Below, one piece after another: positions 1-64,000 of a stretch of DNA of 64,000 nucleotides. How positions within the stretch are numbered: position 1 is the first letter of the stretch; the number at the start of each line of letters is the position of its first letter. Position numbers and translations under genes: made by a program. The notes beneath the pieces are model-generated. The model saw only the letters and a program-made list of their open reading frames with translations, had not been told where the DNA came from and searched no databases. The stretch is from Tritrichomonas musculus (lineage: Eukaryota; Parabasalia; Tritrichomonadida; Tritrichomonadidae), in NCBI GenBank assembly GCA_039105265.1, contig JAPFFF010000027.1, positions 1,860,001 through 1,924,000 of the forward strand. The letters are read 5' to 3'.

Positions 1-3000
1 TATCGAGAAGGAATAAAAGATGATGAAATCATTCGTGATTTTAAAGAAATGCAAAAAAGTCAAAAATTTTATCCAAAATTATTCCCACGAACAACTTTTA
101 AGTATGAAATTAGTTCTGATCAAAGTAGAAAATGTGTTGAACTTGGTTTGAATCATCTTAAATCACACATTCCTGAAGTTTTAATTAATTGTCCACAAAT
201 AAAAGAATTGGTTTTAATTGAAAATGGAATTAAAACAAAATACACATTAACAAAAGAAACTAACAAAGCATTTTTTATTTATAACATATTTATAAATAAG
301 TCCTTATTCAAAAGATTTATCTTAGTTAAAGATAGAATTAATGATATTAACATTTCAGTTGAAATTGATGATCAACAAATGATCATTCCGATCAACAACG
401 AAATGGAAAGCATTTTCGTGTCTTTTCCTCTTGTTGGATCAAGAGAACACATTCTTCCTTTCTATATAAATTCGCCAAACTTTGAACCATCAACTGAAAG
501 AAATGCATTGATATTGGACGGCGAAGAAGAAATAAATGGGAAAATCACGACTACTAAAATTAATCGAACTTTGTTATTGCAAAGTTGTGATTTATTCAAT
601 GTTCTTATTTCTGCGTTAAAAGAAAGGAAAATCAAAAATATTTATGAGCTTTCAAGAGGACTTGTATTATCACAGAAGCCTTATAGTTCATTTGACATGG
701 AATGGTATCAAACAGTATTTCTTGAAAAGTTAAGAAATACATTGGCAAATAATATAACGGTTGTTACTTCATCTGGAAATGAAATTTTGTTGAAGGATGC
801 TTATTTGCCATCTAAAGAAATTGATCCAGAAATCCTTCCCCAATTCATCAGGCTAGTTGAAAGATATTGTTCTAACATTGTCTGTGAAGAAGATGCTATT
901 TTGTGGAAAGATAGACAATGGAAAGATTTAAATGTCGTTGTAATTGACGGTTTAATGGGTGAAGCTGAATGTGATCAATCTTTATTAAATGAAGGACAAT
1001 TGCCTTATTTGAATGAACTTCTTGGATTCGTTTGGAATTGTTTGAATGATAAAAATATTTTATATGAATTCCGTCTCATTCCTGATATGAATTACAACAT
1101 TCATTCTTTATCAAAAGAATCAGAAGAATTTGATATGAAAGAAAGTAAAACTGTTCCTGATCAAATTATTGAATTAATGGAATCTATTCAAATTCCTTGG
1201 AGATCTACTCACATGAATAATTCTATTGACTCAATCACTCTTCCTGAAGATAAAGTCGTTGATGCTGAAAGTAGAATCATTGAAAAAATAAAGGAAGATA
1301 ATTCAATGTGCTTCGAATTAATGAAATTTATATTGGAAGATAACGAATTCAGATTAAATATGTTTGATTTCGTTCGTGAATTGGAATTCATTGATGTTTG
1401 TGAACCTGTGATTATTAACGATATAAGTTCTTCTATTTGGGACTTTGCTGATAATTACGTTTTTCATCAAATTATTGAAAAAATTTCAAAATTCGAATAT
1501 GAAAAAGTTTCTGAATCATTGAACTTTTTCAATGGGTTCCTTCCAGTTTTTCTGAACCATTATCAGAAAGATGAGGAGTTTATTAACTCAGTTGAAATAT
1601 TCCCAAATGCTAATTGTAAATTACGAAAATTGAGTGATTTACAAAATAAAATTGAATGCTTCCATGATTACTTGAACCAAATAACAATTGAATTTTGTAA
1701 AAAAGATTTCAATGATGACATTCTTCATCCAGAAATTAATGAAGTTATTAAATCAAAGAATACTGAAAGTATCTCTGGCTTCATGTCCCAAATAAAACAG
1801 ATAATAGCAAATAAAGATGTTGATCAAGAAATTAAAATAAAAATTGCTGAATTGATCATTTCTTTGTGTCCACAGGAGAAAGAAGGTTCAGTATCCACAG
1901 AAATAAAACAAAGGCAACTATTCACTCTTTATCATGACTTGATTAATCCTAAAATAGAACAAGTTTTAATTGATTCCAATTATTTCTCCATTTATTATTG
2001 GAAAAGTTCAAATGACATTCTCATTTTGCACATGTGTCAAAAAGTTGAAGAAACCGAAACCTTAGAAAAATTCAAAGAAGCTTTTTCAATAGAAGATGAT
2101 GTGATCTGTTTCAACTTTTTGAATTCATTGTACACTTTCGCTGACGCTCTTGTCGATGACCATAAAATCATCCCAAATCAAAATGGCGTTTTTAAGCTCA
2201 GGAAAGAATTGAAGCAAGATTTGGGAATCAAGAAGGATTGGCTCGATTGTATCAACTATTTGAAGCCCCAATTAATCAACAGGTATGAATTTGCTGACCA
2301 CAGAGTTAATATCAGTGGTTTGTCAAGAATCAGTGTCATGGGATTCTACTCTGAATTGAATAAGATGTTCAATGATGCTCTGAAAAAGCCAGAAATTGAT
2401 ACGAAAGTCATTGACATGATTAAGCAAATAACTCTCATTGATGAAGCATCGATCATTGACATGATAGCATCTAAAGACATGGATGAAGATCAAAAAGCAC
2501 GAATCCAAATATTGCAAGATGCGCATGTTTTATTCCTTAAGAATCGTCTGAGAGAACTTGATTCGCCTTCAGATAAAGACTTTCAACGTTGGCCCTTTGA
2601 ACTGATTCAAAATGCAAACGATACACTTTTCAATAATAAAGAAAATCTTGAGAATGATTTGAAAGTAAAAATTACTTTCGAATTTTGTGGAGATAAAGTT
2701 ATCTTTAGTCACAATGGATCTCCTTTCACTAATGAAACTTTCTTTGCTCTATTGTATCAATGCAGCGAGCAAAAAGATAACAACAAAAAAGCAACTGGAA
2801 AGTTTGGAACAGGTTTTATGTCAACCTTGGTTTTATCACGAATCATAAAACTTTCAGGAGACATCCAAAAGCAAGATAAATTAACAGGCTTTAATGTGAC
2901 AATTCATCGTGATGGATCATCTAGAGAAGAGCTTACAGAATGTGTTCATAAAATGGAAAGAAGCATTGAAAGAAATCTTGAGTCTAGAAACATGACATCT

Positions 3001-6000
3001 TTTGAATACATCTTGCCTGAAATCTTGCCTGAAAAGCAACAACCCATTAAGAATTATTCTAATTCGCAAAAGGCTTATGCAGAAGGTTTAAGGAGCCTAA
3101 AAAGATACATTGGTCCAACATTGTTACTTAATCCGACAATTGAATCTGTAACAATTAAAACAGCAAAAGAAACAGTGACATACATAGCAAATCATGAAGA
3201 TGGACCAATTCAAACAATAAGCATAATAAGTGACAAATATAAGCCAGATTTAGAAAGATTTGTTCGATTTGATTCAATTGAAAACTTCAATGAATCAAAA
3301 GAAATAAAAATTAATTGTTTGTTGCCAATTGATACTATTAAAAATAATTTGGTATTCAAGCATTATCCAACAGTTTTGTTCTTATCTTATCCATTGATTG
3401 GATTGGATGATTTCCGATCTCCAATCATCATTAATTCGCCGAATTTTGAGCCAGAAAAAGAAAGAGATAAAATCATCATTCAAAATGTCGATGAAGATGC
3501 TGAAGAAAGTAATGAAAGCTTGATTAACAAGTTCATTATAACAAAATCTGTCGATATTTTCATTAAAATGGTTCATTATGTAATTGATAACAATTTTAAT
3601 AGCTTGTATTACATCTCTGTTGGATTAAAATTTCCACATTCTAATGAATTCATCAAAGAAAACTTTGTTGATAAAATGCGAGATGTTGTTTTGTCTTCAA
3701 ATGTCTTCGAAACATCGTCTGGTTTTAGACCTGCAAGCGAGATTTTGTTCCCAATAATTGGTGACTATAAATGCTTTAATGATTATGATCAGAAAAGTAA
3801 AAATGCAGCTGAATTCAGGAAAGACAGAGACAATGAATTTTTCAGTTTGGTTTCACGTCTTTCAATAGACAATAAGTATTGCATCAGTCATCAAATATAC
3901 TCTGAATGGGTGACACTTTTATGGACTGATTTTCCTTCAAAAATTGCATTCGAAGAGCTCATTAAAATTGTGTCCGAATATGACAACGCATCAGACATTA
4001 AATTAACTGAAAATGAAGAGTCAAATGACGATTCTCAAATTGTTTTCATTAAAGATGTCATTTCTTTTACTGAGAAAATGACTGATTGTGATAGATTTTT
4101 CAGTCATTATAAACTTCTTATTAATGCAAATAAAGATCTGGTTACAAAAGATCAAGTTTACAACTTCAAATTGCTTCCTGTTTTCGTTCAAATGCTCGAT
4201 GATGTTGGCATTGATTACAAGAAAATGTGTCTTCACGATGAAGTAAAGTTCCTCATTGAAGACAATAAGTTTGAGTTTCGCCTTTTTGACAATGAATCGG
4301 CAATTGAATGCATTAAAAAATATTTGACTGATGAGAATTCGTCATCATTGATGAAATACTGCGTTGAAAACGATTCGCATAGAGAATCGATGTTCAAGTA
4401 CACAAACCTTTTCTTGAATAAATCAATAGAAAAAGTTATTATTCCCGCATATGTTGCATCAGTTAGTGAAATAAAAATCATACTCGCTGAAATGTTCACT
4501 CATGCTGACTCAAAAGTAATAAAATTAATCATAAGTGAAATTCATGGATTTGATATTGAAAATAATATCGATTTGTATAAGGAGTTTGTCGTCTTTTTAA
4601 AGACCTATCTTTCTTATGATTTATTTGATCAATCAAGAATATTTCCAAACCAACTGTTTGAGATATGTTACTCTGATAATCTTCACTTTGACTACATTAA
4701 AGATGGAAATGTCAAGGAAATCATTTGTTCTTTCTTTGGCATCGATTTAAAGAGAATTTTTATTCACGATGATTTTGCCGATGTCATCAAATTGAAGAAT
4801 CCAGTCGGATTCCAAACTGTCTCAAAATCAATACTAGATGGATTCCCTGCTGAGCGTTTGAAGAATCAAATTTACTCAAAGAATTTGCAGCAGAGGTTTA
4901 AGTTGTACTCAGTCATTTTTGAGTACTCAAGCCAGGATGAAAAGCCGAAAGAGGCAATCAAAATTCTGAAGTTTTTCTTGAACTTTAATGAAGAAGTTGC
5001 TTTGCATGAAAATAATGATGATGGAAACGCATGGTCGCATGACTTTGCAAAATCAGTCAGCCAGATAGCAATGAGCGAAGTTGCCAGCTTTATATCTCAA
5101 TACGACAGCCTAAGCGAGCTGCAGTTCAACATAATCAAAAACAGCAAAAATAGCAGCAACAACAATAATAACAATAATGGCAATGACAATAACAATAATG
5201 GCAATGACAATAACAATAATGGCAATGACGATGATAATAATAAAAACAATGATGAAATTTACAGTAATGATGATATTGATAATAACAATAATGATGATAT
5301 TGATAATAACAATAATAATAACAATGACAATAATAATAACAATGACAATAATAATAACAATGACAATAATAATAACAATGATGATGATGATGACTATGAA
5401 AGCAGTGAATTCACAAATAAGATATTTGACCATCTAAGCATTCTTTACAATTTCACAATTGTTGGGAAAATATTTCCAAATAGGAATAACGATTTCATTC
5501 CAATTAAATCAGCAAACTTGCTGCATGATGACCAACTTGAGGATGATGTGATGAACACCCTTTTGCAATTCCTGATCAGGTTTAGAGGCTCGAGTGAGAT
5601 CAACGAGTCGATTCTGCATGAGAAGATCGATGTCAGTGAGAATGAAACATTGAAAAAGAATATTCATTTTATAGATTTGAAATTCATGACTGATAACATA
5701 ATGGAAGCGATTCAGAGCAATCCTAACAAAGAATCTAAACAATTCGAAGAATTGAATATTGAATTCCTCAAATTTATCAGCTCAATAGAGAAATTGAAAG
5801 TTGCCTTTTCAGACCTAATTGAAGGCGAAATGCGCGGATTTTTCAATGAATTTCTGAATTATTTGTCTCAGAACAGCGAAGAAAGCCAGGATATAGGCTA
5901 CAAGGGGGAAGCTCTTGTATATGAATTATTAAATGATAGTGGAAATTATTCTGATGTTGTTTGGCTGGCCAGATCTGAAGAAGAAACTCAACGAAAGGTT

Positions 6001-6273
6001 ACTTTGAATAATGGACACACTTACTATATTAATGAGACTGGTGAGCATTATGATATTTATGCGGAAGATGATGATAATAACAAATATTATTTTGAGGTTA
6101 AATCTACGAATGCAGGAACTGAAGATAATAAATTTAAATTTTGTTTGCGGAAAGAACAGCTCAAAATGGCAAAGGAGATGGAAGATCCTAAATCGCATTT
6201 TGTTCTTGCCCTTGTAAATAATGTTTGTGGTTCACCTAATATTTTGTTTTTTGAAAAGAAAAGTTTTATTTAA
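1..6273 (+). CDS. Sacsin / NO VEIN-like giant GHKL-ATPase protein with C-terminal nuclease-like domain (5' partial)
   Basis: The frame is open from base 1, so the gene starts upstream; the first ATG in the window (49) is internal. At 2590-2830 there is a Hsp90/sacsin-type GHKL ATPase: N box ELIQNAND (about 2599), a sacsin-style HNGSPF box (about 2713) and a Gly-rich GKFGTGFMS lid (about 2800). The region after it (about 3085-3640) resembles 115-650: both contain a SPNFEP..ER motif (about 475 and 3439) followed by a similar helical stretch. The protein is therefore a tandem duplication whose first ATPase probably lies left of the window. An Asn/Asp-rich tract interrupts it at 5157-5391. The last ~120 residues (5890-6260) match the DUF3883/NO VEIN C-terminal domain, with GE..VYELL, a YDIYAED acid and EVKST, the PD-(D/E)XK nuclease-fold pattern. 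Sacsin-like proteins act as chaperone-type ATPases; NO VEIN-type proteins are otherwise poorly characterised. It ends with TAA. Its substrate is unknown. Confidence 0.8.
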   Translation, partial: YREGIKDDEIIRDFKEMQKSQKFYPKLFPRTTFKYEISSDQSRKCVELGLNHLKSHIPEVLINCPQIKELVLIENGIKTKYTLTKETNKAFFIYNIFINKSLFKRFILVKDRINDINISVEIDDQQMIIPINNEMESIFVSFPLVGSREHILPFYINSPNFEPSTERNALILDGEEEINGKITTTKINRTLLLQSCDLFNVLISALKERKIKNIYELSRGLVLSQKPYSSFDMEWYQTVFLEKLRNTLANNITVVTSSGNEILLKDAYLPSKEIDPEILPQFIRLVERYCSNIVCEEDAILWKDRQWKDLNVVVIDGLMGEAECDQSLLNEGQLPYLNELLGFVWNCLNDKNILYEFRLIPDMNYNIHSLSKESEEFDMKESKTVPDQIIELMESIQIPWRSTHMNNSIDSITLPEDKVVDAESRIIEKIKEDNSMCFELMKFILEDNEFRLNMFDFVRELEFIDVCEPVIINDISSSIWDFADNYVFHQIIEKISKFEYEKVSESLNFFNGFLPVFLNHYQKDEEFINSVEIFPNANCKLRKLSDLQNKIECFHDYLNQITIEFCKKDFNDDILHPEINEVIKSKNTESISGFMSQIKQIIANKDVDQEIKIKIAELIISLCPQEKEGSVSTEIKQRQLFTLYHDLINPKIEQVLIDSNYFSIYYWKSSNDILILHMCQKVEETETLEKFKEAFSIEDDVICFNFLNSLYTFADALVDDHKIIPNQNGVFKLRKELKQDLGIKKDWLDCINYLKPQLINRYEFADHRVNISGLSRISVMGFYSELNKMFNDALKKPEIDTKVIDMIKQITLIDEASIIDMIASKDMDEDQKARIQILQDAHVLFLKNRLRELDSPSDKDFQRWPFELIQNANDTLFNNKENLENDLKVKITFEFCGDKVIFSHNGSPFTNETFFALLYQCSEQKDNNKKATGKFGTGFMSTLVLSRIIKLSGDIQKQDKLTGFNVTIHRDGSSREELTECVHKMERSIERNLESRNMTSFEYILPEILPEKQQPIKNYSNSQKAYAEGLRSLKRYIGPTLLLNPTIESVTIKTAKETVTYIANHEDGPIQTISIISDKYKPDLERFVRFDSIENFNESKEIKINCLLPIDTIKNNLVFKHYPTVLFLSYPLIGLDDFRSPIIINSPNFEPEKERDKIIIQNVDEDAEESNESLINKFIITKSVDIFIKMVHYVIDNNFNSLYYISVGLKFPHSNEFIKENFVDKMRDVVLSSNVFETSSGFRPASEILFPIIGDYKCFNDYDQKSKNAAEFRKDRDNEFFSLVSRLSIDNKYCISHQIYSEWVTLLWTDFPSKIAFEELIKIVSEYDNASDIKLTENEESNDDSQIVFIKDVISFTEKMTDCDRFFSHYKLLINANKDLVTKDQVYNFKLLPVFVQMLDDVGIDYKKMCLHDEVKFLIEDNKFEFRLFDNESAIECIKKYLTDENSSSLMKYCVENDSHRESMFKYTNLFLNKSIEKVIIPAYVASVSEIKIILAEMFTHADSKVIKLIISEIHGFDIENNIDLYKEFVVFLKTYLSYDLFDQSRIFPNQLFEICYSDNLHFDYIKDGNVKEIICSFFGIDLKRIFIHDDFADVIKLKNPVGFQTVSKSILDGFPAERLKNQIYSKNLQQRFKLYSVIFEYSSQDEKPKEAIKILKFFLNFNEEVALHENNDDGNAWSHDFAKSVSQIAMSEVASFISQYDSLSELQFNIIKNSKNSSNNNNNNNGNDNNNNGNDNNNNGNDDDNNKNNDEIYSNDDIDNNNNDDIDNNNNNNNDNNNNNDNNNNNDNNNNNDDDDDYESSEFTNKIFDHLSILYNFTIVGKIFPNRNNDFIPIKSANLLHDDQLEDDVMNTLLQFLIRFRGSSEINESILHEKIDVSENETLKKNIHFIDLKFMTDNIMEAIQSNPNKESKQFEELNIEFLKFISSIEKLKVAFSDLIEGEMRGFFNEFLNYLSQNSEESQDIGYKGEALVYELLNDSGNYSDVVWLARSEEETQRKVTLNNGHTYYINETGEHYDIYAEDDDNNKYYFEVKSTNAGTEDNKFKFCLRKEQLKMAKEMEDPKSHFVLALVNNVCGSPNILFFEKKSFI
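5157..5391 (+). repeat. Asn/Asp codon tract (AAT/AAC/GAT microsatellite) inside the ATPase gene
   Basis: Runs of AAC/AAT with interspersed GGC and GAT codons form imperfect 18-bp units (NNNNGND-like) and then 15-bp units. The frame is kept throughout, so it encodes a disordered linker between the helical middle and the C-terminal nuclease-like domain. Confidence 0.85.
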
Positions 6274-6793
6274 ATAGAGGTTTTTTAAATGATAATTATT
6301 TTTTTTTTTTTTTTTTTTTTTTAATTACCATTAATATAAATTTGAAAGTTTATGAAAATATATTGTTTTAAATTTAAATAATAATTATTACGTTCATTTC
6401 AACAACAATTCAAGAGTTAAAGAGATATATTTATTTTAGAATTTTCATAATACTCAAATAAAAAATTAAATGAGCAATTCAAAAATACTAATAAATAGAA
6501 ATGATTTTATATTCAAAACACTAAGGTAAAAATAGTAATTATACTTGTAAATATTAATATAATTATATTGATAAGTTATATTTATGGAATATTTTCAATT
6601 TTAAATGAATTAACTTTGGAAAAATTAACATTTTTAATTTAAAATTAAAAATATTTTGCAAAATATTATTAAAAACGGCTCAACAAATGTAATTTTATAT
6701 GATTTTTTGATTTAATGAATATTTTTCAAAATCAAAATAGAAACAAATTTCAATGATGTATATTTGACCAAATATATTGTTAAAAAATTATAA
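6274..6793. other. AT-rich intergenic region
   Basis: It starts with a run of about 22 T at 6301 just after the stop codon. The rest is very AT-rich and holds no ORF, RNA gene or repeat that I can recognise. It serves as the 3' flank of the ATPase gene and the 5' flank of the coatomer gene. Confidence 0.6.
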
Positions 6794-7624
6794 ATGATTG
6801 AAGAACTTAAGGAAACATATTATCTTGGTTCATATACCAAAGTCGTTAATGATTCTACGTCTTACAAAAAAGATGACGAAGAAGTCGAGTTTATAGTTCT
6901 TCGTTCGCGTTTAGCTTTGAACCAAATTGATTTTGTTCTAAATGCAACCCGCGCACAAACAAACAATGTTCAAAAAGGAATAAATCTTCTCGCTAATGCT
7001 CTTAAACTTTCAAGCCAAGAAGAAATTCAAAATCTTCTTGGAAATATTGATCAATCTTTATTACAAATTTCTGATTATTATGCAATTTGCGTTGCTATAA
7101 TACATTTACGTATAAATAATTATTTAGATGCATTATCTATTCTTGATGGAGTTCAGCATGATGAAGCTGTTGCTCTTCGAATTCAAGTATTATTATCAAT
7201 AAACAGAAACGATTTAGCTGAAGCAGAAATTTCAAATATAAAAGATCCAAATCTATCAAAAATATGTATGGCTCAAATTGGAATTGTAAAAGGTGGTGAT
7301 GCTGCCCGTGATTCTTTATATTCGCTTCAAGATATAGCTGACCGAGGAATTTCAACGCCATTACTTCAGAATATGCTTGCATCATGCTTTTTCGCCGTTG
7401 GAGAATGGGAAAATGCTGCAAGTACAATGATCGTTGCCTCAGAGAAGTTTCCAAATGATGAAGCAACACAAATAAACCAAGCTGTTGCACTTTCTCACGG
7501 AACAGATTTTGAAAAACTTCAAACTCAATTAAGCTTAATTAAAAGTTTAAAGAATTCATATGCAAATACCTTGAACGATATGCTTAAAGACTTTGATGAA
7601 ACAGCTGCACGTCTTAAAGAATAA
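6794..7624 (+). CDS. COPE: Coatomer subunit epsilon (epsilon-COP)
   Basis: The 276-residue protein has the length and character of epsilon-COP. It opens with LKETYYLGSYTKVVND, comparable to the family's 'F.IG.YQ..I.E' start, and continues as an all-helical TPR-like solenoid. The central stretch DYYAICVAIIHLRINNYLDA and the later FFAVGEWENAASTM helix pair match the family pattern. In known eukaryotes epsilon-COP stabilises alpha-COP in the COPI coat, which drives retrograde Golgi-to-ER traffic from the cytosolic face of Golgi membranes. The ATG at 6794 follows an AT-rich leader and is the first in frame. No signal peptide or membrane segment is present. A COPI subunit fits the nearby ArfGAP gene functionally, since Arf1 recruits COPI, but the two are 14 kb apart. 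Confidence 0.82.
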   Translation: MIEELKETYYLGSYTKVVNDSTSYKKDDEEVEFIVLRSRLALNQIDFVLNATRAQTNNVQKGINLLANALKLSSQEEIQNLLGNIDQSLLQISDYYAICVAIIHLRINNYLDALSILDGVQHDEAVALRIQVLLSINRNDLAEAEISNIKDPNLSKICMAQIGIVKGGDAARDSLYSLQDIADRGISTPLLQNMLASCFFAVGEWENAASTMIVASEKFPNDEATQINQAVALSHGTDFEKLQTQLSLIKSLKNSYANTLNDMLKDFDETAARLKE

Positions 7625-7992
7625 TTATATTAATTTCACATAAAATAAAATATAAAGCATTGATTAAATAATTATTATTTTAATTAATTTTTATTATTTA
7701 TTTATTTTGTAGAATTTATATGATATTAATCAGTTGCGATAAATTTGTTAAGTATAGATATCCAAAAAAATATATGAATTATGTATATAATTGTTTTCAT
7801 TATCAATGCATATTAACCAAAATTGAGAATATACAATTAAATATATGTTAATAATTGATTTAAATTGTTATAAATATATGATTTGTTATTTTAATTATCC
7901 AAACAAGTATAAAAGTAAAAAATTATATATATCATCAAATAAACAAATTTTTATAAAATATAAAATATTTAATATTTTACAAAGTTAATTTT
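7625..7992. other. AT-rich convergent intergenic region
   Basis: This is the 3' flank shared by the coatomer gene (+) and the charged-repeat gene (-). It is dominated by A and T with no ORF, repeat or RNA gene I can support. Confidence 0.5.
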
Positions 7993-10104
7993 TCAGATTT
8001 TAATCATTCTTTTAATTGGTTTCTTTCCTCTGTAAGTAGTAATAATTGTCACACTTTTGATATGATCTGGATAGCGTTTTGCCATACACCTCTTAGCAAC
8101 CTCTGGAGGAACAATAACTGAGATTTTTGATCCCTCTTGTGTGTATTCGATATCGATGGGTTTTTCTTTAAGTGTGATTTCCTTGTTGATTTTGTCCTTG
8201 ACTGATTGAGGAAGTATAACCTGCACTTTTCCATCTTTATCTTCTGTATATTCGATTTCGACAGTAGTTTCTTTGCTTGGAGCAATTCTTTTGCTTTTTT
8301 CTTCCTCGTCTTCTTTACTTGTTGAATAGCTACTAGATCCACCATAATAAAAAGGAGAGTGAGTGGGTTTTGCCTTGCTCGCTTTTGAAGCCTCTGTAGG
8401 AACTATAACTGAGATTTTTGATCCCTCTTGCGTGTATTCAATGTCGATGGGGCTGTCTTTAAGTGTGGTTTTCTTGCTGATTTTGTCCTTGACTGATTGA
8501 GGAAGTATAACCTGCACTTTCCCATCTTTATCTTCTGTGTATTCTATCTCAATAGTAGTTTCTTTGCTTGGAGCAATTTTTCTTTCTTTTTCATTAACTC
8601 CTTTTCCTGCGCTTTTTTCTTCTTTTGTTTCACTTTTGTCTTTCTTTTCTTTTTCTTCTTTTTCTTTCTTTTCTTTTTCTTCTTTTTCTTTCTTTTCTTT
8701 TTCTTCTTTTTCTTTCTTTTCTTTTTCTTCTTTTTCTTTCTTTTCTTTTTCTTCTTTTTCTTTCTTTTCTTTTTCTTCTTTTTCTTTCTTTTCTTTTTCT
8801 TCTTTTTCTTTCTTTTCTTTTTCTTCTTTTTCTTTCTTTTCTTTTTCTTCTTTTTCTTTCTTTTCTTTTTCTTCTTTTTCTTTCTTTTCTTTTTCTTCTT
8901 TTTCTTTCTTTTCTTTTTCTTCTTTTTCTTTCTTTTCTTTTTCTTCTTTTTCTTTCTTTTCTTTCTTTTCTTTTTCTTCTTTTTCTTTCTTTTCTTTTTC
9001 TTCCTCTTCTTTTCTCACAATTGATTCTTTATTCTCAATTCTTCCTTCTTTTGTCACATTTTCTTTGTTTTCTATTTTATCTAATTTGTGTTCTTTTTCG
9101 TTCCCTTTTGTAACTCTTTCCTTCTCAATTTCATCTGGTTTTGTGATTTCATCTGTTGTTTCGTTTTCTTCAATTTCTTTGGTTGGCATCTGGGCTTCCA
9201 TGTCTTCATCTAGATATTGAACTGAATGTTTTTTCTTCCTCCTTTTAATTGTAGTCTTTGGTTTTATTTTCGTATTTCTTCTTCCTTCGTTATCTTGTTC
9301 TTTTTCTTCATCATCTTGTTCTTTTTCTTTATAATCTTGTTCTTTTCCTATAATGACGTAATTGTTTTTAGTATCATCTAAAAATGGTGTAGATAAGGCA
9401 TCTCTAATATAATCATCATGGCTATATCCATCGTCAAAGAATTCAGGATCATTAACAAAATCGCTACCCAAAAAATCAATATCTTCACATGATAGTCTAT
9501 TTAAATAAAAAGAATTGTCATTGTCATTATTGTCTTCTTTAAGGATATTTTCGTTATTATCATTGTATTCATTATTGTCATTATATTCAATATTTTCATA
9601 ATTACCTATATTTTCAGTTCCATCTGATAAAGTATTATCAAATGTTTTTGTTTTGTTGATTACTTCTCCTTCAATTGGAGCATTATCATTAAACTCTGTT
9701 TCCTCCTCTTCTTCTTCAAAGTAATGATTATTATAATTTTCTTCTTTTCTATAGGGATGATTTGAATAACTATAATCGCTATAATCTCTAGAACGATCTT
9801 CATACTGATTTTGCGATGAGTTAAAATAATTCAAACTCATTCCTGTTCTCACAAACATGAATAAATTAATACAATTAGTTTCATAATCAACATCTTGTTG
9901 ATTAAATGGCAACGAGCCTTTTTTCATGCCTTTTTTGAAATTTTTATAAATGTAATCAAAACCTTCATATCTAAGATTAAAATCGTTTTGGTCAATTTTC
10001 CGGTTGTTTAAATCGATCATCATTCTATAAACTGTTTCAATATCAAAATCATTGTTGTTGTTTCTATTGAACTGCCAGCAAACCCAATTTTGAAATTTAT
10101 TCAT
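7993..10104 (-). CDS. Charged low-complexity protein with KEKKEKEE array and duplicated C-terminal module
   Basis: I do not recognise a family for this 703-residue protein. Residues 1-95 look folded and aromatic-rich (WVCWQFNRN, then IYKNFKKGMKKG). Residues 95-310 are N/D/E-rich. Residues about 365-490 are a tandem KEKKEKEE octad array made by a 24-bp repeat. The C-terminus carries two ~97-residue copies of one module (about 509-605 and 606-703), each beginning [KR]IAPSKETT and containing two beta-like sub-repeats of form IEYT..........I/V-P. There is no signal peptide and no membrane segment. The long E/K array should form a single alpha-helix or coiled coil, so a rod with two small C-terminal beta domains is a fair guess. 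The start ATG at 10104 is the first in frame. The function is unknown. Confidence 0.65.
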   Translation of the reverse strand: MNKFQNWVCWQFNRNNNNDFDIETVYRMMIDLNNRKIDQNDFNLRYEGFDYIYKNFKKGMKKGSLPFNQQDVDYETNCINLFMFVRTGMSLNYFNSSQNQYEDRSRDYSDYSYSNHPYRKEENYNNHYFEEEEEETEFNDNAPIEGEVINKTKTFDNTLSDGTENIGNYENIEYNDNNEYNDNNENILKEDNNDNDNSFYLNRLSCEDIDFLGSDFVNDPEFFDDGYSHDDYIRDALSTPFLDDTKNNYVIIGKEQDYKEKEQDDEEKEQDNEGRRNTKIKPKTTIKRRKKKHSVQYLDEDMEAQMPTKEIEENETTDEITKPDEIEKERVTKGNEKEHKLDKIENKENVTKEGRIENKESIVRKEEEEKEKKEKEEKEKKEKKEKEEKEKKEKEEKEKKEKEEKEKKEKEEKEKKEKEEKEKKEKEEKEKKEKEEKEKKEKEEKEKKEKEEKEKKEKEEKEKKEKEEKEKKEKEEKEKKEKEEKEKKDKSETKEEKSAGKGVNEKERKIAPSKETTIEIEYTEDKDGKVQVILPQSVKDKISKKTTLKDSPIDIEYTQEGSKISVIVPTEASKASKAKPTHSPFYYGGSSSYSTSKEDEEEKSKRIAPSKETTVEIEYTEDKDGKVQVILPQSVKDKINKEITLKEKPIDIEYTQEGSKISVIVPPEVAKRCMAKRYPDHIKSVTIITTYRGKKPIKRMIKI
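8641..9015 (+). repeat. 24-bp polypyrimidine minisatellite (coding for KEKKEKEE on the minus strand)
   Basis: About 13-15 near-perfect copies of a 24-bp unit made only of T and C on the + strand (TTTCTTTCTTTTCTTTTTC and so on). The period is a multiple of 3 and keeps the minus-strand frame open. Some neighbouring units differ by 3-6 bp length steps, typical of slippage. Confidence 0.9.
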
Positions 10105-10214
10105 ATTTTATATAAAATAAACGGTCGCTAATATGATCATTCACAAAATTAATTATCATTAAAAAAAACTAAAAATAAAAGATAAATATAGCATAATTTA
10201 ATTTAATAACATAA

Positions 10215-10988
10215 TTACGAATGAATGAATTCATTATACTTGCTCTTAAAAAAGATGTCTTTATACGATCTTTGCCATACAAAGATTGTGACAGCAAATC
10301 CTATAAACAATCCGGCTAAAATATCATCTGTGTGATGTCTATAATCCCTAATTCTTGAACATGCAACATAAACTGCCCCAAATAAGAAAAGTGAGCAAAA
10401 TGTTGACCACCATAGTTTTCTAGTACTAATAACCTTTTGAAGGAAAAGGCAAATAAATAGGCAACCTGACATTGCATTTGATGAATGTCCAGATGGCCAT
10501 GAAACAAATTCTCCTTTTTGTTTTGATTTTTTAATATTTGTGCATGTTTCATATTGTGCTGTTTCTGATTTGCACCAAGCATACATATCAGGTCTTGGTC
10601 TTCCAACATACATTTTTAATACATTTGTAAAAAATCCAGTTAGGCAAACCGCTGTGGTCATTGCATAAATAGCTGTCAATGGTGAAAAGCATCGAAAGAA
10701 TTTTTTGGGAAATTTAAAATTAAGAAAGAAAAAAATAATAACAAGAACAACAAAAAGAACAAAATTTATGATGATCACATGTGAGTTGCTAACTGTGTTT
10801 TTTCCTTTCTTGGGAAATTGGGATAAGGAATCATAAGGAGGAACGTAAAGTGGCTTTAGTTTAATATAAGTTGCAACAGTCCATAGAACTATTGATAAAA
10901 TAGCTGGAATTAGATTTATAGGATCAATTATCCTCATCCAATTAATTTTTTGATTAGTTTCTTGTGAATCATCTTTATTTTGATCCAT
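10215..10988 (-). CDS. PAP2-superfamily lipid phosphate phosphatase
   Basis: The 257-residue membrane protein has the three catalytic blocks of type 2 phosphatidic acid phosphatases. Block 1 is KMYVGRPRP (Lys125 first, K-x6-RP), block 2 is PSGHSS (His168), and block 3 is SRIRDYRHHTDDILAG (about residues 211-226, S-R-x5-H-x3-D). Several hydrophobic helices surround them (for example IIINFVLFVVLVIIFFFL). Such enzymes dephosphorylate phosphatidic acid, lysophosphatidate or related lipid phosphates, with the active site on the lumenal or outer face. The family and catalytic class are secure; the substrate is not. The C-terminus is short. It shares a 55-bp upstream gap with the divergently transcribed ankyrin gene. 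Confidence 0.9.
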   Translation of the reverse strand: MDQNKDDSQETNQKINWMRIIDPINLIPAILSIVLWTVATYIKLKPLYVPPYDSLSQFPKKGKNTVSNSHVIIINFVLFVVLVIIFFFLNFKFPKKFFRCFSPLTAIYAMTTAVCLTGFFTNVLKMYVGRPRPDMYAWCKSETAQYETCTNIKKSKQKGEFVSWPSGHSSNAMSGCLFICLFLQKVISTRKLWWSTFCSLFLFGAVYVACSRIRDYRHHTDDILAGLFIGFAVTIFVWQRSYKDIFFKSKYNEFIHS

Positions 10989-11043
10989 TTTCTAATTGAA
11001 GAGATAATTATTCAAAATATTTTCAATTGTTATTTGGCCTTTA
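10989..11043. promoter_or_regulatory. Compact divergent promoter region between PAP2 and ankyrin genes
   Basis: Only 55 bp separate the two start codons, so the core promoters of both genes must overlap here unless they extend into coding sequence. A TTCAATT occurs close upstream of each ATG on its own strand. I do not see the TCA-Py-(T/A) initiator known from Trichomonas vaginalis in strict form. Confidence 0.45.
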
Positions 11044-12855
11044 ATGGATATGATACAATTATTAGAACAAGAATATGATCAATATATTAATGACTCAATT
11101 TCTACTCAAAACTATATATCAGATATATTGACATCTGACATTGATTTAGAACATTCAGATTTGCTCGAAAAATTAAAAACAGAAAATAATTTAAAAATAT
11201 TCAATATATTATCATCAATAAACTATTCTTCTATGTATTATCCTTCACAATTTCCTCGTATAGAAAAAATATGTAATTTTATTTATCCTATCGTTGAAGG
11301 AAAAACAGTGATTTCAAAAGAGCAGCTCAAGTATGAAATTTTTACTTCGCCTCCATTGGAGAAAAAAGTCACATCTTTAATATCGCATAACAGCAATTTA
11401 GATAAAGACTATGTGATTAACCAAAATTATAACCAAAACAAAAATAATCGAATTGATTATAAAAAAATATTCGAAATTATTAGAAATGACGATTTTGTAT
11501 CATTTCAAGACATTGTAAGCCAATTTGATATTGAGCTTGACGGGGAAATTAACATTCCGTCTTTTTTTGAGCATAAAAAATTTTTTAAATTTCATTTTCG
11601 TTATATTTCAGAGAGGAGCAACAATGATGAATCTGATGATAATGAAGATGATGAAAATTATGAGAATAATAATGAGCATATAGGAAAGAATCGCTTAAAT
11701 AGTTTTGTTTACAAAGGGAAATTTATTGAAATAGCTGCTTTTTTCGGTTCAATTAATATTTTTAAATTTCTGTGGATGAACAAAGTTAATATTGATGATT
11801 CCATTGGCAAATATGTAATTGCAGGTGGTAATTATGAAATCATTCACTTGGTTGAGGATTGCATTTCATATTCGCAAGATGATTTATATGCAGCTATACA
11901 GTTTCATCAAAATGATATTTACGATTACATTATTAACAATAACGATTTTAAATTTAATGAAAATGAAATTATGACTGCTGTTAGCTCTAATAACTTAGAA
12001 TTTTTAGTTAATAATATAGATCAAATTAAAGAGTGCCAAAAGAATGATAATGTAATTCATTATTTAACTAAATCTATACATAACAAAAATGTTATGATTT
12101 TCATTTTTCTATTCATTCAAAATTATCAAAATTTGAAAGAATTAGAAAGATTCAGTTTAAGTTCACTTTTAAAAGAAGCAATTAGTGAAAAATCGTTTGA
12201 AATTGTCAAATTTTTGATCAATGTTCAAAGCAAAATTGGTGATAGCGCAAGGTTCATTGATGATTTGCGAGGTGACGATATAATTAAAGGAACAGGCGAA
12301 ATAATGGAGTATCTTTTGCCTTATATTAGTCATAATATTGTTTTTGATTCAAATATGATGTGTAAAGCATCAGAAAATTCAGTTGTTGAAGTTGTTAAAT
12401 ATATTGATGCAAAATGCAACTTGTTTAAAGACACCGAATTTAATAAAAATGAAACACCCTTCCATTGTGCTTGCTTGGCAGGTAATTTAGATGTAATTGA
12501 TTACTTATCAAAAGTCCATAAAGAATGGATTGAAGCAAAAGATAATGAAGGTATTTCTCCAATACATAATGCTGTAATGTCGTCTAAGCTTAAAGCTGTT
12601 AAATTTTTAATTTTCAACGTGAAAGTTGATTTTAATGTAGTTGATAATGAAAATAGAACGCCGTTACATTATGCTATTGATGAAGAATTTGCAGATATTG
12701 TTGAATTTTTGTGTTCTTTAAAGAACATCAATATTAATATTGAAAATGCAAATGGTGCAACACCTTTAGAATTAGCAATTAATAAGAAAAATATAGATAT
12801 TGTTAACATTTTGAAAAAGAAAGGCGGAAAACAAAATATATTCTCAAATATATAA
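11044..12855 (+). CDS. Ankyrin-repeat protein
   Basis: A 603-residue protein of the large trichomonad ankyrin type. The N-terminal ~200 residues are helical and poorly conserved, with an acidic N/D/E-rich insert at about 192-215. From about 220 there are degenerate ankyrin-like helix pairs (FIEIAAFFGSINIFKFL). The last 130 residues hold clear repeats: TPFHCACLAGNLDVIDYL, SPIHNAVMSSKLKAVKFLI, TPLHYAIDEEFADIVEFL and TPLELAINKKNIDIVNIL. These give at least four canonical repeats ending in a capped helix. Ankyrin stacks are protein-binding scaffolds; no enzymatic domain is attached. The partner and role are unknown. Confidence 0.85.
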   Translation: MDMIQLLEQEYDQYINDSISTQNYISDILTSDIDLEHSDLLEKLKTENNLKIFNILSSINYSSMYYPSQFPRIEKICNFIYPIVEGKTVISKEQLKYEIFTSPPLEKKVTSLISHNSNLDKDYVINQNYNQNKNNRIDYKKIFEIIRNDDFVSFQDIVSQFDIELDGEINIPSFFEHKKFFKFHFRYISERSNNDESDDNEDDENYENNNEHIGKNRLNSFVYKGKFIEIAAFFGSINIFKFLWMNKVNIDDSIGKYVIAGGNYEIIHLVEDCISYSQDDLYAAIQFHQNDIYDYIINNNDFKFNENEIMTAVSSNNLEFLVNNIDQIKECQKNDNVIHYLTKSIHNKNVMIFIFLFIQNYQNLKELERFSLSSLLKEAISEKSFEIVKFLINVQSKIGDSARFIDDLRGDDIIKGTGEIMEYLLPYISHNIVFDSNMMCKASENSVVEVVKYIDAKCNLFKDTEFNKNETPFHCACLAGNLDVIDYLSKVHKEWIEAKDNEGISPIHNAVMSSKLKAVKFLIFNVKVDFNVVDNENRTPLHYAIDEEFADIVEFLCSLKNININIENANGATPLELAINKKNIDIVNILKKKGGKQNIFSNI

Positions 12856-13307
12856 TTTCTTTTTTTTTAATTTATTGTGATATTCATGTTATTTGGTTTA
12901 TCAGAGTCCTATATATCTTAGCTATGCTAATTTTACTATATATATTGTTATGATTGTAACAAAATTCAGATATTGAAGATTCCTTTTTTTCGTAAAAAAA
13001 GATCAATTTATTTGGCATTTAATATATGTAAAATTAAAGAAATTTTATTGTATTCGTTTTTATGTTTTTTGTCTTTAACAACGAATTTTCCAGAATAGAA
13101 AATGACGTTAAGTATATAAAAAAGAACGTTGTATCAAAATTTTGAATATTTTTTTCAAATTTGAGAGTTTATTTGTAAGAATTTTCAAAATTCTTCTTTT
13201 GAACTACTACCTGGCCAGGCTGTTGATTAAGCACTCAAATTTGAAAAATTAAACTTATTTCATCAAAAATATTAGATATATAACTCGAAATAATTAAAAA
13301 AACTACA
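12856..13307. other. Intergenic region upstream of the Bfr1-like gene
   Basis: About 450 bp of AT-rich sequence with one short GC-richer patch near 13208-13236 (around CCTGGCCAGGC). I see no ORF, RNA gene or repeat. Confidence 0.4.
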
Positions 13308-16300
13308 ATGTCACAAACAAAAATTACTCGTGAAAATTATTATGAACGTGCCAGCCCAGAAATACTTCAGCGTCTCTCGACTATGAGTGAATCTGAAAAA
13401 GAAGAGTTTATTACCCAAGATCTTCTCCGTAGAGAAAAAAGGAGGGAAAGCCAAAGACGAAAAAGGCAACGAATGAATCAAAGCAGCCAAGATTTTCAAG
13501 CTGTTTATGAACCAGGAAAAGATGGACAAAAAAACGACTTTTTATTTACATATAATCCTAATCAAACCAAAGAAAATGTTACTAATAATGCGAATAATGA
13601 AAATAATGCAAATAACGATATCTCAAATCAAAACAATCCACAAAGGCAGATAAATTTAACGGATTTAAGTAGTAGCCAAGATTCAATCTCGCAAAATGGC
13701 GGTTATGATAGTTTTGATAATAGTAACGATAATTTCAATAATCAAATTACTCAGAATAACCAATTTCAAAATAAGCCAAAATTGAGATTTCAGATACAAT
13801 TAAATATACCAGATCATATTATTAATATTGAGCCACAGCCATCAAAAAATGATAATTCTCATCCACTATCTCGCCAAAAAGAAGAAGAATTGAAAAAGCA
13901 AATTGGTGAAGAACTGAAAGCGCAACTTGCCCAAGAAATGAAGAATCAACTCTTGGTTGAAGTAAAAAGGCAAGTCAGTGAAGAATTAAGAAGGCAAAAA
14001 GAAGAAGAAGAATCAAGCAGAAAAAGTGAAGAGCCTATTAAGAATGAGAGAGAAGATAAAGAATCCACTAATGATCAAAAAGAAGAGGAGGAGCGCTTGA
14101 GGATTCAGAAAGAGGAAGAAGATCGTTTAAGAAAGCAAAAAGAAGAGGAGGAACGATTAAAGAAGCAGAAGGAAGAAGAAGAACGTTTGAAAAAGCAGAA
14201 AGAAGAGGAGGAGCGTTTAAAGAAACAGAAGGAAGAAGAAGAAAGATTAGAGAAACAGAGAAATGAAGAAGAACGTCTAAGAAAGCAAAAAGAAGAAGAA
14301 GAACGCTTAAAGAAACAGAAGGAGGAAGAAGAAGAACGTTTGAGGAAGCAAAAGGAGGAAGAAGAAGAAAGATTAAGGAAATTGAAAGAAGAAGAAGAAC
14401 GCTTGAAGAAGCAGAAAGAAGAAGAAGAAGAAAGATTAAGGAAATTGAAAGAAGAAGAAGAACGATTAAAGAAACAAAAGGAAGAAGAAGAACGATTAAA
14501 GAAACAGAAAGAAGAAGAAGAACGTTTGAAAAAGCAAAAAGAAGAAGAAGAAGAAGAGCGATTAAAGAAACAGAAAGAAGAAGAAGAACGTTTAAAGAAA
14601 CAAAAGGAGGAAGAAGAAGCTTTGAAAAAGCAGAAAGAGGAAGAGGAAGAGCGCTTAAAGAAGCAGAAAGAAGAAGAAGAACGTCTGAAAAAGCAGAAGG
14701 AGGAAGAAGAACTGTTGATGAAGCAGAAGGAGGAAGAAGACAGAGTTAAGAGGGAGCAAGAAGAGGAAGAACGCAGAAAGAAGAAGAGGGAGGAAGAGCT
14801 TCTCAGGAGGCAGAAGCAAAAAGAGGAGCGCCAGAGGAGGAAAAGGGAAAAAGAAGAGCGACTGAGGAAGTTGGAGGACCAAAAGAACGGCAAGAGCCAG
14901 CCTGAAGAAGAAAAGGCGGAAAGCAAGCCAGCGCAGGCAGGCGGCCAAAGCGAGAGCGCTGACCAAGCAAAGAGCCAGGACGAAGCCGAAGCAGAGCCGC
15001 AAGCATCCCAAGGCAGCGCCAGCCCCGGCCAAGCCGAACAGCCGCATAAAGAGGCAGCCAGCAACAGCAACAACGAAGAATCCAACGATGACTCGTCATT
15101 GATCAAGAAGCCGCGAACGTGGTTTTCAATCGACCAGAGTCCTGCTCCTCCAAAGAAGCCACCAAGTCCACAGCCAGCAGCTTCTTCACATCCACCAGCA
15201 GCAACAACAACAACAAGAGAAGTTCCTCAAGTAGCAGCTACAGCAGCGCCGAGTGCAGCCAAGCCAAGCAGCGCAGACAAGCAGGCGCAGAAGCCAAAGC
15301 AAAGCAGCCAAGCTGACGGCAAATTCCGCTACAATCCTTCAGCAAGCAGCAGCAGTAACAACAGCAACAACAACAACAATAATAATAATAAGAGTCCTTC
15401 ACTTTCGGCTTCTTCTTCTGGTTCTCACACGGGCCAGCGCGGCCGAGGAGGCGGCGGAAATCCGCGTGGTCGAGGAGGCCGCAATTCACGAGGCGGGCGT
15501 GATTCAAGGAACTTCCAAGAAGCTCCACGGGCAACGCCGAGCGCGAGCCAGCAGGTCTACTCGCAGCACCAGCAGAACCAGCGCCAAAGCCAGCCAAATC
15601 AGCAGCGCCAGTCACAGAAGCCAGGCAGCAGGCAGAGCCAGTCCAACCCGCAGCAGAAGCAAAACAACTTTTTCTATCGTCCTCCGCCTCCTCGTTTTGA
15701 GTCCTCTGATCCGCGCGTCAGCAACTTCAAAGACGGCAGCCTCGAGCCTCCTCTTCCCAACCCGATCAAGCGCACCATTCTCCCCGCCAATCTCACGAAG
15801 CTTTCGGCCCAGACCTCGCCTCTTCCAAGCGACGGCCACGAAAGCCCCGCGAGCCTCATTGAAGAGTTCAACGAACTTGACACTTCATTCAACTCTCTTG
15901 GTCGCTTTGAACGGCCCTCCAAGCAGGAGCTTGACAAGCGCGTCAACTACTACGAGACAGCCATAAATGACCTCACGGCAAAGATCAAGGCGAAGTCCGA
16001 GCTCCTCCACGATTTGAAGAAGAATGAAGGCGAGTCTCGCCGCGGCGTCAGCTACTTGAAGGAGGAGAAAAAGCGCGTCAACATCGCAATATCGAATCTT
16101 CATCAAAAAGTTCAAGACAAAAATGAAGAGGTTTCGAATTTAAGCCTTCAAATCGACGGCCTGAAGTCCAAGCACGTCCAGCTCGAGCAAAAGTATGGAA
16201 TCACTTCAATCATCCAGCGTGACATGGAAATCGAGCGAATTGAAAGAGAGACAGAAGTCATAACGACTTCAAACGTAGACCTAAAGAGAAGGCTCTCTCG

Positions 16301-16700
16301 AATGAAGAAGATCAGAGCACAAAATAACGGAAAATACGCCGATATGATGGAGAACGAGGAGCAGACGCTGCAAGTCGAAGAAAAGAAAGAAAAGGCAAGA
16401 GAAGAACTGAAGATGTTGCGTGATGAGAGAAAGAAAATGTTCGAGAAAAGAGATGCTATTGAGGCACAGTTGAAGGATGAGCAAAGCAAGGTCGGCTCTG
16501 GTAGCGACGAGATTCAATCTTTGACTGAAGAAATCGCCAAAATGGAGGCCGAATTGAAAGAAAAGAAAACACAGGTGGTCGCAATCATTCAAAGTTTCTT
16601 CAAAGAGGTTGACAATTATATGTCAAAGTATAAGAAGGCTGAGGATATTGAAAATAGAAAGCAAGAAATTATTAAGATCCTTCAACCTCAGAAGAAATAG
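13308..16700 (+). CDS. Bfr1-like (nuclear segregation protein-like) RNA-associated coiled-coil protein with RGG box
   Basis: This 1130-residue protein has four parts. Residues 1-185 are N/Q-rich. Residues about 190-525 are a long charged coiled coil of EEERLKKQKE-type repeats. Residues 525-865 are A/Q/S/P-rich and disordered, with an RGG/RG box at about 708-735 (GQRGRGGGGNPRGRGG). Residues about 866-1128 are a second coiled coil starting ERPSKQELDKRV, with an R..E.ET....N.D.KR..S.MKK block, which resembles yeast Bfr1 and the 'nuclear segregation protein' family. Bfr1 proteins associate with polysomal mRNPs and secretory-pathway mRNA at the ER. The RGG box supports RNA binding. The E/K coiled coil is unusual and may be a lineage addition. 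GC content rises from about 23% (13561-13620, hand count) to about 65% (15541-15600). It ends with TAG. Confidence 0.6.
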   Translation: MSQTKITRENYYERASPEILQRLSTMSESEKEEFITQDLLRREKRRESQRRKRQRMNQSSQDFQAVYEPGKDGQKNDFLFTYNPNQTKENVTNNANNENNANNDISNQNNPQRQINLTDLSSSQDSISQNGGYDSFDNSNDNFNNQITQNNQFQNKPKLRFQIQLNIPDHIINIEPQPSKNDNSHPLSRQKEEELKKQIGEELKAQLAQEMKNQLLVEVKRQVSEELRRQKEEEESSRKSEEPIKNEREDKESTNDQKEEEERLRIQKEEEDRLRKQKEEEERLKKQKEEEERLKKQKEEEERLKKQKEEEERLEKQRNEEERLRKQKEEEERLKKQKEEEEERLRKQKEEEEERLRKLKEEEERLKKQKEEEEERLRKLKEEEERLKKQKEEEERLKKQKEEEERLKKQKEEEEEERLKKQKEEEERLKKQKEEEEALKKQKEEEEERLKKQKEEEERLKKQKEEEELLMKQKEEEDRVKREQEEEERRKKKREEELLRRQKQKEERQRRKREKEERLRKLEDQKNGKSQPEEEKAESKPAQAGGQSESADQAKSQDEAEAEPQASQGSASPGQAEQPHKEAASNSNNEESNDDSSLIKKPRTWFSIDQSPAPPKKPPSPQPAASSHPPAATTTTREVPQVAATAAPSAAKPSSADKQAQKPKQSSQADGKFRYNPSASSSSNNSNNNNNNNNKSPSLSASSSGSHTGQRGRGGGGNPRGRGGRNSRGGRDSRNFQEAPRATPSASQQVYSQHQQNQRQSQPNQQRQSQKPGSRQSQSNPQQKQNNFFYRPPPPRFESSDPRVSNFKDGSLEPPLPNPIKRTILPANLTKLSAQTSPLPSDGHESPASLIEEFNELDTSFNSLGRFERPSKQELDKRVNYYETAINDLTAKIKAKSELLHDLKKNEGESRRGVSYLKEEKKRVNIAISNLHQKVQDKNEEVSNLSLQIDGLKSKHVQLEQKYGITSIIQRDMEIERIERETEVITTSNVDLKRRLSRMKKIRAQNNGKYADMMENEEQTLQVEEKKEKAREELKMLRDERKKMFEKRDAIEAQLKDEQSKVGSGSDEIQSLTEEIAKMEAELKEKKTQVVAIIQSFFKEVDNYMSKYKKAEDIENRKQEIIKILQPQKK
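14080..14860 (+). repeat. Polypurine coding repeat (EEERLKKQK units)
   Basis: About 25 imperfect 30-36-bp units, almost purely A/G on the + strand, encode the charged coiled coil. Length steps are multiples of 3, so the frame survives. Confidence 0.85.
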
Positions 16701-17327
16701 GAATTTTTTTATTTTTTTTGTTTAGATCAAAATAATATTAAATTTTACATTGTTTATTTTTATCTTTGTTTTTATTAATTTTTTGAATAAAGAAATGGAA
16801 TAAATATTAATGTAAAAGTTTTAAAATACAAAAAAAAAATTCTGATTATAATAAATAATTAATCTTTTTAAAAAATTCATAAAATTCGCAGTTTTATCAA
16901 AGTAATTGGTATTTTAATTAACAAAAAAGTAATGATGATGATTTGAGAAGCTGTATAGCTTAGAAATTGGTATAGTTAATAGCGGTTCTTGTTAAGTCAA
17001 TAAATAATTCATAACATAAACATGTTTTAGATGATTATTTATCTCTTAATTTAGGATTATTAACAAATTTGAAAATATTAACTTTGAATTATTATATTAT
17101 ATTATATTTTGCAAACATTGAGTTAACTTCATATTCGAAATCTTCAAAATTTGATGTTGATTCGATATTTAAATTTGTTATGTAATTAAAAATGTTTTCA
17201 ATTTTTTTTCACAAATTTTGATGAGATTCACCATTAATTAATATTACAACTTATTCTAATATTTCTACGAATAAAGAAGAAGTTGTAATCATGTTATTCA
17301 TCAATTTCGAATTTAAAATAAAAATTA
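16701..17327. other. AT-rich intergenic region
   Basis: About 630 bp between two convergent genes. It contains T and A runs and a short TATTA repeat near 17091-17108. No ORF, RNA or mobile-element signature is visible. Confidence 0.45.
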
Positions 17328-17969
17328 TCATATTTTTTCATTAGTTCTGTCGAATGAAGGTATAATTCTAATTGAATGATCATGTTTAGCAAACACTAAA
17401 TCGTTTGTTTCCTTTTCGTTTTCTTTTTCTATTTGAATAGCTTCTGCTGCTTCGATGTTAGTTCTGCTTCTCTCTTGTCTTTCTTTTTCTCTTTGTTCTT
17501 TCATTTTTAATTCGGTTCGAATTTTTGCTAAACGATGAGTCTTTAAATGATTTTCATTGTAAGGTGACTTTTTTTGTTTTTCAGTGTATTTTTCATCATA
17601 ACAAAGATCAAAATTTGAGCTTTGCGTATTTAAAGAACGTGATAAATGAGTATATTGATTTAATTGTCTTTTTTGATATGGTCGAAATATTTTTCTTGGT
17701 GTGGAAGTATAGCCTGGGAAAATTTGTTGGTATTTTAAACTCGAGTAATATGAATTGTAAATTTGAATATCTTGATTAGGATTTTTATATTTTGAATTTC
17801 TATTATGAGTTTTTTGTTCTGTTTTATTAAGAGGTTTAGGTGGAAGAGCCTTTTGAGGAGGTTCAAGATATGGAGAATTTTTAAGTTTTGGGCTTAAATC
17901 TCTATCTAATGGATTTAATCTTCTCCTAGGACTTGTGATTGACTTTGTTAAGCAACTCTCATTATTCAT
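17328..17969 (-). CDS. Hypothetical protein, Pro/Asn/Gln-rich with C-terminal charged helix
   Basis: A 213-residue protein without a family I recognise. It starts at the first ATG (17969). Residues 15-60 are proline-rich with PPQKALPPKPLNK, a possible SH3/EVH1-type ligand. Residues 60-130 are Y/N/Q-rich. Residues 145-195 are a highly charged helix (LAKIRTELKMKEQREKERQE). There is no signal peptide or membrane segment. Coding status rests on length, codon regularity and an ATG start. The function is unknown. Confidence 0.55.
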   Translation of the reverse strand: MNNESCLTKSITSPRRRLNPLDRDLSPKLKNSPYLEPPQKALPPKPLNKTEQKTHNRNSKYKNPNQDIQIYNSYYSSLKYQQIFPGYTSTPRKIFRPYQKRQLNQYTHLSRSLNTQSSNFDLCYDEKYTEKQKKSPYNENHLKTHRLAKIRTELKMKEQREKERQERSRTNIEAAEAIQIEKENEKETNDLVFAKHDHSIRIIPSFDRTNEKI

Positions 17970-18353
17970 TACAAGATTAAAATCTTGTTAGATTTTAAAA
18001 TTGAAATATATTGAAAATATAAAAAAATAATTTATAAATATATCAATCAAAAATAAATATTTATGGTTAATATATGATTAAAATAATAATTTTTCAATTG
18101 TATATGTTTATTATTGAATTTGGAATCTATTTTTTATTTTGATTAAAATGCTTTTGTCGTTATTAGAATGTGTCTCCTCAATTTGAGCGGTACATTTTGT
18201 AGTTTTGATAATTGGGATTTTCTCTTTTGATAGTTATCTTTTTCAAAATTATATTGATCAACTTCATTTAAAAAATTAAATCATTCAAATCATTCAAAAA
18301 TTTAACAAAGAATGTATTCTTTTACTGAAATGAAATTAATTAACTATTTATAA
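17970..18353. other. AT-rich intergenic region
   Basis: About 380 bp lying between the start of the hypothetical gene and the decayed ORF. Nothing beyond AT-rich sequence is recognisable. Confidence 0.4.
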
Positions 18354-18863
18354 TCAATGACTGTTCCTTCTACATCTTTTTCTGCCTTTTGATTTATCGC
18401 AATCAGACTTTGTCATTACATAAAAGGCGTCATTTTGTAGTTTCCTCTCGTGTTTGTATAATAATAATGCGCATGGAAACATGTGGATGCAATAACTACA
18501 AGGAACACCGCAATTTGAGCAGCTCAGCATGCTTTGTGAAAAATCTGGTTTGTGATTCAGATTTAGATCTTTTTTTTTTTTTTCTTGTGGTTTAAGCGTG
18601 ATTTGAACTGGTTTTGTGGTTGCAAGTGGAGTTAAAGAAGCAAGAACACCTTCAAAAAGAGTTCCTTTGGGTATCAATACTTTGAACACATCGAGCGTCT
18701 TGTTGACAAGAGTTGTAAAAAGTGGAGAATGAGATGATGAATTGAGATAGCATTTATCTGTAGCAGAATAGATCTCATTTGCTATCTCAATTACTTTGTT
18801 GTAATCATTGAATATTATTTGAGGATGAAAATCTGAATAAAATGAATAGCCAATGAAGTATGT
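18354..18863 (-). pseudogene. Decayed or partial Cys-rich ORF without an ATG start
   Basis: The minus frame is open for about 169 codons from a stop at 18864-18866 to TGA at 18354, but has no ATG in its first 70 codons. Its sequence looks protein-like: YFIGYSFYSDFHPQIIFNDY near the start, a helical middle, a K-rich stretch (QEKKKKDLN) and a Cys/His cluster near the end (C-x2-C-x3-C-x2-C-x-H, in SCSNCGVPCSYCIHMF). The cluster is reminiscent of zinc-binding tails such as SWIM domains of transposases, but I cannot assign it. The missing start suggests a truncated gene, a transposon remnant, or a 3' exon. A TACTAAAC-like branch motif lies just upstream, but no convincing first exon was found. Confidence 0.35.
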
Positions 18864-19436
18864 TTAGTAACTGCAATTTAAAAAAAAGAAAAGAAAAGAA
18901 ATTATAATAAAAATGAGACAAAATTATATTGGGATGTAGAAAAAACAAAAATTTAATAACAATTGGTAATATTTGCATTAGCAAATCAAATGCATTTGAG
19001 ATGTTGTACAGATATTGTTATTGCTTAAAAAGATTCAGAGGAGAAATATTCATTTAATTTAATTTATCTCCACGATCAGGTATTTCAGAGATTTGAGTGT
19101 TGATATGAAAACTTTTTAAATGTAAATTTTTTGAAATTGATAAGTCTGTTCTGAAATATCTAATCGTAATTTCTGAAAAGATAGATTTTTTTATTTTATA
19201 AATATAAATTTCTTTGGATTAGAATTATTAAATATAAAAAAATTAAAGAATTTATTATATATAATATTTTTAATTTCAAATATTTTATTTATAATATTTT
19301 TCTTTATTGAATTTACCATTATATTGATAAAACTAAATATTTTATTTGTTTAAATTGTTCTCAAATTTTCAATTAAATAATCATTAACGAATATCAAAAT
19401 TTCTATAAGTTATTTTATAAATTAAAATCAATTCAT
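18864..19436. other. AT-rich intergenic region upstream of the first LCAT gene
   Basis: It contains a short palindrome (CAAATGCATTTG near 18986) and only short, stop-riddled frames. No RNA gene or element was recognised. Confidence 0.4.
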
Positions 19437-20891
19437 ATGTCTTTTCATTTAATGTTTACATTTCTTATTGCAATAGCATTAGCCAAATATGATATTAAAA
19501 GAAAGCCCATTGTTTTAGTTCCTGGCCTTTATGGCTCAAATTTATATGTTACATATGATAAAAATATTCATGTTCCATGGTATTGTCCAAAAAGTATGGA
19601 AGATGAGTTACTCTGGATTCCCACAAAACTAGTTTTGCCTCCATTTATTAATTGCATTTGTTATCTTTCGCAATGCGAATTTGATAATAATACAAACAGC
19701 ATTCATAGTATTGATAATGTTAATATTACTGTCAAAGATTTTGGAAAACGTAGCTCAGTTGACTATATTATTAAAGGCCAAGATCATTATAAAAATCATG
19801 ATTCAAACGATAAAAAAGGTTTCCTTGATTTTTATGACAATTTCGGAAGTTTTATTGATCTATATGTAAAAAATGGATATGAAGTTGGAAAGGATTTTTT
19901 TGTTGCTCCATATGATTGGAGATTAGCTCCTCTTTTTGTTGATAATTTTTGGCCACAACTTAAAAATATGATTGAAAAAGCATATGAACTATCAGGTGGT
20001 CAAAAAGTAACACTAACTGGATTTTCAATGGGATGCTTCATGATTCAACAATTTCTTGCTGGTGAACGTATTATGAAATATAATAAAGGTAAGAAGGTTA
20101 ATGGGAGACAAATATTAACAGCAATCAAAGATAAAAAATCAGTAGTTACACAAAGATGGATTAATAAATACATAGAAAAGGTTATTTTGCTAGCTCCAAG
20201 TTTTGGTGGAAGTTTGAAAGCGTATGATGCAATTTTAAGAAGATATTCTCCTCTAGTTCCATTCTATAAATCAGTTTATATAGGTGATTTTGCTACAAGT
20301 GGACCAGGATTTTATGCTCATTGGCCAAATTTACAAATATTTAAAGGTTTACCTTTGGTGAGAGGACCTGATGGAGTAAATTACACAGTTGATCAACTCC
20401 GTGATATTTTAGCTAGCCATTCAAATATAAGGCCTGATCATGTTCCTATTATGGATTTAGCAATTGATATCCAAAGAAGTGGGCCGATCGATATAGGTGA
20501 AAAAATTCCCCTCACAATCATTTACAATTCAAAAGTTCCAACAACATCTTTTCTTGATTATAAAAATGGATGGGATCATGATCCAATTGTATTCATTGAT
20601 GGAAAAGGTGATGGAACAGTTCCTTCAGAAGGAATCCGTTATGCTTGTGATAATTGGAAATCAAATAAGAGAAGACTAATTTGCATTGATTTAGAAAAAA
20701 ATGACGCAAAACATTATCAGCATGGCGCTTTAACATCAAATCCATATGTATTAGATTTGGTTTATAAAGCAACAAATGGAGATACTGATAAAGATTCCCA
20801 ACAATGGTGGATGACAACTGGAAAATCAGATGTGTTTCTAGAAAGCAAGAAAGTTTATGGAAAAGATCAAAAATTAATACAATTTGAATGA
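19437..20891 (+). CDS. LCAT-family secreted phospholipase/acyltransferase (copy A)
   Basis: A 484-residue alpha/beta-hydrolase of the lecithin:cholesterol acyltransferase family. A short signal peptide or anchor (about 1-16, MSFHLMFTFLIAIALA) precedes the family's opening strand IVLVPGLYGSNLYV. Catalytic residues can be placed: Ser197 in GFSMG, Asp392 in GDGTVP, and His426 or His429 in KHYQHGAL. The APYDWR motif and LLAPSFGGS loop are also family hallmarks. Members cleave or transfer acyl chains of phospholipids in the secretory pathway or lysosome-like compartments; in protists many are phospholipase A-like. A close paralogue lies 17 kb away on the other strand (37733-39043). It ends with TGA. 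Confidence 0.9.
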   Translation: MSFHLMFTFLIAIALAKYDIKRKPIVLVPGLYGSNLYVTYDKNIHVPWYCPKSMEDELLWIPTKLVLPPFINCICYLSQCEFDNNTNSIHSIDNVNITVKDFGKRSSVDYIIKGQDHYKNHDSNDKKGFLDFYDNFGSFIDLYVKNGYEVGKDFFVAPYDWRLAPLFVDNFWPQLKNMIEKAYELSGGQKVTLTGFSMGCFMIQQFLAGERIMKYNKGKKVNGRQILTAIKDKKSVVTQRWINKYIEKVILLAPSFGGSLKAYDAILRRYSPLVPFYKSVYIGDFATSGPGFYAHWPNLQIFKGLPLVRGPDGVNYTVDQLRDILASHSNIRPDHVPIMDLAIDIQRSGPIDIGEKIPLTIIYNSKVPTTSFLDYKNGWDHDPIVFIDGKGDGTVPSEGIRYACDNWKSNKRRLICIDLEKNDAKHYQHGALTSNPYVLDLVYKATNGDTDKDSQQWWMTTGKSDVFLESKKVYGKDQKLIQFE

Positions 20892-21132
20892 ATTGAGCTA
20901 TTATATTAATTGTTTTTTTTTATAAATTTTAGTTTTATATATTCTAATAATGTATTACATATAATTTTTATTCGATATTTTTCATTTTGTCACTAAAATC
21001 CTTGAAAATATTAAATTGATTTCACTTTTCATATCAAATTCTGAATGAAAATTTTCAAAATTTTAACATAATTCTGAATGAAAATTTTAGCAATATCAAA
21101 AATATTTAATATCATTTTTTTATTTATCAAAA

Positions 21133-22038
21133 ATGAACAACCAACGTTTATTAGCTCAGCTACAAAAGCCAGAAAATCAAATTTGCGCAGATTGTCAATC
21201 GCCAAATCCCAACTATTATTCCAAATCATTTGGCGTCTTCATCTGTCACAATTGCAGTCAAATTCACAGATCATCATTAAATATGCTTAATTCAATAGTA
21301 GAGCCAATTGACAATTATCATTTTACAGACACAGATTTTTTCTACATGGAAAAAATAGGAAATAAAACATCGAATGATTATTACGAATTTTTGCTCAGAC
21401 CTGCAGAAAGACCAAATCCAAATGATAATGAAAGAATGACTCAATTCATTAGAGACAAATACCAAAATAAAAGATGGAGAAATATATTGCAATATTCACC
21501 TGGATCAATGGGATACTTTGTTTTGGGTAAATATGGATTCTTTGGCTGCTTCTTGAAAGGCTTTTTCAAATTATGTCAAATGATTTACTTTGGAGCAATA
21601 TTCTTATTTATTTTATCATTACTATTGTTGATGTATATGGCCAAATCTGAAAAAGCTTTAATGATTTCAATGGTCAACTTAATGATTGCAACAGAAATAT
21701 ATGAAGCATTAATTCAAAACAAAAGTCTTGCTCATATTGGATTAGCATTTATAATTGAGATGATATTTGGCCTCCTTGGTTTTGGTGTTTATAAAGGATT
21801 TTTGATTGCAACTTCAATCAAATTAATTGGAAAAGGAGTAGAAATAGGAGGAAATGGATGTTTTCTTTTTGGTGTTTCGGTGTTATTAATTCTTCTTGGT
21901 TTTGGATTAGAAAATTTGCTTCTTGTAGCATCCACATTTGGCGTCATATTTGTTGGTTCATATTTTTACTTCAATGCTGTTTTCAATGGTCGAATAATGT
22001 TTTTTGGATACACTCGACCAACAAGACGAACACATTAA
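21133..22038 (+). CDS. ArfGAP zinc-finger domain fused to a polytopic membrane domain
   Basis: A 301-residue protein. Residues 1-~125 are an ArfGAP domain with the zinc finger C18-x2-C21-x16-C38-x2-C41, the conserved GVFIC, and an IHR whose Arg46 matches the catalytic arginine finger. From about 147 to 290 the protein is very hydrophobic, with five or six predicted membrane spans (for example YFGAIFLFILSLLLLMYM and LFGVSVLLILLGFGL). It ends in a basic TRPTRRTH tail. ArfGAPs trigger GTP hydrolysis on Arf GTPases at Golgi and endosomal membranes; most are soluble or lipid-binding, so a built-in membrane anchor is unusual. The ATG at 21133 is right for the domain start. The GAP fold is clear; activity is inferred. 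Confidence 0.85.
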   Translation: MNNQRLLAQLQKPENQICADCQSPNPNYYSKSFGVFICHNCSQIHRSSLNMLNSIVEPIDNYHFTDTDFFYMEKIGNKTSNDYYEFLLRPAERPNPNDNERMTQFIRDKYQNKRWRNILQYSPGSMGYFVLGKYGFFGCFLKGFFKLCQMIYFGAIFLFILSLLLLMYMAKSEKALMISMVNLMIATEIYEALIQNKSLAHIGLAFIIEMIFGLLGFGVYKGFLIATSIKLIGKGVEIGGNGCFLFGVSVLLILLGFGLENLLLVASTFGVIFVGSYFYFNAVFNGRIMFFGYTRPTRRTH

Positions 22039-22281
22039 AAAAAATTATTAATAATGTTTTGTAATTCGCATACATATATATAAATAAATCCTTTTTTCTC
22101 CATAAAAATACAATTTTTTTTTTTTTACTATTATTCGCAACATTTCATGTTTCTTTTGTTAGTTCATTTTTATATTAATTATAGCTTTTCATGTTTCTTT
22201 TATTATTATATAAAGCAAGAGTTAATACAATTAAATAAATAAATAAAATTAAAACGAAATTCATACATTTTACTAATAAAG

Positions 22282-23575
22282 CTAGAATTCGAGAGAAGTA
22301 GATCTCTGAACTTTAGCAAGCATATTAGAAACCGATGTTGCTATTTGGCAAGATTGATTCCCTGGGTCCTTAGTCAATGCCTCGTGAGCGATTAGTGGCA
22401 TTAAATTGAGCAACTTCCACTTTTTAGCATTTTCGAAAGCCTTTTCAAACTCGCCGAACTGAATGAAAAGCTTTGTTCTAAACTCTTCATTATTGAGAGC
22501 GTTCTCGATGAGTCTCAGCGCCATTTCCTTGCCATCGTCAATGACGTAAAACAGCCGAATTAAAATCCGATTAATTATCTTCATGAAGATTTCATCGGGG
22601 AAAGAATCTTCCAAAGATCTGACCAATTTCATGATTGATCTATTTCTTTCGTTATAAATCACGTCGCACAAAGCGTCAGCGATCTGTAGCAAGTTCAATT
22701 CGCAAGTGTAAATAACATCGAGAGCCAGAGAGAAATTGAATTGTCTAAATAAGACGATTACGATAGAAATTGCCATTTTTTTGCCATTAAATAATGACAA
22801 GCTTCTATTGTACTCCAAATCATTAAACTCGCTGTTTTTGTTGTTCGTTGTCTGGATGAATTTCATGAATTTGATCTGCAATGGAATGATTTTGGCATAG
22901 CTTTCAATGACAATCAAGTCGAGTGAGTTGGGAGCAGTCTTCGTGTTCTCTCGTCGACTGCTCAACTCTTTCTTAACAGCTTTCAACGCATTCTCTAGAT
23001 CTGAAATGGACTTGCTCTTGTTGTATAGCATGATCGAGGTCAGAACTGCTGAATCGGTTCTTCCGAGAAACATCTCTAGCTCAAACTTAAGATGCGGCAT
23101 CGTGTTGTTCATCGCAAACTGAAGAAGCTTCTCTACAAGTGACCCGAAAAATTGAAGTTTGGGATCAAATTCGAGAAGCTTCACTTTCATCTTAGAAAAG
23201 TTCGAGTACGAAATCGAGACGACAAAAATGTTCTCGAGGAAGAGGTTGAAGCGTTCCTGCATGACGCGCTGGTGGCTGATGCTGCTGTTTATGATGCCCT
23301 TCTTAGGAGATCCAGGACAAATGTTCTCTGTGCTAAACATGATCTTAGTGCTCCTGCTCGCACTGCCACCACTATTACTACTGCTGCCTTTATTAGGACC
23401 ATCAATAATGCTATAAGCAGCACTGCCACCATTATTGAGAGAACCACCACTACTACTATTATTGTTACCAACAGTGCCACTGTTGTTATTATTATTATTA
23501 TTATTATTGTTACCAACAGTGATGCTATTGTTATTATTATTATTATTATTATTATTGTTACCAACAGTGATGCTA

Positions 23576-23610
<35 letters not shown>

Positions 23611-26600
23611 GTTACCAACAGTGCTGTTATTGTTATTATTATTATTATTATTGTTACCAACAGTGATGCTATTGTTATTGTTATTGTTACTATTGCCTTT
23701 ATTGGAGGAAGAACTATTAATAATATTGTAATTAGCACTGTTGGTATTATTATTGTTTTTGTTGTTATTTATGATCGGGTCGGTTTTATTGCTGTCATTT
23801 TGGTTGGCTTCTTTTTTGTCATTTGTTGTGGATTTGGTGTCAAAGGTGAATTTGACGTTGCTGTTTGTGCTGTTGTAGATTGCCCGGTTGCCACTCTTCA
23901 TTGCAAGCTTCAGCGCCTTGTCGAAGTTTCCGTTGATGACAAGTTTCTTGACTCGCATGAAAAGTGGCGCTTTTAGCTTCAAATATTTGTTGGCTGCGAG
24001 CAGGCCTGATCCTGATGTCTTAATTGGCATGAAAACAAACGGTTCTGAACTTTCTGTGTCATTTTCGTTGGCTTCGGAGCTGTGTTCAATGTAGTTCCAA
24101 ATACTTGTGTTAATCAGATTCTTTCTATTTATTTGCAAGTCGTTCAAAATGTAATCGGAGAGCTCTTTATTATCATTACTCTCAGAGTCATATTTTTTAA
24201 GCATCTCAACTTCAATTTCAGCAAGTTTTTCAATTGAATTTTGGTCGAATAATTGCAAATATGAGCAAGTGTCAACAAATTGGTCAACAATAGACATTGT
24301 TCGAAGTGATTTCTTCATCCTTCTGTCAATACACATCGAAAGACCGTCATCAAATCTTCCAAGTTTGAATAATATTAATGCATAATCATCTATCAGAGAT
24401 GATTGCTCAGATAGCCCCCATGCATCCATAAATTGAATACCAATGGTTGGAAGATCGTATTTAAAGCAAATCTCCATGAATTCAGATGCTTTTTGTTTAG
24501 ATATGAAATTTTTAAAGGAGTAGGTAATGCCATACTTAGTATTTAAAAAGCACAAGACAAAATTACTTAAAACTCGGATATACTCAATACATAAAGGAAT
24601 AGATCCCATAAATTTCGAAAATTGTTTTTTCTTCTGGCTAGTTTTTCCTATAGTAGTGGAAATTTTCAAAAAGTAATCTTTAATGATCTGTGATGTTTCG
24701 ATGATTGCAGAGTGAATCCGACGTATTAAAACAGATATGTACAATTCGTTAGAATTTTCATCAACGTCGATTCTTGGTACAATATTAATTAAATAATTAA
24801 GTACTTTTTGACAAGAATCTAAAGGATTCCTGAAAAATTTCAAAAATTTTCTAATACAGATAGGATACATATCAATCATTTCCAAAGTTAAAATTTTTGA
24901 GGAAGTAATATTTGTTGGTATTGGGAACAATGACAATAATTCATGTTCAATGTTGAATGAAGGTATTTTTTGAAAGATCAGATAAGCATTTACATCGTCA
25001 TTCAAATTCATAATAAAAGTTGTCTTAGGTCCTTGATATCTTTTCCATTGTGGAGGAATTATATCATAAAAACTATCACCATCACGAATTGCCTTTTGTT
25101 TAAACCTAGAAGGAATTGATTCAATAATTTCATTTTTCAATGGTTCGCATACGTTTAAAATTTCTTTGATTGATTTATTTTGCTTCAATAAAGAAAGGGC
25201 AACTTCACGAATGACCTTTGAAGTTTTCATCTGAAATCTGAATAGGCGACAAAACTCAGTTGCCAGTTTGAAAGCCTCTATTGAGAGGAGCCGTTTAAAA
25301 AGATTTTCAAGAGGAAAAACTTTATTGAAATCTTTTGAGAGGTCATTCAAAAATTCAATTGAATCGGCCAAATTATCTGTACAATTTGAGATATTACACA
25401 ATTTCATCAATTCATTTAAATCGAATTTAGTCAAATTTTTCATTATTAATTCTTCGAAAAAGGTGGCTGAAACTGAGAAGCTAATTTCGGCTATTTTTTC
25501 GAGATCAATGAACAAATTATTTTCCGATTTGACCTTTGATTTATTGACCATTTGTGTCAAAACTTTTTCATAATATTGAGAAGGGACATCATCAACTAAA
25601 AACAAATCCTTTTCATTTTCATATTTACTTAAATCAATTTTCTGATTATTTTTATTTTCAATTTTTGAATTTTTTTTCTTTTCACTTTTTAAATTCTCAT
25701 AAAAAGTCGACTTTTTCAATGATCTCAATTTTGAGAACAATTCTGTTTTGAAATTAAATTGAGAATTATTATCATTCAAAATTTTGTTAATTATTTCATC
25801 ATTTTCTTTGTCATTCTGTTCGAACAAATCTTCTGTGAAATTAATGATTGGATACTCTTTTATCAAAGGTAAATTTAATTCACCATTCTCAGTTGAATGA
25901 AGGATCATTGACTCATAGATGTCCATTTTCAAGGCATTTGCAACTTGCATAACCTCCTTAATTTTGTCTTCAGAATAAAGATGGAAGATTAATTTGTCAG
26001 GTTGAACTGAAAGTGCCTCAGTAACCGTTTTTGCATAATTTGAATCCAAAATAACCGGAATAAAACCGTCCAGATAAGAAAAGAAAGAACAAAATAATCG
26101 ATAATTTTGTAATTCTTGACTTATTCGTGTTTCATTCCAGTTTTTGGACGTGATTCGAATCAGTTTGTTTGAAAGGGAGAAAAATTCTTGTGTAGAAGAA
26201 GGCGAATTGAATGGATTCTTTTCTCCTCTTTTCAAAAGAACAGATTTGACTTCCTCCGGCAAATAATATTCTTTTGAATTTTGACTAGGTTTGTTTGATA
26301 TGGTGAATAAAGGTGAATTTTGAACTTTTTGAGTGTCAAACAAAAAGTTCAAATTTGACTTAGCTATTTTCAAATAGTCTGTTTGATCTTCATTAGATAA
26401 GCCAATTTCAGCCGATATCATAAATGACAAAATTGAATGCTCATTCAATATTTCTTCATTTGTTCGATATATTCGACCGAAATTGTAAACTTCAGTGAAA
26501 ATTTGCCTCTTTATTTGACGCCTTTTGTCATTGTTTTCAAGTTGCTGAGCAAGCTCCCAATCATGAGACATTAAGGCAAGATCAAAAAGGGCTGAAAAGG

Positions 26601-28224
26601 GAAGTAAGGCATGATTCAATTTATGATCGTTTGGAAAAAGTAGATTTGAAATATGAACTTTTTTCAAACACTTTGTAAAAATTTTTAAAAAAGAGTCAGA
26701 TATGACGTAGCTTGAAAGAAGAGGAAGAATTTTGTTAGCAGAATCAGAAGAACAAATAAATTGGCCTTCTTCGTCTTGAATAAACAATAAAGAAAATAAA
26801 TCAATCATGATCGAATTGTGGATTTCATAATCATTGCTAAATAATCGGAGAGATCTGTTTAGCTCAGAAAAGTGTTCTTCATTGTTTGGATCAATAATGC
26901 ATTTGATCTCATTGATAATTGCAAAATAATATGATATGAAGTCGCAATCCCCAATTCGTTCCTTGTCAGAAAAAGAAAAAAGTGGAGTCTGATATAAGTC
27001 TTCACATTCAAAAATGGAGGCGTTTGGACTCAAAAGTGACTTGAACATATATGCAATTGAATGAGAGCTCAAATTGCTGACTTGTATCCCTGTCATTTGA
27101 TATATCCTGATTTTAAGAAGATTGTCGTTGTTACAACGATTCAAAAATTCAGTACTAAGATTAGGTTTCAAATCTTGAGGTAAAAGCGATAATATTTCTG
27201 GTAAAAAATTCATATTTTTCTTGTTCTCCTCTCTATCATAAACTGCTACAACAGCCCAGCTTTTCATTTGAGGAATTAGAAAAAATGAGTCAAGCGCGCC
27301 TTCGTTATCATTCTCCGAAAAGAGATTAAAGCATCGTCGGCCTGCAACATCAATAAAATGTGTTTTGGTGGCAAGAGATGTGTTTAATAGAGAATAAAGA
27401 AGTGAAAAATTCCCAAAAAAAGTCTTTTTTGGAAAAGGATTTGATTGAAAAAAATCATTTTGTAATCGATATAAAAAAGTAGATGATGATTCTAATTCAA
27501 TTTTTTGGTTACCGTATTGGTATGTGTGAATAAAATTATTATAATAAAAATGATCAAAGATTGTTTTTTGAATAATATCTTCAAGTTGGGGATAATCATT
27601 AAACGTTACGGATTTTAAATTAAGTGATTCTATATTCATGATCGATAAAAGAGGATGTCCATATTGATGATAAAATTTGTTAATATCGATCATATTGAAA
27701 ATAATTTCAAAGTACGGTGACAAAGCACGAAAAATGTGTGGTGATGATGTGCTTAAAAATATTATGGATTCGAAATCTTTGGTCGTTAAAGAATTCAAAA
27801 GTTGTTTTGATGTAATAGAATCGATATTAGAATTATTTATATCTGGTAATTTATTAGAATTTATTGCTTTAAGAATTTTACTAATTGAAGAATAATATTT
27901 ATCATCTTTGAGGATTTGAAGTAAAAAAGGTAAAATGTGAAAATTTATTTCAATGTTCAATGACTTTGATATGCAATTGCAAAGCCAATGAAATTTTGGA
28001 GTTGAAAGAAATTGTGGCGTGTTAAAAATTTCTTTATAAGGTGGACAAGAACGAATGAGATTTTCAATTATTTTTTTTGTTTTTCTTTTATCGAAGGTAG
28101 AAAAAATAGTAAGAGCACAAACTGGTTCATTGAGACATAAATATCGAATGGAATGAATTTCTCTTATGTGTTCGGTGAGATTAATATATATTTGAGGAGG
28201 GTAATATTCTTCATCATCATTCAT
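22282..28224 (-). CDS. Giant helical protein resembling spastizin (ZFYVE26/SPG15), no FYVE finger
   Basis: A 1980-residue, mostly helical protein with no transmembrane segment. The C-terminal ~450 residues follow the pattern I recall for spastizin: a FELEMFLGRTDSAVLTSIMLY block, an IIPLQIKFMKFI helix, a SLFNGKKMAISIV block and a final LIENALNNEEFRTKLFIQFG solenoid. Spastizin binds spatacsin and the AP-5 adaptor on late endosomes/lysosomes. The FYVE zinc finger of the animal protein is not seen. An Asn-rich tract (about residues 1490-1590, encoded at 23440-23770) separates the C-terminal domain from the rest. The final third, encoded at 22282-24100, is visibly richer in G/C than the N-terminal part. 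The match is from memory and remote; another giant trafficking scaffold (for example a Vps8/Vps41-like solenoid) is the main alternative. The gene itself is secure. Confidence 0.5.
23440..23770 (-). repeat. Asn-codon tract with SITVGN spacers inside the spastizin-like gene
   Basis: Runs of 7-13 AAT/AAC codons on the minus strand alternate with a conserved spacer encoding S(I/G)TVGN about five times, a higher-order repeat of roughly 45-57 bp. The frame is intact. Confidence 0.85.
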
Positions 28225-29238
28225 AAAACTTGATTTTAAATTTCACTGCATAAATAGTCATATTTTAAACTTTTTCTTTTTGATCAATCAATTTTTGATT
28301 TGAAATTTTGAAATCTTCAATTTGTTAGAATGAAAAATTCAAAGAATGGATAAAAAATGTCTTTTAATTATTAATTATTTGGCTAAATAAATATGATTCT
28401 TTGTTATTTTGGAATGAGTACGCTTAGTATTTTGGTGTATTTTCAAAGCTATTTCATTAACAGTACGACTAGTATTTTGGAGTAGATCTTTCGTTGTTCT
28501 GAAAAATGCAACAATTAGGTTCTAGTTTGAATAGTCTATTGGGTATATTAAATACTATATATTATAAATGAACCAGTACGACGAAATTGAGTATTCATGT
28601 AAACTGCGCCAATTTCATTTGATTGTCAAATACATATAAAAAATTTAGCCATACATCATACAGAACATTTAATACAATATAGATAAAATAAGGGAAGTTT
28701 TATACCCATATGTTTTTGGTGCTCAAAAAGAATTTACATCATCTAAAACCAAAAAACTTGTTTGAAATGATCTGCTCTAGCATTACGCAGGAATAAAAAA
28801 AAAGCATACTGCATTTACAACAATATATGACTAGATTATAATAGATCAACTTTTGATATTTGATCGCATTTAATTTATCTAAACACTTCATTGAATTATA
28901 CACTACAATATAGTTTATCAATTTGAGGCTAAACAAAAAAGAAGAGAATACCGATCCTATGGATTTGCTTTGGCTAGGATTCAACAAAGATGAATGCATA
29001 AAATCTAATAACCCTGTTCGAATCGGCTCTACATTTACTCAAACAGCCTGGAGAGATAGTAGAATACGTTATTTTTTGCACCCTTAATGGCTCACTCCGA
29101 CTTAACTCCACATATGATTTTTACTAAGGCCATTTATAAATTTTATTTTACTATTTTATTTTCATTTTTATATTTTTTATCTTCATATCAAAAACTAATA
29201 TTGGATAAAAAAAGAACCAAAGATAACATTCTGGACTC
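28225..29238. other. Intergenic region with decayed coding-like sequence
   Basis: About 1 kb with less extreme composition than neighbouring gaps. Forward frames between about 28570 and 29110 carry protein-like fragments broken by many stops and frame changes (for example around 28700-28790, PYVFGAQKEFTSSKTKKLV, and 28945-28990, REYRSYGFALARIQQ). This is what an old transposon or gene relic would look like. I found no terminal repeats and cannot name a family. A tandem pair of TAGTATTTTGG motifs lies at 28427 and 28470. Confidence 0.35.
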
Positions 29239-29511
29239 ATGAATACACTAAAAAATTACCAGAAAACTCCATTTACTTATGTACAAGTGAAGATACTTGT
29301 GCGAATGGTAGATATCTACGAATTTACATATTTCAAAGATTCGAAAGATATTATGAATGAAATTCCATTTGAAAAAATGGATAACATTTATGACAGTGAG
29401 AATTTAAGCTACCCTGAAGTCATCAAAGCTGATGGAGAATTAATTTGGTATACTCTTTTGATGTGTAAAAGTTATATGAACTTTTCAAAACTTTTTGAAT
29501 ATATCATTTGA
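29239..29511 (+). CDS. Small hypothetical protein
   Basis: A 90-residue ORF starting at ATG 29239 (TCATG context) with ordinary residue content and no low-complexity bias: MNTLKNYQKTPFTYVQVK at the start and LIWYTLLMCKSYMNFSKLF near the end. It lies 64 bp before the next gene on the same strand. It could be a short gene, the intact tail of the decayed sequence upstream, or chance. No family is recognised. Confidence 0.3.
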   Translation: MNTLKNYQKTPFTYVQVKILVRMVDIYEFTYFKDSKDIMNEIPFEKMDNIYDSENLSYPEVIKADGELIWYTLLMCKSYMNFSKLFEYII

Positions 29512-29575
29512 AAGTTTACAAATTATTAAAGCAATCAGAATTCAAATAATTTTAAACTGAAATTGAAGTAATGTT

Positions 29576-31744
29576 ATGAAAAAAAATGATTCTCAACCAA
29601 TTGATAAAAATTTCATATGTTCTAATCAATTAGAAAAACAAATATCAGATCTAAAAGAATCTGTTCCTTTTTTTTTACTTCCTTTTGGATTTCATTCGTT
29701 GTCTTTATTCCAAATTGCACAATATTATGATGGATCAGCGACAAATTTTTATCAAAATATTATTTTCCCAAATTCTTCCACTAACGATTCAGATACTGAA
29801 TCTCATAATTTTGCAAAATACAAAATATTTGATTATTCTCAATTTTTTATTCAGATTTTCCATAATTTTCAAGTCCCAAATTCTATTCAATCTTGCCAAT
29901 ATATTAATCTTTGCGATAGGTATTTTGATATTAATTTTTTTTTATCTTTACAACCGCTAGGCGATACTTCATTTATTTCATATCATATTCCAAAAGGAAA
30001 TGAAGATGGAATTGCTTATATTTTATCTCAAACTCGCAATTTTCTACGACCACACTTATTTTCATTGATGTCAGTTCCTTTTTCATCAATATCTGCTAAA
30101 ATAACAATTACAACTGGCCAGCCATTCTTATTCAATAAGATACTTTCTTCAAATTATTCAAATGTAGATTCAATTAATTCGCGAAAAGAATCCCTTGTAA
30201 ATGACATTAATGCTCTAAAACAAAAAGAATTTCAAATTGATTGGTCCATAGTGTCAATTAATGGCTTGGCATCTTTAATATTAGTTCGCCCGCCACAATA
30301 TCTCAGAATTGGTGATCGGAGTCTTGAAATATTTGATTCACTTGACAAAGCATTTGAAAATTCAAATATATACCTTGTTTGCTATCGTCATTCACAATTC
30401 ATTAAACGAATGCATTTTGAAATCTCAGAGAAATCATCTAAAATTGATCATCATATCAGTTCAGATTCTTTCTTTTGTAATATGCTAAAAAATGAAATGG
30501 GAAGGTCTTTTAATCAAGTCGAACCATTTGATTTTGAATCTTATTTGATTTATTCTCTCAGGTTCCCGAGTTTTTATTTGATGAACTGTGGTTTTGAGAA
30601 AGAAATCGCTATGGCAGCATCTGTTTTCATAGACGATCCCAAAGGAAGAGCTGCTACTTATTTCATTCCACTTTTGAAATCATTAATTAAAAAAGATGAT
30701 GAAAAAGCAAATGAAGCAGAACCGATTTTTGAAGAGGAAGAGGAAGAAACAGAAAATCAAAACTTCCAAAAAAACTCATATCCAGAAGAGAATGCACCAG
30801 CACCAGCATTCACTCCTCTTGAGGTCATTGACCAAACGGAAAATAGTAATAAAGCTGACAATCAAAACAATATCAACAACAACACCGACAAAACCGATGG
30901 TAACGATAAAAAAGAAGATGACAACAATAATACTTATAATAGTAACAAAGATAATTCTATTACCAATGATAACAATAAGACTAGTAATGATAATACTGAC
31001 AATAATGACGACCATAATAAAATAAAAGTTGATGATAATTCTAATCACACTAATAATGATACAGAAGGTGCTGACAATGATGACATTAGTACATTTTATT
31101 CTGAAAATATCAATGTTAATATGAGTCAAATTATAGTTTCTCCTTTTCAAGACCAAGTTGAAGTGGAATCAAAGCTTCTCTCTGTTCAAATTACACAATT
31201 GAAATCTTCAATCCAAGAATATTACAAATTTACTTTCTGGCTTCGCTCTTTCATTAGTGTGCTGAAGTCGATACGTCGAAGGGATTTGATAGGCATTACT
31301 AATACTTCACTCTCATGTTTTCGATCACTTCCTCTTCGTAACAGACGCGTCTTAATTTCAACAATTTTGACTCTAGTTGAGTCATTAAAAATGTTTCGAA
31401 AACAAAGAGGACAAAATGATGAATTCTTTCAAAGAGTTCTTCGAATATTTAAGTCTGTATTTGGAGAGGAATTTGACCATATTTTAGGCTTACAAAAATG
31501 GGAAATTCCTCGCGAAATGAGAAGACAAGTAGTGAGTATTGACAGTTGCGTGAAGATTTTTTACATAAGGTCATTTCAAAACGAAAAGATATCTATAAAT
31601 AATGTTATTTTTAGATTAAAGAAGTACATGGATCCGATTATGAAAGAAATTTCATTTGATCAGGATGTTCCAAGTTTTAAATTTTGCCAAAGCTATATCG
31701 ATTTTTTGAAGCTCCAAAAGTTTGAAAAAATAATTGAAATATAA
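29576..31744 (+). CDS. Large hypothetical protein with acidic Asn/Asp-rich linker
   Basis: A 722-residue protein I cannot assign. Residues 1-375 look like a folded alpha/beta domain (for example FFLLPFGFHSLSLFQIAQYY and IDWSIVSINGLASLILVRPP). Residues about 384-395 are acidic (EEEEEETE), and about 405-505 form an N/D/K/T-rich disordered linker. Residues 515-722 are a helical C-terminal domain rich in basic residues (FTFWLRSFISVLKSIRRRDL). No signal peptide or clear membrane helix is present. Start at ATG 29576. Its size and the two folded parts make it a real gene; the function is unknown. Confidence 0.65.
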   Translation: MKKNDSQPIDKNFICSNQLEKQISDLKESVPFFLLPFGFHSLSLFQIAQYYDGSATNFYQNIIFPNSSTNDSDTESHNFAKYKIFDYSQFFIQIFHNFQVPNSIQSCQYINLCDRYFDINFFLSLQPLGDTSFISYHIPKGNEDGIAYILSQTRNFLRPHLFSLMSVPFSSISAKITITTGQPFLFNKILSSNYSNVDSINSRKESLVNDINALKQKEFQIDWSIVSINGLASLILVRPPQYLRIGDRSLEIFDSLDKAFENSNIYLVCYRHSQFIKRMHFEISEKSSKIDHHISSDSFFCNMLKNEMGRSFNQVEPFDFESYLIYSLRFPSFYLMNCGFEKEIAMAASVFIDDPKGRAATYFIPLLKSLIKKDDEKANEAEPIFEEEEEETENQNFQKNSYPEENAPAPAFTPLEVIDQTENSNKADNQNNINNNTDKTDGNDKKEDDNNNTYNSNKDNSITNDNNKTSNDNTDNNDDHNKIKVDDNSNHTNNDTEGADNDDISTFYSENINVNMSQIIVSPFQDQVEVESKLLSVQITQLKSSIQEYYKFTFWLRSFISVLKSIRRRDLIGITNTSLSCFRSLPLRNRRVLISTILTLVESLKMFRKQRGQNDEFFQRVLRIFKSVFGEEFDHILGLQKWEIPREMRRQVVSIDSCVKIFYIRSFQNEKISINNVIFRLKKYMDPIMKEISFDQDVPSFKFCQSYIDFLKLQKFEKIIEI

Positions 31745-31997
31745 TTTAAATGAAATTATATTATGTATTTTTATAAAATTCAACATTATCCTAGCTTTGC
31801 TACCAATTTTAATATTAATAGTTTTTGTTATTAGCTCTGGATCATTGAATAGTAATGGAAAATATGTATTCATTCGTGGAAGTTATGAATCGACATTGAA
31901 ACGCACCAGTGATGATGTAATGAGAGATTTAGGTATGTTTCATCTTAAATTCCTTGTTAACTGAAAAAGTGAATTAATAAACGGGTCTTCAACATTT

Positions 31998-33098
31998 ATG
32001 ACTCAAGTGAAACTACGAAAATCATTGGCAAGTATCCAAGCTCTCCTTGAAGATGAAACAACAGATGATTTGACAAAATGGCGCATTTTTTGCTTTTCAC
32101 AATTAACAAAATTACAATATCAAAAATTAAACAAAAAAACAGAGATTTCTAAACTTAACCTAGAAAAAGATAAACTCCAAAATACTTATGAAGAAATATG
32201 CAATGCTGAAAAAGAGATTCTTGAAAAAAAACAAGAAATATTAAATTCTCTCGACACTGCAACAAAAGAAGGCGAAACAATGCGTCAGCAGATCAGTAAA
32301 GCTTGCTCAATACAAAAAAAGTCATTTGATCTTCAGAGAGCTCCTTCTTTACTAAAAACAAGATTAGAGATTCATAAAGTTAAAATGGAAGATGAAATAA
32401 TGAAGAAAATGAATATTTCCATTGCCACCTTAGAAAAATTGAATTTTAAATTAGTATCTTTAAAACAAAAAGTAGGAAAAATAAATCAAATTATAATTCA
32501 AAACCGAAGTAAATATGATCAATATTCTAAAGAAATTCAACAATTACAAAAACAAATAGAAGATATTGCCATTCCCGAATTTTCACATGAAATTCAATCT
32601 CTCTCCTTAAAATTTAGAAATACAACAGAGGCTTCAAAAACTCTTTTTGCAATTGAAGACAAAATATCAAATTATAGATCTGCACTTCAAAAAACACCAA
32701 AACTTGATTATCGTCCAAGTGATTGCAGTGCAATTGAGTCACTGATTGAACAAGAAAAGCAAAAACAAAAAGAAATATTCGAGTCAATTGTAAATCAATA
32801 TAATACCGATCAGATAAAATCAGAAATTTCAGAAATGAAACAAAAATCTTCTGAATTATCTGACCTTTTATCTGAAGTAGAACAAAATTCATCATTAAAA
32901 CTGAACCAAATTAATGCAAATTTCAATAAACAAGAAATTAATTATCAGAGACAGATTCAAGAAAATGAAAAAAAAATCCAATCCTTAATGAAAAAAGTTA
33001 TAGATTTAAAGAAAATTGTTCCAATCACCCCAAACAATTTAATAAATAAGGTTCAGGTTCAAACTCAAACTGCATTTCCTTTACCAGCTTTTTTTTAA
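31998..33098 (+). CDS. Coiled-coil protein of unknown function
   Basis: A 366-residue protein, nearly all alpha-helical. Heptad-like stretches run from about 45 to 110 and from 140 to 345 with frequent Q/K/E and I/L at spaced positions (for example KYDQYSKEIQQLQKQIED). The N-terminus (LTKWRIFCFSQLTKLQYQKL) may be a short folded part. The tail TQTAFPLPAFF is aromatic. This is compatible with cytoskeletal or kinetochore-type coiled coils, but no family motif decides. The start ATG 31998 is preceded by TTCAACATTT. Confidence 0.6.
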   Translation: MTQVKLRKSLASIQALLEDETTDDLTKWRIFCFSQLTKLQYQKLNKKTEISKLNLEKDKLQNTYEEICNAEKEILEKKQEILNSLDTATKEGETMRQQISKACSIQKKSFDLQRAPSLLKTRLEIHKVKMEDEIMKKMNISIATLEKLNFKLVSLKQKVGKINQIIIQNRSKYDQYSKEIQQLQKQIEDIAIPEFSHEIQSLSLKFRNTTEASKTLFAIEDKISNYRSALQKTPKLDYRPSDCSAIESLIEQEKQKQKEIFESIVNQYNTDQIKSEISEMKQKSSELSDLLSEVEQNSSLKLNQINANFNKQEINYQRQIQENEKKIQSLMKKVIDLKKIVPITPNNLINKVQVQTQTAFPLPAFF

Positions 33099-34287
33099 TA
33101 AGTCAATATTATAAAAGAATGAACAGTTATTTAGAAATAGCTATTTTTTATTTGGTTAATAATTAATAGCAATGTAAACAAGCAATTTTTGCTTAACCAA
33201 AACTTGCAAATTCAAGTTTATCATCATTTTGAACTTTTTTATCAATATTAGCACCAACTTGATGCATATTATTGAAAAGAGATATAAATATTTTGATTAA
33301 AATTTGAAAAAAAAAAAAAAGATTTTTGCAATGTTTTGCATGAATTATCAAAATTTTGTTGTTAAAAAACAAAAAAACGGCACTTATCATATTTTTTGAT
33401 CATTAGTTATAGTAATACATTAATATGCTGGAAAAATATTTATCTTTAACAGAAGATTAAAAGAAACAATTTTTTTCTAAAATATTTTAGTTAATTTTGT
33501 TTTTATTTTTTATTCAAATATTTAAAATCAGATTAAATTTTATGGTTAATTCATTTTATCTGAAAATGCATCTCTAATAAAGATATTTATATGATAACGT
33601 ATTTACCACACCCATTTAAAAACAAATCATATCGATCGTACGTTAATTTCTCAATTTTACGAACAGATATTACAAATCATAATTAACTTATTCAAAAAAC
33701 AATTTTAATCAAACATTTCTGTTTTATAAATGATAAAAAAGATATTATATATATCTATATTTTAAAAAACATAAAAAAAAGACCAAAAAATAATATATTT
33801 ATATATTTTCATTCTTCTTTTTTGAAAGGAAAACAATTATGTTCTGAAAAAGTAAATTTAATTCGAAAAATGTTTTATCATTTTCATATTATTTAATATA
33901 ATATTTATATCAAAATAATGATTATTTTCATTTATTGAACCGACCATTAATTATTTAAAAAAAGTTATGTGTTATTTTTCTGAAAAAGCTATTCAAAAAT
34001 TTAATAATGTTCATATGATTTAAAATAAAATTTAGAATTAAATCAATGATACTTACCATTTCGTAGTCATATGAAATCATCTTAAATAATCATGGTGTAA
34101 ATTAACTTTTTAAATTAAATCTCAAATTATGTAGTACTTTTTCAATATTTTGAATTATTTAATACTTTACTCGGGAATATTGATCATTCTTTTTAAAAAT
34201 TTAAATGATTAACATAAGAAAAGTGATATGATTTTTTATCTTTTTCAATGGTTTTTTATTATTTTTTTTTAATTCGAACAGACAATA
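33099..34287. other. Long AT-rich intergenic region
   Basis: About 1.2 kb with A/T homopolymers and no credible ORF. I see no inverted repeats of transposon type and no RNA gene. It is the 5' flank of the C2 gene, whose start follows a T-run at 34250-34270. Confidence 0.5.
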
Positions 34288-36480
34288 ATGGCAACTTATA
34301 ATCTTAATGTCAAAGTTCTGAATATCGAAGGTTTAACAAGAAATGACCTTAACACTTTTGTTCGCATTCACCTTCATGAACGTAACCAATTTTATAAAAC
34401 TGAGACGGCTCAACAGGATGCAAACCCAAAATTCAATGAAAACATCACAATTCCTGTTTATGATCCCCAAAAAGATCAACTTGTAGTTGAAGTTTGCCAT
34501 TCAGCCTTAAATGATTCAGAAGATATCTGTGACCCATACTTGATCCCACTCAATACAATGACAATTGGCAATGCTATTGCTCCAGCTGATCTTGAACTCA
34601 AAAAAGATGACCAACCTGTTGGAACTCTTCATCTTGAACTTTCATTAACTCAAAAAGATGCAACTGAAGTAGCTACATTCAAAGGTCCAGTCCTACTTCG
34701 TGTTAATATTACTGATGCCCATGGTGTTACTGAAGTAAATGGCGATACATCCAATGATACATATCTTTTATTCAACCTTCAAGGCCACGATGAAAGTGAA
34801 ACAATCAAGTCTATTGTTAACAACACTTCCCTTGATCCAGCATGGAATCAATCATTCTCAATTGTTGTCAATGATCCACAAAACGATGTTGTTAAAATGA
34901 AAATGATATCAGGTGAAACAACTATCATTGAACATGAACATATTGTCATCCATGAGCTTGAACCATACACAGTAGCTTCTCAGACTTTTGATTTCTCTGA
35001 TTCTGAGCACACAGGTGGTCACTTAACAATTGAATATGAAACCGTCGATTTAGAAACATTTTCAAAGAAACCAGTTAACATTCATCTTAAAGTTCTTAAT
35101 GGTAGAGACTTGAAGAAGATGGATGCTGACAAATCTGATCCATACGTTATTGCATCTGTTGGTGACAAAGAAGTACAAACTGAGGTTCAGAAGAACACAT
35201 TAGAACCAGAATGGAATCAAGAATTTGATTTCGTTAGCCAGGATCCATTGAATGATAAACTCACACTCAAACTCAGAGACAAAGATGTTGCAGTTGATGA
35301 CAAAATGGCAGATGATATCGTCTTTAATGTTAGAGATTTCAAGACTCCTGAAGATAAAACTCCAATCCTTTATGATGTACCACTTCTTTATAAAGGCAAA
35401 CCAGCTGGTCACTTATCTTTCGAACTTTTAGCCGAAGGCGAATGCCTTATTGTTAAAAAAGCATCTGGCGAATCCATTGTTGAATTTACCGTTGTTAAAA
35501 CTGATTTCCCTAATGCCCAAAACGGAGTTCATATAGCATACGGAATTTTAAGCAACGAAGAAGCTCCACCAATTGATGTTCCATTTAATGAAAAAGTTAT
35601 GTTCAGATGCCCAGATCCTCAAACTGATACACTTGTCGTTACCTTTGATGACCCTGAAGAAGGAGACGATCTTTGCGATCCAGTTGTTATTCCTCTTAAC
35701 ACTATTGGTTTGGATGGCGAATCAGAATATGATAAAGATGTTACTTTGGATGACGAACCATGTGGACATGTCCATATTATATTCTTCGTTAGAGAAGTTG
35801 GTAAAGAAATGAAAGAAACAACACATCCACCAGAATCAGATACATACAGCACTGAACAAGTCCAAGAGAGAGCAGCTCCAATTATTGAGGAATATTGCGA
35901 CTTCCAATGGGGCAATTATGGCTCATCATATTCCACCAGTTTCACCGGATATTCAAATTGCACTCCTCTATCTTCAACACTAGATGAAGCTGAAATTAAA
36001 TTCCATAAGCACGCAGTGCTTGATGATGAACCAAATGCGCCTGCTAAACCAAGGCGTTCCGAAACATTCTCTGGCCAAATCAAGTCAATTCAATTAGAAT
36101 CTGCTCCAGAACCACTTGTTGTTGGTGAACAATACTATGCAACAGCAACACTCCTCGGTAAATCATCACGTAATTCTACTAAGTTCCCACCAATTAAATC
36201 AAATCCAGTTGAGGCAAAGGATGCTAACACTCTTTCCTTTGATGACTTCAAGTTTGATTATGCAGCCAAGTTAAAGAAAGGAGATTTCATCGATTTCATC
36301 TTATATCATCAAAGCGACAATAAACAAATCGCAAAATCTACAATTGCTCTTGAAAAAGTAGAACAAACTGACAACGAGGCTCCTAACACCTTTGATCTCC
36401 TTGAATATAAATTCGTTAAGAACCCTGCCAAGATTGGAACATTAAATGCAGATCTTAAGCACACAATTCAATTCCAATAA
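34288..36480 (+). CDS. Multi-C2-domain protein
   Basis: A 730-residue protein with at least four tandem C2 domains: about 1-127, 131-258, 261-385 and 385-510. The third is the most canonical, with the Ca2+-binding loop DLKKMDADKSDPYV and a matching NTLEPEWNQEF strand. The others keep the N-P-x-(F/W)-N signature (NPKFNENITIP, LDPAWNQSFSI) but lack some loop acids, so they may not bind Ca2+. Residues 511-730 are less clear, perhaps a fifth C2-like beta domain at about 605-730. C2 domains bind phospholipid membranes, often in response to Ca2+. There is no transmembrane anchor, unlike synaptotagmins or extended synaptotagmins. It ends in TAA followed by ATAAA, as is common for parabasalid 3' ends. 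Confidence 0.88.
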   Translation: MATYNLNVKVLNIEGLTRNDLNTFVRIHLHERNQFYKTETAQQDANPKFNENITIPVYDPQKDQLVVEVCHSALNDSEDICDPYLIPLNTMTIGNAIAPADLELKKDDQPVGTLHLELSLTQKDATEVATFKGPVLLRVNITDAHGVTEVNGDTSNDTYLLFNLQGHDESETIKSIVNNTSLDPAWNQSFSIVVNDPQNDVVKMKMISGETTIIEHEHIVIHELEPYTVASQTFDFSDSEHTGGHLTIEYETVDLETFSKKPVNIHLKVLNGRDLKKMDADKSDPYVIASVGDKEVQTEVQKNTLEPEWNQEFDFVSQDPLNDKLTLKLRDKDVAVDDKMADDIVFNVRDFKTPEDKTPILYDVPLLYKGKPAGHLSFELLAEGECLIVKKASGESIVEFTVVKTDFPNAQNGVHIAYGILSNEEAPPIDVPFNEKVMFRCPDPQTDTLVVTFDDPEEGDDLCDPVVIPLNTIGLDGESEYDKDVTLDDEPCGHVHIIFFVREVGKEMKETTHPPESDTYSTEQVQERAAPIIEEYCDFQWGNYGSSYSTSFTGYSNCTPLSSTLDEAEIKFHKHAVLDDEPNAPAKPRRSETFSGQIKSIQLESAPEPLVVGEQYYATATLLGKSSRNSTKFPPIKSNPVEAKDANTLSFDDFKFDYAAKLKKGDFIDFILYHQSDNKQIAKSTIALEKVEQTDNEAPNTFDLLEYKFVKNPAKIGTLNADLKHTIQFQ

Positions 36481-36607
36481 ATAAATTCTAATAAACCATT
36501 AAACACCCTTACCTATCCTTTATCATTTTTTTTTTTTTTTTTTTTTAATATAAATTATATTTGTGATTGCTGGAGCTCTCAAAATGATTAGTATATGCTT
36601 TGAATAA

Positions 36608-37645
36608 TCAATGTTTTCTACGTGACATAAAGAACCCTACAACACATAAAGCTACAATAGCAATTCCAGTGGATATCGCAATATCAACAGGCGAAATTAA
36701 AGATTTTTCTTTTTCTACTTTATACTCATTCATTGCTTGCTGAACTTCGGGTATATCCATCATGGTTGATGCTATTTCTAATAGTTTCATTCCAAGTTCG
36801 ATATCATGAGGAGCATCTTCAACATCTTCAAGCATATAAATTTTCCCAAGTGTTATCATGGCATCAATATAAATATTATCATTATAATCACTATTATTTT
36901 CATTTATTTTTTTATCCTTATGCTTATCAATCACTTGGATAAGAAGATGCTCAGACAAAGAGTAGTTTTTAATTGGTGAGTTTGGATCAATCAAAATTTG
37001 TGACAGACACAGAGTTGATTGAAAACTGTGATTTTGAATAGTTAAAATTGACAACCAATATAAAGCTTTTTTTATTTGATTCATGTGGTAGTAATATCTC
37101 CAAAGATGCATTCTAGCATAAATAAGACCTTTTTTTGCAGAGATAGTAAGGAAAGATGTATAAAAATTGACATTTGAAGCACGCAAACAAAAAATACCTA
37201 AATATAAAAGAGAAAGAGAATCTGCTTCTTCACAATTTCCAATTAATGTTGGTATAGTTTTTTGGCATTTTGGAATAAATTTAATAATTAAATCAGTTTT
37301 TGTTTCGTTTATTGAAATATCTGAGATAGGATACCACCAAGTACCACAGATCGACGGACTTTTAATTTCTTTTTCGTTTATGTGAACGTCATCCTTTCGA
37401 GAATTTTTAATAACAAGTTCAATATAACGATTATTGCAATAAGACCACATCCAAGGAACATCGGTTTCATTATTAAAAATAACCGTATGATGAATCTCAA
37501 TTTTTCCATCATAAGATCTTATAAATTTGTCCCATTCTGCTTTATCAATCTTTTCTTCTTGATCATATTTTGTCATTTTAATAATATCAATTATATTTTC
37601 TTCAACATTTCGGCTCAATTTACTTTTTGGTTGAAGTTGAATCAT
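36608..37645 (-). CDS. Tail-anchored CS/Hsp20-like + TPR protein, candidate hydrogenosomal Tom36/Tom46-type receptor
   Basis: A 345-residue protein in three parts. Residues about 50-130 follow a CS/alpha-crystallin-like beta-sandwich pattern: W(S)Y..RYIELVIKN, a central G-T-W-W-Y-P, and a closing DLIIKFIPK strand. Residues about 140-310 are helical TPR/Sel1-like repeats (LSLLYLGIFCLRASNVNFY, AMITLGKIYMLEDVEDA). Residues about 317-338 form a single membrane helix followed by SRRKH, a classic C-terminal tail anchor with a basic end. The trichomonad hydrogenosomal import receptors Tom36 and Tom46 are described with an Hsp20-like domain plus TPRs and a membrane anchor, so this order fits. If right, it faces the cytosol on the hydrogenosome outer membrane. 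An ER tail-anchored co-chaperone is the alternative. Confidence 0.55.
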   Translation of the reverse strand: MIQLQPKSKLSRNVEENIIDIIKMTKYDQEEKIDKAEWDKFIRSYDGKIEIHHTVIFNNETDVPWMWSYCNNRYIELVIKNSRKDDVHINEKEIKSPSICGTWWYPISDISINETKTDLIIKFIPKCQKTIPTLIGNCEEADSLSLLYLGIFCLRASNVNFYTSFLTISAKKGLIYARMHLWRYYYHMNQIKKALYWLSILTIQNHSFQSTLCLSQILIDPNSPIKNYSLSEHLLIQVIDKHKDKKINENNSDYNDNIYIDAMITLGKIYMLEDVEDAPHDIELGMKLLEIASTMMDIPEVQQAMNEYKVEKEKSLISPVDIAISTGIAIVALCVVGFFMSRRKH

Positions 37646-37732
37646 TTATTTTTAGAACTTTTTCAAAATAAGTGAAATTATGTAATGAAATAGCGATTTA
37701 TTTATAATGATAGGAAAAAAAAATAATAATTT

Positions 37733-39043
37733 TCACTCTTGATGAGTTCTTGAAAGTGCACGAATATCATTTCTATATTGATATGTATTATTCTGTAGAA
37801 TCTTAATGTATGGCAATTTAATGTCTGTTCGACCAGTAAGATTAAGCCAATCACTTCTTGAAGTCAAGTTGAAAATGAGTTCATGTATAAAAGGATTATA
37901 TGTTAATGGCTGATGTCTAAATCTTTTTTCATGGTTGTCTAAATCTATACAAATCTTTGGAGTATTTTTATGATCCCAATGATCACAAGCCCATTCTGCG
38001 CCATTTGATGGGATTGTTCCATCACCTCTCCCTTTTTCAAAAATTGGCGAATGATTCCATCCATATTTAAAATCAATTAACCAATTTGTGGGCATTCCAG
38101 TATTGTAAACAATTGTAGTTGGCAAATTAATATCGGCAGGTGCTTTCTTTGAAAATTCAACACTCAAATTTAACATGTTAATATATTGACCTTTTACACG
38201 ATTATGCTTAATTAAAAGTTCTGGAAGTTGTCTTGCTGTATATGTTTCTCCATTAGGGCCTCTAACAAGTGGGATCTCTCCGTATACTTCGTGATTGAGA
38301 AGGTGTGATTGCAAACAAGGAAGCCCCTCGCACATGTCTGCAATATCTTGATTTCTGAGATAGGGAAGCAAAGGTGAATATCGATTAAATAGTGAATCGA
38401 AAACATCCATTGTTCCACCAAATGATGGTGCCATAAAAACTATTTTTTCAATATGTTCTTGCTTCCATTCTTCAGTTACTTTCTGAGTCAAAAAATGGTG
38501 AAGATTATAACCACCACATGAATAACCCATTACAGTAACTTTTTGATCGTTAATTTTATGGGCTCTTTCTATAATTTCCTGCAATTTGGGCCAAAAATCA
38601 TATATGGCAACTGGTGCAAAACGCCAATCATATGGTGCTGTAAATAAATTTGTACCAATTTCATAACCTTTTGATTTAAAATATGCAATCATTGATGCAT
38701 AAGCATCAATTAACTGATGACCAAAAATTCCATTATCAACATATCTTACGCTTTCTTCACCGCCAAAATTGTGAACTTGAATATCAACTCCTTCGCGATT
38801 GACAATTTTTCCTGTTGCGTTATCATAAAATCCTTGTAAAAGCTGAAATATGCAATTATAACGGGGAGGAATTAACTTTTTGACATCAACCCATAAAAGT
38901 GAATCGTTTAAAGATTTTGGGCAATACCAGGGCAAATTTGTTTTGTTATAAGAAACAAATAAGTTGGTTCCATAAAGAGGCGGAATTAGAATAACTGGCT
39001 TTAAGCAGTTAGTTAATGAAAGTAGGAATAAAATACAAATCAT
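37733..39043 (-). CDS. LCAT-family secreted phospholipase/acyltransferase (copy B)
   Basis: A 436-residue paralogue of the 19437-20891 lipase. It has a hydrophobic signal peptide (about 1-13, MICILFLLSLTNC), the VILIPPLYGTNLFV opening, APYDWRFAP, Ser175 in GYSCGG, the FMAPSFGG loop, Asp341 in GDGTIP and His377 in FRHQPL. All three catalytic positions are intact. It differs from copy A by a Gly-Tyr-Ser-Cys-Gly nucleophile elbow and a shorter middle region. Several N-glycosylation sequons fit a secreted or lysosomal enzyme. The start ATG at 39043 gives the signal peptide directly. Confidence 0.9.
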   Translation of the reverse strand: MICILFLLSLTNCLKPVILIPPLYGTNLFVSYNKTNLPWYCPKSLNDSLLWVDVKKLIPPRYNCIFQLLQGFYDNATGKIVNREGVDIQVHNFGGEESVRYVDNGIFGHQLIDAYASMIAYFKSKGYEIGTNLFTAPYDWRFAPVAIYDFWPKLQEIIERAHKINDQKVTVMGYSCGGYNLHHFLTQKVTEEWKQEHIEKIVFMAPSFGGTMDVFDSLFNRYSPLLPYLRNQDIADMCEGLPCLQSHLLNHEVYGEIPLVRGPNGETYTARQLPELLIKHNRVKGQYINMLNLSVEFSKKAPADINLPTTIVYNTGMPTNWLIDFKYGWNHSPIFEKGRGDGTIPSNGAEWACDHWDHKNTPKICIDLDNHEKRFRHQPLTYNPFIHELIFNLTSRSDWLNLTGRTDIKLPYIKILQNNTYQYRNDIRALSRTHQE

Positions 39044-39700
39044 CCAAAGAAGGGATTTTTGTGATTAACTTTTGCACAGAAAAAGTCGAACTTTTCAAAT
39101 GGAAAAGTAAATTATAACAACTCTAATCCAAGTCGACTTTTCTGAAAAATTCTTTCATTTTTTAATCGTAAAATTGAGAAAGTTTCGGACAAAATCACAC
39201 ACAATTCATTCAATTGTATCAACTTTTTTATATTATATTTTTCATTCTATCAAATTTGTTATTTATCATAATATAGATTTTCTAAGTATATAAATATGAA
39301 TATTGTTAAAATTAAAATTAATAAATACAATATCAATTATTTTCCAAGATATATTAATATTTCAATAATACTATTACTAAATTATTTAAAAACGAATAAG
39401 ATTCGACAAAAAAAAGTAACAAATTTAATTTTGTGAAATGATTTAATTATACAATAATAATTATATCTCAGAAAACACCAACGTTTGTTATTTTTGTTCA
39501 TTTTTCATTGAAAATTTTTTTCAATATGATTATTTAATTGGTGAGAGATTAAAATAGCATTTATAAATATAGATATATTGTAAATAAAACCATCTTCTTA
39601 TCCATTTTCCAATATTATTATTAAAGTTAAAAAAGGAAATCAACAGCCAAAAATGTAAATAAATTAAAAATTATCTTCACATTATGCTTAATGATATTTA
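39044..39700. other. AT-rich intergenic region
   Basis: About 660 bp with no credible ORF, RNA gene or element. A short palindrome-rich stretch TTTCAAATGGAAAAGTAAA lies near 39092. Otherwise nothing is recognised. Confidence 0.4.
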
Positions 39701-40732
39701 TTATGGAATGACCGTAAAATAACTATCAATATTTCTTCTCTTTGATCTATGATGCGATTGTTTTCCATATCCGAAAACCAAAAGACCTGCAATATCTTTA
39801 TCACCAACATCTAATATATTTCTCATTTCTTCATCTCTAAATGCTCCAATCCATCTTGATTGAACACCAAAACTTTCTAATGTTAATTGCAAATGAGAAC
39901 ATGCGATAGTTGCATCTTGCAATGCGTATAATGTTCTTCCTCGGCTTCGATACTTTGCTGCTGATTGCTCTTTTTCAATAACAAAAGCAAAAACTCCAGC
40001 CGAATTTGTAATTATTCCTTGTTGAAGTGCTGCATTACAAATTTCCTGCAATTTTTGTTTATTCTTAATAAGAATAAGAGAATATGCTTGCAAATTACCT
40101 GCACTCGGTGCTCTTCTTGCTGCTTCAACAGCTTCTTTTATTATTTCATCGCTTACAGGTTGATCAGTAAAAAGTGATGGTGAAAATCTACGCATAAAAA
40201 GGTTTTCATTCGAAGCAAAATCAGGATGTTTATGAATGAATTTATAATAATTAATACCTGTTTTAGAAAAGCTATCTGATGATGGCCAGTTAGCAAAAAA
40301 ATTTGGATCAAATTCAACAATACAATTAATATTTATCTTATAAATATCAAGATAAAATTGATTTAATTTTTTTAAATTTTGAATCTGTTCTTCATTATAT
40401 TCATTAGATGTTGAACAAAAAGAAAAACTACTGAGAAGCATTTTAACAGAATCTAAATCAAATCCATACTGAGGATATATAATAAAATGATATCGAATCT
40501 TTGATTTTGGATTTATAGAAAAATGATTAGAGATTTCATCTGTTAACTGATTAAAACATTGAATATGGACTGGTTGTAAAGTGTTGAAGTGCCCAGGAAC
40601 AACAACATTAAAGAATTCACCCGTATTAGTTGAACTCATAAATTTTTTACATTGAAAAATTTTACAATACAATTCAATTTTCTTTGATGTAAATACATTA
40701 ATAATAATCTGTTGACGTCTTTTAACTATCAA
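39701..40732 (-). CDS. Nitroreductase-family flavoprotein with extra N-terminal domain
   Basis: Residues about 177-343 are a nitroreductase domain: RRFSPSLFTDQPVSDEI, the FMN-binding ARRAPSAGNLQ segment, an ALQDATIACSHLQL helix and a LLVFGYGK strand. Such enzymes use FMN and NAD(P)H to reduce nitro compounds or quinones, and in trichomonads they are of interest for nitroimidazole drug metabolism. An unassigned ~140-residue domain precedes it. The first ATG is at 40732, but Met32 (40639, before SSTNTGEFF) is an attractive alternative because residues 1-31 are basic and unlike the rest (MIVKRRQQIIINV). A targeting role for those residues cannot be excluded. Family assignment is firm; the start is not. 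Confidence 0.85.
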   Translation of the reverse strand: MIVKRRQQIIINVFTSKKIELYCKIFQCKKFMSSTNTGEFFNVVVPGHFNTLQPVHIQCFNQLTDEISNHFSINPKSKIRYHFIIYPQYGFDLDSVKMLLSSFSFCSTSNEYNEEQIQNLKKLNQFYLDIYKININCIVEFDPNFFANWPSSDSFSKTGINYYKFIHKHPDFASNENLFMRRFSPSLFTDQPVSDEIIKEAVEAARRAPSAGNLQAYSLILIKNKQKLQEICNAALQQGIITNSAGVFAFVIEKEQSAAKYRSRGRTLYALQDATIACSHLQLTLESFGVQSRWIGAFRDEEMRNILDVGDKDIAGLLVFGYGKQSHHRSKRRNIDSYFTVIP

Positions 40733-41732
40733 TCATATAAATTGATGATTCACTTCTTAAAAATAGTGTTCCTATAAATCATTGTCAAAAAAAAATTGTC
40801 TAAGATTAGAGGAGGGTCAACTTATTTTTTAAACAAAAACTCATAGTATAATTGGTTATGATTTTTCATAAGTACATATAATATTTAATATAATATATAA
40901 TAGTTTTTCTATCTATATTATCTCTATAATTTATTTATATTATTGAGATAAAAATGTTTTATTCAAAATTAATCTAATTTGAATGTCTATTCAAATATTT
41001 TTTTCTCTCAATTTTTTCTTTTCAAATTTTAGTATTATTGTTTTACAAATTTTTCTTGATGGGATATTAATATTTTTTAAATATTCTTGCATATTTAATC
41101 ATTTATATAGATTTAAAAAATAATTACTCATATGGTATTTTAAATCAATTTATATATTTGCTTGGGAGAATGTATAAAACTAATGATCGAGTGTAACTTA
41201 TCATGATTCTAATAAAATATTGGTAGTTGGGATTTGAGATTTAGTCGAATAAATAGATATATAATACGCATATATATCTAATATATTGTTTTCGAATGAT
41301 TTGGTGTGTTGAATTTGGGGCAACGTTTGATTTAATAGCATCAGTAATTATATCAAAAAACTGATTATATCTCAGCCATTTTGTAAAAATATTGAATCTC
41401 GACTGGTTTATTCTAATTATATTAGCGGATACTTTTAAATCATCATTTGATCTTTCTTGAATTATTTGAAATTGAGAATCTCCAATTTTCATCGATTGCC
41501 CTTAATAAAATCATAAAAGTAATATTTATATATAATTATTTTTATATTATTTATAAATAAAATAAAATTTTGAATTTATTAATTAAATAACGCAAAAAAA
41601 GGCAAACAATTAGAAAAAATTGACCATACAATTAGTTGACTTTCTCTAAGATACTCTAGCATTATAATCTAAATAAAATTTAAAGAAGTTTTTTTTAATA
41701 ATATTAATAATATACTAAAAAAGAATATCACA
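40733..41732. other. AT-rich flank left of the MITE
   Basis: One kilobase of very AT-rich sequence containing only one small, doubtful ORF (41241-41492). Nothing else is recognised. Confidence 0.4.
41241..41492 (-). CDS. Doubtful small ORF
   Basis: An 83-residue frame from ATG 41492, starting MKIGDSQFQIIQERSNDDLK and ending in a Tyr/Ile-rich tail. No family is recognised, and it sits in transposon-rich, gene-poor sequence. It may be a relic or chance. Listed only because composition of its first 60 residues is protein-like. Confidence 0.2.
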   Translation of the reverse strand: MKIGDSQFQIIQERSNDDLKVSANIIRINQSRFNIFTKWLRYNQFFDIITDAIKSNVAPNSTHQIIRKQYIRYICVLYIYLFD

Positions 41733-41978
41733 TTAAGGTACAATTCTCATACGTTAAATATTGAGAAAGAGAACGTTAAAATTTTGTGAAAGTGCACTTC
41801 TCAGAAAAAGTTTATGTTTGAATGAGTGTCAGATTTAAAATTCTGAGCTTTATTTTTTATATTAAATTTTTCAAATGTATAATTTTTTAAAAAATATTTT
41901 TTATATAACATGTCTTTTCTTTTTCTTAAAGTGTCAAAAAGTTTTGCAGTTACTAAACGTATGAGAATTGTACCTTAA
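41733..41978. mobile_element. 246-bp MITE with perfect 23-bp terminal inverted repeats
   Basis: Bases 41733-41755 (TTAAGGTACAATTCTCATAC then GTT) and 41956-41978 are perfect reverse complements. The ends read TTAAGGTAC...GTACCTTAA, so the target duplication could be TA (mariner-type, repeat starting AGGTAC) or TTAA (piggyBac-type). The AGGTACAATTC start resembles mariner inverted repeats. The interior is AT-rich and has no ORF. It is a non-autonomous element. Confidence 0.8.
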
Positions 41979-43757
41979 GACTAAAAGCAATATAAATTTT
42001 CACATCATTTTTCAAAGTTATAATCTCAATTTACCCGGAAAATTTGAAAACATTTAGAAAAATAAAATTCCTATTTTTGTAAAACCCCCAACATTTTTAA
42101 ATATGTGGAAAAATGGAAATGCAAGTGAACATTTATATTAAAACTGAGGTTATATATATGATTCATACAATCGTTATATACGATTTCTTGATTAATTTTG
42201 TCGAAATTAAGATTAAAAAAATAAAAATTAAGTAAATCCATTTTATTTTCAATAAATATTTTTAAATATGATATTAAACAAGGTTTAATAGATAAAATAG
42301 CAATATGTTAAAAGAATAAAATGAATATCATCAAATTATTAGTGTTTACTCAATAATTAGTGTATATTCTAATTTATTATTTTTATTTTTATTTTATAAT
42401 TCTATTTTAATGATTTTAATATAATATAATTTCGTATATATACCAATATTAATATTTTTTGGTTTATTTCAATAATACACGTTACTCATACCCGATGACT
42501 CAAATATTCTGAGCTGTTGTATCAAAAAACACGTTACCCATACCCGATTGCTCAAATATTTGAGAATAATACAGAGATTTATTTTATTTAAAAATAAAAT
42601 CATTTCTGGTTAACATATTTATGTTTAGCATATCTTAAATAATAAAATGGTTAATTATATTTTTGTTAACCTTTTAAATGAGGAAAAAGTTCATTAAAAA
42701 AAATTATAACCCATTATTTCATTAATTAAAACGAATAAAAATATTGATCACTTTAAAACATAAATCAATGAATAAGAAAATCATTTTATTAGAGAAATAT
42801 ATAGCATTATAATATCTATCATTTTTGAATCTGAGAAAAAGAAATAAAAATTAAGCCAAAAAATGAATACATATATTTAACTTATTTATGTTATCATTAT
42901 ACGCTATTGTAATATTATTTTGGCAAATATTTTGCTTTATTATTAAAATAATATTGCAAAAATGTAATTTAATAAGAACATCTTGAATAATAACCTTATG
43001 CGAATCATTTCCAACTAGTTTCTGATTATAGAGTTGAAGATAAGTAGCCCAAATTGGTTACTTTGCATCAAATATTTATGTATTTTTATAGAAACGAATA
43101 TTTTTTTAAGTCACATTTCATTAATAGCATGAAGTGAAGTATTGAAAACGAAATAAAATATACGTTTTTTTTGATAGTTCATTTATCTTTACTAATATTT
43201 TTTTGATATCTTTAAATATTCTAAAAAACAATTAATTATTTGAATATAAAATATAATTGTCATATAAATTCGTAATTTATTCATATATTGGGAAATTTTT
43301 AATATCAATTATTCAATTTCTATAATTTGCATATTTATTTTGGAATATTATTATAATATATAAGTTGAAGAATCATATTTATGAAGATAAATAAGTGAAT
43401 GTTGAATGAATGCAAAATTATTATTATTGATGATCATGAAATTCTGAATGTTGAAATTAGTCAAATATAAAAAATATCAGCATATAATCTTTATTAACTT
43501 TAATGAACTTTGGTCAGAGCATTTTTAAAATCTAATTTTGACATTATATAATCAGTATATTTGTTTTTTACCTTGAAAAAAAATAATAAATAATCTATCA
43601 AAAAGATTTATTGCTCTGTTTTTTATACTTATCCATAAAAAATAAACTTTCAAACAAATGCTATCTTTAAATATAATTAACTTTTTTAACAAGGGGAAAA
43701 ATTGTAAACGGTTTTGTTGGGGGTTTTATTTTTGTCGTAAAACTTGATTTGAGATAG
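41979..43757. other. AT-rich region between MITE and MULE
   Basis: About 1.8 kb without an ORF of note or an RNA gene. The only structured piece is the duplicated motif at 42477-42564. The rest is long A/T-rich sequence. Confidence 0.45.
42477..42564 (+). repeat. Two direct copies of a ~37-bp motif, 52 bp apart
   Basis: Copies at 42477-42513 and 42529-42564 share ACACGTTAC(T/C)CATACCCGAT and a CTCAAATATT tail. The second ends in the palindrome CTCAAATATTTGAG. The GC-richer CATACCCGAT core stands out in AT-rich surroundings. Confidence 0.7.
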
Positions 43758-43766
43758 GAATTTCTA
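43758..43766 (+). repeat. Left target-site duplication of the MULE
   Basis: GAATTTCTA, identical to 56268-56276 on the other side of the element. Nine bp is the usual Mutator-type length. Confidence 0.9.
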
Positions 43767-43800
43767 GGCCAATCGCTTAAGCATACACCACTTTTTGAAT
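43767..43800 (+). repeat. MULE left terminal inverted repeat (34 bp)
   Basis: It begins GGCCAATCGCTTAAGC. The right copy reads GGGCAATCGCTTATGC on the minus strand. The remaining 18 bp are identical. Confidence 0.92.
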
Positions 43801-43823
43801 TGCTCACAATTCATTGAAATAAA

Positions 43824-43917
43824 GTCTTTAAACTTTTTCAAATAATGTCTTTAAACTTTTTGATAGCATTTGAAAGAAGGTCTATAAACTTTTTGTAAAA
43901 AGGTCTTTAAACTTTTT
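43824..43917 (+). repeat. Four subterminal repeats GTCT(T/A)TAAACTTTTT
   Basis: Copies lie at 43824-43838, 43847-43861, 43880-43894 (one mismatch) and 43903-43917, spaced 23, 33 and 23 bp. The AAACTTTTTCAA core recurs inverted at the right end (56218-56229, TTGAAAAAGTTT). Subterminal repeats of this kind are typical transposase-binding sites. Confidence 0.75.
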
Positions 43918-44020
43918 TTTCCAAAAATTAATTTATAAATTTTTCAACTTTTTGTGTGAGGTTAAAAAAACAATAGGCAAGGCCATAACCGTAAAATTTG
44001 CTCTATTTTATTTAAAATTA

Positions 44021-46738
44021 AAATTCACAATTCGCAATTACTTTTACAGAAAGAAACACAGTAGCAAGCTACAAGAAACACAATCAGTGCATCGAACACG
44101 AAAAAACCAACGAAACAGCGACCAACGCAGACCATTCACAATTCGCAATTACTTTTACAGAAAGAAACACAGTAGCAAGCTACAAGAAACACAATCAGTG
44201 CATCGAACACGAAAAAAACAACGAAACATTTATCAAAGAAACAGCGAACAACGCAGACCATTCACAATTCGCAATTACTTTTACTAGAAAGAAACACAGT
44301 GGCAAGCTACAAGAAACTCAATCAGTGCATCGAACACGAAAAAAACAACGAAACAGCGACCAACGCAGACCATTCACAATTCGCAATTACTTTTACAGAA
44401 AGAAACACAGTAGCAAGCTACAAGAAACACAATCAGTGCATCGAACACGAAAAAAACAACGAAACATTTATCAAAGAAACAGCGAACAACGCAGACCATT
44501 CACAATTCGCAATTACTTTTACTAGAAAGAAACACAGTGGCAAGCTACAAGAAACTCAATCAGTGCATCGAACACGAAAAAAACAACGAAACATTTAGCA
44601 AAGAAGCAGCTACAAGCACAGACCATTCACAATTCGCAATTACTTTTACAGAAAGAAACACAGTAGCAAGCTACAAGAAACACAATCAGTGCATCGAACA
44701 CGAAAAAACCAACGAAACAGCGACCAACGCAGACCATTCACAATTCGCAATTACTTTTACAGAAAGAAACACAGTGGCAAGCTACAAGAAACTCAATCAG
44801 TGCATCGAACACGAAAAAAACAACGAAACATTTATCAAAGAAACAGCGAACAACGCAGACCATTCACAATTCGCAATTACTTTTACTAGAAAGAAACACA
44901 GTGGCAAGCTACAAGAAACTCAATCAGTGCATCGAACACGAAAAAAACAACGAAACATTTAGCAAAGAAGCAGCTACAAGCACAGACCATTCACAATTCG
45001 CAATTACTTTTACAGAAAGAAACACAGTAGCAAGCTACAAGAAACACAATCAGTGCATCGAACACGAAAAAACCAACGAAACAGCGACCAACGCAGACCA
45101 TTCACAATTCGCAATTACTTTTACAGAAAGAAACACAGTAGCAAGCTACAAGAAACACAATCAGTGCATCGAACACGAAAAAAACAACGAAACATGTAGC
45201 AAAGAAGCAGCTGCAAACGCAGACCATTCACAATTCGCAATTACTTTTACTAGAAAGAAACACAGTGGCAAGCTACAAGAAACTCAATCAGTGCATCGAA
45301 CACGAAAAAAACAACGAAACATTTAGCAAAGAAGCAGCTACAAGCACAGACCATTCACAATTCGCAATTACTTTTACAGAAAGAAACACAGTAGCAAGCT
45401 ACAAGAAACACAATCAGTGCATCGAACACGAAAAAAACAACGAAACATTTATCAAAGAAACAGCGAACAACGCAGACCATTCACAATTCGCAATTACTTT
45501 TACTAGAAAGAAACACAGTGGCAAGCTACAAGAAACTCAATCAGTGCATCGAACACGAAAAAAACAACGAAACATTTAGCAAAGAAGCAGCTACAAACAC
45601 AGACCATTCACAATTCGCAATTACTTTTACTAGAAAGAAACACAGTAGCAAGCTACAAGAAACACAATCAGTGCATCGAACACGAAAAAAACAACGAAAC
45701 ATTTAGCAAAGAAGCAGCTACAAGCACAGACCATTCACAATTCGCAATTACTTTTACTAGAAAGAAACACAGTAGCAAGCTACAAGAAACACAATCAGTG
45801 CATCGAACACGAAAAAAACAACGAAACATTTAGCAAAGAAGCAGCTACAAGCACAGACCATTCACAATTCGCAATTACTTTTACAGAAAGAAACACAGTA
45901 GCAAGCTACAAGAAACACAATCAGTGCATCGAACACGAAAAAAACAACGAAACATGTAGCAAAGAAGCAGCTGCAAACGCAGACCATTCACAATTCGCAA
46001 TTACTTTTACAGAAAGAAACACAGTAGCAAGCTACAAGAAACTCAATCAGTGCATCGAACACGAAAAAACCAACGAAACAGCGACCAACGCAGACCATTC
46101 ACAATTCGCAATTACTTTTACAGAAAGAAACACAGTAGCAAGCTACAAGAAACACAATCAGTGCATCGAACACGAAAAAAACAACGAAACATTTATCAAA
46201 GAAACAGCGAACAACGCAGACCATTCACAATTCGCAATTACTTTTACTAGAAAGAAACACAGTAGCAAGCTACAAGAAACTCAATCAGTGCATCGAACAC
46301 GAAAAAAACAACGAAACATTTAGCAAAGAAGCAGCTACAAACACAGACCATTCACAATTCGCAATTACTTTTACAGAAAGAAACACAGTAGCAAGCTACA
46401 AGAAACACAATCAGTGCATCGAACACGAAAAAAACAACGAAACATGTAGCAAAGAAGCAGCTACAAACGCAGACCATTCACAATTCGCAATTACTTTTAC
46501 AGAAAGAAACACAGTAGCAAGCTACAAGAAACACAATCAGTGCATCGAACACGAAAAAAACAACGAAACATGTAGCAAAGAAACAGCTACAAACACAGAC
46601 CATTCACAATTCGCAATTACTTTTACTAGAAAGAAACACAGTAGCAAGCTACAAGAAACTCAATCAGTGCATCGAACACGAAAAAACCAACGAAACAGCG
46701 AACAACACAGACCATTCATAACCGCAATATCTTTTACA
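44021..46738 (+). repeat. Tandem array of 111/126-bp units (about 22 copies plus a partial) upstream of the transposase
   Basis: The anchor CATTCACAATTCGCAATTAC recurs at about 44023, 44133, 44259, 44371, 44497, 44624, 44735, 44861, 44988, 45099, 45225 and so on to 46600, with a degenerate last copy at 46713. Spacings are 111 or 126 bp, plus one when the unit carries an extra T (TTACTAGAAAG instead of TTACAGAAAG). The base lengths are 37 and 42 codons. One frame reads through the units without stops as a repeat beginning QFAITFTERNTVASYKK; the inserted T breaks it. The array ends about 30 bp before the transposase ATG. Confidence 0.92.
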
Positions 46739-46766
46739 AAGACGTTTAACATTTTTTATTTTTAAA

Positions 46767-49700
46767 ATGCAAGATTCAAATACAAAGTACCATGTCTCAA
46801 AAGAAGAGATTGAACTATTGGTTCCTGCACTTAAGAACTATTTTAGTTACCCTCAAAGAACTATTGAACGATCAAATATTGTACACGAAGTTGTAGCAAA
46901 GCTTTCAGTTATTAGCCAACATTGGAATCCTGGAACTGTAAGAAAATGGTTCATTAACAATATGCAACAATATGTTAAAAATTATTTATATGCATCTACT
47001 CCACAACCCATCATAGAAGAAGAAAAATTTCCAGGTTGCCCTGAATGGATGAATTATTATTTGCCTCGGCAATGGTATTATACGCTTCCTAAGAATATCC
47101 AACGCTATTATGATCGAATAGAAGAAAAAACATTGGAAATGAGAAGAAATCAAGCACAATTTCAAAATGTTTTACAGCCACAAGCACAAGCACAAGCACA
47201 ATTTCCGAATACTCAATCAGTGCAATTACATCAACAACCACAAGCACAAGCACAAGTCCATGGAGTTCAAACAGAGCAAATACAGCAACAATCACAAACA
47301 CAAGCACAAGTCCACAGAGTTCAGGCCCTTCAGTTGCAACCACAAGCACAATTTCAGAATACTCAATCAGTGCAATTACATCAACAACCACAAGCACAAG
47401 CACAAGTCCACGGAGTTCAGGCAATGCAAATACAGCAACAATCACAATTTCAGAATGCTCAATCAGTGCAATTACATCAACAACCACAAGCACAAGCACA
47501 AGTCCATGGAGCTCAGGCAATGCAAATACAGCAACAATCACAAACACAAGCACAAGTCCACAGAGTTCAGGCCCTTCAGTTGCAACCACAAGCACAATTT
47601 CAGAATACTCAATCAGTGCAATTACATCAACAACCACAAGCACAAGCACAAGTCCACGGAGTTCAAACAGTGCAATTACATCAACAACCACAAGCACAAG
47701 CACAAGTCCACGGAGTTCAAACAGTGCAATTACATCAACAACCACAACCACAAGCACAAGTCCATGGAGCTCAGGCAATGCAATTGCAGCAACAATCACA
47801 AACACAAGCACAATTTCACAATACTCAATCAGTGCAATTACATCAACAACCACAAGCACAAGCACAAGTCCACGGAGTTCAGGCAATGCAATTGCAACCA
47901 CAAGCACAATTTCAGAATGCTCAATCAGTGCAATTACATCAACAACCACAAGCACAAGTTTACGGAGTTCAGGCAATGCAATTGCAGCAACAAGCACAAT
48001 TTCCGAATACTCAATCAGTGCAATTACAGCCACAAGCACAAGCACAAGCACAATTTCCGAATACTCAATCAGTGCAATTACATCAACAACCACAAGCACA
48101 AGCACAAGTCCATGGAGTTCAAACAGAGCAAATACAGCAACAATCACAAACACAAGCACAAGTCCACGGAGTTCAGGCCCTTCAGTTGCAACCACAAGCA
48201 CAATTTCAGAATACTCAATCAGTGCAATTACATCAACAACTACTAGCACAAGCACAAGTCCATGGAGCTCAGGCAATGCAATTGCAACCACAAGCACAAT
48301 TTCAGAATGCTCAATCAGTGCAATTACATCAACAACTACTAGCACAAGCACAAGTCCATGGAGTTCAAACAGAGCAAATACAGCAACAATCACAAACACA
48401 AGCACAAGTCCACGGAGTTCAGGCCCTTCAGTTGCAACCACAAGCACAATTTCAGAATACTCAATCAGTGCAATTACAGCCACAAGCACAAGCACAATTT
48501 CAGAATACTCAATCAGTGCAATTACATCAGCAATCACAACCACAAGTCCAAGGAGCTCAGGCAATGCAATTGCAGCAACAATCACAAACACAAACACAAT
48601 TTCAGAATGCTCAATCAGTGCAATTACATCAACAACTACAAGCACAAGTCCACGGAGTTCAAACAGTGCAAATACAGCAACAACCACAAACACAATTTCA
48701 GAATACTCAACCAATGCAAATACAGCAACAACCACAAGCACAATTTCAGAATACTCAACCAATGCAATTGCAGCAACAACCACAAGCACAATTTCAGAAT
48801 ACTCAACCAATGCAATTACAGCAACAACCACAAGCACTATTTCAGAATACTCAACCAATGCAATTACAGCAACAACCACAAGCACTATTTCAGAATATTC
48901 AACCAGTGCAATTGAAGCCACAAGCACAAATTTACAGATCTCAACCAATGCAATTAATTCCTCAAGAACAATTGCAATTCCAAAGTACTCAACCATCACA
49001 ATTTCAACCACAGGTTTTAGTGCCTCAATGCCAGCCACCACAGGTATTAACGACTCCATATCATTCAATGATTAATATAGCAACTCCTTATCAATTTCAA
49101 CCAGAACGCCAAAATCAATATCATCATACAGTACAGGATGATATACAAAGTTATAATCAAATGATGCAGCAAACAAAATGGCAAAGTAAAATGAATAACT
49201 CCAATTATTTCAATTTTTCACAAAAGCGTAATACACAAGTTGTATCCTCTAATGATATTAATTTAAATGATGAGCCAACTATTTACGAAACCAATAACAT
49301 AATAGTACAGTTGCCGGAACTCTCAAAAGAAATACGAATTCAAGATCCACCTCAAAATGAACTTAATGAAAATACCAGAGAAACTCCGCCTGAGTTAGTA
49401 AATTGTTTCCTGGAACTCAACAATAATAATGTAGATTCATTAGATTTGTTACTATCATATGTCCATGATATTTCAATTGCACATGGATGTCCTTTTGTTG
49501 CAAAACAAACAGGGCCTACGCGTTCCACTCAGATATTTGCTTGTAGTTTTCATGAAACTCAATTTCAATGCAAAGCTTGTATCAAGTTATATTATGATGA
49601 TCTTTCTCATAAAGTTTATATAGAAGAAATGGAGCATCATCATACTCATTGTATTGGACAAGTAAAGAAAGGAAAAACACGAAACTCATTACCATATATA

Positions 49701-51272
49701 CAAAAGTTAAGAATTCAAAATGCAACAAATGACTTTCAAACCGCACAAGCAATAAAAGAAAAAGAAGGCTTAGTTTGTTCGAAAGATATATTATTTGGAG
49801 CAAGAAGAAAGGCACTCAAGAAATTGCGTGATAATGAAATGAAGCACTTATTGCAAGTTATGTTAGATTACAATAATTGGACCAATATTGTAATTATTGA
49901 TGAGAATAATAAGTTCCGCCACTGTTACTGTATACACAATCCTGTTCTTTATTCCACATACTCAAATGACGTTTGCATTATAGATGATACCAGTTGTACG
50001 AACTATTATGGAAAGCCATTATTATCATTAGTAGTAGAAGACGAAAATAAAAATAATCAGTTGTTATCTTTTGCGATTATGGATAACAGATGCAAACCAT
50101 CATTCATTGCTTTTTTTTCACATCTAAAGAAATTCATTGGCGATATAAGAGTTTTTGTTACAGATAGAAACCAAACACAAATAGAAGCAATTGAAGAAAT
50201 CTGGCCACACGCTCATATAATGTATTGTCTCAGACACATAGGTAAAAACATCGGAACGAATGTCTCAGCCGCAATGAAAGAAAGATTCGATAAAATGGTA
50301 CATAAACAAATAACAGAAAAAGAACTACTTGATGATTTCGAAAAATACCTAAAAGATCAAGATCCCAAAAGCCAAGGTTATTCTACAATATCCAATCTTT
50401 TATCATGTAAACACCGTTGGTTGCCAAGCATTACAGCTACATACTGTCACCGTGAAAATTCTACAAGCAATCGTGTTGAAGGATTCTTTGGTAAATTAAA
50501 AAATTTCAATGAGCACCGAATTAAAACGCTAGGAAGATTAGTAAGATCAATTTATATATCCGCAGCAAATGAATACACTAATTCCATAAATACAGATGAC
50601 TTTCATATTAAAGATCATATATTGTCGCCTGAACACTCAGTGAAAGTAGGTTCTTATGCGTTAGAAAGAATACAAAAAGAGAATGACATCTTAGAAAACC
50701 TTCGCCTTCATAAAGAATACGGACCAACCTGTTGTGATACTCATGTTATTTTAGGACTTCCATGTCGCCACCTCTTGTTCAAAAGAATGAAAGAAAATAA
50801 TGATCCTTTATTAACAATTAATGATATTCATCCAAGATGGTTGCATAGTTATCAATATGATATAAGTAAATCTATTCGAAATAGGGTCTCAATCAAAAAA
50901 ATTAAGCTACTAGAAGATGGTAATTGGACTTATTCGGCATGTATTGATAGATTCGAAAGATATTTTTCCGTAGCCAAGAGATCAAAAGCAATTCAAAAAA
51001 TACTTAAACAATGCCTTCTATTGTTACAAAATGAAGAACAAAAATCAGGAGAAAGTTCATTTATAATACCACCAGATAGTTTACTTATTTCAGGCAGATC
51101 CACAACATTCCCTCGTAATAATGTCGATAAGCCAGGAGCACCTAAATTAAAAAAGCCGTATAAAAAAGGAGAAAATGAAAAGAATAATGCTAACAGATGC
51201 ACAGAAGGTAAATGCAGGAAGCCAAGAAAATCTAGTGCTAAGACAATTAAGAAAAGAATCTCGAATGATTGA
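46767..51272 (+). CDS. MULE transposase with HTH, giant Gln-rich repeat, zinc finger, DDE core and SWIM finger
   Basis: A 1501-residue protein. Residues about 8-75 look like a homeodomain-type HTH (WNPGTVRKWFINNMQQY as recognition helix). Residues about 132-740 are a Gln-rich tandem repeat with units such as NTQSVQLHQQPQAQAQVHG. Residues about 905-975 carry a FLYWCH/WRKY-GCM1-like Cys/His cluster (FACSF...QCKACIKL...HHHTHC). The DDE RNase-H core follows: first Asp in IIDDTSCTNYYG (about 1071), second in FVTDRNQTQIEAI (about 1131), the C-x2-H in YCLRHIGKNI, and the Glu in NRVEGFFGKLK (about 1238). A SWIM finger (CCDTHVILGLPCRHLL) sits at about 1322 and a basic tail ends the protein. It catalyses cut-and-paste transposition. 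There is no stop or frameshift, so it is probably functional. Confidence 0.92.
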   Translation: MQDSNTKYHVSKEEIELLVPALKNYFSYPQRTIERSNIVHEVVAKLSVISQHWNPGTVRKWFINNMQQYVKNYLYASTPQPIIEEEKFPGCPEWMNYYLPRQWYYTLPKNIQRYYDRIEEKTLEMRRNQAQFQNVLQPQAQAQAQFPNTQSVQLHQQPQAQAQVHGVQTEQIQQQSQTQAQVHRVQALQLQPQAQFQNTQSVQLHQQPQAQAQVHGVQAMQIQQQSQFQNAQSVQLHQQPQAQAQVHGAQAMQIQQQSQTQAQVHRVQALQLQPQAQFQNTQSVQLHQQPQAQAQVHGVQTVQLHQQPQAQAQVHGVQTVQLHQQPQPQAQVHGAQAMQLQQQSQTQAQFHNTQSVQLHQQPQAQAQVHGVQAMQLQPQAQFQNAQSVQLHQQPQAQVYGVQAMQLQQQAQFPNTQSVQLQPQAQAQAQFPNTQSVQLHQQPQAQAQVHGVQTEQIQQQSQTQAQVHGVQALQLQPQAQFQNTQSVQLHQQLLAQAQVHGAQAMQLQPQAQFQNAQSVQLHQQLLAQAQVHGVQTEQIQQQSQTQAQVHGVQALQLQPQAQFQNTQSVQLQPQAQAQFQNTQSVQLHQQSQPQVQGAQAMQLQQQSQTQTQFQNAQSVQLHQQLQAQVHGVQTVQIQQQPQTQFQNTQPMQIQQQPQAQFQNTQPMQLQQQPQAQFQNTQPMQLQQQPQALFQNTQPMQLQQQPQALFQNIQPVQLKPQAQIYRSQPMQLIPQEQLQFQSTQPSQFQPQVLVPQCQPPQVLTTPYHSMINIATPYQFQPERQNQYHHTVQDDIQSYNQMMQQTKWQSKMNNSNYFNFSQKRNTQVVSSNDINLNDEPTIYETNNIIVQLPELSKEIRIQDPPQNELNENTRETPPELVNCFLELNNNNVDSLDLLLSYVHDISIAHGCPFVAKQTGPTRSTQIFACSFHETQFQCKACIKLYYDDLSHKVYIEEMEHHHTHCIGQVKKGKTRNSLPYIQKLRIQNATNDFQTAQAIKEKEGLVCSKDILFGARRKALKKLRDNEMKHLLQVMLDYNNWTNIVIIDENNKFRHCYCIHNPVLYSTYSNDVCIIDDTSCTNYYGKPLLSLVVEDENKNNQLLSFAIMDNRCKPSFIAFFSHLKKFIGDIRVFVTDRNQTQIEAIEEIWPHAHIMYCLRHIGKNIGTNVSAAMKERFDKMVHKQITEKELLDDFEKYLKDQDPKSQGYSTISNLLSCKHRWLPSITATYCHRENSTSNRVEGFFGKLKNFNEHRIKTLGRLVRSIYISAANEYTNSINTDDFHIKDHILSPEHSVKVGSYALERIQKENDILENLRLHKEYGPTCCDTHVILGLPCRHLLFKRMKENNDPLLTINDIHPRWLHSYQYDISKSIRNRVSIKKIKLLEDGNWTYSACIDRFERYFSVAKRSKAIQKILKQCLLLLQNEEQKSGESSFIIPPDSLLISGRSTTFPRNNVDKPGAPKLKKPYKKGENEKNNANRCTEGKCRKPRKSSAKTIKKRISND
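47160..48940 (+). repeat. CAA-rich coding repeat (Gln-rich domain)
   Basis: About 1.8 kb of imperfect tandem units built from CAACCACAAGCACAAG and CAATCAGTGCAATTACATCA blocks. Nucleotide similarity between units is high enough to leave long open frames on the opposite strand, and the coding frame never breaks. Confidence 0.88.
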
Positions 51273-51876
51273 ATATGCAAATAGTAATGGCTTGAGAACT
51301 GACCAGATAAATACATTAAATTGTTCAATGTTATGTAAAAATTTGTTTTATTTGCCTTATTATTATATAATAATTATATTATAATTATATTAATTATCGT
51401 TTGAAAACTGAGATTATAATTCAAAGTCTACATTTCATTAGCCTTGCTAAATAGTTAAATAGAAATTTTAAAGATATTTCTGATGTTTAATCTAGGTTAT
51501 GATTTTCAATTGTACCTTTTGATTAATAAAATGTTAATTATTTACATTATTTTTACCTTTTTTGATTTACTTTTAATTATTATTATTATGATGATGATCA
51601 TTTTAAGGAATACATAATAAATCGGAATATCGTTTTATTTTTTTTTTTTTTTTCTGACTCACTTTTTCAATAAAAGCATATTTTTATTTTTTATGTAAAA
51701 AACACTATTTTCAATATTTATTTAGACAATATTATTCTACTCATGAAAATATGAAATACAAATCAATTTCATATTTCGCTAAAATTTCTTACTCTTCGAG
51801 TCCATCTAAAAAAAATTGAATGGACTTAACCTGAACAATGACCTATGACGATCATGATTTTAACCATATAAAAATT

Positions 51877-51916
<40 letters not shown>

Positions 51917-52164
51917 TTCTTATAGAATAATAAGTAGGCTATTATTTAACAAATTGTAGTTCAATTTGAATGAAACTCAAATACTTTAACATTTTTATCT
52001 TCATTTATGGTTTCTGTTTTTACTTTTCAATAAGAATAAATTGTATCCATAGTCTCAGTAATATAATAATATGGAATCAAAAGAGCAGTAACACGATATA
52101 ACTTTTTGAAATATAAACCATTAAAAAAGAAATCTTCTGGATTCAAGACATTATATTTTGAAAA
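51273..52164. other. MULE internal noncoding region between transposase and 63-bp array
   Basis: About 0.9 kb, AT-rich, with a T-run near 51636-51652 and an A-run of about 29 bp at 51883-51911. No ORF or RNA gene is supported. Confidence 0.5.
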
Positions 52165-54432
52165 ATGGAATTAGAGAATCTTAACTGCAAAAATCATTAT
52201 AAGATAAACTATTCTGTATTATGAATAATGAAACTAGAGAATCTTAACTGCAAAAATCATTATAAGATAAACTATTCTGTATTATGAATAATGGAACTAG
52301 AGAATCTTAACTGCAAAAATCATTATAAGATAAACTATTCTGTATTATGAATAATGAAACTAGAGAATCTTAACTGCAAAAATCATTATAAGATAAACTA
52401 TTCTGTATTATGAATAATGGAACTAGAGAATCTTAACTGCAAAAATCATTATAAGATAAACTATTCTGTATTATGAATAATGAAACTAGAGAATCTTAAC
52501 TGCAAAAATCATTATAAGATAAACTATTCTGTATTATGAATAATGAAACTAGAGAATCTTAACTGCAAAAATCATTATAAGATAAACTATTCTGTATTAT
52601 GAATAATGGAACTAGAGAATCTTAACTGCAAAAATCATTATAAGATAAACTATTCTGTATTATGAATAATGGAACTAGAGAATCTTAACTGCAAAAATCA
52701 TTATAAGATAAACTATTCTGTATTATGAATAATGAAACTAGAGAATCTTAACTGCAAAAATCATTATAAGATAAACTATTCTGTATTATGAATAATGAAA
52801 CTAGAGAATCTTAACTGCAAAAATCATTATAAGATAAACTATTCTGTATTATGAATAATGAAACTAGAGAATCTTAACTGCAAAAATCATTATAAGATAA
52901 ACTATTCTGTATTATGAATAATGAAACTAGAGAATCTTAACTGCAAAAATCATTATAAGATAAACTATTCTGTATTATGAATAATGAAACTAGAGAATCT
53001 TAACTGCAAAAATCATTATAAGATAAACTATTCTGTATTATGAATAATGAAACTAGAGAATCTTAACTGCAAAAATCATTATAAGATAAACTATTCTGTA
53101 TTATGAATAATGAAACTAGAGAATCTTAACTGCAAAAATCATTATAAGATAAACTATTCTGTATTATGAATAATGAAACTAGAGAATCTTAACTGCAAAA
53201 ATCATTATAAGATAAACTATTCTGTATTATGAATAATGGAACTAGAGAATCTTAACTGCAAAAATCATTATAAGATAAACTATTCTGTATTATGAATAAT
53301 GAAACTAGAGAATCTTAACTGCAAAAATCATTATAAGATAAACTATTCTGTATTATGAATAATGAAACTAGAGAATCTTAACTGCAAAAATCATTATAAG
53401 ATAAACTATTCTGTATTATGAATAATGAAACTAGAGAATCTTAACTGCAAAAATCATTATAAGATAAACTATTCTGTATTATGAATAATGGAACTAGAGA
53501 ATCTTAACTGCAAAAATCATTATAAGATAAACTATTCTGTATTATGAATAATGAAACTAGAGAATCTTAACTGCAAAAATCATTATAAGATAAACTATTC
53601 TGTATTATGAATAATGAAACTAGAGAATCTTAACTGCAAAAATCATTATAAGATAAACTATTCTGTATTATGAATAATGGAACTAGAGAATCTTAACTGC
53701 AAAAATCATTATAAGATAAACTATTCTGTATTATGAATAATGAAACTAGAGAATCTTAACTGCAAAAATCATTATAAGATAAACTATTCTGTATTATGAA
53801 TAATGGAACTAGAGAATCTTAACTGCAAAAATCATTATAAGATAAACTATTCTGTATTATGAATAATGAAACTAGAGAATCTTAACTGCAAAAATCATTA
53901 TAAGATAAACTATTCTGTATTATGAATAATGGAACTAGAGAATCTTAACTGCAAAAATCATTATAAGATAAACTATTCTGTATTATGAATAATGAAACTA
54001 GAGAATCTTAACTGCAAAAATCATTATAAGATAAACTATTCTGTATTATGAATAATGAAACTAGAGAATCTTAACTGCAAAAATCATTATAAGATAAACT
54101 ATTCTGTATTATGAATAATGGAACTAGAGAATCTTAACTGCAAAAATCATTATAAGATAAACTATTCTGTATTATGAATAATGGAACTAGAGAATCTTAA
54201 CTGCAAAAATCATTATAAGATAAACTATTCTGTATTATGAATAATGAAACTAGAGAATCTTAACTGCAAAAATCATTATAAGATAAACTATTCTGTATTA
54301 TGAATAATGGAACTAGAGAATCTTAACTGCAAAAATCATTATAAGATAAACTATTCTGTATTATGAATAATGAAACTAGAGAATCTTAACTGCAAAAATC
54401 ATTATAAGATAAACTATTCTGTATTTTGAATA
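52165..54432 (+). repeat. 63-bp tandem array, 36 nearly identical copies
   Basis: Exactly 36 x 63 bp = 2268 bp. Copies differ almost only at one A/G site; G occurs in copies 1, 3, 5, 8, 9, 18, 22, 25, 27, 29, 32, 33 and 35. Copy 1 also has TTA for CTA, and the last copy has TTT for TTA near its end. Each unit contains a complete ATG-to-TGA frame of 19 codons, M(K/E)LENLNCKNHYKINYSVL, and the A/G site switches Lys to Glu. All other frames are closed in every unit. Confidence 0.95.
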
Positions 54433-56233
54433 ATAATGTTTGATAAAACTAAATTCTGAAACCTTTGCGTTAAGAAAACCCATTTTTACTTATCATGATA
54501 AATTATTTGATTATAATATACATTTTATTATATTGTTCAGCTCAGTATGCTCTCATTTGCAACTCTATAACATTTAAAAGCAAAGTTTCCTCTATAATTA
54601 ACATATATAACATCACTGAAGGTTAATTATGATTTCTACGTTAAATATATTAATTCAAATCAATGTGTTTTATAATAAACACATCAAGGATTAATGCATT
54701 TTAAACTATAAGTTCATGTAATTCTTTTTTTTTTTTTTTTAGAAATAAAGATGCTACACTTAGGCGAGTCGAATACGAGTTTGCAGTGAAGCAGTTCTAG
54801 TAGTTAACAGTAGAGCATAGCAACAAAGTGCCAGCCATACTACTACTACTTCAAATGTCCCCCTGGACATAGCCTTCAAAAATTCTTAAAAAGCTCAAAA
54901 AACTTGGTCTCATTCAAAAATTTCATAATTTTTTTTTTTCAAACAAAATGCTATCAGTTTCGGTTTATTTACTGCCTATTTTTTTTTTTTTTTAAATTTA
55001 GGTTGGTTATTTACTTTGTATATTTTTAGTTAATATTTATATTGTGAATAAGCGAACAGTGCTGGAGCTCCAGTTTTTGAAATCATATATGGTCCTTTTT
55101 TTTTAAGAAAAAAAAAAAAAAAAACCATGACCTATAGGTCATGGTTTTAAATAAAAAAAAGAAAAAACTTAAAAACTTTAAATTTTTATTATATTTCATA
55201 AAAATATGATATAATGCATGATTATTAGACTGTTTTAAAGCATAATACTAAAAAAAAAAATCAATTTTTTGAAAATTTACAGACGAATGATTATTATTAT
55301 TATTATTTTTTTTTTTTTTTCAATATTTCTTATATATAATATTTTATATATACAATTCATGTAATAATTGATAACCAATCTATTGCTTTTAATTTTCTTT
55401 TTTCTTTTTTTTTCTTTTTTTTTTTTTTTTTTTATATATATATAATAAAAAAAGTGCCGTTGAACGTTTATTTTTATTTCTAATGTTTGACAGCACCGGA
55501 ATGAGCAATTCCAATAAACGATTACAATAAAAAAAAAGTCCGAGTTCTTAATAACATTGGTCCTTTTCATGGATTACCTATCTTATCGTAGATATATCAC
55601 AATCTTCAAAAAATGATAATCAGATAGCTATTTTTACTAATAGGCAACTTTTTGATTACTGCAGAATATCTCCATCGATACCTTGCATTTTTTTTTTTAT
55701 TCTAAGTGATATTTTCAACTCGTTGATCTTATCTTATCATTACTTATAACCATTATTTGTACTCGTTTTTATTATTTTACGCATTAATATTTAGATTTTC
55801 ATTACATTGTTCTTATATTGGCATTTCTTAGTACCATAGTTTTTACTTTTTCAGTGTATCATCACAAAAATAATCAAAAAAATCAATTTTCATCTCGTTT
55901 TTCTTATATTTGCTTTGTTTAATATCTTTATTTTAACTCTTTTTTATTATTTTACGCATTCTAGTTTATATTATACATAATTATTATTCATGTTATTTTT
56001 TATCTTTAAGATAGAATACTTATCTTTTTTATTTATTTATTTATTTTCTTTTTTCTTTCTTATTTTTTTTAAATAAACTATAAAACTCCCTATTTTATTA
56101 TTATAAATCTATTTTTTTTTTTGGATTTTTTTTAAACAAAAACTTGAAAAATTTACATTCAAAATCTGTACGTTTTTTCTACATTCAATTTTTTATCACA
56201 ATTTTTGAATCAACTCATTGAAAAAGTTTCCCC
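54433..56233. other. MULE right noncoding region
   Basis: About 1.8 kb dominated by T- and A-runs. A patch at about 54755-54875 has clearly higher GC, including a 6-bp stem hairpin ATGTCC-CCCT-GGACAT at 54855-54870. A perfect palindrome lies at 55121-55148. I see no gene; the minus frame at 55277-55570 is homopolymer-driven. Confidence 0.5.
55121..55148. repeat. Perfect 28-bp palindrome
   Basis: The sequence reads AAAACCATGACC-TATA-GGTCATGGTTTT and is fully self-complementary. It lies between an A-run and an A/T-rich stretch within the MULE. Confidence 0.9.
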
Positions 56234-56267
56234 ATTCAAAAAGTGGTGTATGCATAAGCGATTGCCC
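56234..56267 (-). repeat. MULE right terminal inverted repeat (34 bp)
   Basis: Reverse complement of the left repeat with two mismatches (positions 3 and 14 of the repeat). It is followed at 56268-56276 by the second copy of the target duplication GAATTTCTA. Confidence 0.92.
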
Positions 56268-56276
56268 GAATTTCTA

Positions 56277-56523
56277 TAGTTTATTGATGAAATAATACTC
56301 TAATTAATAATTTTATTTTAAAATATAATTTATTACCTTTTTTGGTCTAATATTTTACATGATTTTCATCGTATTGTTTTTTTTTATCGATGAAACTTTT
56401 GTCAAAATTTTTGAATTTACAAATTATTTTTTGAAATATTTCAATAAAGTTTAATAACAAATTAATTTATCTATAGTTTTTAAAGACATTACACTGATAA
56501 AATATAATTTTTATAATTGGTTT

Positions 56524-56560
<37 letters not shown>

Positions 56561-56834
56561 TAGTTTTATTTTTAATATTAAATTTTAGTATTTATGGATA
56601 ATCATAAATAATGATTGAAGAAAAATGTGTATGATAGTAAATTTATAAAGAGAAAACTGTTTTTTATATTAACTTGAATATGATTTTACATATTAAATAT
56701 TATTTGATTTGACAAATTAAAAGTAAAATGATAACTTTGAGTTTCTTAATGGCCAATTAGCAATTCAAAACCAAATGCGCAGAAATTTTTGTTTATTTTG
56801 ATATGTATTTTGAAGAAAATGATATAAAGACTCA
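56277..56834. other. Spacer between the MULE and the hAT element, with (TA)n microsatellite
   Basis: 558 bp of AT-rich host sequence, starting after the 9-bp duplication. A pure TA run of about 29 bp lies at 56528-56556. No ORF is present. Confidence 0.6.
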
Positions 56835-56842
56835 TTTTTTTG
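56835..56842 (+). repeat. Left target-site duplication of the hAT element
   Basis: TTTTTTTG, identical to 60034-60041. Eight bp is the hAT-superfamily hallmark. Because the site is T-rich its information content is lower than the MULE duplication's, but the final G matches and the position is exact. Confidence 0.8.
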
Positions 56843-57488
56843 TACAGCTTCATTTTAGCGGTATAGAAAAAAAAAACACCTTTTATCAGTGAGGGAAAAT
56901 GTAACCATATATTTGTCAAATATATAGGTTTATAATTTGATAGTATATTTGGTCATAAACATATTCAAAAAATTGAAAAGAAAATGGCTATTAATTTACT
57001 TACAAAAATCGATATAAGTAAGCTTAATTTAGCCATCAATGATTCGAATCAATCAAATTTCCCCTTCGATGTGTCAACTGTCTCAAACATCAATTGTTTT
57101 AAAGGTTTTTTTTCAACTTCATTTAAATTCTCAGAAAGCAGGCTAAAAAGAATCGAGATCTATTTGTTGCCTATAGAAACGTAAAATTAGCATGGTAGCT
57201 GTGTCAACATATCCTAACTTTTTCTTAACCTTGTCCTATATAATCAATCGAATTTACTATCATTGGTTTTTCGTCTTGGAAGCAAATCAGTATTTATTTA
57301 TATGTATTCCTTAGTTTCTTAAAATAATACTAAAAGTTCGTGATTGTCTTTCCTTCTAGCATTTTTTTGAATGTTTTTTTATTATTTTTTCAATAGTACG
57401 ATAAACTGAAAAATTTGAAAACGATTATTTTGTATTCAATTATAAATTTAATAAAATAAAATAAAAACAAATATATTTTATGTTTTAT

Positions 57489-59519
57489 TTATTTTTTTGA
57501 TGGTTGATGTAACTGCATTCGCGCTTTGATTACGGGCTTTGATATATTTGTCATTTTGTCGCCCTGAACACATTTTTGAATCGATAAATATCTTTCAACG
57601 ATCGATTCTGTAGCAAATGAGCATGAGTAACGTAAAGACAGTTCAGCAAATACTTCCCAGTCTTTATTGAAGCTGAATACTTTTTGCCAAAATAAATATG
57701 GATCATTAACTGAGTAAGATGTAAATTGCAATTTTGAAGGATCCTCGAATAAAAAAAGATCAAACATTTCTTCAATGTATTCTTGAGGAATTGCAATTTT
57801 GCTTCCTGTTTTCATGAGTTCAGTTTTGGCAGTCTGATATATATTCTGATAAATGTCAATTTGACATCTTGTTTCAAATGTTTTATTCTTGAGTTCGCCA
57901 ATCTTGTTTGAGAGATCTTCTTCTCCATCAACAAGTCTCAGAACGTCTTCTTGGAATTCTCTTTCTATATCTTCATCTTCTTCGAAGGATGTATCGGTTG
58001 GAACAAATGGCACCTCACCTGTATATAATGGAGTTTGCTTATGCTCAAACTTGATTCTTTCATCACTAAGTTTTTCCACCAGAGTCGTGAGTGATAATAT
58101 ATATGGACATTTTGTCCTAACTGATTTATATTTGTCACGTATTTCAGCACGACCTGGACTTGAAAGACAGTATGCTGTTATTGTTTCGTTGTATGAATTG
58201 TTTAATATTCGTATTCTCATTGAGCAATCAATAGTATCGATTAGATCTTTCCATTCTATATTATCAACACAATAATAAAGACTTTTTAATTCAGAGAAAA
58301 ACTCTCGTGTTAATGGAATTATATTAAATAACTGAAAATGATCTTTTTCAACAATAAGTGAATATGTTTTCAATATTATTAAGAGCCTGTAGACAAATTC
58401 TATTTCGCTGTTAATCAAAAATGAACTTGAATTTTGGTTCTGTAAGAAGTTATTTATTGCAATTCTGTTGGTAAGTAAAAAGAGTAAAATATCGACAATA
58501 TATAACCATCTTGTCTGTGAGATTGTTGGGCATTTGCGCCCAATTATATTAACTGCTTCTGGTTTGCGAATTATCTTGACTATGGCTAGTACTGAGTTCA
58601 CTGTTTGTGCTAGCCAAGGTGATAACCTGACAGCATCTTTAAATACCAAATTAATTAAGTGCGCGTAACAAGGAATCCTCATCACAGCCTTAATAAAAGG
58701 ATCATCATTTGTCTCTTGAAAAATCTCCCAGCCTCTGACTTGAGCAGGCAGATTATCTGTAGTTATTGAGCATATATGAATTCTAAACTCTTGTAATTTT
58801 TGCCATATTTCATAAAATGATCTTTGATAAAATGCTGCATCAAACACATCGTCATCAAATGAATCGAAAAAGATTTTTAGAACAGGTTCTCCCATTAATG
58901 TCAACACGAAATGCAGGGAATGAGCTTTCAATACTGTTCCTGCATCACAAAGAAGAGCACAGAATTTCCTATCTTGAAAATCGCGTATGTTTTTTTGAAA
59001 TTCATTCCCCGCCGCGTTGATTAATTGTTCAGTAAGCTGATTAATTGAAATTTGGTCTAAGCATTTGTTTATATAAATTCGATCTGTTTCGGGGTTGCGT
59101 CCTATAGCAAATCCCTCATTTAATAAGAAGAGCGTAAATTGTCTCATTGCTTCAGAAACCCCTTTATTACAAGAGATGTCTAGTTTTCCACAAAGCAATG
59201 CTAATTGATACAAATAGCGTCTGTTAAACTCATAATGAGTGACTTGTAGAGCAGTCTTCAAGATATCTAATGGAAATTCATCATCATCAGCTTGCGGTAT
59301 TTTATAAACATGATACTTATGATTTTTTATATATTTTTTCTCACAAATATGAGAACAACGTCTATATTCATTGAAGCCGAATACAAATTGAATGTCTTTA
59401 CATCTCCATCTTGGTTTTCCATTAGCATCATATACAGGAGACCAGCCAAGAGGCACCTCATTTTTGGATTGTCGAGGTTTAAATGAATTTTTTTGTTGAG
59501 GGTGATCTTGATTTTGCAT
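57489..59519 (-). CDS. hAT-family transposase
   Basis: A 676-residue protein. Residues about 25-75 contain W, Cys and His positions (WRCKD..., CSHIC, then a spaced His pair) that fit a BED-like DNA-binding finger. The RNase-H-like catalytic core follows, with an Asp in LLCDAGTVLKAHS (about 189), a second in ITTDNLPAQVRGW (about 254), and the hAT hallmark C-x2-H-x2-N-L in CYAHLINLVFKD (about 283). The C-terminal dimerisation segment SFATESIVERYLSIQKC (about 638) matches the family's 'SS..ER.FS' block. It cuts and pastes its own element. The ATG at 59519 is first in frame, and the stop lies close to the left end region. No frameshift is seen. Confidence 0.85.
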   Translation of the reverse strand: MQNQDHPQQKNSFKPRQSKNEVPLGWSPVYDANGKPRWRCKDIQFVFGFNEYRRCSHICEKKYIKNHKYHVYKIPQADDDEFPLDILKTALQVTHYEFNRRYLYQLALLCGKLDISCNKGVSEAMRQFTLFLLNEGFAIGRNPETDRIYINKCLDQISINQLTEQLINAAGNEFQKNIRDFQDRKFCALLCDAGTVLKAHSLHFVLTLMGEPVLKIFFDSFDDDVFDAAFYQRSFYEIWQKLQEFRIHICSITTDNLPAQVRGWEIFQETNDDPFIKAVMRIPCYAHLINLVFKDAVRLSPWLAQTVNSVLAIVKIIRKPEAVNIIGRKCPTISQTRWLYIVDILLFLLTNRIAINNFLQNQNSSSFLINSEIEFVYRLLIILKTYSLIVEKDHFQLFNIIPLTREFFSELKSLYYCVDNIEWKDLIDTIDCSMRIRILNNSYNETITAYCLSSPGRAEIRDKYKSVRTKCPYILSLTTLVEKLSDERIKFEHKQTPLYTGEVPFVPTDTSFEEDEDIEREFQEDVLRLVDGEEDLSNKIGELKNKTFETRCQIDIYQNIYQTAKTELMKTGSKIAIPQEYIEEMFDLFLFEDPSKLQFTSYSVNDPYLFWQKVFSFNKDWEVFAELSLRYSCSFATESIVERYLSIQKCVQGDKMTNISKPVIKARMQLHQPSKK

Positions 59520-59641
59520 TAACTTATAATTTCTTTTGGTTTTGCAGAAAAAATCGATTATTTGTTTATCAACAAATATTTGATCTTACTTTTAAGAAAC
59601 TTAGGTCAAATAAATACTAACCAATTCACCTTAAATGATCG

Positions 59642-59685
59642 CTTAAAGGTGTAACCGCCATAATTTTGGCGGTTACACCTTTAAG
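59642..59685. repeat. Perfect 19-bp stem hairpin in the hAT right subterminal region
   Basis: CTTAAAGGTGTAACCGCCA (59642-59660), a 6-nt loop TAATTT, and the exact reverse complement (59667-59685). It carries the AAAGGTG motif in both arms. Confidence 0.92.
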
Positions 59686-59719
59686 GAAAACGGTTAATTA
59701 GCCATTTATACGTCAAATA

Positions 59720-59766
59720 TGATCGTTTAAAGGTAAAAAAAAATCCGTTATCCCTTTAAACGATCA
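59720..59766. repeat. Second inverted repeat in the hAT right subterminal region
   Basis: TGATCGTTTAAAGG (59720-59733) pairs perfectly with CCTTTAAACGATCA (59753-59766) across 19 nt. It resembles the flank of the 59642 hairpin (TGATCGCTTAAAGGTG), so the two are diverged copies of one motif. Single copies also occur at 59979-59988 (CACCTTTAAG) and at the left end near 56877 (CACCTTTTATC). Confidence 0.85.
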
Positions 59767-60017
59767 AGAAACTCAGAAATTATTACGCCCAAATATAGTT
59801 TCAAAATATAACAATATTACGATCAATAATAATTGAAAATGAAATCGTAATATATGATTTTTCAATTTAAAACAATCTGAAATTCCATGAAAAAATAATA
59901 TAATTTTATTCAAATTTTTTAATAGAAAAAATCCGTTTTTTGGTAAAAAATATTACATTTTTTTGATTGTCGAAATAGCACCTTTAAGAAATACCTCAAT
60001 TGAGGGGTCTGTTCCCT

Positions 60018-60033
60018 CTAAAATGAAGCTGTA
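60018..60033 (-). repeat. hAT right terminal inverted repeat (16 bp)
   Basis: CTAAAATGAAGCTGTA, the exact reverse complement of 56843-56858. It is followed by the second duplication copy TTTTTTTG (60034-60041). Confidence 0.9.
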
Positions 60034-60041
60034 TTTTTTTG

Positions 60042-60081
<40 letters not shown>

Positions 60082-60328
60082 ATTGATTATAGATTGAATA
60101 CAAAATTGAGCAACTTTCTTTTCTAAAAGAAAATTTTGAAAAAAATTGAATACATTTTCTGAAAATTTATCTATGTGGTTGAAATTCTGAAATAATTAAC
60201 AATATCAATCAATAATTTGAGAACAAACTTATGTTAGTTAGGCCAATATTAACCACTCCGATCAAATAAAAAAATTAATTTGCAAAAAGTCATTCAAGGT
60301 GAAAAAAAATCTCTCCATTTAGAATCAA
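60042..60328. promoter_or_regulatory. Upstream region of the Raptor gene, with a 36-bp T-run
   Basis: A run of 36 T (60045-60080) directly follows the hAT duplication. The remaining ~250 bp to the Raptor start codon are AT-rich and must hold whatever native promoter remains between the transposon and the gene. No specific element is recognised; ATCAAATG surrounds the start. Confidence 0.4.
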
Positions 60329-63300
60329 ATGAACGCACTCCCAAAGAGCAGCCCAGTTAATTTTCAAGTAATAGACGACGGGTTTGGTTCTTCAGATGAT
60401 GGAGGCGAGAATTATCAATATTTTGAAGAAGCTGTCTGGCAAAAATTACAAATTGATGAAACAATTCCTGATTTATCTCCAATGTTCGAAAAATTTCCAA
60501 ATTTATCGCCAAATATGCCTTCTATCTCTGATATTACAGCTCAAGATATTTCTTTTAACCACTTTAATATCACAGACGATGAATTTATTCTCGACAATTG
60601 TAATCCTAGTACTAATCCTGATGGATCAACTGGAGGAGTAAGAAGTCGAAATAATAGTATTGAGTCAACAGGATCATTGGGAATTAGTGGGGCTTTTAAT
60701 GGCGCTTTTGCTAATAATATTAACTTGGAAACTATCGAATGCGTTGTTGTTAACGTTGCTCATCTTGAGCAATTTCCGAAAGCTGTTTCTCCATACTCAG
60801 CTACTCTTCCTTGTATTTTTTCATGGTTTGACGCCCACACCGCATTTTCTTCAGAATTTCCAACAACTGTTCAAAATTATTTCAAAATCACTTACAATTT
60901 AATCAAGCAACATTTGCGATTTTTCTTTTCAATTGCACCTTCGCAGGAGAGGCTTAATAATCTTTCATCTGTTCGCAGGGAAGTACCATCTGGAAGAATT
61001 CTTTTTCATTATATTGGATATGGATTTCCGGATATCGGAAAGAAGAATATTTGGTGTTCAGAACGACGTTCTCGAGAATTTGTTCCGTTTAAATTAGAAA
61101 CGCTTTTTGAAAGATTACACCCACCGACGTGGTACATATTTGATTGTAACAATGCTTCTGTAGTTATCAAAGAATTTAAAGAAACAGCTCAAAGACTCAC
61201 TGATGCTTCAATTTTACATAGGCACCGACAAATGAGCCAATATGATAATATCCAAACTCAATCCAAATCATTTTCGCAAGGTGTTCCTAATGATATACTT
61301 TTAAATAGTAGTGATTCTGGAATTGATTGGAATGATTGGTTTTGCATTTGCGCCTCCTCCGCAGATGAGGAACTCCCAGATGATCCTAGACTTCCACGAG
61401 ACTTTTTGACATCCACTGTTTTAACACCAATTAAGATGGCAGCAATTTGTCACATGCTACAATTTTATAGATTAAATTTAGTTAATCCTTCATTTCCCCT
61501 TGACCCACCATGTTCACATTTATGGAATGAAAAGTCACCCGAAGCTGCCAAATTAGCTCATGCTCTTACCGCTATAACTGACGGAATTGCATCTGATAGT
61601 TTGAGCCCTGAACTTTATCACAAACTTTTCCGATGTGACATGCTAGCAGCATCTTTATTTCGTCATTTCTTACTAGCACAGTATCTTTTAAGGCCATATA
61701 GAGTTCATCCAGTATCTTATCCAGAGATACCAGATCTTTCCATGCATCCAATGTGGAGGCAATGGGCCATACTTCTAGACACAGCCATTTGTGCTGTTTC
61801 AATTCCAAGACCTTCTTTCAATGTCGATTTATTTTCACGTGCAGCAACGACTTTTGAAGTTTTAATGAAAAATGGCCAATTTGATTTTATAAGACCATAT
61901 CATATATCATTGCTATTTCATAGTTTATTAAGCGACCCAATGAACGACCTGCCCATTGTTCTTCTTTCAGAATATGCAAAAGATAAACGGTCTTCGCCTG
62001 GTATGTTAGCTTCATCGACCATCTTTTCCCCTCTTTTTTCTCGTCTGATGTCTCTTAATCCAACATCACTTGTATTTTATCATCTTTGCTATCTGATTTT
62101 ATTCCTTCTATACTTTAATTCATCCTTTGCAAACGATATAACGAAAGAAGCTGATGCCTCTCATTTCCCTTATATTGCTTTCAACAGAGAATTACCCGAA
62201 AAAACAAGGATCATTGCTGCTGCCCTTGTAGCAAATTTGGTTGTCAGTCATGAAAAGTTCCAGCAAATTTGTACTTCTAATGACTACCTTGATAAAGTAC
62301 GCGAAGAACTTGCATTCCCCAACAGTAGACCAAGTTTAAGTGTTTGGCTGATGTTGTCTATAAGAAGAGCTTTTAATTTGTATTCACCAGATCCTGCTGT
62401 TTTCACCGAAAATGCTCTTCATTTACAATGCGCTGTTTGCACCTGCTCCGAAGCACAGACTGAAAGAGCTGCTGCCATTTCAGTTTTGACATGTTTTTTG
62501 AGACCATTTGAATGCAAGTGCAACTCTCAGATACTTTTCATGTCTCTTTTTTCAGCTGTAAAGGACGCTTCATTCTTGGTAAGATTTCATCTTGTCCTAC
62601 TTCTCAAGAAGTTTGTAATGTCATTTGACAGTTTTTCAGATGCCGTTAAATGTATTACTACACTCGATTTTGATAGCTATCACTCGTTAATAAACTCCAT
62701 TTACAACTGCTCAGTTACAAACTTTGAAGTATCGCCAATGAATGATCAAGATCAAGACCAAACCCAAGATAATAACAATGAAAATCAAAATAATGACAAT
62801 GATAATAATCATAATGACAACGATAATAATCAAGATAACAATGAAAACTTAAATAATGATAATGACGACGGTGTTGATGTTGATATTAAAAATAATATTT
62901 CTGTATTTGAAAGAATTGATACTCTAATGCATGATGATAAAGTTTCTGGCAAGGCTTATGCTGTTTCAATAGCTCTGCTACAGATGCTTTCAAACGATCC
63001 ACACCCAAGCGTTTCATCTCTTTCTCACACTGTTTTACAGTTCGTTTCTAAGCAACGCAACGCATACGAGAACTCAATGAACGAATATGGAGGTGAGAAT
63101 GGAGGCAGTGATGATATAGATGGAAACCCCAATGCAAGCAACGATTCAGTTGGAATGTTTTTGAATGCGTCAGTATCACCAATGAACACAGATCAATGCA
63201 TTGTTTCATATGGAGATGATGAATTCGAAGCTGAGCATCTTTCATTTGCTAATCTTGATCAAAACGAATCTCTTCATCAAAGTATGCTTCGTAACCTCAT

Positions 63301-64000
63301 CATTCCGAGTTCAGGCGAGCAACAATTTCAAAAGATCCATAATCCTAATCATAAGAAATCATTTTATGGTTCGACTTCTCATTCGCACTCTCGTGAATTT
63401 GATATGAAACATTTCTTATCATTATCTTTATCAAATGAAAGCATCAATCTTGTTGATTTCGACCCTGATTCTTTATTTTTTGCAGCAGCAACGAACAACA
63501 CAGTTTACTGCTCAAATCTCGAAGAAATCAAAGAAGTTTACCATCTCAATGCTACTGAATCACGCATTGTATCTCTCAGCGTAAATTCTGTTTTGTACAA
63601 CCACAATGAACACTCAGAAAGACATGATCACCACAACAATAATGGAAATACTGACAACAACAATAACGATAAAGGTGATAATAACAATAATAATAAGGAT
63701 GGCAAGTTATTCAAGAATAATATTGGTGCTATTCGTCCTCATTCTTTACCTTCTTCCTCTCAATCACCAAAAAACATTCCTCCCCACAGACGCTCTTCAT
63801 TAATTCCTTTATCAAGGAAAGTTTTTGTCCTCTTTGCAACAGAAAATGGCTGCGTATATATTTGGTGTCCTCCTAAAAAGACACCTGAAATAGTATTTAG
63901 ATGCGATCCGCAGTCAGAGTCTCTTGGCAATCTTTTCGCTTTCTTTATTCATGATCACAAGGATCAAGAAAAGCCAATCATTACAAATAATGCAACTAAC
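60329..64000 (+). CDS. RPTOR: Raptor, TORC1 scaffold subunit (3' partial)
   Basis: The frame is open from ATG 60329 to the window end (1224 codons) without a stop, so the gene continues to the right. Residues about 180-310 are the Raptor N-terminal conserved (RNC) caspase-like domain: ECVVVNVAHLEQFPK, then YIGYGFPDIGKKNIW (about 228) and WYIFDCNNAS (about 269-278). The LPRDFLTSTVLTPIK block (about 356-370) is diagnostic for Raptor. Helical HEAT-type repeats run to about 805. An N/D-rich insert follows at about 810-855. WD40-type beta repeats begin near 1023 (LSLSNESINLVDFDPDSLFFAAA), again with an Asn-rich insert (about 1105-1130). Raptor recruits substrates to the TOR kinase on endomembranes and links growth to nutrients. 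The caspase-like dyad His is Tyr here (GYG for GHG), while the Cys is kept. Confidence 0.92.
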   Translation, partial: MNALPKSSPVNFQVIDDGFGSSDDGGENYQYFEEAVWQKLQIDETIPDLSPMFEKFPNLSPNMPSISDITAQDISFNHFNITDDEFILDNCNPSTNPDGSTGGVRSRNNSIESTGSLGISGAFNGAFANNINLETIECVVVNVAHLEQFPKAVSPYSATLPCIFSWFDAHTAFSSEFPTTVQNYFKITYNLIKQHLRFFFSIAPSQERLNNLSSVRREVPSGRILFHYIGYGFPDIGKKNIWCSERRSREFVPFKLETLFERLHPPTWYIFDCNNASVVIKEFKETAQRLTDASILHRHRQMSQYDNIQTQSKSFSQGVPNDILLNSSDSGIDWNDWFCICASSADEELPDDPRLPRDFLTSTVLTPIKMAAICHMLQFYRLNLVNPSFPLDPPCSHLWNEKSPEAAKLAHALTAITDGIASDSLSPELYHKLFRCDMLAASLFRHFLLAQYLLRPYRVHPVSYPEIPDLSMHPMWRQWAILLDTAICAVSIPRPSFNVDLFSRAATTFEVLMKNGQFDFIRPYHISLLFHSLLSDPMNDLPIVLLSEYAKDKRSSPGMLASSTIFSPLFSRLMSLNPTSLVFYHLCYLILFLLYFNSSFANDITKEADASHFPYIAFNRELPEKTRIIAAALVANLVVSHEKFQQICTSNDYLDKVREELAFPNSRPSLSVWLMLSIRRAFNLYSPDPAVFTENALHLQCAVCTCSEAQTERAAAISVLTCFLRPFECKCNSQILFMSLFSAVKDASFLVRFHLVLLLKKFVMSFDSFSDAVKCITTLDFDSYHSLINSIYNCSVTNFEVSPMNDQDQDQTQDNNNENQNNDNDNNHNDNDNNQDNNENLNNDNDDGVDVDIKNNISVFERIDTLMHDDKVSGKAYAVSIALLQMLSNDPHPSVSSLSHTVLQFVSKQRNAYENSMNEYGGENGGSDDIDGNPNASNDSVGMFLNASVSPMNTDQCIVSYGDDEFEAEHLSFANLDQNESLHQSMLRNLIIPSSGEQQFQKIHNPNHKKSFYGSTSHSHSREFDMKHFLSLSLSNESINLVDFDPDSLFFAAATNNTVYCSNLEEIKEVYHLNATESRIVSLSVNSVLYNHNEHSERHDHHNNNGNTDNNNNDKGDNNNNNKDGKLFKNNIGAIRPHSLPSSSQSPKNIPPHRRSSLIPLSRKVFVLFATENGCVYIWCPPKKTPEIVFRCDPQSESLGNLFAFFIHDHKDQEKPIITNNATN

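Follow-up and report, generated by a model that had tools for sequence, protein, structure and literature searches.

A Mutator-like element (MULE) of the mouse gut protist Tritrichomonas musculus carries a non-coding tandem array in the slot between its left end and its transposase gene, and relatives with near-identical (family B) or related ends (family C) hold unrelated arrays in that slot, which runs up to the transposase gene where one is present. The unusual feature is therefore wider than the single element of the window (the whole stretch of 64,000 nucleotides that was analysed) in which it had been described. Judged by the near-identity of its copies, this element, designated family A, is recently active, and we assign a probability of roughly 45% to the reading that such arrays recur next to transposase promoters as platforms acting in cis, with a turnover resembling that of the VANDAL target repeats.

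Results

The preliminary description of a 12,501-bp element with 34-bp terminal inverted repeats (TIRs), complementary at 32/34 positions (94%), and a perfect 9-bp target-site duplication (TSD) was confirmed to the base. The features of the window copy are as follows.

43758..43766 (no strand given), left TSD GAATTTCTA, 9 bp, a perfect match to the right one
43767-56267, whole MULE of family A, 12,501 bp
43767..43800 (+), left TIR, 34 bp, from pairing with the right TIR
43827..43953 (+), left subterminal region with five TTTAAACTTTTT-like motifs (≤2 mismatches)
44023..46697 (+), array 1, 127-bp unit, non-coding, from TRF and other copies
46767..51272 (+), transposase gene, 1501 aa, from the ORF and the Pfam MULE domain
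46794..46970 (+), N-terminal module, residues 10-68, resembling the end of the F6 transposase
47172..48956 (end approximate; +), in-gene repeat encoding a Gln-rich tract, from TRF
52154..54434 (+), array 2, 63-bp unit, 36 copies, from TRF
56234..56267 (−), right TIR, 34 bp, from pairing with the left TIR
56268..56276 (no strand given), right TSD GAATTTCTA, 9 bp

TRF recovered the three repeats where they had been reported, before, inside and behind the transposase gene. Array 1 was resolved as 21 copies of a 127-bp unit at 44108-46697, preceded by a less regular first unit that starts at about 44023, judged by other family A copies; its end lies about 70 bp from the transposase start codon. 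Array 2 comprises 36.2 copies of a 63-bp unit with 98% match. The two non-coding arrays together make up about 40% of the element; neither is related to the other or to the TIRs. The TTTAAACTTTTT-like motifs are found at element positions 60, 83, 116, 139 and 175, and one more lies in reverse orientation within the final 300 bp. The TIR core was detected at 53 places in the genome (≤3 mismatches) versus 0 for a reversed control pattern, and the ends of family A are not a product of chance. A search of the same assembly for an empty site, made for the window locus only, matched the two filled halves alone.

Reading array 1 as a gene was rejected, since it is T-poor and its frames are broken, although each of the three plus-strand frames has open stretches, the longest of 224 codons. 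A structured RNA was likewise rejected, as the units of both arrays, on both strands, folded no better than shuffles and no Rfam family reached its gathering cut-off. Array 1 and the in-gene repeat have a common 14-mer, present in 9 copies in each; given that 54 of 2000 Markov sequences equalled this sharing, the case for kinship between them is weak.

The MULE identity put forward earlier was borne out by a match of transposase residues 1070-1161 to Pfam PF10551 (E 5.1e-14; 52.9 bits versus a cut-off of 27.6), and element A is assigned to the MULE superfamily by this domain, its 9-bp TSDs and its dispersed TIRs. Residues D1073, D1133 and E1238, which we take to be the probable DDE residues, sit in alignment columns common to four transposases. 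A SWIM-like CC-x2-H-x6-C-x-H stretch is present, with no SWIM family at the Pfam cut-off. The N-terminal module corresponds to 59 residues common to the transposases of A and of F6, a remote MULE family, and is 36% identical between them. It is perhaps homeodomain-like, the likeness being below significance and the predicted structure poor (pLDDT 47); no Pfam family matched it, and homologue searches gave nothing besides P0002, or nothing at all when the A/F6 pair alignment was the query. Apart from the transposase gene, no gene resembling VANC was seen in A, where all ORFs of at least 100 aa (ATG starts) overlap the transposase gene. PADLOC gave no match for a neighbouring host ORF.

What the preliminary description had named as support was found across the genome: further loci have these ends and are flanked by duplications of 9 bp, and their arrays vary in copy number. 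All 12 family A copies read at both ends have a perfect 9-bp TSD, and both 34-mers are exact in all 11 assembled copies; the twelfth, C23 (duplicated by contig C310), shows one change in the left TIR. The 11 elements are 9,955-17,174 bp long, and their 63-bp arrays contain 12-121 complete units, varying by whole units. Over about 5.7 kb, the eight copies that could be compared in full are separated by 0-2 substitutions, which together with this range of array units points to recent transposition and to arrays that change far faster than the rest of the element. The positions at which the arrays start and end within the element are fixed in nearly every copy, C57 differing on the right. Length differences of the in-gene repeat are multiples of 3 in 11/11 copies, a full-length transposase frame (1419-1501 aa) is retained in 10 of the 11, and the family A element is probably autonomous.

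Family B shares the left 187 bp of A at about 98%, followed from position 228 by an array of a 14-bp unit unrelated to the A arrays. Its largest element measures 42,998 bp with a perfect TSD and an array of about 40 kb in the assembly. No MULE domain among those listed falls in B, nor does it have a long non-array frame, yet its arrays are the longest. Family C, whose ends are related to those of A, is ordered as left TIR, a 5.9-kb array of a 37-bp unit, a 633-aa transposase and right TIR, with a perfect TSD; the transposase is 37% identical to that of A and has no N-terminal module. No counterpart of the 63-bp array behind the gene was seen in B or C. In F6, an array of a 21-bp unit lies upstream of the transposase at all 26 listed MULE-domain loci. 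Families F1, F4 and C20 (one locus each, 1.5-2.3 kb read) showed no upstream array, indicating that an array is no general requirement of MULEs, and a fourth other family was ambiguous. Outside elements, 72,495 bases contained 3 arrays of at least 300 bp, two of them within ORFs.

Two candidates were set aside. Family F7 was rejected as a further array case, the 131-bp unit adjoining it being repeated throughout the genome (1,035 first-look candidates). A 28-kb C element at C4 was rejected as a giant array because 3/5 interior samples had no tandem repeat, which makes a nested insertion more likely.

Discussion

Under the reading that we favour, the slot would matter more than the sequence that fills it. 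The array would act in cis next to the transposase promoter as a platform for a protein that is encoded by the element or co-evolves with it, and would let each lineage control or protect the expression of its own element. Any motif in the slot would be expanded by slippage or by gap repair, and lineages would swap motif and array fast. The VANC targets in VANDAL MULEs of Arabidopsis would work in a similar way, the two systems having arisen independently. On that reading the arrays are probably a self-recognition or expression platform.

The main rival, which we regard as a real possibility at somewhat less than even odds, is that, when a MULE is excised or replicated, copying and gap repair make short repeats slip and expand, the resulting arrays being tolerated and functionless. 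Such by-products would account for the whole-unit steps (12 units in the 63-bp array between copy C1 and the window copy), for the very large length range with mobility kept, for the longest arrays occurring in B, which shows no transposase, and for units that fold at shuffle level. They should arise anywhere in non-coding DNA, as the 63-bp array behind the gene in A does, but random placement is hard to reconcile with A, C and F6 each having an array, of unrelated sequence, immediately ahead of the transposase gene. It is also conceivable, though unlikely, that private addresses arose repeatedly among the MULEs of this protist, each an array next to the transposase promoter that is read by a DNA-binding module of its own lineage's transposase; array and reader would change together and so escape silencing or cross-talk, and non-autonomous relatives, reduced to ends and inflated arrays, would act as a satellite nursery. 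The 59-residue module of A and F6 is the candidate reader in that case.

Capture of ordinary genomic satellites, into which MULEs insert or which they pick up and then carry, seems improbable. The genome-wide repeat beside F7 and the few 14-bp and 37-bp unit places outside recognised elements fit it, but among the matches listed for the 63-bp and 127-bp units (231 and 321 in all) every one lies inside a family A copy, and the array borders keep their element positions in nearly every copy, apart from the right side of C57. The same listed matches make satellites spread by the transposon the weakest of the three guesses originally offered. Still less probable is that the arrays multiply the end sites bound by transposase and thereby raise transposition, an idea put forward for Galileo and foldback elements; there is precedent (PMC4079207, in its available text), and the five motif copies of the left subterminal region show that repeated sites exist, but the four non-coding arrays share no 9-mer with their own TIRs (for B, the A TIR was used) and lack the subterminal motif at ≤2 mismatches. 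That arrays or ends are assembly joins of separate loci, the outcome named beforehand as fatal, is scarcely credible. HiFi reads averaging 8.9 kb, as given in the available part of PMC11978803, are shorter than the element, its copies are near-identical and duplicate contigs occur (C310 and C23); against this, matching TSDs in 12/12 copies indicate that the element halves are correctly paired, and each array of the window copy lies within 4.2 kb of host flank. The longest B arrays exceed the HiFi read span, and their lengths are thus uncertain.

Among known systems, as the accessible portions of the cited papers describe them, VANDAL MULEs of Arabidopsis resemble A in having, near element genes, non-coding tandem repeats that grow and shrink and are not the same in related elements (PMC5735166, PMC10398659), the VANC targets themselves forming such repeats (PMC5735166). 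Unlike VANDAL, A has no visible separate VANC-like gene, possesses TIRs and kilobase-long arrays, and resides in a parabasalid; protein binding to the repeats and loss of silencing marks are defining traits of the VANDAL/VANC type. TvMULE1-4 of Trichomonas vaginalis are likewise trichomonad MULEs with short TIRs (20-38 bp), but they are 2.1-3.0 kb long, their frames encode 459-629 aa and their TSDs are of 10-14 bp rather than 9 bp, and the term 'tandem repeat' is absent from the available text (PMC2725143). The Drosophila virilis foldback element Tetris also shows variable-number internal tandem repeats, satellite seeding and 8-10-bp TSDs (PMC4079207, partial text); its repeats lie inside long TIRs and no transposase was found, whereas the arrays of A lie outside 34-bp TIRs and a transposase is present. 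Foldback elements such as Tetris and Galileo differ further in their long TIRs of tandem repeats on both arms. Family B recalls Pack-MULEs, with MULE ends around a foreign interior presumably moved in trans, but these carry gene fragments and none exceeds 7 kb in the cited set (PMC6431247, partial text), whereas the cargo of B is satellite and its assembled length is as much as 43 kb. Literature searches, in which subscription journals were thinly covered, found none on Mutator elements with tandem repeats in Tritrichomonas or on Mutator-like elements with internal tandem repeats and satellite DNA, and only a plant review on MULEs with satellite DNA and tandem arrays.

Near-identical ends around unrelated satellites constitute a natural experiment on the origin of satellite arrays and on whether transposons make use of them, and the 12-121 units among copies that elsewhere differ at a few bases imply that arrays grow about as fast as the element has lately been transposing. 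As platforms, the arrays would be an independent counterpart of the VANDAL anti-silencing repeats outside plants; as by-products, they would show a route by which DNA transposons may grow to tens of kilobases, here in a genome of which 42.67% was repeat-masked by its authors (PMC11978803, partial text).

The window element and its copies in the genome

Comparison of both strands re-found, at the same window positions, the 34-bp inverted repeats with two mismatches claimed in the preliminary description, lying beside the direct duplication GAATTTCTA, which flanks the element on either side as target-site duplication (TSD). TRF likewise recovered the two arrays and the additional repeat that had been placed inside the transposase gene.

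Window 43767-43800 and 56234-56267: terminal inverted repeats (TIRs), 34 bp, two mismatches
Window 44023-46697: array 1, 127-bp units, before the transposase gene
Window 46767-51272: transposase ORF, 1501 aa, with the Pfam MULE domain
Window 47172-48956: in-gene repeat coding for a Gln-rich tract
After the transposase gene: array 2, 63-bp units

Array 1 and the in-gene repeat have a 14-mer in common (ACTCAATCAGTGCA, nine copies each); such sharing was equalled by 54 of 2000 Markov sequences and may be due to chance. Opposite the Gln-rich repeat, a 656-aa open frame on the minus strand (window 47089-49059) probably mirrors the composition of that repeat. The left flank of the element (window 43670-43733) matched more than 30 further genomic places (38 further rows among 40 scored), mostly over just its first 58-64 bases; the element thus adjoins the edge of another repeat.

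T. musculus EAF2021 is a mouse gut commensal whose genome (193.49 Mb, 756 contigs) was assembled from HiFi reads of 8.9 kb mean length and scaffolded by ONT reads (PMC11978803). The window is part of contig 27. Within the 193,395,805 bases searched (746 contigs), the left end of the window element's family (family A) gave 26 matches and the right end 20. Ten more copies were assembled from the retrieved stretches, which with the window copy makes 11; in every one the two 34-mers match exactly and the 9-bp TSD is perfect, at sizes of 9,955-17,174 bp. A twelfth copy on contig C23 has one change in the left TIR and the TSD CATTATTTG at either end; contig C310, identical to C23 across 3,088 compared bases, was left out of this count. 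The 12 TSDs are AT-rich and comprise 11 distinct sequences. Further loci with the same ends, 9-bp duplications and variable array number had been predicted, and the 12 copies, 11 of them with 12-121 units in the 63-bp array, bear this out. Contig C17 holds the A left end, the 127-bp array and a MULE domain, its right end being absent among the matches listed. Contig stretches appear in duplicate (C310/C23, equal over the same 3,088 bases; C389/C23 and C172/C22, by matching match spacings), so that copy counts are inflated. When the empty sites were rejoined for the eight copies that have 1.5 kb of flank at either end, seven had no frame of 60 codons or more over the insertion point, the exception being C16 with a crossing frame of 73 codons. 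We consider the window element to be a real, recently active MULE (probability above 0.95).

Divergence of single-copy sequence and arrays

In the non-repeat sequence of the eight copies comparable across all four segments (C27b, C58, C31, C29, C16, C3, C1 and the window; ∼5.7 kb), pairs differed by 0-2 substitutions and 0-7 small gaps. C12 differed from these eight by 4-6 substitutions, C42 by 8-9, and the two from each other by 13; C57, compared over 3.9 kb as its right-segment anchor is missing, showed 0 differences to the eight, 1 to C42 and 3 to C12. C12 also carries ∼900 bp extra between the transposase gene and the 63-bp array, and C42 ∼330 bp extra toward the right.

Complete 63-bp units numbered 12, 23, 26, 26, 35, 35, 36, 41, 44, 64 and 121 in the 11 copies, with TRF copy numbers all ending in.2 and a right border that deviates solely in C57. 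The 463 units represent four variants, two of which, one base apart, account for 265 and 196 units, the others being singletons. A single unit distinguishes the array of C16 from that of the window copy, and the C1 array is derivable from the window copy's by a 12-unit loss; between C31 and the window, array 1 differs by one base in 2.76 kb and the 63-bp arrays by nine units. In-gene repeat lengths differ among A copies by multiples of three, and a transposase frame of 1419-1501 aa is retained in 10 of the 11; that of C42 ends after 496 aa, and the open frame at the MULE domain of the C23 copy has just 693 aa.

Elements with related ends and different arrays

Two further lineages, B and C, were found.

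Contig C4, 4.80 Mb: B element, 7,669 bp, array 4.5 kb
Contig C58, 377 kb: B element, 6,935 bp, array 3.1 kb
Contig C12, 1.93 Mb: B element, 9,536 bp, array 7.0 kb
Contig C6, 317084-360081: fourth B copy, 42,998 bp, perfect TSD AAGGAATTG
Contig C23, 11469-20044: C element, 8,576 bp, TSD AAATTTATT at both ends
Contig C4, 1.225-1.254 Mb: second C element, TSD AAAAAAATT

The first three B elements are 98% alike to A over the left 187 bp, and over the right 83 bp two of them reach 92% and 94%, and C12 94%; the interior is unrelated to A, with a 14-15-bp array beginning at position 228. In the C6 copy all eight samples between the array borders were the same array, which would thus span ∼40 kb provided that it is unbroken, a length resting on the assembly. 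A fifth copy starts at base 29,269 of the 33.8-kb contig C175 and samples down to base 1 were all array, so this contig ends within a B element. TSDs were perfect in three of four copies tested, C12 having a shifted 7-bp match only, and C7 holds a 684-bp element with B ends, a few 14-bp units and no perfect TSD. As none of the PF10551 matches listed (a lower bound) falls in B and no long frame was found outside its array, it looks non-autonomous, and its ends suggest that it may be mobilised by the A transposase. The right parts (1.45 kb) of four B copies diverge by 0.28-0.41%, and B is therefore somewhat older than most A copies.

Lineage C has a TIR core related to that of A. In the C23 copy the left end is followed, from position 178, by 37-bp units in a 5.9-kb array, then by a transposase frame of 633 aa (37% identity to the A transposase across 589 aa) and the right TIR; in the C4 copy, array lies on either side of some 20 kb free of it. 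A 52-bp repeat of two to three copies with a TIR-like core adjoins the C right ends (L060 on C4, L061 on C23), as if a tandem duplication of the element end were incipient. Between the non-coding arrays of the three lineages, shared words are at most 10 bases long, and these arrays contain neither TIR 9-mers (the A TIR being used for B) nor the subterminal motif present in five copies near the A left end.

Arrays upstream of other MULE transposases

The genome contains at least 142 PF10551 matches at E 0.001 or better, a lower bound from 150 of 266 candidates scored. For six other MULE groups, 1.5-2.6 kb upstream of the domain was read at one locus each. No array was present at the single loci of F1 (C1:10.38 Mb), F4 (C8:5.70 Mb) and the C20 group, where the distance to the start codon is an estimate and the C20 stretch includes another ORF. 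In F6 (C1:8.615 Mb) a 21-bp array (43 copies, 79% match) ends ∼90 bp before a 619-aa frame. A search by part of this array, with 31 array places used from among the matches listed (five of them without a nearby domain), located an array 1.1-1.6 kb upstream in all 26 listed domains of the F6 group; some of the 26 lie on apparent duplicate contigs (C22/C172, equal spacing), making the independent loci fewer. No F6 element ends were found in the 6.8 kb searched.

F7 (C28) adjoins a 131-bp array and was dropped as a further case, its unit being a genome-wide repeat. This unit (L087, C28:5500-7400) gave 1,035 first-look candidates, with matches on C10 (12-66 kb), C93, C220, C241 and C403, many near contig starts, and is perhaps subtelomeric. 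In F9 (C6:1.55 Mb; L084, C6:1552600-1555200) a 108-bp repeat, equal to 36 codons, probably lies within the frame; open frames among the matches listed vary in length (1368, 1296 and 1052 aa), reminiscent of the repeat within the transposase gene of the window. Arrays of 300 bp or more numbered three in 72,495 bases outside elements: two lie within window ORFs and one over open frames in the C42 left flank. With arrays in A, C and F6 and none in F1, F4 and C20, an element-linked array just before the transposase gene is recurrent, not universal.

A candidate DNA-binding module

The A transposase at residues 10-68 resembles the C-terminal 59 residues of its F6 counterpart (21/59 identical); the E value, 1e-9, is flattering, as it comes from a one-against-one comparison without composition correction. 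The two-sequence profile gave nine PDB matches, seven of them homeodomains at E 0.25-2.5; the best (E 0.14) is not a homeodomain. No Pfam family was found for the A N-terminal module, and a single-sequence model gave three helices at pLDDT 47, too low to decide the fold. The shared module is a possible candidate reader of the arrays. The C transposase is without such an N-terminal part. Protein P0002, from another source, is identical to A across residues 1-135 and 860-1501 and has a shorter Gln-rich part, and P0003 is 49% identical with a different Gln-rich N-terminus.

Origin and possible role of the arrays

Insertion with 9-bp duplication, recent spread and array change by whole units are established for these elements. 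In the literature searched, which included the TvMULE paper (PMC2725143), trichomonad MULEs with arrays of this kind were not described. Array growth would proceed via slippage or unequal repair and might be tied to excision. The arrays could be a by-product, a serious alternative that we hold to be somewhat improbable; the whole-unit changes among nearly identical A copies speak for it, and the unrelated arrays just before the transposase genes of A, C and F6 speak against it. A functional reading of the arrays falls just short of an even chance in our estimate; here an array may have a cis role next to the transposase promoter. Across the lineages, the array slot has been kept while the array sequence was replaced.
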